DNA of 36,079 nucleotides from contig LKND01000024.1 in the NCBI GenBank assembly GCA_001564275.1, positions 1 through 36,079 on the forward strand, in the 5' to 3' direction. The notes below the pieces were generated by a model. That model was not told the DNA's origin, made no database searches, and was given only the letters and a program-made list of their open reading frames with translations. The first letter of the stretch is position 1. The number at the start of each line of letters is the position of its first letter. Below are positions 1-36,079 of this stretch, piece by piece. Position numbers and translations under genes: made by a program. This DNA comes from Natrialbaceae archaeon Tc-Br11_E2g14. GTDB lineage: Archaea > Halobacteriota > Halobacteria > Halobacteriales > Natrialbaceae.

Positions 1-1
1 G

Positions 2-634
2 GACTTCGTCCACTACGTCGGCCACGTCGACGGCCGCGGCCTCGAGTGTGGAGACGGGTTCTTCGACGCTCGAGAAGGTGAGGAGTACGGTGTTGGCGCG
101 TTCATTTTGAACGGGTGTCAGTCGTATGCTCAAGGAGAGGCGCTGGTTTCAGGTGGCTGTATCGGTGGCGTGGTGACGGCTTCACCGGTGTTGAACGAGC
201 CAGCTATAGAGATTGGTGGGACCTTTGCAAGATTGCTGTCGGACGGATTCACATTGCGAGCAGCCACAAATATCGCAACAGATCAGCGTCTTATTGGAAA
301 TCAATATATGGTAATAGGAGACGGCGACTTCCAGGTTACAATTGAAGAAAACACCACTCCTAACGTCTGCGATATTAGAAACTCATCTGGAAACACGTTC
401 ACAATCACGATTCGAAATTACCCAACAAGTAACAAAGGAATGGGATGCTTAATAACGCCGAATATAAAAGGAGTCGAAAAACGGTATTTATCCTCAAGTG
501 AGATTGAACAAATAGAAGTTGATGGAAACGCGTTACTTCAGTTTCTTAACCAAAGCAGCTTTCCGGTTTTGTGGGATGATGAACTAATCTGGAGTGAAGA
601 ATTACTGAACGACCAAGCCAAAATTCTCGATTAA
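2..634 (+). CDS. CHAT/caspase-like (clan CD) protein, C-terminal part
   Basis: The reading frame is open from the window edge, so only the last 210 residues are present. Visible are a His motif HYVGH (visible residues 4-8) and, about 30 residues on, LNGCQSY with Cys39. This His/Cys pair is the expected dyad of CHAT/caspase-fold (clan CD) proteins and matches the layout of haloarchaeal CHAT-domain proteins. A Gly-rich segment (SGGCIGGVVTAS) follows the Cys. The final 120 residues are beta-rich and the coding DNA from about 280 onward is clearly AT-richer than the rest of the window, which suggests horizontal acquisition. The stop codon overlaps, in the word TTAA, the stop codon of the convergent small gene at 631-774. 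The substrate is unknown. The fold call is fairly sure; protease activity is inference. Confidence 0.7.
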   Translation, partial: DFVHYVGHVDGRGLECGDGFFDAREGEEYGVGAFILNGCQSYAQGEALVSGGCIGGVVTASPVLNEPAIEIGGTFARLLSDGFTLRAATNIATDQRLIGNQYMVIGDGDFQVTIEENTTPNVCDIRNSSGNTFTITIRNYPTSNKGMGCLITPNIKGVEKRYLSSSEIEQIEVDGNALLQFLNQSSFPVLWDDELIWSEELLNDQAKILD

Positions 635-774
635 GGTCCGACAGTCGTACTAGTATTCTCAGCAGCGACCGTCCCAGCCTGCGACAGCAACAGCATCGCC
701 GTAAACAGCATGCCGATCGCGCGTGGGTGGTTCTTCAGGTACTCAGCCATCGTTGAGGTGTCCGTGTTGGACAT
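631..774 (-). CDS. small haloarchaeal membrane protein (DUF7503-like), 47 aa
   Basis: A 47-residue protein starting at the ATG at 774. It has a short polar N-terminus (TMAEYLKNHPR) followed by one hydrophobic helix (about residues 19-38) and a short Gly-Pro tail. This pattern is that of the tiny haloarchaeal family I know as DUF7503; the family name is from memory. I chose this start over an upstream in-frame one because GGGAG lies about six bases before it and the conserved pattern begins here. A TATA-like tttaaaaaat lies upstream. The gene converges with the CHAT-like gene and shares the bases of the stop codon, so the two may form a functional unit. The role is unknown. Confidence 0.65.
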   Translation of the reverse strand: MSNTDTSTMAEYLKNHPRAIGMLFTAMLLLSQAGTVAAENTSTTVGP

Positions 775-1037
775 ACAACTCCCTGGGAGCGCGACTGTTA
801 TCATATTTTTTAAAGAGTTCTTACTATAATTTTTAGGAACTAACCTGATTGTGGCGTGAACATTTTCGTGAGAACGCACGACACGGTCCCGTTGGCGACC
901 TGGTACCGTCGCTTAACACAGGGCGTACGCACCGAACTCTCGAGCGCCCACGTCCACCCAGGATGTGCGTCGCCGAGGGCCACCGCTCGTCAGGACTCGA
1001 GTTCGACAAAACCGAACGGGTGCAGAAACGGGACGAC

Positions 1038-1664
1038 TCAGACGCGCTTGCCGTTCTCCACGTATGGTAAGGCTTCGGCCGTCTCCCGAACCGTCTCCGC
1101 GTTGGCCTTCATCAGCGCCGTCGTGTCCCAGACGCCCTCGAGCAGGGCCTTGCGCTGGGCGTCGTCCACCGAGACCTCCACCGTGGTGTCGCCGTAGGTC
1201 ACCGTCTCCGCGGCGACGTCGATCTCGAGGTCGCCGTCGGGGTTTACCTCCACCCACTCCTGGATCGCCGTGACAGTTTCGGCGTCGGCCTCGAGCGTCG
1301 GCATCCCGAGCGCGAGGCAGTTCCCCGCGAAGATCTCGGCGAAACTTTCGCCGATGAAGGCGTCAATGCCCCAGCGCATGAGCGCCTGTGGGGCGTGCTC
1401 CCGGGAAGAGCCACAGCCGAAGTTGGCGTTGACCACCATCACCGAGGCGTCCTGGTGGGCTGGCTCGTTCAGCGGATGGTCCTTCTGATTGTCCGCGTCG
1501 TCGAATCGCTGATCGAAGAACGCGAACTCACCCAGGCCGTCGAAGGTGACGACCTTCATGAACCGTGCGGGGATGATCTGGTCGGTGTCGATGTCGTTGC
1601 CGCGGATGGCGACCCCGGAACCGGTCACCGATTCGACGGTCGGAATCTCGAGTTCGTCACTCAT
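1038..1664 (-). CDS. leuD: 3-isopropylmalate dehydratase small subunit
   Basis: Small (swivelling-domain) subunit of isopropylmalate isomerase, which converts 2- to 3-isopropylmalate in leucine synthesis together with LeuC. The protein has 208 residues, the usual size. It shows the N-terminal motif [14 protein letters not shown] and the substrate-loop motif [13 protein letters not shown] typical of LeuD. The ATG overlaps the last bases of leuC by 8 nt, and a perfect Shine-Dalgarno GGAGGTG lies about eight bases before it inside the end of leuC, so it depends on internal initiation in a polycistronic mRNA. It is the last recognisable gene of the operon. leuB, which often follows in haloarchaea, is not here. 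Confidence 0.95.
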
Positions 1665-3078
1665 TGAGCGCCACCTCCTTTATTTTCCGCACGTCAGTCA
1701 CTTCCCCGTTGATCGCCGCCGCGGCCACCATCCGGGGGTTCATCAACACCGTGCGGCCGTCCTTGCTGCCCTGTCGGCCCACGAAGTTCCGATTCGAGGA
1801 GGAGGCACAGGCCTCGTCACCCTCGAGTTGATCCTCGTTCATGCCAAGACACATCGAACAGCCGGCACCCCGCCAATCGAAGCCGGCCTCGGTGAAAATC
1901 TCGTCCAGGCCCTCGGCCTCGGCTGCGGCTTTGACCTGCTGGCTGCCGGGGACGACCATCGCTCGCACGTCGGGGTCGACCTCGCGGCCCTTGACGATCC
2001 GTGCTGCGCGTCTGAGATCCGGCAATCGGGCGTTGGTGCAGGAGCCGAGGAAGGCGACGTCGACCTCGTAGCCTTCCATCGTGTCACCCGGTTCGACGCG
2101 CATGTGTTCTTGTGCCCGTCGGGCGGTGTCGACCTTCTCGGCCGGGAGCGCCTCCGGTTCGGGGATCGGTTCGGTGACGCCGACGCCCTGCCCGGGGGTC
2201 GTCCCCCAGGTGACGACCGGCTCCAGTGCGCCCCCGTCGATCGTGACGACGTCGTCGTACTCGGCGTCCGGATCCGAGCGGATGGACTCCCAGTACGCTT
2301 TCCGCTCCTCGAAGGCCCCGTCTTCGGGAACCTCTTCACGGCCCTCGAGCCACGCGTAGGTGGTCTCGTCGGGGTTGACGTAACCCGCGCGAGCGCCGCC
2401 CTCGATGGACATGTTGCAGATGGACATCCGCCCCTCCATGTCCATGTTCTCGATGGCCTCGCCGGCGTACTCGTAGACGTAGCCGACGCCACCTTCGGTT
2501 CCCAGCCGGCGGATGATCTCGAGGATGACGTCCTTCGCTTCGACGCCATCGCCGAGGTCGCCCGTGACCTCGATCTTGCGAACCTGCTGTTTCTCCATCG
2601 CGACGGTGCCCGTGGCGAGAACGTCCCGGATCTGGCTCGTGCCGATCCCGAACGCGAGGGCACCGAAGGCCCCGTGTGTGGAGGTATGAGAGTCCCCACA
2701 GACGATGGTCGTGCCCGGCTGGGTGAGCCCCTGCTCCGGCCCGATGACGTGGACGATACCCTGCTCGCCCGTCTCCGGGTGGGAGAACTCGATACCCGAC
2801 TCGCGGACGTTCTCCTCGAGTTCGGCCATCATTTCCTCGGCCGCGTCGTCCCGGTAGGGACGGTCCTTGCTCGAGGTCGGGACGATGTGATCGACCGTCG
2901 CGTGGGTCAGATCGGGGTAGGCGACCTCGAGGTCACGTTCCCTGAGCATCCCGAACGCCTGGGGACTCGTGACCTCGTGAATGAGGTGGAGACCCACGAA
3001 CAGCTGGTCCTGTCCGGTTGGCAGGCGCGTGACAGCGTGGCGATCCCAGACCTTGTCATAGAGGGTCCCCTCGCTCAT
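1657..3078 (-). CDS. leuC: 3-isopropylmalate dehydratase large subunit
   Basis: Large, [4Fe-4S]-carrying subunit of isopropylmalate isomerase (473 residues, normal length). The cluster ligands are visible as one Cys in FLGSCTN and two in GCSMCLG. Other family motifs are [21 protein letters not shown] and [12 protein letters not shown]. It acts in the cytoplasm with LeuD. Its ATG at 3078 overlaps the stop of the upstream 97-residue gene (ATGA), and its 3' end overlaps leuD by 8 nt, so translation is coupled along the operon. No defects are seen. Confidence 0.96.
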
Positions 3079-3368
3079 TCGTCTACAGTCGACTCCTCGG
3101 ACCCACCGCGCTCGAACACCGCGTTCGCACTGTCGGCATCCTTTGGCGGGGTGTGGCTCACCGTTTTCATCGGGTCAGTGGACGATTCGTCGTCATCGTC
3201 GCGCGCTGTCTCCACCGCGTTCGCTTCCCCACCGTCGGCGACCACGATCGGCCCGCGGCTGAAGAGGTGGCCGGCACTCTCGCCCGTATACGGGTTTCGG
3301 TGGTCGACGTCTTTCATTCGCTGTCGGTTCGAGTCGGTCGGTGTTGGTCGCTGTCGGTTTCGGGTCAT
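3075..3368 (-). CDS. conserved-type hypothetical protein inside the ilv-leu operon, 97 aa
   Basis: I do not recognise an enzymatic family. The protein is 97 residues, very polar and probably largely disordered. The most protein-like core is residues 18-45 ([13 protein letters not shown] then [14 protein letters not shown]). A second possible start is that internal Met18. The gene begins 4 bases after the ilvC stop codon and ends in an ATGA overlap with leuC, so it is tightly embedded in the operon and must be co-translated with its neighbours. My recollection is that similar small proteins occur at this place in other haloarchaeal ilv-leu operons. A role in the isomeroreductase or isomerase step would be guesswork. 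Confidence 0.75.
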
Positions 3369-3372
3369 TGGC

Positions 3373-4431
3373 TCAGTCGTCTGCCGGCACCTCGGCCGGG
3401 TCTTTGTCGCTCGATTCCTCTTCCCACTCGAACAGGTCGCGGAGTGGTGCGCCCACCTGTTCGATTTCGTGTTCCTCGTCCTGCCGTTTCAGCTGGGTGT
3501 AGGCAGGTCGTCCCGCCTGGTTCTCGGAGACCCACTCGCGGGCAAACTCGCCGTTCTGGACTTCCTCGAGGACCGCCTCCATGTTCTCGCGGACGCCCTC
3601 GTCGATGATGCGGTCGCCACGGGTCAGACCGCCGTACTCCGCGGTGTCGCTCACGGAGTACCACATGCCGCCGATGCCGTCCTCGTACATCAAGTCGACG
3701 ATGAGTTTGAGTTCGTTCAGACACTCGAAGTAGGCCATCTCCGGGGAGTACCCCGCGTCGACGAGCGTCTCGTAGCCGTGTTTGACCAGGGCGGTGACAC
3801 CGCCACAGAGGACGGCCTGCTCGCCGAAGAGGTCGGTCTCGACTTCCTCTCTGAACGTCGTCTCGATGACGCCAGCGCGGGTGCCGCCGATTGCCTGAGC
3901 GTAGGCGAGTGCTTCCGCCTTCGCATCGCCGGTGTAGTCCTGGTAGACCGCAATGAGGGCCGGCGTGCCGCCGCCGTTTTCGAAATCACGGCGGACGATG
4001 TGTCCCGGTCCTTTCGGGGCCGCCATCGTCACGTCCACGTACTCCGGCGGCTGGATCTGGTTGTAGTGGATGTTGAATCCGTGGGCGAACATGACGGTGT
4101 TACCAGCCTCGAGGCCATCCTCGACCGCTTCGAAGACGGCGGGTTGGATGGTATCGGGCACGAGGAACATGACGACGTCCGCCTCGGCGGTGGCATCGTC
4201 TGGCGTTGTCACGCGGAGGCCGTCCGCCTCGGCCTGTGGCCACGAGGTGGAGTCCTCGCGAAGGCCGACGACCACGTCGACCCCGCTGTCGTGGAGGTTC
4301 AACGCGTGGGCGTGGCCCTGGCTGCCGTAGCCGAGGACGGCCACGGTCTCGTCTTCGATATAGCTAGCGTCGGCGTCGTCGCCGTAGTACACGTTCGTCG
4401 TAAATTCGTCTGGGGAGTTGGTGTCAGTCAT
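3373..4431 (-). CDS. ilvC: ketol-acid reductoisomerase
   Basis: NADPH-dependent enzyme that isomerises and reduces 2-acetolactate or acetohydroxybutyrate in valine and isoleucine synthesis. It is a class I (short) enzyme of 352 residues. The Rossmann motif [13 protein letters not shown] is at 34-46. The metal-binding acidic residues are in the helical domain around ETDLFGEQ and near [15 protein letters not shown] placed the start at 4431 ([10 protein letters not shown]) because the 55 residues upstream in frame are Arg/Pro-rich, are the antisense of ilvN, and do not look halophilic. The start overlaps the end of ilvN by 8 nt. Confidence 0.96.
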
Positions 4432-5074
4432 CGTCTGCTGGAACGGTGTTTCGAGCGGGTTGGTCGGCAGGCTGTGCGTCTGCGGTGGCGGTGTCGTCGG
4501 TGCCCCTCGCGAGGGCCGTGGTGCCGGTTCGGGAGATTTCGCGGATCCCGAACTGGCTGAAGGCCTCGATGGCCGCGTCGATCTTCTGGCGCGCACCGGT
4601 GATCTCGACGGTCGCCGTCTCGGGACTTGCGTCGACCGTCTTCCCGCCGTACATGTCTGCCACGGCAGCGACCTGATCGGGCCGAGTCGAGTTGACTTTC
4701 ACCAGCGCCAGTTCCCGCCGCATGGCGTTTGGTTCGAGTTCTCGAACGGCGATCACTGGAATCAGCTTCCGGAGTTGCTTTTTGATCTGCTCGATCCCCG
4801 GGTCTGGCTCCTCGACCACGAGGGTGATCCGCGCTCGGTCGTCGCTCTCCGTGGGCCCGACGGTCAGGCTCTCGATATTGAACTGCCGCCTCGAGAACAG
4901 CCCCGAAACGTCCGAGAGGACGCCAGGCTCGTGTTCGACCAGCGCGGAAATCACGGTCCGTCGGGGGGTCTGTGCGGCCTCAACGGCCGGATCGACACGG
5001 ATGCCCAGTTCGTTGCGTCGCCCCTCGGGCGTCGGACGCTCCGACGGCGGTGGGCCTTCGAGTCCGCCGGTCAT
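4424..5074 (-). CDS. ilvN: acetolactate synthase small (regulatory) subunit
   Basis: Regulatory subunit of acetohydroxyacid synthase, binding valine through an ACT domain. The protein is 216 residues. The ACT domain lies at about 38-115 ([20 protein letters not shown] then [12 protein letters not shown]). A C-terminal ALS_ss_C domain follows (about 120-195), then a low-complexity acidic tail. The start at 5074 gives an ATGA overlap with the ilvB stop; the longer open frame upstream is Arg-rich antisense of ilvB. It works as a complex with IlvB in the cytoplasm. Confidence 0.95.
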
Positions 5075-6885
5075 AGCTGGTCCTCCGTCAGGGCGAACTG
5101 GCCGTTGTCGCCGCCACTTGGCACCATCGGATAGACGTTCGCCTGGGGATCGATGTGGGCGTCGATCACCGAGGGACCGTCGTAGTCGAGTGCCGCCTCG
5201 ACGGTGTCGGCAACCTCGTCGTAGTCGTCGATGCGGAATCCCTTCGCCCCGAAGGCTTCCGCCAGGGTATCGAACTCGGGACACCAGTTGTACTCCGAGG
5301 CGGAGTGACGCCCGTCGAAGAAGGCGTCTTGCCACTGACGAACCATCCCGATGTACTCGTTGTTCAGAACGACGACCGTGATGTCGAGGTTCTCCCGAAC
5401 GGCCACGGCCAGCTCCTGGATCGTCATCAGGAACGAGCCGTCACCCTCGAAGGCCACGATCTCCTGGTCACCGTCGGCCGCCAAGCGGGCACCGATGGCC
5501 GCCGGCAGGCCATAACCCATCGTCCCCAGGCCATGACTCGAGATCCACGTGCGTGGTTCGGTGTAGGTCCAGTACTGGCAGGCCCACATCTGATGTTGGC
5601 CGACGCCGGTGGTCACGATGGCCCGGTCGCTCGTGGCTTCGTCGAGCGCCTCGACAACGAACTCCGGTTTCAAGGGCTCGTCGTCGGGCGTCTTGTACGC
5701 CATCGAGTACGCCGACTTCCACTGCTGGCACTGGGCCCGCCACTTGGTCGCCTTCGGCGAGGTGTGAACGGCATCCGTCAACTGCTCGAGCACCGTTGCC
5801 GCGTCACCGACGAGCGGATACTCGGCGTGGACGTTCTTGCTGATCTCGGCTGGATCAATATCCACGTGAATAACCTCGGCGTCGGGCGCGAAGGTCTCGA
5901 CGCCACCAGTCAGGCGATCGTCGAATCGGGTGCCAACGGCGATCAGCGTGTCACAGTGGGTGATCGCCATGTTGGCGTAACCGGTACCGTGCATGCCAGC
6001 CATCTCCATCGCGAGTTCGTGATCCTCAGGGAACGCGCCGAGACCGGGCATCGTCGTCACGACCGGAATCTCGTGTTCGATGGCGAAGGCTCGAGCCTCC
6101 GCGGTGGCATCACCCTTGATCACGCCGCCGCCGAGCAACATCGTTGGGCGACTCGAGGTCTCGATTCGACGGGCGGCCTGCTGGACGATTTCGTCGTCCG
6201 CGTACTCCTGGATGTCGTACGTATCGGGTGTGGTTGGTTCCGCGGGTTCGCGCGCACTCGAGGTGTTACCCAGCGTCACGTCTTTGGGCAGATCGACGAG
6301 CGTCGGACCGGGTCGCCCGGTGTTCGCGAGAGCAAACGCCTCACTGACGTCGTCGCCAACCGTATTCGGATCGCTGGCAAACGTATTGGCCTTCGTGATC
6401 GGTTTCGTGACGCCCGTCGTATCGGTCTCCTGAAAGGCGTCGTTGCCGACCATTTCCGTCGGCACCTGGCCGGTCAGCGCGATCATCGGATCGGAGTCCA
6501 TATCGGCGTCGGCGATGCCGGTCACGAGGTTGGTCGCGCCTGGGCCGGACGTGGCTAGACAGACACCGGGTTCGCCCGCGACGATGCCGTAGGCGTCGGC
6601 AGCGTGGGAGGCCCCCTGCTCGTGGGCCATCGTCACGTGCTGGATGTCGGCGTCGTAGAGGGCGTCGTAGACGGGCATGATCGCCCCACCTTGCACCCCG
6701 AAGGCGTACTCGGCGCCCGCGTTCTCGAGGGCGCGGACCACGCCCTGGGCCCCCGTGGTAATCGGTTTGTGCTCCGGGGTCTCGCGAATCTCGTGGCTCT
6801 CGTCCTCCTCGAGCGTGGTGTCGGCGGACTGTTCTGTGGTCGATTCGGTCTTCGTCGGTGGAACGGGTGATGCGCGTTCGCTCAT
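5071..6885 (-). CDS. ilvB: acetolactate synthase large (catalytic) subunit
   Basis: ThDP-dependent catalytic subunit of acetohydroxyacid synthase (604 residues), the first common step of valine, leucine and isoleucine synthesis. Visible features are the N-terminal ThDP pyrimidine domain (GVQGGAIMPVYDAL, HEQGASHAADAYG), the central FAD-fold domain, and the C-terminal ThDP/Mg motif GDGSFLMTIQELAVAV ending near NNEYIGM. About 30 acidic residues precede the conserved part, as is common in haloarchaea. A run of six G plus A (6891-6897) lies five bases before the ATG and can serve as ribosome-binding site. The gene has its own promoter and a 5' leader of about 250 bases holding a candidate leader peptide (7058-7135). 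Confidence 0.96.
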   Translation of the reverse strand: MSERASPVPPTKTESTTEQSADTTLEEDESHEIRETPEHKPITTGAQGVVRALENAGAEYAFGVQGGAIMPVYDALYDADIQHVTMAHEQGASHAADAYGIVAGEPGVCLATSGPGATNLVTGIADADMDSDPMIALTGQVPTEMVGNDAFQETDTTGVTKPITKANTFASDPNTVGDDVSEAFALANTGRPGPTLVDLPKDVTLGNTSSAREPAEPTTPDTYDIQEYADDEIVQQAARRIETSSRPTMLLGGGVIKGDATAEARAFAIEHEIPVVTTMPGLGAFPEDHELAMEMAGMHGTGYANMAITHCDTLIAVGTRFDDRLTGGVETFAPDAEVIHVDIDPAEISKNVHAEYPLVGDAATVLEQLTDAVHTSPKATKWRAQCQQWKSAYSMAYKTPDDEPLKPEFVVEALDEATSDRAIVTTGVGQHQMWACQYWTYTEPRTWISSHGLGTMGYGLPAAIGARLAADGDQEIVAFEGDGSFLMTIQELAVAVRENLDITVVVLNNEYIGMVRQWQDAFFDGRHSASEYNWCPEFDTLAEAFGAKGFRIDDYDEVADTVEAALDYDGPSVIDAHIDPQANVYPMVPSGGDNGQFALTEDQL

Positions 6886-6983
6886 CGTCGTCCCCCCGCA
6901 CGCCCCCGACTCGCGGGTCGCGTGCAGTGTCGTAACCGATTGGCGTTCGTGTTCCTGGCTGTCATTGGTGTGGGTCGTGGAGC

Positions 6984-7003
6984 TGACGCCACCGGTGGCG
7001 TCA
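6984..7003. promoter_or_regulatory. 20-bp perfect palindrome in the ilvB leader
   Basis: The word TGACGCCACCGGTGGCGTCA is a perfect 20-bp palindrome. In RNA it would form an 8-bp stem with a CCGG loop, about 55 bases after the leader-ORF stop and about 100 bases before the ilvB ATG. It may be part of a leader RNA structure or a DNA operator. No U-run follows, so it is not a standard terminator. Confidence 0.5.
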
Positions 7004-7052
7004 TCTGTCGGTCGAAGATCGGTGCAAACTCGGGACGAGGGGTGGAGTAATG

Positions 7053-7070
7053 AGGGGCTAGGCGGCCCCT
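7053..7070 (-). promoter_or_regulatory. hairpin overlapping the stop codon of the ilvB leader ORF
   Basis: Arms AGGGGC (7070-7065) and GCCCCT (7058-7053) pair around a six-base loop that contains most of the leader-ORF stop codon. The left arm starts in the final base of the Val codon and directly follows the Leu-Ile-Ile codons. A ribosome paused there or at the stop would block it. The right arm GCCCC could instead pair with GGGGGC at 6902-6907 next to the ilvB ribosome-binding site. This alternative pairing is inference. Confidence 0.45.
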
Positions 7071-7135
7071 ACAATAATGAGCGAAACGGACACACCGCTG
7101 TCGACGGAGCGCGTCGAACTGGCGCTGGTCCTCAT
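7058..7135 (-). CDS. candidate ilvB leader peptide (25 codons, ends in Leu-Ile-Ile-Val)
   Basis: A 25-codon ORF running ATG to TAG. It begins MRTSAS and ends SVSLIIVGAA. Its ATG lies 30 bases downstream of the centre of a good TATA box (7161-7170), exactly the spacing of haloarchaeal leaderless genes, so it should be the first codon of the transcript and be translated. The last residues are all three branched-chain amino acids in a row (Leu CTC, Ile ATT, Ile ATT, Val GTA). ATT and GTA are uncommon in this GC-rich genome, where ATC and GTC/GTG dominate. A GC-rich hairpin covers the stop codon. ilvB starts 172 bases further on. The arrangement is that of bacterial ilv leader-peptide attenuators; its function here is inferred. 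Confidence 0.55.
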   Translation of the reverse strand: MRTSASSTRSVDSGVSVSLIIVGAA

Positions 7136-7160
7136 TACCTATCTCGTAGTGGCCTCGGGG

Positions 7161-7170
7161 GATATAACCC
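7161..7170 (-). promoter_or_regulatory. TATA box of the ilvB-leuD operon
   Basis: On the minus strand the word GGTTATATCC, preceded by purine-rich CGAAG (BRE-like), lies about 30 bases before the leader ORF ATG and about 90 bases after the leuA stop codon. It implies a start of transcription near 7139 and a separate promoter for ilvB onward. Confidence 0.6.
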
Positions 7171-7255
7171 TTCGGCGAGGGGCAAGGCTTGCGCGAACCC
7201 ACTCGCGAGTGAGCCAGCAGGTGCTGGCGGCCGGTCGCGAACACCGCCTCCATGC

Positions 7256-8489
7256 CTACGCTCGCACCTCCTCTCGCTCCGGCAGGCGGGCAACGCCCTC
7301 GTCCTCGGCGAAACGCTCGAGGTCGGTGACGGTGACGCGTCGCTTTTCCGCCCCGTAGTCTTTGACGCGCCTCGTGATCGCGCGTACTTCGCTCTCGGTC
7401 GGATCGTAGCCGGTGTCGACCAGGCGCTCCCGTACCGAGTGGGTGCCGGTGTGTTTCCCCAGAACCAGTCGGCGTCGCGCGCCGACCATCTCGGGCGTCA
7501 TCACGCCGGGCTCGAACGTGTCGGCGTTCTCGATGACGCCGGCGGCGTGGATCCCGCTCTCGTGGGAGAAGGCGTTCGCCCCGACGACGGGTTTGTTCGG
7601 CGGCGTGGTGACACCGCTTCGGTCCGCAACCGCTTGCGAGAGTTCGGTGATCCTCGTGGTGTCGATGTCCGTATCGGCCTGGTAGACCGACTCGACGGCC
7701 ATCACATACTCCTCGTAGGCGGCGTTGCCGGCCCGCTCACCGATGGAGTTGACCGAAACCTGTGCCTGCTCGGCACCGGCCTCGATACCCGCGAGTGCGT
7801 TCGCCGTCGCCAGCCCGAAGTCGTCGTGCGTGTGGACGTCGATCCGTGCGTCGGTGTGGTCCACGACGGTTTCGATCAGGTCGTAGAACCGGCGTGGCGT
7901 GGCCACCCCACACGTGTCGGGGATGTTGATCCAGTCAGTACCAGCCTCGGTGACCGCCTCGATGACCTCGAGCAGGTAGCCCTCGTCGGTCCGCGTAGCG
8001 TCCATCGGGGAGTACATGCAGGTCGCTCCCGCCTCCTTGACGCGTTCGACGGCCTCGATCGACCGTTCCACGACGGCCTCACGACTCGAGTGCATCGAAT
8101 CCTCGATCTGGACGTCACTCGTCGAGACGAAGACGTGGACCATCTCGACGCCGGAGTCGAGCGCAGACTCGATGTCACCGTCGACGACGCGGGCCAACCC
8201 ACACGTCGTCGTGGCCGTATTCGATGCGATCTGGGAGACTGCCTCGAACTCCGCCTCGGAGTTGACGGGAAACCCGGCCTCGATGACGTGAGTACCCATC
8301 TCGTCCAGAATCCGCGCGATGTCACGCTTGTCCTCGGTGGAAAACGAAGTGCCTGGGGACTGTTCACCATCGCGCAGGGTCGTGTCGAAAACGCGTGCTG
8401 TTGCGATTTCGTCAGTAGAGTCTAACGTTCCCTGGAAGAACTCGACCGCCCTGAGGGGTCTCAGAGCCGGTGTCGGTTGGAGTCGACAT
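7256..8489 (-). CDS. leuA: 2-isopropylmalate/citramalate synthase (LeuA family), apparent frameshift near codon 11
   Basis: Condenses acetyl-CoA with a 2-oxoacid, the entry step of leucine (or citramalate-route isoleucine) synthesis. The conserved body is open from about 8491 to 7256 and includes VEFFQGTLDSTDEI, the catalytic motif FDTTLRDGEQSPG and the metal site HTHDDFG. In that frame there is no ATG, GTG or TTG before the catalytic motif; the first ATG (8299) would delete it. The only well-placed start is the ATG at 8489, 31 bases after a TATA box, but it is out of frame by one base. Dropping one C from the CCCC run at 8455-8458 joins SETLRAVEFFQG and gives about 410 residues. That is the short form, lacking the C-terminal LeuA regulatory domain. 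Mutation, sequencing error or programmed +1 shift cannot be told apart here. Confidence 0.85.
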
Positions 8490-8515
8490 TGTATCTAACC
8501 CCCAGAGCCGGAATC

Positions 8516-8524
8516 ATATATAAA
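8516..8524 (-). promoter_or_regulatory. TATA box of leuA
   Basis: Minus-strand tttatatat, centred 31 bases before the ATG at 8489. It predicts a nearly leaderless transcript and makes that ATG the natural start codon of leuA. Confidence 0.65.
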
Positions 8525-8709
8525 CCTGGCGTTGTGCCAGATTTTGGCAGGCACCGTAAGAACATGGACGGTGGGTTGTATTTCGAAAACCGCCAGCAGT
8601 CAACGACCTTTGACTCCACTGTTGACCTTATATTCAGCTAACCAACACCATCCGGGTGCCCGACCTGACTGACGGATGGGCTAAATTTAATCGAAATGGT
8701 TGAGAATGT

Positions 8710-9090
8710 AATATCCTGGCGGCTGGGGCGCATCCTCGAGTGACCGTTCGGTCACCGTCGGCGGACCACACGGACCACCGGTGGAACCGAAATCGATCAC
8801 CCCTCGAGTTCGGTTCCTGCCGCCCGGAGCCGGGGTGAAGAGCAAGGCCGTCGTCCGAGGCACACTCTACTCGAAGGGTGATGACAGTGAGAAGGCCACG
8901 ACGCGGCTACACAGCCACGAATAGCCGCGTCGGGGCTGGCGTGTTGAGCATGAGTGATCCACCATGACACTGGATTATGTGCCACGTCGGTGGTGAACGG
9001 GTGTTCACAGCCACCAGCACTCACGGGGTTGGTCAGTTGCCTGTACGTCGTCGCCGGGAGGACCCGTCGACAGCAACACATTGGAAGGGA
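8710..9090 (+). ncRNA. candidate structured non-coding RNA
   Basis: This is the GC-rich core of an 887-base stretch (8490-9376) without a credible protein gene. It carries several strong inverted repeats: GTGACC/GGTCAC (8740-8755), GGAACCGAA/TTCGGTTCC (8783-8791 with 8809-8817), an 11-bp perfect stem CGACGCGGCTA/TAGCCGCGTCG (8899-8909 with 8922-8932), and GTGAAC/GTTCAC with GGGT loop (8993-9008) extended by GGTG/CACC. It is bounded by AT-rich segments, with a TATA-like ctaaatttaat near 8679 on the left. The strand is a guess; a TATA-like word on the minus strand near 9100 is also possible. RNase P and SRP signatures were not found. Confidence 0.3.
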
Positions 9091-9376
9091 TAGATAATAA
9101 ATAAGCCTATTGTCGCAAGATTTCTCAAGACGATCCGAGAACAGCAACATCTGTATTTTTTTCCACCTATAAAGTTGAGTTTGTGGTAGAAGTATTCACT
9201 TAGCCACCACTGAAACTCGTCGGTTGGTCACTCACCAAATCGGCCGACATCGGTTCGAGCCTCGAGTGACCACCAAGGTCGGGGGCCACCCGAGAGGACG
9301 CTGCCAACAGTCGACAGAGACGCAGATCAAAGCGGAAAAACCGGCGTTCAGTGCTCGATCCAGGGACGGAAATGTG
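9091..9376. other. AT-rich intergenic stretch
   Basis: The non-coding remainder before the DUF4234 gene. It contains gatagataataaataagcc, a T-run in tgtatttttttcc and a TATA-like cctataaagttg near 9168. No coding frame of halophilic character is seen on either strand. Confidence 0.5.
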
Positions 9377-9730
9377 TCAGCTGGCCGCTGCCGCGGCCTC
9401 GTTGATTCCCGACTGGACCAGGTACCACACGATGGGTGGGAAGACGAGTTCGGCGAGGAAAATGAGTAACCCATCCTGCTCGACGACCGCCTCACAGTCC
9501 TGGGCGAACCACCAAATGATGACGATGTTCACGATCGGAACGAACAGCCCAATGAAACGGAGGACCGGGCTATACTCGGCGTCGGTCCCCGCCTCGAGCT
9601 GTGTGAAGGTAATGTAGTACCAGTATACGATGTACAGCCCGAGGGTGAGGACGGTGAACAGTACCTGCTTGAGGAGCGATCGCTCTCGGAACGCACTGGG
9701 ATCGGTGACTTCCCTGCCGGATCCAGACAT
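9377..9730 (-). CDS. DUF4234-type membrane protein, 117 aa
   Basis: A small integral membrane protein. The N-terminal part RSLLKQVLFTVLTLGLYIVYW is the DUF4234 signature. Three hydrophobic helices are visible at about 18-40, 57-76 and 88-108. The ATG at 9730 (MSGSG) was chosen because it lies 27 bases from a TATA word (ttatagt, 9754-9760) and the longer frame would need a TTG. The role of the family is unknown. It stands alone, with tRNA-Met upstream. Confidence 0.8.
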   Translation of the reverse strand: MSGSGREVTDPSAFRERSLLKQVLFTVLTLGLYIVYWYYITFTQLEAGTDAEYSPVLRFIGLFVPIVNIVIIWWFAQDCEAVVEQDGLLIFLAELVFPPIVWYLVQSGINEAAAAAS

Positions 9731-9978
9731 GCCCGGCAATTGACGCGTCCCAGTTATAGTTGTGGGGGCGATCGACCGTCAAGAGCGCACCACTGGTGGC
9801 TGTTCGAGCGCGAGACCAGTACAACGACAGTCACCGCCGACTCTGAAGCGTTTCGAGGGCCAGAGCGATCACGGATTTGGAATTCTCCTGGGCAAGCGTC
9901 GGCGTGGTCCGAAGCGCTCGGAGCGATCCGGATGGGGGGTCGGGCTTTACGCTGCTGTGGCTCGTGAGGAAGTGAAGA

Positions 9979-10130
9979 TGCCCGGGGAGGGCTCCGAACC
10001 CTCGATCTCCGCATGTCCCAGGTTCGAGGCTCGGCAGTCCTCTATGGAACACGGAGGCTTCCAAGGCGAAACCGCACCGAATCTCTAAACCCTATGAGTG
10101 CGGCGCTATGTCCAGCTAAGCCACCCGGGC
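9979..10130 (-). tRNA. tRNA-Met (CAT), elongator, with a 78-base intron
   Basis: A full cloverleaf is visible on the minus strand: acceptor GCCCGGG/CCCGGGC with discriminator A, D-arm GCT/AGC, anticodon stem CCGCA/TGCGG, loop CTCATAA with anticodon CAT at 10096-10094, and T-stem GAGGG/CCCTC. The mature RNA is 74 bases and CCA is not encoded. The gene is split after position 37 by an intron at 10015-10092, the canonical archaeal site. Intron-containing elongator tRNA-Met is usual in haloarchaea. Confidence 0.92.
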
Positions 10131-10238
10131 TCGCCTGCGCTTTCGGCTTACGCGCTGGCGTTCTTTAACCTTCCCATTCGCCCCCGGCGTGCGGTCGGTA
10201 CCCACGGATTTATGGCCAGCGTGTGCGAAAACGCCGGC

Positions 10239-11570
10239 ATGACCGTACCCGGTATCGTCCAGTCGACCCTCGAGGGCGAAGAGATCGCCACCCGGGTCTC
10301 CCTCGGCGACGACGACGAACTGTTCATCACCCCCTCGCGAACGCTCATTTACCGCGCAAGCGGCCTTCTCAGTGACGAATCCGTCGACGAATTTGCACAC
10401 GATGCCGACCGACTCACCCTCTCTGAAGGGCGCCGCAAGACCAAATTCGTCCTCGAGTATCCACTCGAGGGAACACGAAGCTTCACCATCCCGGCCAGTC
10501 GAACCGACGAGGCGCTCCATCCCGTTCTCGCGGGGATCCTCAACGGCAACGGCATCACCGACCCAGGGGAGACCGTCGTCCAGACGTTCCGCTTCAGCGA
10601 ACTCACATTGATACTCACCAGCGACCGGGTTGTCAAACACATCGGGAGTGCCGTCTGGGACACCGATTGCGAACAGTACCACTACGACGACGTCACGAAC
10701 CTCTCGTTCGAGGACGGGAGCGTTGCGACACAGGTCGTCCTCGAGACTGACGGTCGCCAACAGCGGGTCAAAGCTCCAAACGACCGGGCCGACGAGGTCG
10801 CCGAACGGCTGAAACGGGCCCTCTTTGCCCATCACGACGTCGACTCCCTCGAGGAACTCAACGCCCTGCTCGGACCTGACGAGGCCGAAGACGAGGCGTC
10901 GGGATCGACCGTCGACTTCGGCGTCGGCGTCGATCCACTCGACGCCAATCCACCGTCCCCCGACGAGGACGTCGAAAGCGGGGCCGACGATCCACTCGAG
11001 ACCAATCCCCTGGGGGCACCCGCCAGCGCGACCGAGGATGAAGCGGACTCGACCGACAATGCGGAGACGAGACGCCCGGATTCGATCGTCGCCAACGAAC
11101 GTGCGTCCCCAGCGGCAGACGCCGAGGCCGACGGTGACTTCGGTGGGGCCGAGACTGGCGTGACCGAGGCGACCCCTGGGGATGAATCACAGGCGTCACG
11201 AGCCAGTTCCTCGCAAACGGGCGAGACCGGGCCCGTCGCCACCGACGAGACCTCCCTGGATCACCAGGCGGGTGGCGAGCCCACCGGAGCGAAAGCGACG
11301 ACCACCGCGACGGGGGCGGACCGGTCGAGCGCTGAAGCCGCCGCCGGCGACGACCTGACGTCCCCGAGTGGAGACCACAGTGGGCAAAGCGAGGAGCGCG
11401 ACGGGTTCGAAGACGGCCCGTTCACGCCAGCAACCGACCACCAAGCAGACCCGGCACTGCTCGAGCGCATCGAGTCACTCGAGGCCGCGGTCGATGCCCA
11501 GCGGGAGATGATAGAGGCCCAGCAGTCGACGATCGAGCAGTTGATCGAGGAGCTGCGTCGGGGTCGATAG
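10239..11570 (+). CDS. conserved haloarchaeal protein with C-terminal coiled coil (DUF7115-like), 443 aa
   Basis: The N-terminal 210 residues form a conserved globular domain in two similar halves: one with FITPSRTLIYRASGLLSDESV, the other with LILTSDRVVKHIGSAVW and YHYDDVTNLSFEDGSVATQ. The second half resembles PH-like/bPH domains. A long acidic low-complexity linker (about 225-395) follows, and the last 40 residues (LLERIESLEAAVDAQ onward) form a coiled coil. The start at 10239 is set by the conserved MTVPGIVQSTLEGEE; an in-frame ATG nine codons upstream (10212) is also possible. It diverges from tRNA-Met. The family name is from memory. The function is unknown, perhaps a scaffold at the membrane. 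Confidence 0.8.
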   Translation: MTVPGIVQSTLEGEEIATRVSLGDDDELFITPSRTLIYRASGLLSDESVDEFAHDADRLTLSEGRRKTKFVLEYPLEGTRSFTIPASRTDEALHPVLAGILNGNGITDPGETVVQTFRFSELTLILTSDRVVKHIGSAVWDTDCEQYHYDDVTNLSFEDGSVATQVVLETDGRQQRVKAPNDRADEVAERLKRALFAHHDVDSLEELNALLGPDEAEDEASGSTVDFGVGVDPLDANPPSPDEDVESGADDPLETNPLGAPASATEDEADSTDNAETRRPDSIVANERASPAADAEADGDFGGAETGVTEATPGDESQASRASSSQTGETGPVATDETSLDHQAGGEPTGAKATTTATGADRSSAEAAAGDDLTSPSGDHSGQSEERDGFEDGPFTPATDHQADPALLERIESLEAAVDAQREMIEAQQSTIEQLIEELRRGR

Positions 11571-11695
11571 CGGTTGTTGCTGGCGACGGAAGGCCAGTCG
11601 GTTCCGCGGGAGTGACATCCGTTGCAACTCGACGACGCAGGTCGCGATTCAAGCCACTCGCGACGCCGACTTCGTTATTCGCAACACCACCTCAA

Positions 11696-12058
11696 TTACT
11701 CGCGGCCCAGAACCTTCCGCACGCACGACGAGCCAAACGGTCCGATTTCCCCAGCCTCGAGTCGAACGAAGTGGCCCGTCGACAGCGAGGAGCCACACCG
11801 CTCGCATCTGAACTCGCCTTCCCGCCTGATGACCTGTTCCTGGAACCGCACGTAGCCGCCACTCGTGAGGCGGACGACGCCGTCTGTACGTTCGATGACG
11901 CCCCGGAGTTCGGCCTCATCGAGAATCGTCCGGGTGAGCGTGGGATTCGTGGTGATCGTCTCGAGGCGGTCGACGACGGCGGGCAAGGGGAGCTCCTCGT
12001 GCTCGAGGCGCTCTAACAACGCGATCCCAAGGTCGACGCGCTCGTCGGGATCCATCAT
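11696..12058 (-). CDS. DUF5830-like protein, helical domain plus zinc ribbon
   Basis: A 120-residue protein. Residues 5-75 look like a helix-turn-helix-like domain (LTRTILDEAELRGVIER), and the C-terminus has CERCGSSLSTGHFV (Cys85, Cys88) and GPFGSSCVRKV (Cys112), a probable zinc site. This combination fits the haloarchaeal DUF5830 family as I recall it. A DNA-binding role is inferred. It converges with the coiled-coil gene (gap 125 bases) and diverges from the VTT gene. Confidence 0.75.
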   Translation of the reverse strand: MMDPDERVDLGIALLERLEHEELPLPAVVDRLETITTNPTLTRTILDEAELRGVIERTDGVVRLTSGGYVRFQEQVIRREGEFRCERCGSSLSTGHFVRLEAGEIGPFGSSCVRKVLGRE

Positions 12059-12200
12059 CGGCTCCTCTCATCGCCAGGATGGTAAGCGTTCCGCCGCCCT
12101 CGAGCGGTCCCTCGCCACAACACGACCCGGCGGCCATCCCCGACGGCCCAAAGGAGGACACAAAGGTTTCAACCCCCGCGTCCGAACGCCGAGCCAGCCG

Positions 12201-12962
12201 ATGTCCCGTTCGCTCACCGTTCGCGCCATCCTCGGCGTGGCCATCCTCGGACTGGTCCTGCTGGCCTCCGCACTCGTCGCGCCCGGGGCGACCCTCGAGC
12301 GCCTCGAGACAGTGGCCGGCGATCCGACGCTGTTCGCGGCCGTCGTCGTCGGTCTCTATGCCATCCGACCACTCTTCGCCTGGCCGACGACACCCCTCGC
12401 GGTGGTCGTAGGATACGGATACGGCCTCACGCTCGGGATCCCCGTCGCCCTCATGGGCGTGGCGCTAACCGTGATCCCGAGCTATCTGGTGACCCTGTGG
12501 CTCGTCGGCGACACGGACACAGCCTCGCGTACCGTCGAGGAGGCGAGTGGGGTGGAAACGCCCGTCGAGTCGCCCACACAGCAAGTGCTACCCGGTGGGG
12601 GCGTGCTCAGACGGAGCCGGCGTGCCGTTTCAAAGTATTACGAGACAACGGGACCGATGCGAGGGGTGATTGCCTCGCGGCTGGCTCCCGTTCCCTCGGA
12701 CGTCGCGACGTGTGCGGCGGCCGTCAGTGGCGTCCGCCTCCGACACCTGGTCGGGGGCACGGTCGTCGGCGAACTCCCGTGGACGGTCGTCGGGGTCGCC
12801 CTCGGAGCCTCGGCCGCTGCGCTGACCGCGGACACGATCGCTGCCGACGGCCTGGGACAGTACGGCCTCCTCCTCGCCGTCCTCGGCACCGCCGGTGCCA
12901 TCGCGCTGATCACGCCCCGCATCTACCACCGGATACGGACCGACGGAGCTCCGGCTAACTGA
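12201..12962 (+). CDS. VTT/DedA-type (TVP38/TMEM64) membrane protein, 253 aa
   Basis: A polytopic membrane protein. There is an N-terminal hydrophobic helix (5-27), then the VTT core with RPLFAWPTTPLAVVVGYGYG and GIPVALMGVALTVIPSYLV, and near the C-terminal side the typical re-entrant motif RLAPVPSDVATCAAAVSG. Family members are proposed lipid scramblases or flippases; the substrate is not visible here. The ATG at 12201 is chosen because the upstream frame is antisense to the DUF5830-like gene and rich in Ser and Arg. Confidence 0.8.
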   Translation: MSRSLTVRAILGVAILGLVLLASALVAPGATLERLETVAGDPTLFAAVVVGLYAIRPLFAWPTTPLAVVVGYGYGLTLGIPVALMGVALTVIPSYLVTLWLVGDTDTASRTVEEASGVETPVESPTQQVLPGGGVLRRSRRAVSKYYETTGPMRGVIASRLAPVPSDVATCAAAVSGVRLRHLVGGTVVGELPWTVVGVALGASAAALTADTIAADGLGQYGLLLAVLGTAGAIALITPRIYHRIRTDGAPAN

Positions 12963-13107
12963 CGTGATGCCTGATGTGCGACGAAGTCCGAGACTCAGTG
13001 AGCGACCGTCACCTCGAGCGATCGGGGCGCACCACAGGGACCGATGCTCGAGGAGCGGCCGGCTCCCCCTGTATTGGTCGTCGAGTGCCGCCAGTTTTAG
13101 AAAACGG

Positions 13108-13236
13108 TCATCGAAACGGGTCCGAACAGTCGTAGACGACGCCGTGTTGGGGACACACGTACTTGCAGTGGCGCTTGAACAGGTGGGCCTCACAGAACGG
13201 ACAGGCCGGCCCAGCGTCGCTCGCTCGCTGGGGCAT
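13108..13236 (-). CDS. small zinc-finger protein (HVO_2523-like), 42 aa
   Basis: A 42-residue protein with the pattern CPFCEAHLFKRHCKYVCPQHG: four Cys plus His that would bind one zinc ion, followed by VVYDCSDPF. This matches the small haloarchaeal HVO_2523-type zinc fingers known to me. The ATG at 13236 is preferred; an in-frame GTG and an upstream start reaching 13320 are alternatives. It lies downstream of nrdJ on the same strand, about 107 bases away, so it may be co-transcribed. The function is unknown. Confidence 0.65.
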   Translation of the reverse strand: MPQRASDAGPACPFCEAHLFKRHCKYVCPQHGVVYDCSDPFR

Positions 13237-13320
13237 CGCCGATTGGTCGCCGTGCTCGGTGGTCACAGTATCATGTAAGCGCGTGGGCGAGTAAGTGGTT
13301 GCGGTCGAAACGAATCCCAT

Positions 13321-13348
13321 CAGCCAGTCAGCCAGTCAGCCAGTCAGC
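13321..13348. repeat. 3.5 tandem copies of an 8-bp unit over the nrdJ stop codon
   Basis: The unit CAGCCAGT is repeated three times (13321-13344) and followed by CAGC. The repeat runs through the nrdJ stop codon (13344-13346), so a change of copy number could alter the reading of the C-terminus or the spacing to the next gene. Confidence 0.7.
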
Positions 13349-16300
13349 ACTCCGACCAGCCACAGGACTCACACGTCTTACAGCCCTCCGAGAAGTAAAG
13401 CGAGAGCGAGCCACAGGAGGGACATTCGGGTGATTCCCCGGCGTCGATCAGGTCCTGGGTCGCGTCCTCGCCGTCTATGGTGGCTGCCCCGCCGTCAGTC
13501 TCGTGGTTTCGCGGGGGGGCCTCCGCCTCCTCGGCATCGGCTGACTCCTCGAGCGTCTGCTGTTTGGGATAGGGTTTGTCGATCTCGTTGTCGAGGTACC
13601 GACGCATGGCCGTGCCGATGGCGTCCGGAATCGACTGAATCTGTTCGCCCTTGTCCCAAGCGACCTTCGGGCTACGGGTCCCGCACAATTCGTCGACGAC
13701 CTCTTCGGGGTCGACACCCGAGCGAAGCGAGGTCGAGATGACCTTCGCGAGCGCCTCGGTGAAGGAGTTGGTGAACCCACCCGAGTGGCCGATGTTCGCG
13801 AACAGCTCGAACGGCTGGCCAGTCTCCGGATCCTCGTTGATCGTCACGTAGACCTTGCCGTAGCCGGTGTCGATGCGCTGACTGACTCCCTGCAGTGCAT
13901 CCGGCCGTTCGCGTTTTTCAGCGAAGTCCACGGTGATCGGCTCGTGCTCCTCGCCGAGGCCGAGATCGAGCTCCTCGGCCTCGAGGACCTCGCGAACGTC
14001 CTCGTGTTCGAGGAACTGCTCGAGACCACCGAAGATGTCGTCGATCTGTTCGACCAGTGCCGCGGCGGCTTCGGTCTCGTCCGCGAACTCGGTGTTGTCC
14101 GCCCGCGTGGTCAGCACCTGCTTCGTGCGGGTGCCATCGCGGTAATAGGTGACACCCTTGCCACCGTTCTCGTAGACCCACTCGAAGACCTCTTTAGCGT
14201 CCTCGAGCGTGGAGTCGTTGGGTGCGTTGACCGTCTTCGAGATAGCGGAGTCGACGCCCTCCTGGGCGGCACACTGGACCGCCGCGTGGTCTTTCGCCGA
14301 GAGGTCGGCGGTGATGACGAACAGTTCGCCGATCGCGTCCGGCACCGTCTCGAGACCCTCGACGCCGTCGAAGCGGTTGGTCGCCATCTGTTCCTGGGCC
14401 TCTCGCTTGACGGCGTCGACGTCGATGTCGTTTGCCTCGAGGGTGCGCAGGAAGTAGTCGTCGAACTCGACGAGCATCTCGTCGCCCTGGACGTCGTCGG
14501 TGACGTTCTTGTAGTAGGCGACGTTGTAGATGGGTTCACAGCCACCGGTGGTGTTGCCGACCATGCTCGTCGTGCCGGTCGGGGCGATGGTCGTCACGTT
14601 GTGATTCCGGATGGGGAACCCATCGGCCCAGTCGTCGGCGGATTCGCCGGTCTGGTGTTCGAACCACTCGCGGTAGTCGGTCGGGTCGGCGTACTTCGAG
14701 TCGTCCCAGTCGTTGAAGACGCCGCGTTCGGTCGCGAGGTCGTGACTCGTGGCCTTCGCGCCGTGGTTGATGTGGGTCATCAACTGGCGGGCGACCTCGT
14801 TGCCCTCCTCGGAACCGTACTTGATGCCGAGCTGGATGTACAATTGGGCCAGCCCCATGATCCCGAGCCCGATCTTGCGCATGTTGCGGACGGTCTCCTC
14901 GATCTCCTCGACCGGGAAGTCCGACATCGTGACGACGTTCTCGAGGAAGCGGGTGCCGTAGGCGATGCGCTCGTCGAACTCCTCGAAGTCGATGGCCGCC
15001 TCGAGGAAGTCGGCGACGGCGGCCTCGTGGCTGTCGTACTCCTCGGCGTGTTCGGCCGACCAGACGCGCCAGTCGGGGGCGTCGTGGTCGGCGAGCGTCG
15101 AGAGGTTGATGTGCCCGAGGTTGCAGGCCTCGAACTCCTCGAGGGGCTGCTCGCCGCAGGGATTTGTCGCCAGAATCCGGTGGTCCGGGTGTTTCTCGAC
15201 GTCGAAGGAGTGTTCCTTGTTGACGCGCTCGAGGTAGATCACGCCGGGTTCGCCGTTCTCGTGGGCACCTTCGACGATACGCTCCCAGACGAGTTCGGCG
15301 GGAATCGAGAGCGGTTCCCCGACCTCGACGTGCTCGCCGAGGTCGTAGCGTCCGTACATCTCCTTGGTCTCGGCGGTCGCGATGTGTGGTTCCTCCGTGC
15401 GTGGATTAGTGAACGTATACTCCTCACCGTGCTGGACGGCTTCCATGAAGGCGTCGGTGACGCCCACGCTAATGTTGAAGTTCGAGAGATGGCCCTCGAC
15501 GGCGTTGCGGAGGTGTTTGGGTACCTTGCCGTCGTCGTCGATCAGTTCGCGGGCCTCCTCGAGGGCTTCCCCGAAGGTGGTGTAGGTGTAGTCGTCGGGG
15601 TCGTTGAGCCGCAGGGTGTGTGCCAGCGAGACGTCCTTGTTCTTGGCGTGGATGAACTCGATGACGTCGGGGTGGGAGACGCGCATGATGCCCATCTGTG
15701 CGCCCCGGCGGGTGCCCCCCTGGGCGATGGTCTCACAGAGCTGGTCATAGGTGCGCATGAAGGTGATGGGACCTGACGCGATGCCGCCGGTCGAGCCGAC
15801 GGAGTCACCGAACGGCCGCAGTTGCCAGAAGCCGTAGCCGACGCCGCCACCCGACTGGAACACCTCGGCGGCCTTCTTGGCGGTCTCGTGGATGTTGCCG
15901 AGATCGTCGTCCGGGCTCATGACGAAACACGCGGACAGTTGCTGGAGTTCGTCACCGGCGTTCATCAGCGTCGGCGAGTTCGGCATAAAGGAGAGCGTCT
16001 CCATGCCCTCGATGAACGTGTCGGCGACGCCCTCGACGTGGTCGCGAACCGAATCGGGCAGCTCCTGCACGACGGTGTCGTAGGCGAACTTGTTGACGTT
16101 CAGTTCAGTGAGTGTGGTCTCGACATCGTCGTCGACGGTGGTCCCTTCGCCGAACACCTCGGCGGCGAGTTCGTCGCGTCGTGGGTGGCCTGGTTTGACC
16201 TGATCCGGCGTGACGGTGACTTCGAGGTCCTGTTTCTCGGCCTCGTAGACGGCCTCGGCCAGCGCGATGTTCTTGCCGATGCGTTCGAACAGTTCCTCCT

Positions 16301-16457
16301 GTGTTTCGGTGAGATCACCGTTGCCGTCCTTCCGAAGGTAGCGGGCGGGCAAAATGTTGTGATAGGCATTTGCCGTCATCCGCTCCTCGAGCGTGGCTCC
16401 CTCCGTACGTTTGATCGGCAGCGTGAGGTCGTCGGCGGTGAGTTCGGACTCGCTCAT
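13344..16457 (-). CDS. nrdJ: adenosylcobalamin-dependent (class II) ribonucleotide reductase
   Basis: Makes deoxyribonucleotides using coenzyme B12, independent of oxygen. It has 1037 residues, a normal length for archaeal NrdJ without an intein. Visible are the first redox Cys in QLSACFVM (Cys177), the active-site loop NPCGEQPL (432-439, with Cys434 as radical site and Glu436), GTTSMVGNTTGGCEPIYN in the barrel, and a C-terminal zinc/redox tail CPSCGSLSLYFSEGCKTCESC (about 1012-1032). The start at 16457 gives the acidic N-terminus MSESELTADD. A TATA word at 16562-16570 implies a 5' leader of about 80 bases. An inverted repeat just upstream of that box (16581-16606) may be an operator. Confidence 0.95.
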   Translation of the reverse strand: MSESELTADDLTLPIKRTEGATLEERMTANAYHNILPARYLRKDGNGDLTETQEELFERIGKNIALAEAVYEAEKQDLEVTVTPDQVKPGHPRRDELAAEVFGEGTTVDDDVETTLTELNVNKFAYDTVVQELPDSVRDHVEGVADTFIEGMETLSFMPNSPTLMNAGDELQQLSACFVMSPDDDLGNIHETAKKAAEVFQSGGGVGYGFWQLRPFGDSVGSTGGIASGPITFMRTYDQLCETIAQGGTRRGAQMGIMRVSHPDVIEFIHAKNKDVSLAHTLRLNDPDDYTYTTFGEALEEARELIDDDGKVPKHLRNAVEGHLSNFNISVGVTDAFMEAVQHGEEYTFTNPRTEEPHIATAETKEMYGRYDLGEHVEVGEPLSIPAELVWERIVEGAHENGEPGVIYLERVNKEHSFDVEKHPDHRILATNPCGEQPLEEFEACNLGHINLSTLADHDAPDWRVWSAEHAEEYDSHEAAVADFLEAAIDFEEFDERIAYGTRFLENVVTMSDFPVEEIEETVRNMRKIGLGIMGLAQLYIQLGIKYGSEEGNEVARQLMTHINHGAKATSHDLATERGVFNDWDDSKYADPTDYREWFEHQTGESADDWADGFPIRNHNVTTIAPTGTTSMVGNTTGGCEPIYNVAYYKNVTDDVQGDEMLVEFDDYFLRTLEANDIDVDAVKREAQEQMATNRFDGVEGLETVPDAIGELFVITADLSAKDHAAVQCAAQEGVDSAISKTVNAPNDSTLEDAKEVFEWVYENGGKGVTYYRDGTRTKQVLTTRADNTEFADETEAAAALVEQIDDIFGGLEQFLEHEDVREVLEAEELDLGLGEEHEPITVDFAEKRERPDALQGVSQRIDTGYGKVYVTINEDPETGQPFELFANIGHSGGFTNSFTEALAKVISTSLRSGVDPEEVVDELCGTRSPKVAWDKGEQIQSIPDAIGTAMRRYLDNEIDKPYPKQQTLEESADAEEAEAPPRNHETDGGAATIDGEDATQDLIDAGESPECPSCGSLSLYFSEGCKTCESCGWSEC

Positions 16458-16580
16458 GCGCGCGACACCTCGGGTAAAGACCGATTCCCCCTGGCGGTTT
16501 GGACGTCAAATGGCGTATTGCATTCCATACGTTGTAACGACGGGTTGATATTCAGCCAACCCTATAAATCTGTCCTGTCT

Positions 16581-16606
16581 CAGTTTCAGTATTGCAACTG
16601 AAATTG
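16581..16606. promoter_or_regulatory. inverted repeat upstream of the nrdJ promoter
   Basis: Arms CAGTTTCAGT (16581-16590) and ACTGAAATTG (16597-16606) match at nine of ten positions around a six-base spacer. The nrdJ TATA word tttatagg (minus strand, 16562-16570) lies about ten bases away. The site is AT-rich, dyad-symmetric and placed where archaeal regulators bind. The regulator is unknown. Confidence 0.4.
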
Positions 16607-17004
16607 TACAGTTGGCACTCCTGGGTCGTGAACCGTTCGTGGGCACACCTGAGACGGCGTTTCCAACGGTCGTGTGTACCTATGAGCCGATGTGTCTTAA
16701 TGATTTTCAGACCGCACTGAAAGTGACCGGGTTTCGGCCGAATCCCTCCATCGTCGTTCGGTTTTCTCTTTGTCCACGGGCGGTCGGCGCTCGAGGGGCC
16801 ACCACAGGTGGCCCAGGATCCGGTTTCTCATCGACCCTGCTGGGCTCGGGGGGCGGCGGGTTGGTTATGCTACCAGACACCCCAGGGAGCCGTCGCTTGA
16901 GGTACTCGGTCGTGTACTGGCTGTTGAGAGCGGATGGGCACCACAGTTGAATGACAATCATAGTATCCGGAACTATTAGGTAGGTTGAGTGCGCGGACAT
17001 AGGC
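16607..17004. other. intergenic region between nrdJ promoter and the small membrane gene
   Basis: No convincing gene is seen. An 84-codon minus-strand frame (16707-16961) is Pro/Arg-rich rather than acidic and has no well-spaced promoter, so I do not call it. The right end holds the promoter of the next gene: aactatta near 16971-16978, about 30 bases before the ATG at 17005. Confidence 0.4.
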
Positions 17005-17184
17005 ATGCTCGACCCAATTACCGGTTCACCGATTCTCATGGCTCTGGCAGCCCTCGCGATCTTCGCCGTCGCCGTCACGGCGATCAAATTCGCGATCAAG
17101 ATCGCCATTAGAGTCGGGATCGTCGCGGCGGTCGTCCTCGTGGGACTGTACACCGTCGGCGCGCTCGATATCCTCCCGTTCTGA
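17005..17184 (+). CDS. small haloarchaeal membrane protein, 59 aa
   Basis: A 59-residue ORF below usual length cut-offs. It starts MLDPITGSPILMALAALAIF and is almost entirely hydrophobic: one helix (about 9-27), a short basic turn (IKFAIKIAIRVG) and a second helix (about 35-53), ending DILPF. The ATG lies about 30 bases after a TATA-like word, as in leaderless genes. The regular amphipathic Lys/Arg spacing between helices argues for a real protein. I recall similar small proteins in other haloarchaea but know no function. Confidence 0.65.
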   Translation: MLDPITGSPILMALAALAIFAVAVTAIKFAIKIAIRVGIVAAVVLVGLYTVGALDILPF

Positions 17185-17295
17185 CTGGCTACCGCCGCGT
17201 CTTTTTCACGATGGACTCCACCTCGTAGCGACAGTGATGGGCCCCTGTCCCGTGTGAGGAGCGTCGCTAACCCGTGAGCCGGCCACCAAGGAGCG

Positions 17296-19032
17296 TTAGG
17301 TCGTGTCCGCGTACAGTCGCTCGAGTCGTTCGAGCGAGTCGGCGTCCCCCGGCGTCTTGTCCGCTCGCACGCCGACGAACCGCGGGAAGCGCAACGCGTA
17401 CCCCGAATCGTACGTCGGTGAGGGCTGGATCTCCTCGTAGCCGACCTCGAAGACGACGGCAGGGTCGATGTCGACGGTCTTGCCATCTTCGGTACGGATG
17501 TACCCCTCGAGGCGCTCAGTGAGGGCCGCCAGCGTTTCGTCGGTGATGCCGGTGGCCACTTTGCCGACGGTTGCGTAACCACCGGCTCCGTCGTCGCCCG
17601 TATCCGCCACACGAACGGATACCTCGAACGTGCCGAGGAAGGTCGCGCGACGGCCTTCACCCCACTCGGCACCCGTGACCACGCAATCGAGGGTCTCGAC
17701 GTCTGGTTTGCGCTTCAGCCACTGCTTCCCGCGCCGGCCCGGATCGTACGTCGAGGTCGGGTCCTTGAGCATGATGCCTTCGTGACCGGCCTCGAGTGCC
17801 GCCGCGTCGATGGCCTCGATACGGTCGGGATCGTCGGTGAACCAGCGGTTTGCGGGGCCGCCGCCGACGGCCAAATTCGGCGCTTCGCCCGCGGACGTCC
17901 CGGCGGAGGCGGTCCCCAGCAGCTCGGTCAGTCGCTCGTGACGGGTCTCGAGTGGGGCCTCGAGCAAGTCCTCGCCATCGACGTGCAGACAATCGAAGAA
18001 CACTGGCGTGAGGCGAACGTCCTCACGAGCCCGCGCAACATCGTGTTTCCGCCGAAAGCGCCGGAGGACCGCCTGGAAAGCGAGTGGCGTGCCCGCGTCG
18101 TCGACGGCGACGACCTCCCCGTCGAGGATCACCGGGCACTGGATCGTGTCCTCGGCAAATTCCACGACCTCTGGCAACGCGTCGGTCACGTCCTCCATAT
18201 TCCGCGAAAATACCCAAGAGCCCTCACCGGGGACGTAATGGACCTGCACCCGGGCCCCATCGTACTTCCACTCGACGGCCGCGTCCCCCCAGGCCTCGAG
18301 GGCGTCGGTCACGGTCCCCGCCTGCGCGAGCATGGCCTGAACGGGGCGGCCAACCTCGAGCGTGAGGCCCTCGAGGGCGGCCTGGCCGTCCGCACGGGCC
18401 ACGCGAGCGACCCGGCCGTAGTCGTTCGACACCTGCTGGGCGCGGACGACGGCCTCGACCGGCACGTCGAACGCCTCGACGATGGCGTCCCGAACGGTTC
18501 CGAACCCCACGCCGATACGCATTTCCCCGAGGACGAGGCGTGCGAGGTAGCGGGCCTCCAACGGGGTACAGCGGTTGAACAGCGAAAAGAGGCGGTCGAC
18601 CTTCGTCCCGTGGCTGCCGTCGCCGTCGGTGGTCGCAAGCGCCTCGAGGCTGGCGTGGATCTCCCCAACCGCCAATGCCCCGGTCCCGCTGGCGGCACCA
18701 CCGCCGAACGCACCCAGCCCGGCCTGCCCGCCGAACTCGTATCCGGCGGCGACGGCCCCGATTTCACCGACGCTCGCGACGTCGTCCTCGACGTCGTCGT
18801 CGGTCACGTTGGGACCTGCGGCCCGGGCGATCGCCTCGTAACACGTTCGTGGGCCGACATCGAGTTTGCGCCCGTCCCAGGCCGGGAACACCTGCCCCTG
18901 GACGAAGCGGGCGACGACCTCAAGGTCCGTCCCCGCCTCGGTCAGCAGGTCGGCGACGTGAGCGGTGATCTCGAGGTCGGCGGGTTCGGCCTCGATGGCG
19001 GCGCAGTGGTCGGCGAACGTGGCGAACTCCAT
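17296..19032 (-). CDS. ligA: ATP-dependent DNA ligase
   Basis: Replicative archaeal ligase that seals nicks between Okazaki fragments. The protein has 578 residues. The N-terminal DNA-binding domain is at 1-220. The adenylation domain carries the nucleotide-accepting Lys256 in WKYDGARVQVHY, then FSRNMEDVT, LDGEVVAVD and EGIMLKDPTSTYDPGRRGKQWLK (described as separate conserved motifs). The OB-fold follows to the C-terminus (GYALRFPRFVGVRADKTP). A Gly/Ala-rich insertion at about 100-120 is common in haloarchaeal forms. The gene name varies between genomes (lig or ligA). The start is the ATG at 19032. Confidence 0.94.
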   Translation of the reverse strand: MEFATFADHCAAIEAEPADLEITAHVADLLTEAGTDLEVVARFVQGQVFPAWDGRKLDVGPRTCYEAIARAAGPNVTDDDVEDDVASVGEIGAVAAGYEFGGQAGLGAFGGGAASGTGALAVGEIHASLEALATTDGDGSHGTKVDRLFSLFNRCTPLEARYLARLVLGEMRIGVGFGTVRDAIVEAFDVPVEAVVRAQQVSNDYGRVARVARADGQAALEGLTLEVGRPVQAMLAQAGTVTDALEAWGDAAVEWKYDGARVQVHYVPGEGSWVFSRNMEDVTDALPEVVEFAEDTIQCPVILDGEVVAVDDAGTPLAFQAVLRRFRRKHDVARAREDVRLTPVFFDCLHVDGEDLLEAPLETRHERLTELLGTASAGTSAGEAPNLAVGGGPANRWFTDDPDRIEAIDAAALEAGHEGIMLKDPTSTYDPGRRGKQWLKRKPDVETLDCVVTGAEWGEGRRATFLGTFEVSVRVADTGDDGAGGYATVGKVATGITDETLAALTERLEGYIRTEDGKTVDIDPAVVFEVGYEEIQPSPTYDSGYALRFPRFVGVRADKTPGDADSLERLERLYADTT

Positions 19033-19129
19033 CGGGTGGCAGTAGGCGGTGGCCGTCGCTTAAGCGATTCGAGACGGTCCCACGGGCGCCAGGTCCGTCC
19101 CGGTCAGCAGACGACCGGCTTGACCTCAT

Positions 19130-19165
19130 CCCACGCCTGAAGACGCGGGAATCCCACCATGGGAT
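19130..19165. repeat. two adjacent hairpins between the small zinc protein gene and ligase
   Basis: The first is CCCACGCC/GACGCGGG around a TGAA loop (19130-19149, two mismatches); the second is a perfect ATCCCA/TGGGAT around CCA (19151-19165), two bases from the stop codon at 19167. They may act as the 3' end of the upstream gene. The first hairpin with its TGAA loop also resembles the subterminal hairpins of haloarchaeal IS200/IS605-type elements, but no transposase or second end is seen. Confidence 0.4.
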
Positions 19166-19166
19166 A

Positions 19167-19394
19167 TCAGGGCTTGTGCGTGAAGAGCACCGGCTTGCCG
19201 TCTTCGACGGCGGTACAGAGGTCAAGAGGGATCGTCTGGTTGAGACTCGTGTGCTCGTCCTTGCAGACGACCATGTCGTCGAAGGGTTCCTCGCACGCCG
19301 GACAGGTGAGTCCAACGGTGTTCTGGTACTGCTTGATCGAGTCGTTCTCCTCGCGCAGCGTCGCCGAGGAGACGAACTTCTCGAACTGCTCCAT
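19167..19394 (-). CDS. small zinc-binding protein (DUF7385/flagella-cluster-like), 75 aa
   Basis: A 75-residue acidic protein: N-terminal helix (EKFVSSATLREENDSIKQYQ), then TVGLTCPACEEPFDDMVVC with a CxxC pair, and a C-terminal strand PVLFTHKP. The layout resembles the small haloarchaeal proteins labelled flagella cluster protein or DUF7385; this link is from memory and uncertain. The ATG at 19394 is preferred, since the upstream in-frame extension is antisense to the hydrolase gene and not acidic. It diverges from the hydrolase gene. Confidence 0.7.
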   Translation of the reverse strand: MEQFEKFVSSATLREENDSIKQYQNTVGLTCPACEEPFDDMVVCKDEHTSLNQTIPLDLCTAVEDGKPVLFTHKP

Positions 19395-19512
19395 GCCAGG
19401 GTATGCGTAGAACGCCAGCAAAAGTGTTGCTCCACCTGTGACGTGCCGGGAATCGGGTTCGTCGACCGCTCGAGCGCTTGTCTTTTTGGTCGGTCCCCGC
19501 GAAGGTCGACGT

Positions 19513-20280
19513 ATGCGACACCGCGTATTCAACGAGGACGGCGACACGGACCTCGTGTTCGTGATGGGATACGGCAACCGCTGGACACACCAGAACGTCG
19601 GGTGGCTGATCGAGACGCTCGCGGAGGCCCCCGAAAACTATCGGATCCACGCCTTCGAGTTGCCCACGAACATCACCGACTTCAAGGCCGACTGGCTCGA
19701 GCCGGTCGCCGAGTACGTCCTCGACCTCGAGGAGTACCAGTTGTTGGCCCACAGCGCGGGATCGCTGATCGCCCAGGCACTCGATGGGGCCGACACGCAC
19801 GTCTATCTGAGCCCGTGGTGGGGCTACGGCGAGGGCCACGGCGACCTGGTCCTGGACCTGGTTTCAAAACTCCCGACGAGTGCGCCCATTCTCCCGCGCG
19901 GGGAGACCCCGAAGGCCGCGATCGGTGATCTCGCGACCGACCACCAGATGGCCACCGGACCCGACTGGGTCTCGCCGACGTTTATTCGCGAGACTCGACG
20001 CGCACAGGCCGAGTTACTCAGCATCGATCACGATGCCGTCGTCTTCTGTTCGCTCCGGGACCCGATCATCGACTGCCGACCGATCGGCGAACGCGTGCCC
20101 GCCGAACATGTCGTCCTCTACGACGGCGGCCACGAGCTGTTCTCCTCGAGCGTTCGAGACCGGTACGTGGATATCCTGTACGACGCGCTCGCGGAAGGGG
20201 CGAAAGCCGTCGAGGACCGTGGGATCGTTCCCGTCGAGGAACGGACACTCGAAGACCCGGCGGGACTCGAAGCGGAGTGA
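19513..20280 (+). CDS. alpha/beta-hydrolase fold protein, 255 aa
   Basis: Predicted cytoplasmic alpha/beta hydrolase. A triad can be read: Ser81 in LLAHSAGSL (elbow with Ala in place of the first Gly), Asp183 in SLRDPIID and His207 in YDGGHELF. The oxyanion region is VFVMGYGNRWT near the N-terminus. The substrate is unknown. The start at 19513 is chosen over an upstream Cys/Arg-rich extension. It diverges from the small zinc protein gene and converges with the winged-helix gene (56-base gap). Confidence 0.8.
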   Translation: MRHRVFNEDGDTDLVFVMGYGNRWTHQNVGWLIETLAEAPENYRIHAFELPTNITDFKADWLEPVAEYVLDLEEYQLLAHSAGSLIAQALDGADTHVYLSPWWGYGEGHGDLVLDLVSKLPTSAPILPRGETPKAAIGDLATDHQMATGPDWVSPTFIRETRRAQAELLSIDHDAVVFCSLRDPIIDCRPIGERVPAEHVVLYDGGHELFSSSVRDRYVDILYDALAEGAKAVEDRGIVPVEERTLEDPAGLEAE

Positions 20281-20335
20281 GCGTGGGCACACTCGAGAAG
20301 CGTGTCGCGAACGCGACGGCCCCGCTGGCCGCTCA

Positions 20336-20851
20336 CTACGAACCAAACGGCACGGTGAAGCGCCCGCGGTTCGACCGCGAGTGGGCGAGTGACAGAGCCA
20401 GGGTGCCCAGACAGAGCGCGAGCGCCACGGGTGCCAGCGAGACGATGCCGGTGACCAACACGACCACCGCCAGCAGCGTCGTCACCCCTGTCAACCCGGC
20501 GTAGTACCAGTGCCATGCTCGTGTGGGCTCGAGGCGACGATCCAGGTACGGTTCGAACAGGTCGGGGCTGGGTAGCAGTTCGATGCGGTGGGCATCGGGG
20601 TCCCAGTCGACGATCCCGTGGTCCTCGAGCATGGGGAGGTGGGTCTGGTAGAGCGAAATGTAGACTCGCCGTCGCTGGGCCCGCGTCACTTCGTCGGTAG
20701 TCGTCTCGTTCTCCCAGGCGGCGACCCGCTCGACCAGCGGCGAGAGGTCACAGGCACCGTCCTGACGGGTGAGGTACTGGACGGCCTGCCGGCGGCGCGC
20801 GTTGCTAAACACGTCGAACAGTTCGGCCTGGGAGAGCGACCCGTCGGTCAT
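20336..20851 (-). CDS. winged-helix (DUF7344-type) protein with two membrane helices, 171 aa
   Basis: Residues 8-95 form a haloarchaeal DUF7344-type winged helix (ELFDVFSNARRRQAVQYL and YISLYQTHLPMLEDHGIVDWD). Two hydrophobic helices follow (about 108-150). The protein is therefore likely membrane-anchored with a cytoplasmic DNA-binding-like domain. The ATG at 20851 fits the domain start; a GTG at 20935 would add 28 residues and is better spaced from a TATA-like word near 20960, so the start is not certain. It is divergent from the glycan operon and could regulate it; this is inference. Confidence 0.75.
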   Translation of the reverse strand: MTDGSLSQAELFDVFSNARRRQAVQYLTRQDGACDLSPLVERVAAWENETTTDEVTRAQRRRVYISLYQTHLPMLEDHGIVDWDPDAHRIELLPSPDLFEPYLDRRLEPTRAWHWYYAGLTGVTTLLAVVVLVTGIVSLAPVALALCLGTLALSLAHSRSNRGRFTVPFGS

Positions 20852-21278
20852 CGTCGTCGGGAACCCTGGCCTCGAGACGGACCACGGGGTCGACCGGAGA
20901 GACGGGAACACGGCGTCATCGATAGGTTCACACACCGGTGTGGGTGTGATACGCCCTTTACTATCTATCGACTACCCGATCGAAAGCCGGTAGTACCCAT
21001 CAGCGACCGTGACATCCATCGACAACGGCACGTTTGTGCGCTCCCGCTCGACTCCAGGGGACCTGTCGTGCCCACAGTCGTTGCCCCCACCGGGTCTCCA
21101 GGGGAGGGCCGTCACCTGTAACGGACCGCTACCCGGCCGTCAGGTCGGGGATAACAAAGCCCGGTTACCGGAAGGTCCTACGTGATTACCCACATCGGGT
21201 AGCGATCTCCATGCACAGGAACTGTACTCGAGCGGTCGACCCGCTGGCATCGAATTGGCAAACGAGAGGTGCGTCGTG
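20852..21278. other. divergent intergenic region before the glycan operon
   Basis: Contains a 12-bp perfect palindrome CACACCGGTGTG (20931-20942), a wider dyad of TCGATAG and CTATCGA words flanking it, and GATAAC followed by GGTTACCGG (21150-21172). GAGGT (21266-21270) eight bases before the GTG at 21279 is the likely ribosome-binding site of the first glycan gene. No gene is seen. Confidence 0.5.
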
Positions 21279-21926
21279 GTGAGCACGGACGAGGACGTCC
21301 ACCCACGCGGCGAGCGACAGTCCGGCGAGGGGAGTCAGGCTCACGACTCGAGGACCTGTGGCGAGGACGCCACGATCGATCCGGGCGCCACGCTCGGTTA
21401 CGGGGCCGGCGAGGCGTTCGGCCCGACGACGATCGGTGATCGGGCGACGATCCGCCACGGCTCTGTCGTCTACGGCGACGTGGCCATCGGCGACGACTTC
21501 ACCACCGGCCACGATGTCCTCGTGCGCGAGGAAACCATTATCGGCGACGATGTCCTCCTCGGCACGAAGACGGTCGTCGACGGACGGACAGAAATCGGGT
21601 CACACGTCAGCGTGCAGTCGGCGGTGTACATCCCCACCGACACCGTCATCGGTGACAACGTCTTTATCGGCCCCGGCGCGGTCCTCACCAACGACCCCTA
21701 TCCGATTCGCACGGACGTCGACCTCGAGGGACCGACCATCGAGGACGGCGCGTCGATCGGCGCGAACGCCACCCTCCTCCCCGGAGTCACCGTCGGCGAG
21801 AACGCCTTCGTTGCCGCGGGCGCGGTCGTCGCGGATGACGTCCCCCCGAACCGCCTCGCCGTCGGCACTCCGGCGAAACCACATCCGCTTCCGGCACCCC
21901 TCGAGGGGCCGAACAGACTCGAATGA
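21279..21926 (+). CDS. left-handed beta-helix N-acetyltransferase (WbpD/WlbB-like)
   Basis: The 215 residues are mostly hexapeptide repeats of the LbH type (IGDRATIRHGSVVYGDVAIG, IGDDVLLGTKTVV, VIGDNVFIGPGAVLTND and others), the signature of trimeric acyltransferases. Together with the next three genes it fits the acetylation of a UDP-3-amino-3-deoxy uronic acid to the 2,3-diacetamido sugar. The start is placed at GTG 21279 with GAGGT eight bases upstream; GTG 21276 and a TTG at 21255 are alternatives. The stop overlaps the next start as ATGA. Confidence 0.85.
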   Translation: MSTDEDVHPRGERQSGEGSQAHDSRTCGEDATIDPGATLGYGAGEAFGPTTIGDRATIRHGSVVYGDVAIGDDFTTGHDVLVREETIIGDDVLLGTKTVVDGRTEIGSHVSVQSAVYIPTDTVIGDNVFIGPGAVLTNDPYPIRTDVDLEGPTIEDGASIGANATLLPGVTVGENAFVAAGAVVADDVPPNRLAVGTPAKPHPLPAPLEGPNRLE

Positions 21927-23053
21927 GCCGCATACAGCCGGACGAGCGGGTGTCGATCGCCGACCCCGACGTCAGCGATACGGCGGTCGATCGCGTGCAG
22001 GAACTCCTCGAGACCGGCCAACTGGCAGACGGCCCCGAGGTTCGACAGTTCGAACGCGAGTTCGCCAGCTACGTCGGGGCCGACCACGCCGTCGCGACCT
22101 CGAACGGCACGACGGCACTCGTGGCCGGCCTCGAGGCCCTGGGACTCGAGTCGGGGGACGCCGTCGTCACCAGCCCGTTTTCCTTCGTCGCGAGCGCGAA
22201 CGCGATCCGACTGGCGGGCGGAACGCCGGTCTTCGCCGACGTCGACCCCGAGACGTACGTCATCGATCCCGCCCGCGTCGAGCAGGTGGTTCGCGACCGA
22301 GCGGACGTCGTCGGGATCCTGCCGGTCCACCTCTACGGTCTACCGACCCCCATGGATCACCTCCTCGAGGTTGCCAACGAGCACGACCTGTTCGTCCTCG
22401 AGGACGCCTGCCAGGCTCACGGGGCCGCCATCGACGGTCACCCGGTGGGGAGTCTCGGCGACGCCGCTGCCTTCTCCTTTTACCCGACAAAGAACATGAC
22501 GACCGGCGAGGGCGGCATGCTTACCACCACACGGGAGGACGTCGCCGAGGCCGCAGAAGGGTACGTGAACCACGGGCGAGACGCCTCTGGCGACCGGGGC
22601 TATGGCCACGTCGAGCTTGGGAGCAACCACCGGATGACCAGTCTCGCGGCTGCTATCGGACGCACCCAACTCGAGCGCTTGCCGGCGTTCACCGCGGCGA
22701 GACAGGACACCGCCGCGGCGTACGATCGGGGCCTCGCCGATTGCTCCATCGAGACGCCAACGGTGCCCGACGGGTACGAACACGTCTACCACCAGTACAC
22801 CGTCGCGACTGACGATCGGGAGGCCCTCGCGACGTGGCTCGGTGATCACGGAATCGACACGGCCGTTTACTACCCGACACCGATCCATCGCCAACCCGCC
22901 TACGAGAGCGTGAGCACCGCGGCCGTCCGGCTTCCCAACGCCGAACGCGCCGCTGAGCGCGTGCTCTCTCTCCCCGTTCACCCGAACGTCACCCGCGACC
23001 AGCGCCAGCGGGTGATCGAGACGATCACCGCGTTCGACGACTCACGGACCTGA
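21923..23053 (+). CDS. DegT/DnrJ/EryC1 sugar aminotransferase (WbpE-like)
   Basis: PLP-dependent aminotransferase of 376 residues acting on nucleotide-linked keto-sugars. Lys190 in FSFYPTKNMTTGEGG is the Schiff-base residue, Asp161 in LEDACQAHGA contacts the PLP nitrogen, and SNGTTAL (60-66) binds phosphate. In this context the likely substrate is the UDP-3-keto-2-acetamido uronic acid made by the next gene product. It overlaps the neighbours at both ends (ATGA and TGATG), so the four genes are translationally coupled. Confidence 0.9.
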   Translation: MSRIQPDERVSIADPDVSDTAVDRVQELLETGQLADGPEVRQFEREFASYVGADHAVATSNGTTALVAGLEALGLESGDAVVTSPFSFVASANAIRLAGGTPVFADVDPETYVIDPARVEQVVRDRADVVGILPVHLYGLPTPMDHLLEVANEHDLFVLEDACQAHGAAIDGHPVGSLGDAAAFSFYPTKNMTTGEGGMLTTTREDVAEAAEGYVNHGRDASGDRGYGHVELGSNHRMTSLAAAIGRTQLERLPAFTAARQDTAAAYDRGLADCSIETPTVPDGYEHVYHQYTVATDDREALATWLGDHGIDTAVYYPTPIHRQPAYESVSTAAVRLPNAERAAERVLSLPVHPNVTRDQRQRVIETITAFDDSRT

Positions 23054-24057
23054 TGACGATGACCGCCACCACTACGCAAGCCAACGATCACGACCGCCCC
23101 CTCCGCGCCGGCGTTCTCGGCGTGGGTTCCATGGGCGAAAACCACGCCAGAGTCTACAGCGAACTGCAGGGCGTCGACCTCGTCGGCGTCACCGACCTCG
23201 ACAGCGAACTCGCCGAGGGAGTCGCCAGACGGTACGGGACGACCGCCCTGCCCAAGGCCGATCTGCTCGCCGCCTGCGACCTCGTCAGCGTCGCCGTCCC
23301 GACTGGGGCCCACCACGACGCTGTCACCGACTGCTTCGACGCCGGCGTCAACGTTCTCGTCGAGAAGCCAGTCGCCGAGACGGTCGAGCAAGGCCGGGCC
23401 CTCGAGCGACAGGCGGCCGAACGCGACCTCGTCCTCCAGGTGGGCCACGTCGAGCGATTCAACCCGGCGGTCGAGACGCTCGAGGCCGTCATCGCGGACC
23501 TCGATGTGATCGCCGTCGAGGCCGAACGCCTGGGACCGCCCGTCGACCGGACGGTCACCGATCCAGTAGTGAACGACCTGATGATCCACGACGTCGACGT
23601 CGTGCGGTCGCTGTTCGACGGCGAACTCACCGTCCTCTCGGCGATGAGCACCGACGACGGGCAGTACGCCACCGCCACGATGACCTGTGACGACGCCATC
23701 GTCTCCCTGCGGGCGAGTCGGCGGACCCAGAAGAAGGTGCGTCGGCTGACGGTGACGGCCCAGGAGTGTCTCGTCGAGGTCGACTACCTTCAACAGTCGG
23801 TGCTGATCCACCGGGATTCCTATCCCGAGTACGTCACTGACGAGGGGCGCAACCGCCACCGACACGAGAGCGTCGTCGAGCGCCCTCGGGTGGACAACGG
23901 CGAACCCCTCAAGCGCGAACTCGAGGCGTTCGTGACGGCGGTCCGTGCGGGGAGTGAACCGCCGGTGACGGCCGGCGACGGCATCGCCGCCCTCGAGACG
24001 ATCGAGCGGATCAACCGGTACGTCGCCGACGTGGACGGGGAACTGGTGGCACGATGA
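23053..24057 (+). CDS. Gfo/Idh/MocA-family sugar dehydrogenase (WbpB-like)
   Basis: NAD-dependent oxidoreductase of 334 residues. The Rossmann motif GVLGVGSMGENHARV is at 20-34 and the conserved EKP at 104-106. Members next to WbpE- and WbpD-like genes oxidise C3 of UDP-GlcNAcA. A Cys/His pattern for metal is absent, as usual for the family. The start is shared with the preceding stop (TGATG) and the end overlaps the next gene (ATGA). Confidence 0.88.
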   Translation: MTMTATTTQANDHDRPLRAGVLGVGSMGENHARVYSELQGVDLVGVTDLDSELAEGVARRYGTTALPKADLLAACDLVSVAVPTGAHHDAVTDCFDAGVNVLVEKPVAETVEQGRALERQAAERDLVLQVGHVERFNPAVETLEAVIADLDVIAVEAERLGPPVDRTVTDPVVNDLMIHDVDVVRSLFDGELTVLSAMSTDDGQYATATMTCDDAIVSLRASRRTQKKVRRLTVTAQECLVEVDYLQQSVLIHRDSYPEYVTDEGRNRHRHESVVERPRVDNGEPLKRELEAFVTAVRAGSEPPVTAGDGIAALETIERINRYVADVDGELVAR

Positions 24058-25613
24058 ACGAGACCGGCGGGGGCGCGTCGATGCTGTACGACAGTCCGGC
24101 CGACGAGGCGAGCCAGCGCCGAGCCCTGACCGATGGCCAGCTCCCCGTGGCCGTCTACGGGTTGGGCAAGATGGGGCTCCCCCTCGCCGCGGTCTACGCC
24201 GAGGTGACGGGCGCGGTCACCGGCGTCGACGTCGACCCCGCGGTCGTGGCGAGCGTCACCGCCGGGGAGAGTCACGTCTCCGGTGAACCTGGACTCTCCA
24301 GCCTGATCGCCGACGTGGTCGAAACCGGTCGCCTCGAGGCGACCACCGACGGTGAGGCGGCCGCGGTGGCGGCTCGGGTTCACGTCGTCATCGTGCCGAC
24401 GTTGATCACCGACGACGCCCGCCCCGAGCCGGACCTGTCGGTCGTCGAAGCCGTCCTCGACGCCATCGCCGCCGGCCTCGCCCCGGGTGACCTCGTGATC
24501 GCCGAATCGACGCTCCCACCGGGGACCTGCCGCGACGTGATTCGACCCCATCTCGCCGCTGCGAGCGGGCTCGAGCCGGATGCGTTCGGGGTCGCCTTCT
24601 GTCCCGAGCGGACCGCCTCGGGGACCGCCCTCCGGGACATCCGTGGGCAGTATCCGAAGGTGGTTGGCGGCGTCGACGGCGAAAGTGGTCGGGCCGCCGC
24701 GCTCGTCTACGACACCCTCACGGATGGAGCCGTCCACCTCGTGAGCGACGCGACGACGGCGGAATCCGTGAAGGTCTTCGAGGGTGTCTATCGCGACGTC
24801 AACATCGCCCTGTCGAACCAGCTCGCGGGCACGGCTGTTGACCTGGACATCTCCGTCCGCGAAGTGATCGAGACGGCCAATCACATCCCGATGTGTCATC
24901 TCCACGATCCGGGGCCAGGCGTCGGCGGACACTGTATCCCGTACTACCCCCATTTCCTGCTCTCACAAACGGAGACGCCGCTCTCGCTCGTGGAACTCGG
25001 TCGGACGGTCAATCGCGAGATGCCCGCCCGTACGGTGGCCATGCTCGAGGGGGCACTCGCCAGCGACGGGATCGACCTCGAGGGGGCGAACGTGCTAGTT
25101 CTGGGGTTCACGTACCGACCAGGCGTCGAAGAGGTCAGGTCCTCGCCGGCGATCGACGTCGTCGCGCAACTGCAAGAGCGAGGCGCGACCCCGTGGGGCT
25201 GTGACCCGCTCGTCGATCCGGGCGAGTACGGCGCACAGCCGGTGGCCGTCGACGACCTCGGAGCGACGGGACGCAGCGACGCGACCACCGGGACCGAGCA
25301 GGCGACAGCCGAACACGACCCCGAGGCGGGTCACCCGCCGTTCGACGCCGCCATACTCGTCACTCCACAGGATGCCTTCGATCGGATCCCCTGGACCGCC
25401 CTCGAGCCCATGGTGGTTCTCGACGGGCGCGACGTCCTCGACCTCTCGGGGACCGACCACCGTGTGGTGACCATCGGCGGTGCTCGGAAGGGCCGCCCGC
25501 TGGTCATCCAGGGACGGGATGGCGACGGTGATGGTGGCAGTGAGCAAGCGCCACAAACTGGAACCTCGACCATCGGCCGACCGGCGACGTTCGACGCGGA
25601 ACAGGACGGTTGA
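24054..25613 (+). CDS. UDP-N-acetylhexosamine 6-dehydrogenase (WbpA/WecC-like)
   Basis: Four-electron dehydrogenase that turns UDP-GlcNAc or UDP-ManNAc into the uronic acid. Of its 519 residues, the NAD motif VYGLGKMGLPLAA is at 34-46, CPERTASG at 183-190, the central helix with SVKVFEGVYRDVNIALSNQ near 238-256, and the catalytic Cys294 is in GPGVGGHCIPYYPHF. An acidic insert (about 405-435) breaks the C-terminal UDP-binding domain, and an acidic tail follows. It supplies the substrate for the three genes before it, so the operon encodes one pathway. Confidence 0.88.
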   Translation: MNETGGGASMLYDSPADEASQRRALTDGQLPVAVYGLGKMGLPLAAVYAEVTGAVTGVDVDPAVVASVTAGESHVSGEPGLSSLIADVVETGRLEATTDGEAAAVAARVHVVIVPTLITDDARPEPDLSVVEAVLDAIAAGLAPGDLVIAESTLPPGTCRDVIRPHLAAASGLEPDAFGVAFCPERTASGTALRDIRGQYPKVVGGVDGESGRAAALVYDTLTDGAVHLVSDATTAESVKVFEGVYRDVNIALSNQLAGTAVDLDISVREVIETANHIPMCHLHDPGPGVGGHCIPYYPHFLLSQTETPLSLVELGRTVNREMPARTVAMLEGALASDGIDLEGANVLVLGFTYRPGVEEVRSSPAIDVVAQLQERGATPWGCDPLVDPGEYGAQPVAVDDLGATGRSDATTGTEQATAEHDPEAGHPPFDAAILVTPQDAFDRIPWTALEPMVVLDGRDVLDLSGTDHRVVTIGGARKGRPLVIQGRDGDGDGGSEQAPQTGTSTIGRPATFDAEQDG

Positions 25614-25836
25614 CCCTGCCCAAACGGTCGACTCGAGTACCCGAGCGATCGGGACTGCCGCTGGAACGCGGTTCGTACTCGGCTGGTCGGTTCGCCCGAG
25701 TGGGCCTACCCACGCTGGGGCCACGAGAAGCACTCGATTAACGATACGCCTGTACGGGTACTATCCACTCAATGGCATCGCCAGGGTCCCATCGAAACGG
25801 CTTCCCAAGGTGCATCCGCCACCGTGAGCGCGACGC

Positions 25837-27540
25837 ATGACGGTCGTCGTCCTCGCGTTCGAGGGCATCGACGGCCCGATCCTCGAGCGGTTCGCCGACG
25901 ACGCGCCGACCATCGATAGCGTCCGCAGCCGGGCTATCACCGCTCCGCTCGAGGCTGCCGTCCCCCAGGCTCCCGTCGCATCCTGGACCTCCCTGTTCAC
26001 CGGCACCGATCCGAGTTACCACGGCATCGTCGACGAGCGCCTGTGGTCGGGATACCCCGGCGACGAGGAGCGGTCGGTGTCAGCCGTCGACGTCCGCCGG
26101 CCCACCCTCTGGGATTACCTCTCCGCTGATGGCGGGCGCACCGTCGCCTGTGGACTCCCGATGACCGACCCACCCGGACCGCTCGAGGGTGCCCTGGTCC
26201 CGGGCCGGGCCACGGCCGAGCGGAGCCAGGGACGCCACGACGCGGGGACATCCCAGCCGGCGGAACAGCCCAGCGTCGATCGGGACCACCCGACTGGACG
26301 GCTCCCCGTTGGCGACCCGTGGACGCTGCCGGCGCTCGACGAGCAGGCCGACGTGCCGGAACTCCTCGAGCGTCGACGACGCGTCGCCGTCGACCTGCTC
26401 ACCGAGGAGGACTGGGACCTGGCGCTCGTCCACGTCCCCGTGACCACGCCACGGCTCCTCGAGAAGGCCAACGCCCACCGAAGCGAGGCGACGTTCGAAC
26501 GGACCATGCGCCCCACGATTGCGGCCGCCGACGGGCTCGTCGCGGCCGTGCTCGAGGCCATCCCGCCTGGAGCGACGGTCGTCGGGTGTTCGCCGCGGGG
26601 ATGCCGACCCGAGACAGGCTATCGGCTCCACCTGAACGATCTGCTGACCGAGGCGGGATTGCTCGCCCCACGAGAGAACCACCAGTCGACCACCCCTGGC
26701 GAGGCGTTCGACCGACCTCGGACACCCGCAGACCCCGACGACGCGCCAGGCTCTGGAGCGCACTCGATCACGCCCCTCTCGAGTCGGGCCCAATCGGTCG
26801 GCGCGATCGTCTGGGGCGGTCTGAGGCGACTCGTCGCTGCCGTTTCGGGATGGCTCGAGTGTCACTCGAGACCGCGGCCCGATGGCGCCGACGCGGGTCG
26901 AGCGGGCGTCGGCCAGTACGATCTCCCGAACGCGGTCGCGTTCTGTGCGAGCCCTACCGACGGCGGGCTCTGGCTCAACCGCGCGGGCCGCGAGCCCGCC
27001 GGGCGCGTCGTCAACTCTCAGGTGGCGTCGCTGAGCGCGGCGATCGTCGAGCGCCTTCGCGAAATCACCGACCCCGAGGGCGACCCCGTTTTCGAGTTCG
27101 TCTGCAAGCGACGCCACCTTTATGACGGCCCCTTCGATCGGTTCCTGCCGGACGTCATCTATTCGACGGCTGGCACTGCGACAGCCATCTCGTCTGGCCC
27201 GTGTCCGTCTCGAGGCCCACCGTTCACTCGAGTGACAGGGGTCAGATCGAGCCCCATCGGGACGCTCTTTGCCGCTGGGCCGGCCATCGACACCGACGCG
27301 GGCACGCCAGACCGACCCGTCACCGTCGCCGACGTTGGGCCACTCGTGATGGCGGCACTGGGTCGGCCGGTACCGGCGCTGATGACGGGTCGCGATCCCA
27401 CAGCCCAGCTCCGCGTGCCGGTCACCCGTCGAACGTACCAGGGGGTCGCCCACGGGACGACCGTCGACGATCCGAGCTACGACGACGGCGACCTCGAGGC
27501 GCATCTCGAGGGGTTCGAGTACCGCCACGGGAATAGCTGA
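25837..27540 (+). CDS. alkaline-phosphatase-superfamily protein, probably catalytically dead
   Basis: 567 residues with the fold of type I phosphodiesterases, and clear similarity of layout to the intact gene at 32110-33699. The expected catalytic features are altered. The first metal Asp is Glu9 (AFEGID instead of GLDG). The Thr nucleophile position before Pro is Ala or shifted (PQAPVASWTSLFTG). The DxxxH ligand pair is replaced by TTPRLLEK. The SDHGFG ligands read CSPRGC. The late His ligand is missing in VTGVRSSPIGTLFAAGP. A 60-residue hydrophilic insert lies at about 285-345. The frame is intact, so it is a maintained protein. A structural or regulatory role in surface glycan assembly is inferred from the neighbours. 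Confidence 0.75.
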   Translation: MTVVVLAFEGIDGPILERFADDAPTIDSVRSRAITAPLEAAVPQAPVASWTSLFTGTDPSYHGIVDERLWSGYPGDEERSVSAVDVRRPTLWDYLSADGGRTVACGLPMTDPPGPLEGALVPGRATAERSQGRHDAGTSQPAEQPSVDRDHPTGRLPVGDPWTLPALDEQADVPELLERRRRVAVDLLTEEDWDLALVHVPVTTPRLLEKANAHRSEATFERTMRPTIAAADGLVAAVLEAIPPGATVVGCSPRGCRPETGYRLHLNDLLTEAGLLAPRENHQSTTPGEAFDRPRTPADPDDAPGSGAHSITPLSSRAQSVGAIVWGGLRRLVAAVSGWLECHSRPRPDGADAGRAGVGQYDLPNAVAFCASPTDGGLWLNRAGREPAGRVVNSQVASLSAAIVERLREITDPEGDPVFEFVCKRRHLYDGPFDRFLPDVIYSTAGTATAISSGPCPSRGPPFTRVTGVRSSPIGTLFAAGPAIDTDAGTPDRPVTVADVGPLVMAALGRPVPALMTGRDPTAQLRVPVTRRTYQGVAHGTTVDDPSYDDGDLEAHLEGFEYRHGNS

Positions 27541-27993
27541 GGGGAGCGATAGCCCTCAGTTGAAAAACACCACTACTGGTAGGGTGGCGGGCTCGTGTCA
27601 ATTGCAGAGCACCCGCTCAGAGCGGGTCACATCAGGCAGCACAGTAATCGACTACGACCGAGCCGCGGGATCTTTCGAGAAGAACGATACCACCGATGCG
27701 GCTTTCGACCTACTCGACGCCATCGCGGGCCAAGAGTGAAACCGACCCCTCCCTCCCTCAGGTGCGTGGAAACCATTTCACTGTATTGACTAATGGGTTG
27801 AGTCTGTTGGTCTCATCGTATGGCCTTACTATCACAGTTTCTATACTTTGGTACCAACGTGTCGCAGATGGTGGATCCCGTGGAGGACCCACAACGGATT
27901 TGGGGACAACGGCCTCATGAAGCGAGGTACAGACCGATCGGCGGAGAATGGGAGCAAGTTACACTGACATGGGGAACCTTCGGAACTCGGCGC
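27541..27993. other. intergenic region with hairpin and an unassigned short frame
   Basis: A perfect hairpin ACCCGCT/AGCGGGT with loop CAG (27611-27627) lies 70 bases after the preceding stop and could be a terminator. A plus-strand frame ending at about 27739 codes for an acidic C-terminus-like stretch (FEKNDTTDAAFDLLDAIAG) without a convincing start, perhaps the remnant of a lost gene. From 27740 to 27850 the DNA is AT-richer and without coding signal. Confidence 0.35.
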
Positions 27994-28734
27994 TCAGGTG
28001 GCCGAGAAGGCCTCGAGCGCCCCGTCATCGACACCCTGCCGCGAGAGCAACGTCAGCCGGTCACCGGCGCTGATCACCGTCTCGCCACGGGGCGTGATCA
28101 CCGAGTCGTCGCGTTCGATGGCGATCACGAGCACGTCGTCGTCGATGACGGCCTCCCGGCCCGCCAGCTCGAGGGTGAGACCTGCGACCGGTGCATCCGG
28201 ACTCACGGTCACCTCGACGACTTCCGCCCCGCCAGTCAGGCTGACGTAGTCGGCGATCGGCTTCGGGCGCTCGTCGTCGGGGCCAAACGGCTGGTAGCCC
28301 TGGAAGGTTTCCGACTGCAACAGCGCCTCGTCCTCGATCTCGATCCCCAGCGTGGCGATCTCCCGGGAGATCCGTCGCAGGTCGGCCGTGTCGTCACCGA
28401 TCGCAAGCACGTGGAGGTTTCGGCGGCCGGCCATCAGTTCCCGTACATTGGTGACCCCGGGAATCAATCGGACCTGGTGGGCCAGTTGCTCGCGTTCCTC
28501 GACCGGCGCGTTACAGAGATAGAGGTTCCTGAGGCGACCGTCCGCCCGCTCGAGATCCACGTTCGCGTGGTAGCCCTCGATCACGCCCGCGTCCTCGAGG
28601 TGACCGATGCGGTTGCGGATCGTCGCTGCCGAGACGCCCACTTCCTCGGCAATCATCGGTGCCGAGACCGAGCGTGCGTCCTGCATCAGTGCGTGGATGA
28701 TGCGCTTGTTCACCTCGTCGAGGCGGACACTCAT
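27994..28734 (-). CDS. Lrp/AsnC-type regulator with RCK_C (TrkA-C) domain, 246 aa
   Basis: The N-terminus is an AsnC-type winged helix (VNKRIIHALMQDARS, then AATIRNRIGHLEDAGVIEGY), followed by an Lrp-like ligand domain (about 65-140). The C-terminal 80 residues are a RCK_C domain (VVEVTVSPDAPVAGLTLEL, then ISAGDRLTLLSRQ). The fusion of a transcription regulator with a potassium-channel-type ligand domain is known in haloarchaea, and the ligand is probably an ion or nucleotide. The ATG at 28734 is preferred to the TTG three codons earlier. It converges with the glycan genes. Confidence 0.85.
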   Translation of the reverse strand: MSVRLDEVNKRIIHALMQDARSVSAPMIAEEVGVSAATIRNRIGHLEDAGVIEGYHANVDLERADGRLRNLYLCNAPVEEREQLAHQVRLIPGVTNVRELMAGRRNLHVLAIGDDTADLRRISREIATLGIEIEDEALLQSETFQGYQPFGPDDERPKPIADYVSLTGGAEVVEVTVSPDAPVAGLTLELAGREAVIDDDVLVIAIERDDSVITPRGETVISAGDRLTLLSRQGVDDGALEAFSAT

Positions 28735-29071
28735 GAGAACCAATGAATTGCCTCAGTACAAGATCGTTTTGCTCGCGTGGGCACGCCCGGGCCTGCCATC
28801 GAGCGTGTGTCGAGTCGACTCCCCCACAGCCGCTCCATCGTGTCTCACCGGCTTCCCCGCGGACGGGTATTCCATAGTGACAAGTGAAACGATTTACACA
28901 GCCTCACAGCGAGGCGGCTCAGAACCGGGCTATCACCGGTTCTGCGCCATGGTATCGTGAGGGTGTGTGCAATGACGTTCAGTGGCTACTATAGGTTCCG
29001 TGCGGGTTAGACTCGAGATGGGGGTGGGGCGCACCGGGGCACGAACACGAGGAGCCGGCTCGTCAGCCCCC
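28735..29071. other. intergenic region with a strong inverted repeat
   Basis: Perfect arms AGAACCGG (28921-28928) and CCGGTTCT (28936-28943) with a seven-base spacer lie between the small zinc ribbon gene and the Lrp/RCK gene, both on the minus strand. It could be a terminator of the former or an operator of the latter. No gene is seen. Confidence 0.45.
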
Positions 29072-29278
29072 TCAGTCGATCGGATAGGAGACGATCTCCC
29101 CACGGTCGCAACTCGGGCAAGCGGTGGTGTCCGCGTCGACCGTCAATCCACAGTTGCGACACTCGTAGACGACCGCCCCCTCGAGTGCGGACCCATCCGG
29201 CGTCTCTCCCTGATGTTCAGGTCGCGAGCCGCGATGGCGACCCGGGAACAGGCCACTGAAGAGATCGGCGAGGGACAT
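29072..29278 (-). CDS. small zinc-ribbon protein, 68 aa
   Basis: The N-terminal half is short and basic-polar (MSLADLFSGLFPGRHRG). The C-terminal half has CRNCGLTVDADTTACPSC, a two-CxxC zinc ribbon, then GEIVSYPID. The ATG at 29278 is preceded on the minus strand by a TATA-like gcttata about 30 bases away. Similar short zinc ribbons are common in haloarchaea. No function is known. Confidence 0.7.
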   Translation of the reverse strand: MSLADLFSGLFPGRHRGSRPEHQGETPDGSALEGAVVYECRNCGLTVDADTTACPSCDRGEIVSYPID

Positions 29279-29477
29279 TCTAGGAACCGCTTCAAGTCAC
29301 GATGGTATAAGCGTTCTGCGAGTAATGTGCAGTTTATATAAGTACCGAATTTTTGATTCCGAAATCGTGGCTCGAGAAGGGGTCGACGACCACCGGTTGC
29401 AGGCACGATTGTCCCGGTGCGCCGCTCGATTCAAAATCGGGGTCACTCGCCCCCGTCACCCGCGGAAGGGGAGGCGT

Positions 29478-29487
29478 AACTATACGC
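29478..29487 (+). promoter_or_regulatory. TATA box of the glycosyltransferase gene
   Basis: The word aactatacgc is centred about 29 bases before the ATG at 29511, predicting a leaderless transcript and supporting that start over the longer open frame from 29325. Confidence 0.5.
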
Positions 29488-29510
29488 CCGCCCGGTCCGC
29501 CTCCACCTGC

Positions 29511-30506
29511 ATGGACGTCCTGACGCTCACGAACGCTCCCGACGCGCCGTTCCTGAATCAACAGCGCACAGCCCTCGAGCGCCGGGGCGTTCGCTTCGAG
29601 GTCTGTGCCGTCGCCGGCGACGTCTCGGGACCCGACGGCCGTGGCCCACTCGAGTACCTTCAGTTCGTTCGAACCGTCCGACGGGCGCTCGCAACTGGCC
29701 CCAGTACCCCGGGGTCGGGTGATGAGTTCGACCTCGTCCACGCCCACTACGGGCTGACCGCTCCGATGGCGCTGGCCCAGCGCCAGGTCCCCGTCGTCTG
29801 CTCACTGTGGGGTTCGGACGTCCATGGGCCGGTCAAGCCCGTGAGCAAGCTCTGTGCACCGCTGTGTGAGGCGGTGATCGTCATGTCCGAGCGAATGGCC
29901 GCCGATCTCGGGACCGACTGCCAGGTCATCCCCGACGGCGTCGACCTCGAGACCTTCCGACCCGAATGCCAGACGGAGGCTCGCGAGCGGATCGGCTGGC
30001 CCGCCGACGAATACACCGTCTTCTTTCCATACGCGCCGGATCGCGGGGTGAAGAACCACCCTCGAGCGAAACGCATCGTCGACACTGTCGACGGTACCCT
30101 CGACCGACCCGTCTCCCTCAGGACGGTCTCGGGCGTCCCCCACGAGCGCATTGCGGACTACATGAACGCCGCTGACGTCCTGTTGATGACCTCACACAGC
30201 GAGGGGTCGCCCAACGCGGTCAAGGAGGCCCTCGCCTGCAACTGTCCCGTGGTCGCCGTCGACGTGGGTGACGTCCGCGAACGGCTGGCCGGCGTCACGC
30301 CCTCCCGGGTGGCAACGACCGACGGCGAACTGGTCGACGCCCTCGCCAGCGTGCTCGAGGCCGGCGAGCGCTCGAACGGCCGCGACCACGTCACCGAGGT
30401 GAGCCTCGAGCGCACCACCGACGCCATCCTCGAGGTGTACCGGTCAGTGACGGGCCGGACGGGCACTCCCAGTGAGGGTGTGGCGCAGGTCGAGTCACCT
30501 CGCTGA
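29511..30506 (+). CDS. family 4 glycosyltransferase (GT-B fold), 331 aa
   Basis: Retaining glycosyltransferase of the GT4 type. The N-terminal domain has LVHAHYGLTAP and SLWGSDVHGP. The linker motif is VIPDGVDLETFRP (139-151). The C-terminal nucleotide-sugar site has SEGSPNAVKEALACNCPVVA with the Glu231...Glu239 EX7E pair. It probably adds one sugar to a lipid-linked surface glycan using a nucleotide sugar from this locus; donor and acceptor are not readable. The upstream frame to 29325 is Arg-rich and excluded. Confidence 0.88.
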   Translation: MDVLTLTNAPDAPFLNQQRTALERRGVRFEVCAVAGDVSGPDGRGPLEYLQFVRTVRRALATGPSTPGSGDEFDLVHAHYGLTAPMALAQRQVPVVCSLWGSDVHGPVKPVSKLCAPLCEAVIVMSERMAADLGTDCQVIPDGVDLETFRPECQTEARERIGWPADEYTVFFPYAPDRGVKNHPRAKRIVDTVDGTLDRPVSLRTVSGVPHERIADYMNAADVLLMTSHSEGSPNAVKEALACNCPVVAVDVGDVRERLAGVTPSRVATTDGELVDALASVLEAGERSNGRDHVTEVSLERTTDAILEVYRSVTGRTGTPSEGVAQVESPR

Positions 30507-30862
30507 TGAGTGCGACCGGTTTCCGGGAAGCCCACAGGAGAGAGCCATCGACGACGGTCGGTCAGTTTAAACTTTGGATTTTGTAGTGTTTACTATAGGA
30601 GTTATAGTATTGACCGAGTGACGAGTAATTACACTCGCTCGAGCGAGCTACGAGGGTCACATCGGCCAGTACAACCTGTGTGGTGACACAGCGGGTGGCG
30701 ACAGCAGGTTCTTAGGATCACGCACCGCCGACCGTTCAGCCCGCGTCGACGATCACCGGGACAGCCGTCCAGCGATCCGTCTCGTGGGGTCGTCGTCCTC
30801 ACGTCTTACCGAGTATCTGCCACAGGGTCGGCGCTCGCAGCACACGTTTCCAACACTGTCTC
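30507..30862. other. convergent intergenic region
   Basis: It contains an AT-rich block (30565-30635), followed by the 14-bp palindrome CTCGCTCGAGCGAG (30634-30647). The right part (30799-30862) is covered by the 23-codon ORF described separately. No other gene is visible. Confidence 0.45.
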
Positions 30863-30870
30863 TCAGTCAT
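30799..30870 (-). CDS. possible 23-codon ORF overlapping the deacetylase stop
   Basis: An ATG at 30870 overlaps the deacetylase stop region, and the frame runs 23 codons (MTERQCWKRVLRAPTLWQIL onward) to TGA. The start-stop overlap is like that of real coupled genes, but the peptide is basic and Trp-rich and too short to judge. It may instead be the beginning of a lost downstream gene. Confidence 0.2.
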   Translation of the reverse strand: MTERQCWKRVLRAPTLWQILGKT

Positions 30871-31822
30871 CCGCCGCCACATCGGCCTCCGAACCACTCC
30901 CAGTGGGCGCCGCGGTAGGGATGGCGTCACCTGCCTCGAGCACCCGGTCGGCCACGTCCGCCATCGTCTCGACGATCAATCCGTCCGCGCGTCGCCGGTC
31001 GACGTGAGCGAGGATCGCTCGCATCCGGTCGTCGTCGCGGGGATGAGTCAGGTTGTTCGGATGCACCCAGAGATGACAGACGCCGTCTCCGGCGGTGGCC
31101 TGGTCGATCGCCCGACGGGCCGTCTGAACCATGGGATCCCGGAAAACGGGCTCTGCGACCGACCGGAGCCGACCCTCGAACCCGAACAGGAACAGCGAGG
31201 CGGGGACGTTCACCAGCCCATGTCGATCCACGTGGGGCTCGACCAGGAGTGATTTTCCACCCAGCCCGGTCTCGAGAATCGCCCGAATCCCCTCCGGTGT
31301 CGGGGTTCGGCCGCGGTAAGCGGTGAATCCCGACTTCGCGAGTGCCTCACGATGACCCACGTCGTTGCGGGGGTAGACGAACGACGTCGGCTCGAGACCC
31401 CAGTCGGCGGCCACCTCGCGGGCACGCCGGGTCTCGGCGTCGGCCAGTCGACGCGAGGTCCAGTCGGCCCCGAAGAGCACGTGAGAGAACGAGTGACTCG
31501 CGAACTCGTGGTCCACCGGCGATGCGAGGAGTTCACCTACGAGCTCGCGGCCAAATCGAAGGTCGGGTCGGTCGGCCCACGCCGTTCGCTCGCGTTCGAA
31601 CCACGTGGGCGGTGCGGGGTGATCGTGGTGGCGGCCGTCACAGTCCTCGAGCATGAGATGGCCGACGACGGCCCACGTTGCGGGGACGTCGTAGCGGTCG
31701 AACAGCGACAGCAGGCTTCGCCAGCCGCGTCGTCCCGCCTCGACGCGGTGACGTGGGGGCGACTCGAGGTCGTGGAACCCCCACCCGAGTTCGGCGTCGA
31801 CGGAGACGACGACGCTACCCAC
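30863..31822 (-). CDS. polysaccharide deacetylase (NodB/CE4-like)
   Basis: 319 residues. A metal-dependent deacetylase fold is indicated by SVDAELGWG (Asp9) near the N-terminus and by HEFASHSFSH with His110 and His114 as the HxxxH pair. LWVHPNNL near residue 257 gives the late His. The start is a GTG at 31822 with a strong GGAGGGG four to five bases before it, which decides the start. The likely role is removal of acyl groups from a surface or extracellular glycan, given the glycosyltransferase and uronic-acid pathway nearby. No signal peptide is visible, so it probably acts on a cytoplasmic lipid-linked sugar. Confidence 0.85.
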   Translation of the reverse strand: MGSVVVSVDAELGWGFHDLESPPRHRVEAGRRGWRSLLSLFDRYDVPATWAVVGHLMLEDCDGRHHDHPAPPTWFERERTAWADRPDLRFGRELVGELLASPVDHEFASHSFSHVLFGADWTSRRLADAETRRAREVAADWGLEPTSFVYPRNDVGHREALAKSGFTAYRGRTPTPEGIRAILETGLGGKSLLVEPHVDRHGLVNVPASLFLFGFEGRLRSVAEPVFRDPMVQTARRAIDQATAGDGVCHLWVHPNNLTHPRDDDRMRAILAHVDRRRADGLIVETMADVADRVLEAGDAIPTAAPTGSGSEADVAADD

Positions 31823-32109
31823 GTCGCCCCTCCCGGCTCTCGGACCCCGTCTGATCGCGATGCATGCCTCGAGATGCTGGGCAGAATGGGATTGTTATGG
31901 AGTGCTTGCGATGGCCCAGGGGCGACCAGCCGGGAGGGCCGCCCGATGATCTTGGACCCGCATGGAACCTCGCGTTCGGGCCGCTCGCGCCCCCGTAGAG
32001 CAGACTGTGTCCCGTTCGTGAGCGTTTCTCGATCTGCAGCCGTTGGTTAACAAAGAGTACCTCCCACCATGTGGGCGACAGCAGGCGTCCACGCGCCTCG
32101 ATCATCATC

Positions 32110-33699
32110 ATGAGCGGATCTACTGCAGCCACGGCGGAGCGAGCGTTCGTCCTGGGACTCGACGGCGTCCCGTGGAATCTCATCGATCGGTGGAGTGGCG
32201 ACGGGACGCTCCCCAATTTCGCCACCCTCCGAGAGGCGGGGGCGATGGGGCCCCTCGACAGTACCCGCCCACCGACGACCCCACTGGCCTGGCCGTCGAT
32301 CGCCACCGGCGTCTGGCCCGACAAGCACGGCATCTACGGGTTTCAGAAGCTCTCCAAATCGTACTCCCATCGGATGTACACCAGCCAGGACCTCCGCCAA
32401 CCGCCGCTGTGGGACCAACTCGGCCCCTCGCTGGTCGGCAACGTGCCACTCACCTATCCGCCGTCGGAAATCGACGGCGAAATCGTCACCGGGATGATGA
32501 CGCCGTCGACGGACGCCGACTTCACGTTTCCCCCCGACCTCGAGGACGAACTCCAGGGACGGATTCCCGACTATCAGATCAGTCTCGACTACCCCAAGTA
32601 CGCTGGCCGGCTCGATGACTTCGAAACCGCCGTTGGCGACATTCTCGCCAAACGGCGTTCGCTCATGCGTCTGTTCATGGAACGGACCGAGTGGGAGCTG
32701 TTCTTTTTCGTCTACACCGCGCCCGACCGCTTCCAGCACCTCATCTGGGACGAATCGCGGATTCTCGAGCACTATCGCGACCTCGACGAGATTCTGGGCG
32801 AGGTCATGACCTATACCGACGAGCACGACGCCGACCTCTACGTCGTCTCGGACCACGGCTTCGGCCCGATCGAGCGCCTTGCCTACCCCAACCACTTCCT
32901 CGAGGAGGCGGGTTATCTCGTCCAGGAGGACGACGACGGCACTCGCGGCGCGCTTGCGAGCCTGGGTATCTCCAGAGAGCGAGTCACCTCGGCACTCAGC
33001 CGGGTGGGCATCTCCGAGGAGTTGCTGGTCTCTGCGTTGCCGCGCCAGCTCGTCGACTCCGTCGCCGAGCAGATCCCTGGCCAGCACGCCCTCTACGACG
33101 TCGACTACGAGCGGACCCAGGCGTTCGTCCACGATGCTGGCAACTGCTACATCAACGACACCGATCGCTTCGAGGACGGCATCGTCCCGCCCCACGAGCG
33201 TGAGCCGTTGAACGCCGAACTCACCGAGTTGTTCGAGGCGATCACCGACGAGGACGGGCGGCAGGTCTTTACCGTCTACGATGGGGACGACCTGTTTCCG
33301 ACGGACGATGGCTCGCCGGACCTGATCGTCAACGGGGTCGGCACCTACGAGGGTCGAAACGCGATCACGGGCGAACCGTACGGCGATCCGAGTCCCACGA
33401 ACGCGAGCCACCGCCCCGAGGGCATCGTCTGTGCGTACGGCCCCTCCATCGAGGCGGGGGCGACACTCCGCGGAGCCCGCGTCGTCGACGTCGCGCCCAC
33501 GTTGCTCCACGGCATCGGGAAGCCAGTTCCCTCGAACGCCGACGGCCGCGTTCTCTTCGACGCGTTCCGGCCCGACGCAGAGCCGACCGGAACCAAGGTC
33601 AGGCGGCGTGACGTCACGGCGGACCGCGACAGCGATCCGCTCGAGGAGGATTTCTCCGGCGTCGAGGATCGGTTGAAAGGGCTCGGCTACATGGAGTGA
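32110..33699 (+). CDS. alkaline-phosphatase-superfamily phosphodiesterase, 529 aa
   Basis: An intact member of the type I phosphodiesterase/nucleotide pyrophosphatase group of haloarchaeal glycan loci. Metal and catalytic residues can be read: Asp18 in LGLDGVPW, Thr57 as nucleophile in PPTTPLAWPS, Asp206 and His210 in PDRFQH, Asp248 and His249 in VSDHGFGP, and a late His in NASHRPEGI. The start at 32110 follows a tandem of ATC triplets; the upstream frame is not conserved-looking. A TATA-like ttaaca lies near 32050. It is the active counterpart of the degenerate protein at 25837-27540. The substrate is unknown, possibly a lipid- or nucleotide-linked sugar phosphate. Confidence 0.88.
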   Translation: MSGSTAATAERAFVLGLDGVPWNLIDRWSGDGTLPNFATLREAGAMGPLDSTRPPTTPLAWPSIATGVWPDKHGIYGFQKLSKSYSHRMYTSQDLRQPPLWDQLGPSLVGNVPLTYPPSEIDGEIVTGMMTPSTDADFTFPPDLEDELQGRIPDYQISLDYPKYAGRLDDFETAVGDILAKRRSLMRLFMERTEWELFFFVYTAPDRFQHLIWDESRILEHYRDLDEILGEVMTYTDEHDADLYVVSDHGFGPIERLAYPNHFLEEAGYLVQEDDDGTRGALASLGISRERVTSALSRVGISEELLVSALPRQLVDSVAEQIPGQHALYDVDYERTQAFVHDAGNCYINDTDRFEDGIVPPHEREPLNAELTELFEAITDEDGRQVFTVYDGDDLFPTDDGSPDLIVNGVGTYEGRNAITGEPYGDPSPTNASHRPEGIVCAYGPSIEAGATLRGARVVDVAPTLLHGIGKPVPSNADGRVLFDAFRPDAEPTGTKVRRRDVTADRDSDPLEEDFSGVEDRLKGLGYME

Positions 33700-33800
33700 G
33701 CGGGACGTCGCGCCCCCTCGAGCGACGAGCCACCATCCACCAGACTCGAGGCCCCGGATAACACGTCCGTTACCCGGTGACACCAATGTTCGCGAGCCGA

Positions 33801-33808
33801 TATATAGG
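33801..33808 (+). promoter_or_regulatory. TATA box of the doxX transcript
   Basis: tatatagg, with the purine-rich gccga before it, is centred about 29 bases before the ATG at 33833. The spacing marks that ATG, not doxX itself, as the leaderless first codon. Confidence 0.6.
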
Positions 33809-33832
33809 TTCGAATGCGTACCTGGTAACGTA

Positions 33833-33922
33833 ATGCAATCAATTGCTGTCGACGCGACGGATCGCCGCTCCATCACCGACGAACACCAGCCATCAGCAGG
33901 GAACCTCGAGGTGGTCGCCTGA
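33833..33922 (+). CDS. 29-codon ORF translationally coupled to doxX
   Basis: The ORF starts at an ATG about 29 bases from a clear TATA box and codes for 29 residues (MQSIAVDATDRRSITDEHQP onward), acidic like other haloarchaeal proteins. Its TGA overlaps the doxX ATG as TGATG. Since the transcript should be leaderless, ribosomes must pass through this ORF to reach doxX. It could be a leader or a functional microprotein. Confidence 0.5.
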   Translation: MQSIAVDATDRRSITDEHQPSAGNLEVVA

Positions 33923-34341
33923 TGTTCGAGGCAACCGGCGCGGACGTCGCTTTCCTCCTCTCGCGAGTGCTCTTCGGGGGCGTCCTCGCGTTCATGGGAC
34001 TGAACCACTTCCTGGATCTCGAGGGGATGGCCGGCTACGCCGAGTACAAAGGTCTCCCGGCACCCAGGCTCTCGGTGCTCGCGAGCGGCGGCTTGCTTGT
34101 CTTCGGCGGACTCTCTATCGTCGCCGGTATCCTGCCGGCGATTGGAGCCGGCGCACTCGCACTGTTCTTGCTCGTCTCCGCGGTGACGATGCACGACTTC
34201 TGGGCCCAGGAGGGCGAGGACGCCCAGAACGAGATGACCAGTTTCCTCAAGAACGTTTACGGCGCGGGCGCGGCACTGGCCTTTCTCGCCGTCAGCGACC
34301 CCACCTGGCCGTACGCGCTGAACGTCGGCCTTGGTCTGTAA
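33922..34341 (+). CDS. DoxX-family membrane protein, 139 aa
   Basis: Four hydrophobic helices can be read: about 8-26 (LLSRVLFGGVLAFMGLNHF), 48-68, 70-90 and 112-130. The N-terminal motif and the HDFWAQ stretch between helices match DoxX-type proteins. Members are linked to thiol or quinone redox in membranes; the activity here is unknown. No own ribosome-binding site is obvious, which agrees with coupling to the preceding small ORF. Confidence 0.8.
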   Translation: MFEATGADVAFLLSRVLFGGVLAFMGLNHFLDLEGMAGYAEYKGLPAPRLSVLASGGLLVFGGLSIVAGILPAIGAGALALFLLVSAVTMHDFWAQEGEDAQNEMTSFLKNVYGAGAALAFLAVSDPTWPYALNVGLGL

Positions 34342-34471
34342 TCGGAAGCCCACTCGAAGGTCCCTCGAACCCAACCCCCTCGGGTCGCTGACGTACGTCA
34401 CGAAATCGCACGCCGCCTCGAGAGTCGTAACGTATTTGGTACCGACCGAACTATGCTTCGATGCATAGCGT

Positions 34472-34545
34472 GTCCGGGTTGGGGTAGTGGACTATCCTTC
34501 AGCCTTGTGGAGGCTGAGACGCGGATTCGATTTTCGCACCCGGAC
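34472..34545 (+). tRNA. tRNA-His (GTG)
   Basis: The cloverleaf has acceptor TCCGGGT/ACCCGGA with the extra 5' G (34472) facing C73, as required for His identity. The anticodon arm is CAGCC-TTGTGGA-GGCTG with anticodon GTG, and the T-arm is GCGGA-TTCGATT-TTCGC, including a G-T and two A-T pairs. No intron and no CCA are encoded. The palindrome CTATGC/GCATAG (34451-34468) lies three bases upstream, and an AT-rich promoter-like stretch lies at 34428-34443. Confidence 0.9.
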
Positions 34546-34587
34546 TGACAATATTTTTACACATTTGAGACGGTGCACACTCACAAG

Positions 34588-34597
34588 ATTATATACC
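34588..34597 (+). promoter_or_regulatory. TATA box of the HNH gene
   Basis: attatatacc is centred about 27 bases before the ATG at 34619, so the HNH gene is expected to be leaderless with its own promoter between it and tRNA-His. Confidence 0.6.
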
Positions 34598-34618
34598 AGC
34601 ATGTGACCAAATCGATCG

Positions 34619-35446
34619 ATGCACGACTGTCCCTCCTGTAACCGGGCGTTTGAAACCGAGCGTGGCCGAAGCGTTCACCACACCACCGTCCACGACAAAC
34701 GGCTACCGAATCGAGTGTGTTCCCACTGTGAATCCGGATTCGTTTCGGATTATGAGAGAAAATACTGTAGCGAGACGTGTTTGGATAACGCAGTTTCTCG
34801 CGCAGGATCAAACAACCCCAACTATCGTGGGGGAAAAACGGAGGCCACATGCCGGTACTGCGAAACGACGTTCGAATACTACCCATCAGAAAAAAGCGGC
34901 CTGCTCTGTAGTGAGTGCGTCAAAACGGCCCCCTGGCGAGATCCACCCGCACTCGAGGGTGGTACTAACAGTCGCTGGAACGGCGGCAAACAAAGCGTCG
35001 AATGTACCGTCTGCACAGCCACGATTGACCGATACCCGAGTGAAATCGGCGACGTCGTCGTTTGTAGTGCACGCTGTCGAGCCAAGTGGCTCTCCGAATC
35101 GTTCGCAGGCGAGGGTCACCCCAACTGGAAAGGTGGTGACACCGGGCCCTACGGAACCGGCTGGGCGGCGGTCCGCCGACAAGCTCTCGAGCGAGACGGA
35201 CACCGGTGCATCAACTGTGGCGAGACGAAAGAGGACCTCGGCCGGAATCCGGACGTCCATCATCTCGTGCCGGTTCGGGTGTTCGTCGAGGCAGACGGTT
35301 TCCAGCGAACCGACGCACATGTCCTCGATAACGTGGTCTCGCTCTGTCCGTCCTGTCACCGACGCGCGGAGTTCGGCCATATCTCCGAGGCAGACCTGCG
35401 AGAACGTGCTGGGATCGATTCGGTTCCCTCAGAGATCGACAAGTGA
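34619..35446 (+). CDS. HNH endonuclease with several zinc fingers, 275 aa
   Basis: Modular DNA-binding nuclease. A C2H2-like finger is at 4-26 (CPSCNRAFETERGRSVHHTTVH); treble-clef-like CxxC...CxxxC units are at 34-54, 78-99 and 128-152. Between them a short motif recurs three times (NNPNYRGGK, TNSRWNGGK, GHPNWKGGD), reminiscent of the NUMOD3 DNA-binding motif of homing endonucleases. The HNH core is CINCG, DVHHLVPV, LDNVVSLCPSCH. The base composition is somewhat AT-richer at the 5' end. It stands alone directly after tRNA-His. Likely a selfish or defence nuclease; its target is unknown. Confidence 0.85.
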   Translation: MHDCPSCNRAFETERGRSVHHTTVHDKRLPNRVCSHCESGFVSDYERKYCSETCLDNAVSRAGSNNPNYRGGKTEATCRYCETTFEYYPSEKSGLLCSECVKTAPWRDPPALEGGTNSRWNGGKQSVECTVCTATIDRYPSEIGDVVVCSARCRAKWLSESFAGEGHPNWKGGDTGPYGTGWAAVRRQALERDGHRCINCGETKEDLGRNPDVHHLVPVRVFVEADGFQRTDAHVLDNVVSLCPSCHRRAEFGHISEADLRERAGIDSVPSEIDK

Positions 35447-35470
35447 AACGACACGTTTCGTTTCTTTCCC
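35445..35470 (+). terminator. hairpin at the end of the HNH gene
   Basis: GAAACG/CGTTTC around ACA (35445-35459) overlaps the stop codon and is followed by the pyrimidine-rich gtttctttccc. Position and composition suit an archaeal terminator. Confidence 0.45.
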
Positions 35471-35543
35471 GGCAGCAATCCACAGAGTGTTGTCGACTGG
35501 AAAGGACGCACAACGATCACTCTGAACGTCCGATTATGTGACG

Positions 35544-36079
35544 TTACTCCAACGCCGGGGCGCCACTCGAGGGCGAGAACGCCTCACTTTGACGGATGAT
35601 GTTCAGGGCAGTCATCAGGTCCGTTCGAGTGATGAGTCCCACGAGGTCGTCGTTCCCATCGACCACGAGCAGTCGACCGATGTTGTCCCGTTGCATTCGC
35701 TCGAGGGCCTCCATCGCGTCGGCATCTGGCTCGATGGTCTTCAGTTCCGTGGTCATCACGTCGGCGACCCGGAAGGCGTCGCGCTCGACCGGTTTCACGT
35801 TTTGGGCGTCCGAGAGCGTGATCAGGCCAACGAGGTGACCGTCGTCGAGCACCGGATAGCCGGTGTGACGCTCGCTGAACATCCGCTGAATCAGATCGGC
35901 CACGGAGGTCTCGGGCGCGACGATGTGGAGGTCACCAGCCCGTGTCATGATATCGGTGACGGAAACGCCCTCGAACGCGGCCTTCATCGTCACCTGCCGG
36001 GATTCCGTCGAGGCGGCGATGTAGATGAAGAAGGCCACGGCGATGAGCAGGATCCGGAAGAAGAGCACGCCCACGAGCC
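35544..36079 (-). CDS. CBS-domain membrane protein, C-terminal part (M50 site-2-protease-like)
   Basis: The frame is open past the window edge, so the N-terminus is missing. Visible are one hydrophobic helix (VLFFRILLIAVAFFIYIAAS), then two CBS domains: MTRAGDLHIVAPETSVADLI and VMTTELKTIEPDADAMEALE, each ending with a VGLIT strand. In haloarchaea this order, a last membrane helix followed by a CBS pair, is typical of M50-family site-2 proteases regulated by nucleotide binding. The protease part is outside the window, so that assignment is an inference from family knowledge. Confidence 0.75.
   Translation of the reverse strand, partial: LVGVLFFRILLIAVAFFIYIAASTESRQVTMKAAFEGVSVTDIMTRAGDLHIVAPETSVADLIQRMFSERHTGYPVLDDGHLVGLITLSDAQNVKPVERDAFRVADVMTTELKTIEPDADAMEALERMQRDNIGRLLVVDGNDDLVGLITRTDLMTALNIIRQSEAFSPSSGAPALE

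Follow-up and report, generated by a model that had tools for sequence, protein, structure and literature searches.

Reading of a leader peptide by the ribosome to control amino-acid genes is a textbook mechanism in bacteria. The locus described here raises the question of whether an archaeon controls ilvB in a comparable way. The window analyzed in this study comprises positions 1 to 36,079 (36,079 nt) of contig LKND01000024.1 of Natrialbaceae archaeon Tc-Br11_E2g14 (assembly GCA_001564275.1), for which a sequence-only reading had proposed a leader-peptide attenuator upstream of ilvB. We confirmed the layout on which that proposal was built, namely a TATA box followed by a 25-codon ORF (uORF1), a GC-rich hairpin that begins after the Ile codons and covers the stop codon, and an ilvB start codon (ATG at 6885) located 172 nt past the stop of the short ORF (Table 1). 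The window hairpin reads AGGGGC-CGCCTA-GCCCCT, with the TAG (7060-7058) placed in the loop and the 3' arm. Likewise, the two codons described as unusual are rare in leuA (from 8299), ilvB, and ilvC of the window, where GTA accounts for 2/117 Val codons and ATT for 6/59 Ile codons.

Table 1. Features of the leuA-ilvB region in the window.
Feature	Positions	Strand	Remark
Internal promoter, TATA box TTATAT	7162..7167	-	Begins 32 nt 5' of the uORF1 ATG
uORF1, leader peptide MRTSASSTRSVDSGVSVSLIIVGAA followed by the stop, 25 codons, predicted leaderless	7058..7135	-	ATG at 7135
Core control codons ATT-GTA (Ile-Val), with CTC-ATT (Leu-Ile) just before	7070..7075	-	GTA in 79/79, GGG in 79/79, ATT in 69/79 ilvB leaders
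GC hairpin A-GGGGC/GCCCC-U over the stop codon	7053..7070	-	Perfect 4-nt arms in 79/79
G-poor, C/U-rich tract directly 3' of the hairpin	7038..7053	-	G 2-11% across the first 16 nt, 79 loci
uORF2, the 3' part of ORF X, ATG at 7004	6882..7004	-	TGA overlaps the ilvB ATG as ATGA
ORF X, open frame that starts just past the leuA stop and reaches the ilvB start	6882..7253	-	Stop-free in 63/70 loci
ilvB, acetolactate synthase large subunit	5071..6885	-	TIGR00118 above its cut-off
TATA-anchored ORF 5' of leuA, MSTPTDTGSETPQGGRVLPGNVRLY followed by the stop, out of frame with LeuA	8412..8489	-	Sequence reading
leuA reading frame	7256..8443	-	2-isopropylmalate synthase is the top NCBIfam match but stays below the cut-off

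The short ORF and the hairpin before ilvB are real and deeply conserved. We compared 79 ilvB leaders, consisting of the window and 78 of 80 further loci (L062 and L078 were left out owing to incomplete upstream DNA); counts over loci treat related genomes alike, and kin genomes are not independent of each other. The motif AT[TCA]GTAGGG[GC][CT] was present in 79/79 leaders with enough upstream DNA, while GTA and ATT made up only 0.6% of Val codons and 5.5% of Ile codons, respectively, across the ilvB genes of these loci. Loci lacking such an ORF or its branched-chain codons had been named as grounds for rejecting the proposal, but all 79 close ilvB loci keep them, and this conservation across haloarchaeal loci rules out a chance ORF. 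Of the Leu, Ile, and Val codons first pointed out in the leader, Val (GTA) is invariant and Ile nearly so, whereas Leu is only optional. The hairpin arms, perfectly complementary over 4 nt in every leader, are separated by 5, 6, or 8 nt and form a hairpin of 5-10 bp, in which two pairs show two-sided changes, a level of covariation reached in 1/500 shuffles. The stop codon, which may be TAG, TAA, or TGA, lies within the hairpin in 70/79 leaders.

The covariance model R1, for which we used 37 leaders out of the 67 whose hairpin arms are 8 nt apart, extended these observations. R1 matched 335 of 391 Halobacteria genomes, and the best match was at ilvB in 49/49 loci checked. Among the 56 genomes without a match, 20 were examined, and 19 of their 21 ilvB copies keep a variant uORF end and a hairpin, the other two being without the element. 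The core Ile is swapped for Val in L147 and L148 and for Phe in L161. Outside the Halobacteria, none of 30 ilvB upstream regions (35 genomes) carried an Ile-Val-Gly end with a hairpin. One of these regions (L189) contained an unrelated GGGG/CCCC stretch, and nine had a short ORF with at least four Ile/Leu/Val in six residues, among them L200 and L203, where it lies close to ilvB.

The promoter and the reading frame are conserved together with the motif. TTAT or TTTA was found at -29 to -36 from the uORF1 ATG in 74/79 loci, exactly at -32 in 61, and a TATA-like box lay wholly within -34 to -26 in 70/79 loci vs 41 of 1580 control ATGs. In a frame-blind test, the promoter-anchored ATG was in frame with the motif in 72/74 loci over 13 in-frame spacings, at ATG-to-motif distances of 36 to 111 nt. 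On the IlvB tree (73 loci), uORF1 underwent at least 24 length changes, counting in-frame ATGs only. Substitutions in uORF1 were spread evenly over the codon positions (72/79/73), and residues outside the core drift freely; amino-acid-level constraint by codon position was found in none of uORF1, uORF2, or the spacer. The absence of a codon-position bias in uORF1 fits a free leader peptide and would also fit an untranslated stretch.

Comparison of these sequences suggests that the ilvB leader peptide probably serves as a valine(-isoleucine) sensor, in which ribosome-based reading of charged tRNA-Val and tRNA-Ile would control ilvB. A leaderless transcript from the internal promoter would begin at the uORF1 ATG. 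When both charged tRNAs are plentiful, the ribosome would pass Ile-Val-Gly, stop inside the hairpin, and depart; the hairpin would then form, the G-poor C/U-rich tract would be exposed, and ilvB expression would be held down, most likely by a transcription stop or RNA cleavage in the leader, which is then untranslated. Under a shortage of valine or isoleucine, the ribosome would wait at ATT-GTA and cover the 5' arm, no hairpin would form, and ilvB would be expressed. Position, frame, codons, hairpin, and conservation of the leader are visible in the sequences, whereas we infer the translation of uORF1, the stalling of the ribosome, and the downstream step, which may be FttA-type termination, RNA decay, or lowered translation.

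Genes encoding tRNA synthetases provided independent support for the sensing reading, because cognate leaders often precede valS, pheS, and a trpS paralog. The genomes contained 20 weaker second R1 matches, which were unexpected. Their dismissal as chance hits proved wrong for the ten inspected, all of which precede valS, where the same leader design is observed, with leader ends such as VFVGA, VVVGA, and LVVVGA. Seven divergent valS genes have Val-run mini-leaders without a hairpin (e.g., MRVGSTVVRV followed by a stop), while no leader was found in 13/13 loci of the valS family f4 or at L206 and L229. An initial listing of the uORFs at pheS and trpS used a filter on F or W; an unfiltered matrix followed. 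In the unfiltered data, a Phe-run uORF precedes pheS in 9/14 loci vs 0/69 other tRNA-synthetase loci, and the other five pheS loci show no Phe leader. Trp clusters were identified before three of four small trpS genes (the trpS paralog), the fourth being without a Trp leader; 2/4 small trpS pass the threshold of three W in the unfiltered matrix and 2/30 valS pass that of four V. This matrix also contained two non-cognate Ile runs, one at a long trpS and one at a valS. The controls ileS, leuS, tyrS, and long trpS had no cognate leaders. A Trp leader before trpC was considered and rejected, as upstream ORFs had at least two Trp at 5/15 loci and none was clustered by eye.

The attenuator proposal is supported, with qualifications: cognate leaders at many valS genes, at most of the pheS loci inspected, and at a trpS paralog speak for sensing, whereas premature termination stays hypothetical, given the lack of a U-run in most leaders and of a single shared competing hairpin in the predictions. 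A run of at least four T within 20 nt after the hairpin was found in only 3/79 loci and was lacking in 76/79. When the 5' arm was masked in structure prediction, the partners of the freed 3' arm were scattered, and no common one emerged. The freed arm was paired to 0.24 on average and had a partner with p > 0.5 in 28/66 loci, of which 26 lay within nt 1-40 of ilvB (at +35 to +38 in 12, at +2 to +8 in 10, the others single). This predicted pairing would, if anything, hinder ilvB. Masking had little effect on how accessible the start sites of uORF2 and ilvB were, with shifts of 0.01-0.03 (67 loci).

In the best reading of these sequences, the ilvB leader would work like bacterial leader-peptide attenuation, yet it lacks the U-run terminator. 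Like the ribosome-mediated transcription attenuators of bacterial ilv, trp, and phe operons, the haloarchaeal leaders consist of a short ORF with pathway codons and a hairpin at the control codons, and a leader ORF with cognate codons, the Ile-Val core, stands before ilvB in 79/79 loci. Unlike them, the haloarchaeal leader is archaeal, has a TATA promoter and a predicted leaderless ORF, and shows one hairpin over the stop codon, with no U-run terminator and no shared antiterminator found.

The sequence-only reading overlooked two features, that uORF1 is nested in another frame within an open frame that bridges the leuA stop and the start of ilvB (ORF X), and that uORF2 (7004-6882) overlaps the ilvB start. 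The overlap of the uORF2 stop with the ilvB start is ATGA in 68/79 loci and GTGA in 3/79, and uORF2 with an ATGA overlap also occurs before valS in 14/21 leader-bearing loci. It is possible, although doubtful, that ribosomes leaving uORF1 reinitiate at uORF2 and thereby set the ribosome supply to ilvB, with no transcription termination. In addition to the overlaps (71/79 loci together), this relay is favored by the depletion of Ile/Leu/Val in the uORF2 frame (2.6%, vs 14.2% and 8.3% in the two alternative frames and 7.6% in shuffles, 68 loci), and by the strict coupling described for 13 of 14 overlapping pairs in Haloferax and Escherichia coli (PMC6728339). The pairs presented there have ATGA overlaps as at ORF X/uORF2-ilvB; however, they are annotated genes, whereas ORF X merely bridges two genes, its protein sequence is not conserved, and NCBIfam gave no match for it at E values up to 1e-5. 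In most loci, some 50-90 nt separate the uORF1 stop from the uORF2 ATG, a wide distance for termination-reinitiation; starvation would lower ilvB output under such a relay, and pheS starts had no ATGA-type overlap in the nine loci examined. Moreover, the frame of uORF2 at ilvB is accounted for by ORF X, which runs back to the leuA stop.

The openness of ORF X was assessed in the stretch from the leuA stop to the motif, because the uORF2 frame is stop-free by construction from 30 nt past the motif and its openness 3' of the hairpin is no free test. Over the 150 nt that lead up to the motif, the ORF X frame contained 13 stops and the others 41 and 150 (71 loci). From the leuA stop to ilvB, the ORF X frame was stop-free in 63/70 loci and the other two frames in 1/70 and 0/70. 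The ilvB loci had suggested that ribosomes on uORF1 shift to the frame of uORF2; this idea was dropped, because ORF X explains the frame at ilvB and the valS leaders show no fixed motif-to-valS frame (classes 0, 1, and 2 in 10, 4, and 7 of 21 loci, first start listed).

A start-codon problem also exists at leuA: the window gene has no ATG, GTG, or TTG ahead of the catalytic motif, and an out-of-frame, TATA-anchored ATG precedes leuA in 71/78 loci. A study on the start codon of leuA2 in Haloferax (HVO_1510), a case that concerns leuA rather than the ilvB leader, weighed slippage after an out-of-frame ATG and raised control by leucine as a speculation (PMC8305020). Ribosomes finishing leuA may continue along ORF X across the hairpin of ilvB and sustain ilvB expression; in this proposal, ilvB would be expressed if either valine/isoleucine or leucine is short.

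Three further explanations were weighed. Arrest by a nascent peptide, as with the TnaC and SecM sequences, would mean that ribosomes halt on the Ile-Val-Gly end itself, with an amino acid or some other ligand acting as co-signal, codon supply not being the signal. This is unlikely; although IVG before the stop is the sole conserved part of the peptide, VVG, FVG, and IVGPA variants occur, the stop lies 4, 5, or 9 codons from the start of the Ile codon (79 leaders), the rare GTA codon itself is conserved beyond Val, and pheS and trpS are preceded by cognate yet different peptides. Very unlikely is a DNA operator, in which a transcription factor would bind the GTAGGGGC...GCCCCTAC dyad 3' of the promoter and the ORF would be incidental. 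The dyad is strongly conserved as DNA, and several loci have the longer form TGTAGGGGC/GCCCCTACA, but the variable arm gap, which would rotate the half-sites, and the ATG-to-motif spacing in multiples of three rule it out as the main reading; the stop codon is also kept in frame, GTA is retained even where its pairing partner is lost, and a like leader precedes valS, including Val-run mini-ORFs at divergent valS genes that lack the dyad. A structured RNA or RNA-protein binding site of riboswitch type, with the ORF reading coincidental, is highly improbable despite the hairpin covariation and the nucleotide conservation (a T precedes the Ile codon in 73/79 leaders, for instance), since Rfam 15 (riboswitches, T-box, and ilvB motifs) gave no match in the window at the gathering threshold, a lone hairpin of 5-10 bp is small for a ligand domain, and the frame and start codon are conserved.

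The sensor reading has relatives in bacteria. Attenuator-type leader ORFs have been described before actinobacterial ilvB and trpS/leuS, covering both biosynthetic and tRNA-synthetase genes (PMC1262725). The bacterial Corynebacterium ilvB-II motif, which was proposed to act by attenuation and was subjected to reporter tests in vivo (PMC10272879), similarly has a conserved uORF rich in branched-chain residues before ilvB, whereas the haloarchaeal element is archaeal and known here from sequence alone. In the literature searched, we found no case of leader-peptide control by amino acids in archaea. Table 2 of a study on long 5'-UTRs of Haloferax volcanii lists 16 uORFs of 15-31 residues, including those of pheS (HVO_2948) and trpS (HVO_A0127), and the uORF section of that study proposes no amino-acid matching or mechanism (PMC4983044). 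The same table, based on transcription start sites, omits ilvB and valS, and the absence of ilvB speaks against the sensor reading (PMC4983044).

Taken together, we lean slightly toward the view that haloarchaea own a general, separately evolved set of amino-acid-specific leader peptides on leaderless transcripts, with Ile-Val at ilvB, Val at valS, Phe at pheS, and Trp at the trpS paralog, together with a +1 frameshift ahead of leuA that would be obligatory and may respond to leucine, the leuA and ilvB signals being combined via ORF X. Such leaders would offer a reason for some of the uORFs in haloarchaeal transcript maps. If the reading is true, coupled transcription-translation would serve metabolic sensing in archaea, and the long-open question of whether archaea attenuate would be directly testable in Haloferax. 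The Ile-Val, Val, Phe, and Trp leaders together suggest that archaea, too, sense amino acids via the ribosome.

The elements that the sequence-only reading had proposed upstream of ilvB were all borne out in the window: a TATA box, a 25-codon ORF (uORF1) with a branched-chain C-terminus, a hairpin that begins after the Ile codons and covers the stop codon, and the start of ilvB 172 nt downstream of uORF1. The encoded IlvB passes the TIGR00118 cut-off. The core codons ATT and GTA, singled out as unusual, account for 6 of 59 Ile and 2 of 117 Val codons, respectively, in the window's leuA (from 8299), ilvB, and ilvC. The genome of the window contained a single match to the ilvB-type pattern.

Features of the ilvB leader region in the window, and Phe-run uORFs before pheS at other loci (L handles)
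Feature	Position or loci	Strand	Remarks
leuA region	8526-7256	minus	no start codon in own frame; TATA-anchored ATG at 8489, +1 shift needed
ORF X	7253-6882	minus	single open frame linking leuA to ilvB; no family match in window
TATA box	7167-7162	minus	first T 32 nt before A of uORF1 ATG
uORF1	7135-7058	minus	25 codons, C-terminal Leu-Ile-Ile-Val-Gly-Ala-Ala-stop
Hairpin A-GGGGC/GCCCC-U, loop CGCCTA	7070-7053	minus	first base is last base of Val codon; stop codon within
Phe-run uORFs (GFGFFF type) before pheS	L261-L264, L266, L268, L270, L272, L273

With the window's IlvB as the query, 80 haloarchaeal loci were obtained from 103 relatives; L062 and L078, which had too little upstream DNA, were left out, and the window was added (n = 79). 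The pattern AT[TCA]GTAGGG[GC][CT] was found upstream of ilvB in 79/79 loci, and the expectation that the short ORF end with its branched-chain codons and hairpin would be kept in other haloarchaea was thus upheld. Only GTA and GGG are invariant (79/79), the Ile codon being ATT in 69 loci, ATC in 9, and ATA in 1, preceded by T in 73/79; across the ilvB genes of these loci, 0.6% of the Val codons are GTA. The hairpin arms are perfectly complementary in all 79 loci (5-10 base pairs), with a gap of 5 nt in 7 loci, 6 nt in 5, and 8 nt in 67. The uORF1 stop (TAG 65, TAA 10, TGA 4) lies within the hairpin in 70 loci and four codons downstream, in the same frame, in the other 9. Compensatory arm changes were identified as GGGCC/GGCCC (L064, L070) and GGGGT/ACCCC (L058), and an alignment of 37 of the 67 leaders with the 8-nt gap showed two-sided changes at two pairs, a level that one shuffle in 500 attained.

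R1, a covariance model built on the hairpin and the end of the uORF, matched 335 of 391 Halobacteria genomes (E up to 0.01), and all 49 best-match loci whose position was checked lie at ilvB. Twenty of the 56 R1-negative genomes were examined, and 19 of their 21 near-full ilvB copies carried a motif variant (e.g., VVVGAV, GIVGG, and, by eye, VFVGAA), while L160 and L166 had none. In one genome with two ilvB copies (L161 and L167), one copy has an in-frame TGA and the other a valS-like FVGAA leader end. All 33 genomes with an R1 match in a phylum-wide draw of 246 belong to Halobacteria, and an Ile-Val-Gly end with hairpin was not found in 30 ilvB upstream regions of other Halobacteriota. Separately, two Halobacteriota loci outside the class (L200, L203) have short ORFs ending NLPVVVVC and ANPIVVGLVE no more than some 40 nt upstream of the match to ilvB, which are possibly branched-chain leaders of another lineage, or chance.

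Indirect evidence from sequence comparison says that uORF1 is translated. When the ATG nearest downstream of a TATA-like box was picked blind to frame, it shared the frame of the Ile-Val-Gly core in 72 of 74 loci (5 of 79 had no candidate ATG); in the two exceptions (L020, L074), an ATG in the right frame follows a few bases downstream. The in-frame ATGs stand at 13 different spacings from the core, from 36 to 111 nt, and, counting these alone, at least 24 changes of spacing fall on the IlvB tree of 73 loci. A TTAT or TTTA starts exactly at -32 in 61/79 loci, a spacing that fits a leaderless transcript; in Haloferax, 72% of protein-coding transcripts are leaderless (PMC4983044). Against translation, substitutions in uORF1 are even over the codon positions (72/79/73 in 25 pairs). 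This test gives no positive coding signal and suggests that the peptide is free apart from its end, as in leader peptides.

A second, weaker R1 match occurred in 20 genomes. Chance was rejected as the source of the 10 matches inspected, all of which precede the valyl-tRNA synthetase gene (valS), with uORF ends VFVGA, VVVGA, LVVVGA, LFVGA, VFVGP (with GGGCC/GGCCC), and RVGA. In an independent draw (31 class genomes, 30 valS loci), the GTAGGG hairpin leader preceded 8 valS genes (6 of 7 in family f1 and 2 in f3), and 7 divergent valS (L228, L230-L235) had a Val-run uORF of 9-10 codons and no GGGG/CCCC hairpin: MRVALSVVRG, MRLTASVVR, MRVGSTVVRV, MSVGTAVVRV, and MSVGIAVVRV by script, and MRVVAVVRE by eye (L232, L233). 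Neither leader type was found at 13 family f4 valS, L206, and L229. The window's genome carries a valS leader (L210). Additionally, 14 of 21 hairpin-leader valS loci have a uORF2 that shares an ATGA or GTGA overlap with the start of valS; the valS uORF2, mostly with an RRPxRAVRA-type end, was recorded at L207-L212, L137, L139-L142, L145, L250, and L253.

For Haloferax volcanii, Babski et al. listed uORFs upstream of pheS and of one trpS, in a section that leaves their codons uncommented (PMC4983044). We found Phe-run uORFs in 9 of 14 pheS loci, e.g., MAAESQVRASDGTRPQRPRSGFGFFFAR and, in the window's genome, MAPESHPRAGTDSQPSPTVSGFGFFA, and Trp-cluster uORFs in 3 of 4 small trpS paralogs (MNAAPWRWWSPASGADSPAVVVAAA, MTTALEWQWRWGWQPSSRADSIVAAADAA, MQSAPTRWRWRTSGADSLAFAA), whose Trp codons lie inside a predicted long hairpin (L286, L294, L298; arm sequence different in L298). 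NCBIfam confirmed gene identity for two pheS and three trpS. In an unfiltered short-ORF scan upstream of 83 tRNA-synthetase loci, Phe-run ORFs occurred in 9/14 pheS versus 0/69 others and Trp runs (3 in 7) in 2/4 small trpS versus 0/79 others; only 2/30 valS passed the strict 4-in-7 rule for Val, and two non-cognate Ile runs appeared. The scan gave no cognate run before ileS (10), leuS (5), tyrS (10), or long trpS (10), and 15 loci had no clustered Trp upstream of trpC.

uORF1 is nested, in another frame, in ORF X, the 3' part of which is uORF2. The uORF2 frame overlaps the ilvB start in 71 of 79 loci (68 ATGA, 3 GTGA) and is stop-free back to the leuA stop in 63/70, versus 1/70 and 0/70 for the other frames. 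It opens with ATG or GTG at -1 to +4 nt from the leuA stop in 62/70, and 66/71 loci share a single modulo-3 class for the distance between the motif and the start of ilvB. In 68 loci, Ile, Leu, and Val make up 2.6% of uORF2; the other frames contain 14.2% and 8.3% of these residues, and shuffled sequences 7.6% (6.0-9.7%). A perfect 20-nt palindrome, TGACGCCACCGGTGGCGTCA, at 7003-6984 overlaps the uORF2 start in the window, with a near copy in the homologous locus L001. Upstream, the leuA frame has no ATG before the catalytic motif in 67/78 loci, and 71 of 78 loci with leuA have a TATA-anchored ATG needing a +1 shift to reach LeuA; three of these 71 have a further TATA-anchored ATG in the third frame, and the LeuA frame itself contains no such ATG in any of them. 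These patterns suggest either a conserved programmed frameshift or a non-standard start. That the start of leuA (HVO_1510) is problematic was pointed out by Pfeiffer and Dyall-Smith, who speculated on slippage and leucine (PMC8305020).

The ilvB leader would act in the manner of the leader-peptide attenuators of bacteria. While a ribosome waits at ATT-GTA, it would cover the 5' arm of the hairpin (-12.7 kcal/mol on average over 67 loci), and a ribosome finishing uORF1 would free the hairpin with a G-poor, C/U-rich stretch of 16 nt (G 2-11%). Premature termination by an FttA-like factor is our preferred hypothesis for the downstream step; FttA, which terminates transcription in archaea, has a preference for U-rich RNA, and a possible role in policing transcription-translation coupling has been hypothesised by the authors of that work (PMC11616081). 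The main alternative is control of translation through uORF2. Unlike the bacterial attenuator family, the ilvB leader does not have a terminator U-run, a T run of 4 or more following the hairpin in only 3/79 loci. When the 5' arm was masked, pairing of the 3' arm averaged 0.24, and 28/66 loci offered it a partner with p over 0.5; most of these partners lay within 40 nt of the start of the ilvB gene, at scattered positions inside it. A classical terminator/antiterminator switch is therefore not supported. No archaeal precedent for leader-peptide attenuation emerged among the papers that the literature search listed. On the leuA transcript, ribosomes crossing ORF X would override the hairpin, which would give the expression of ilvB an OR logic.
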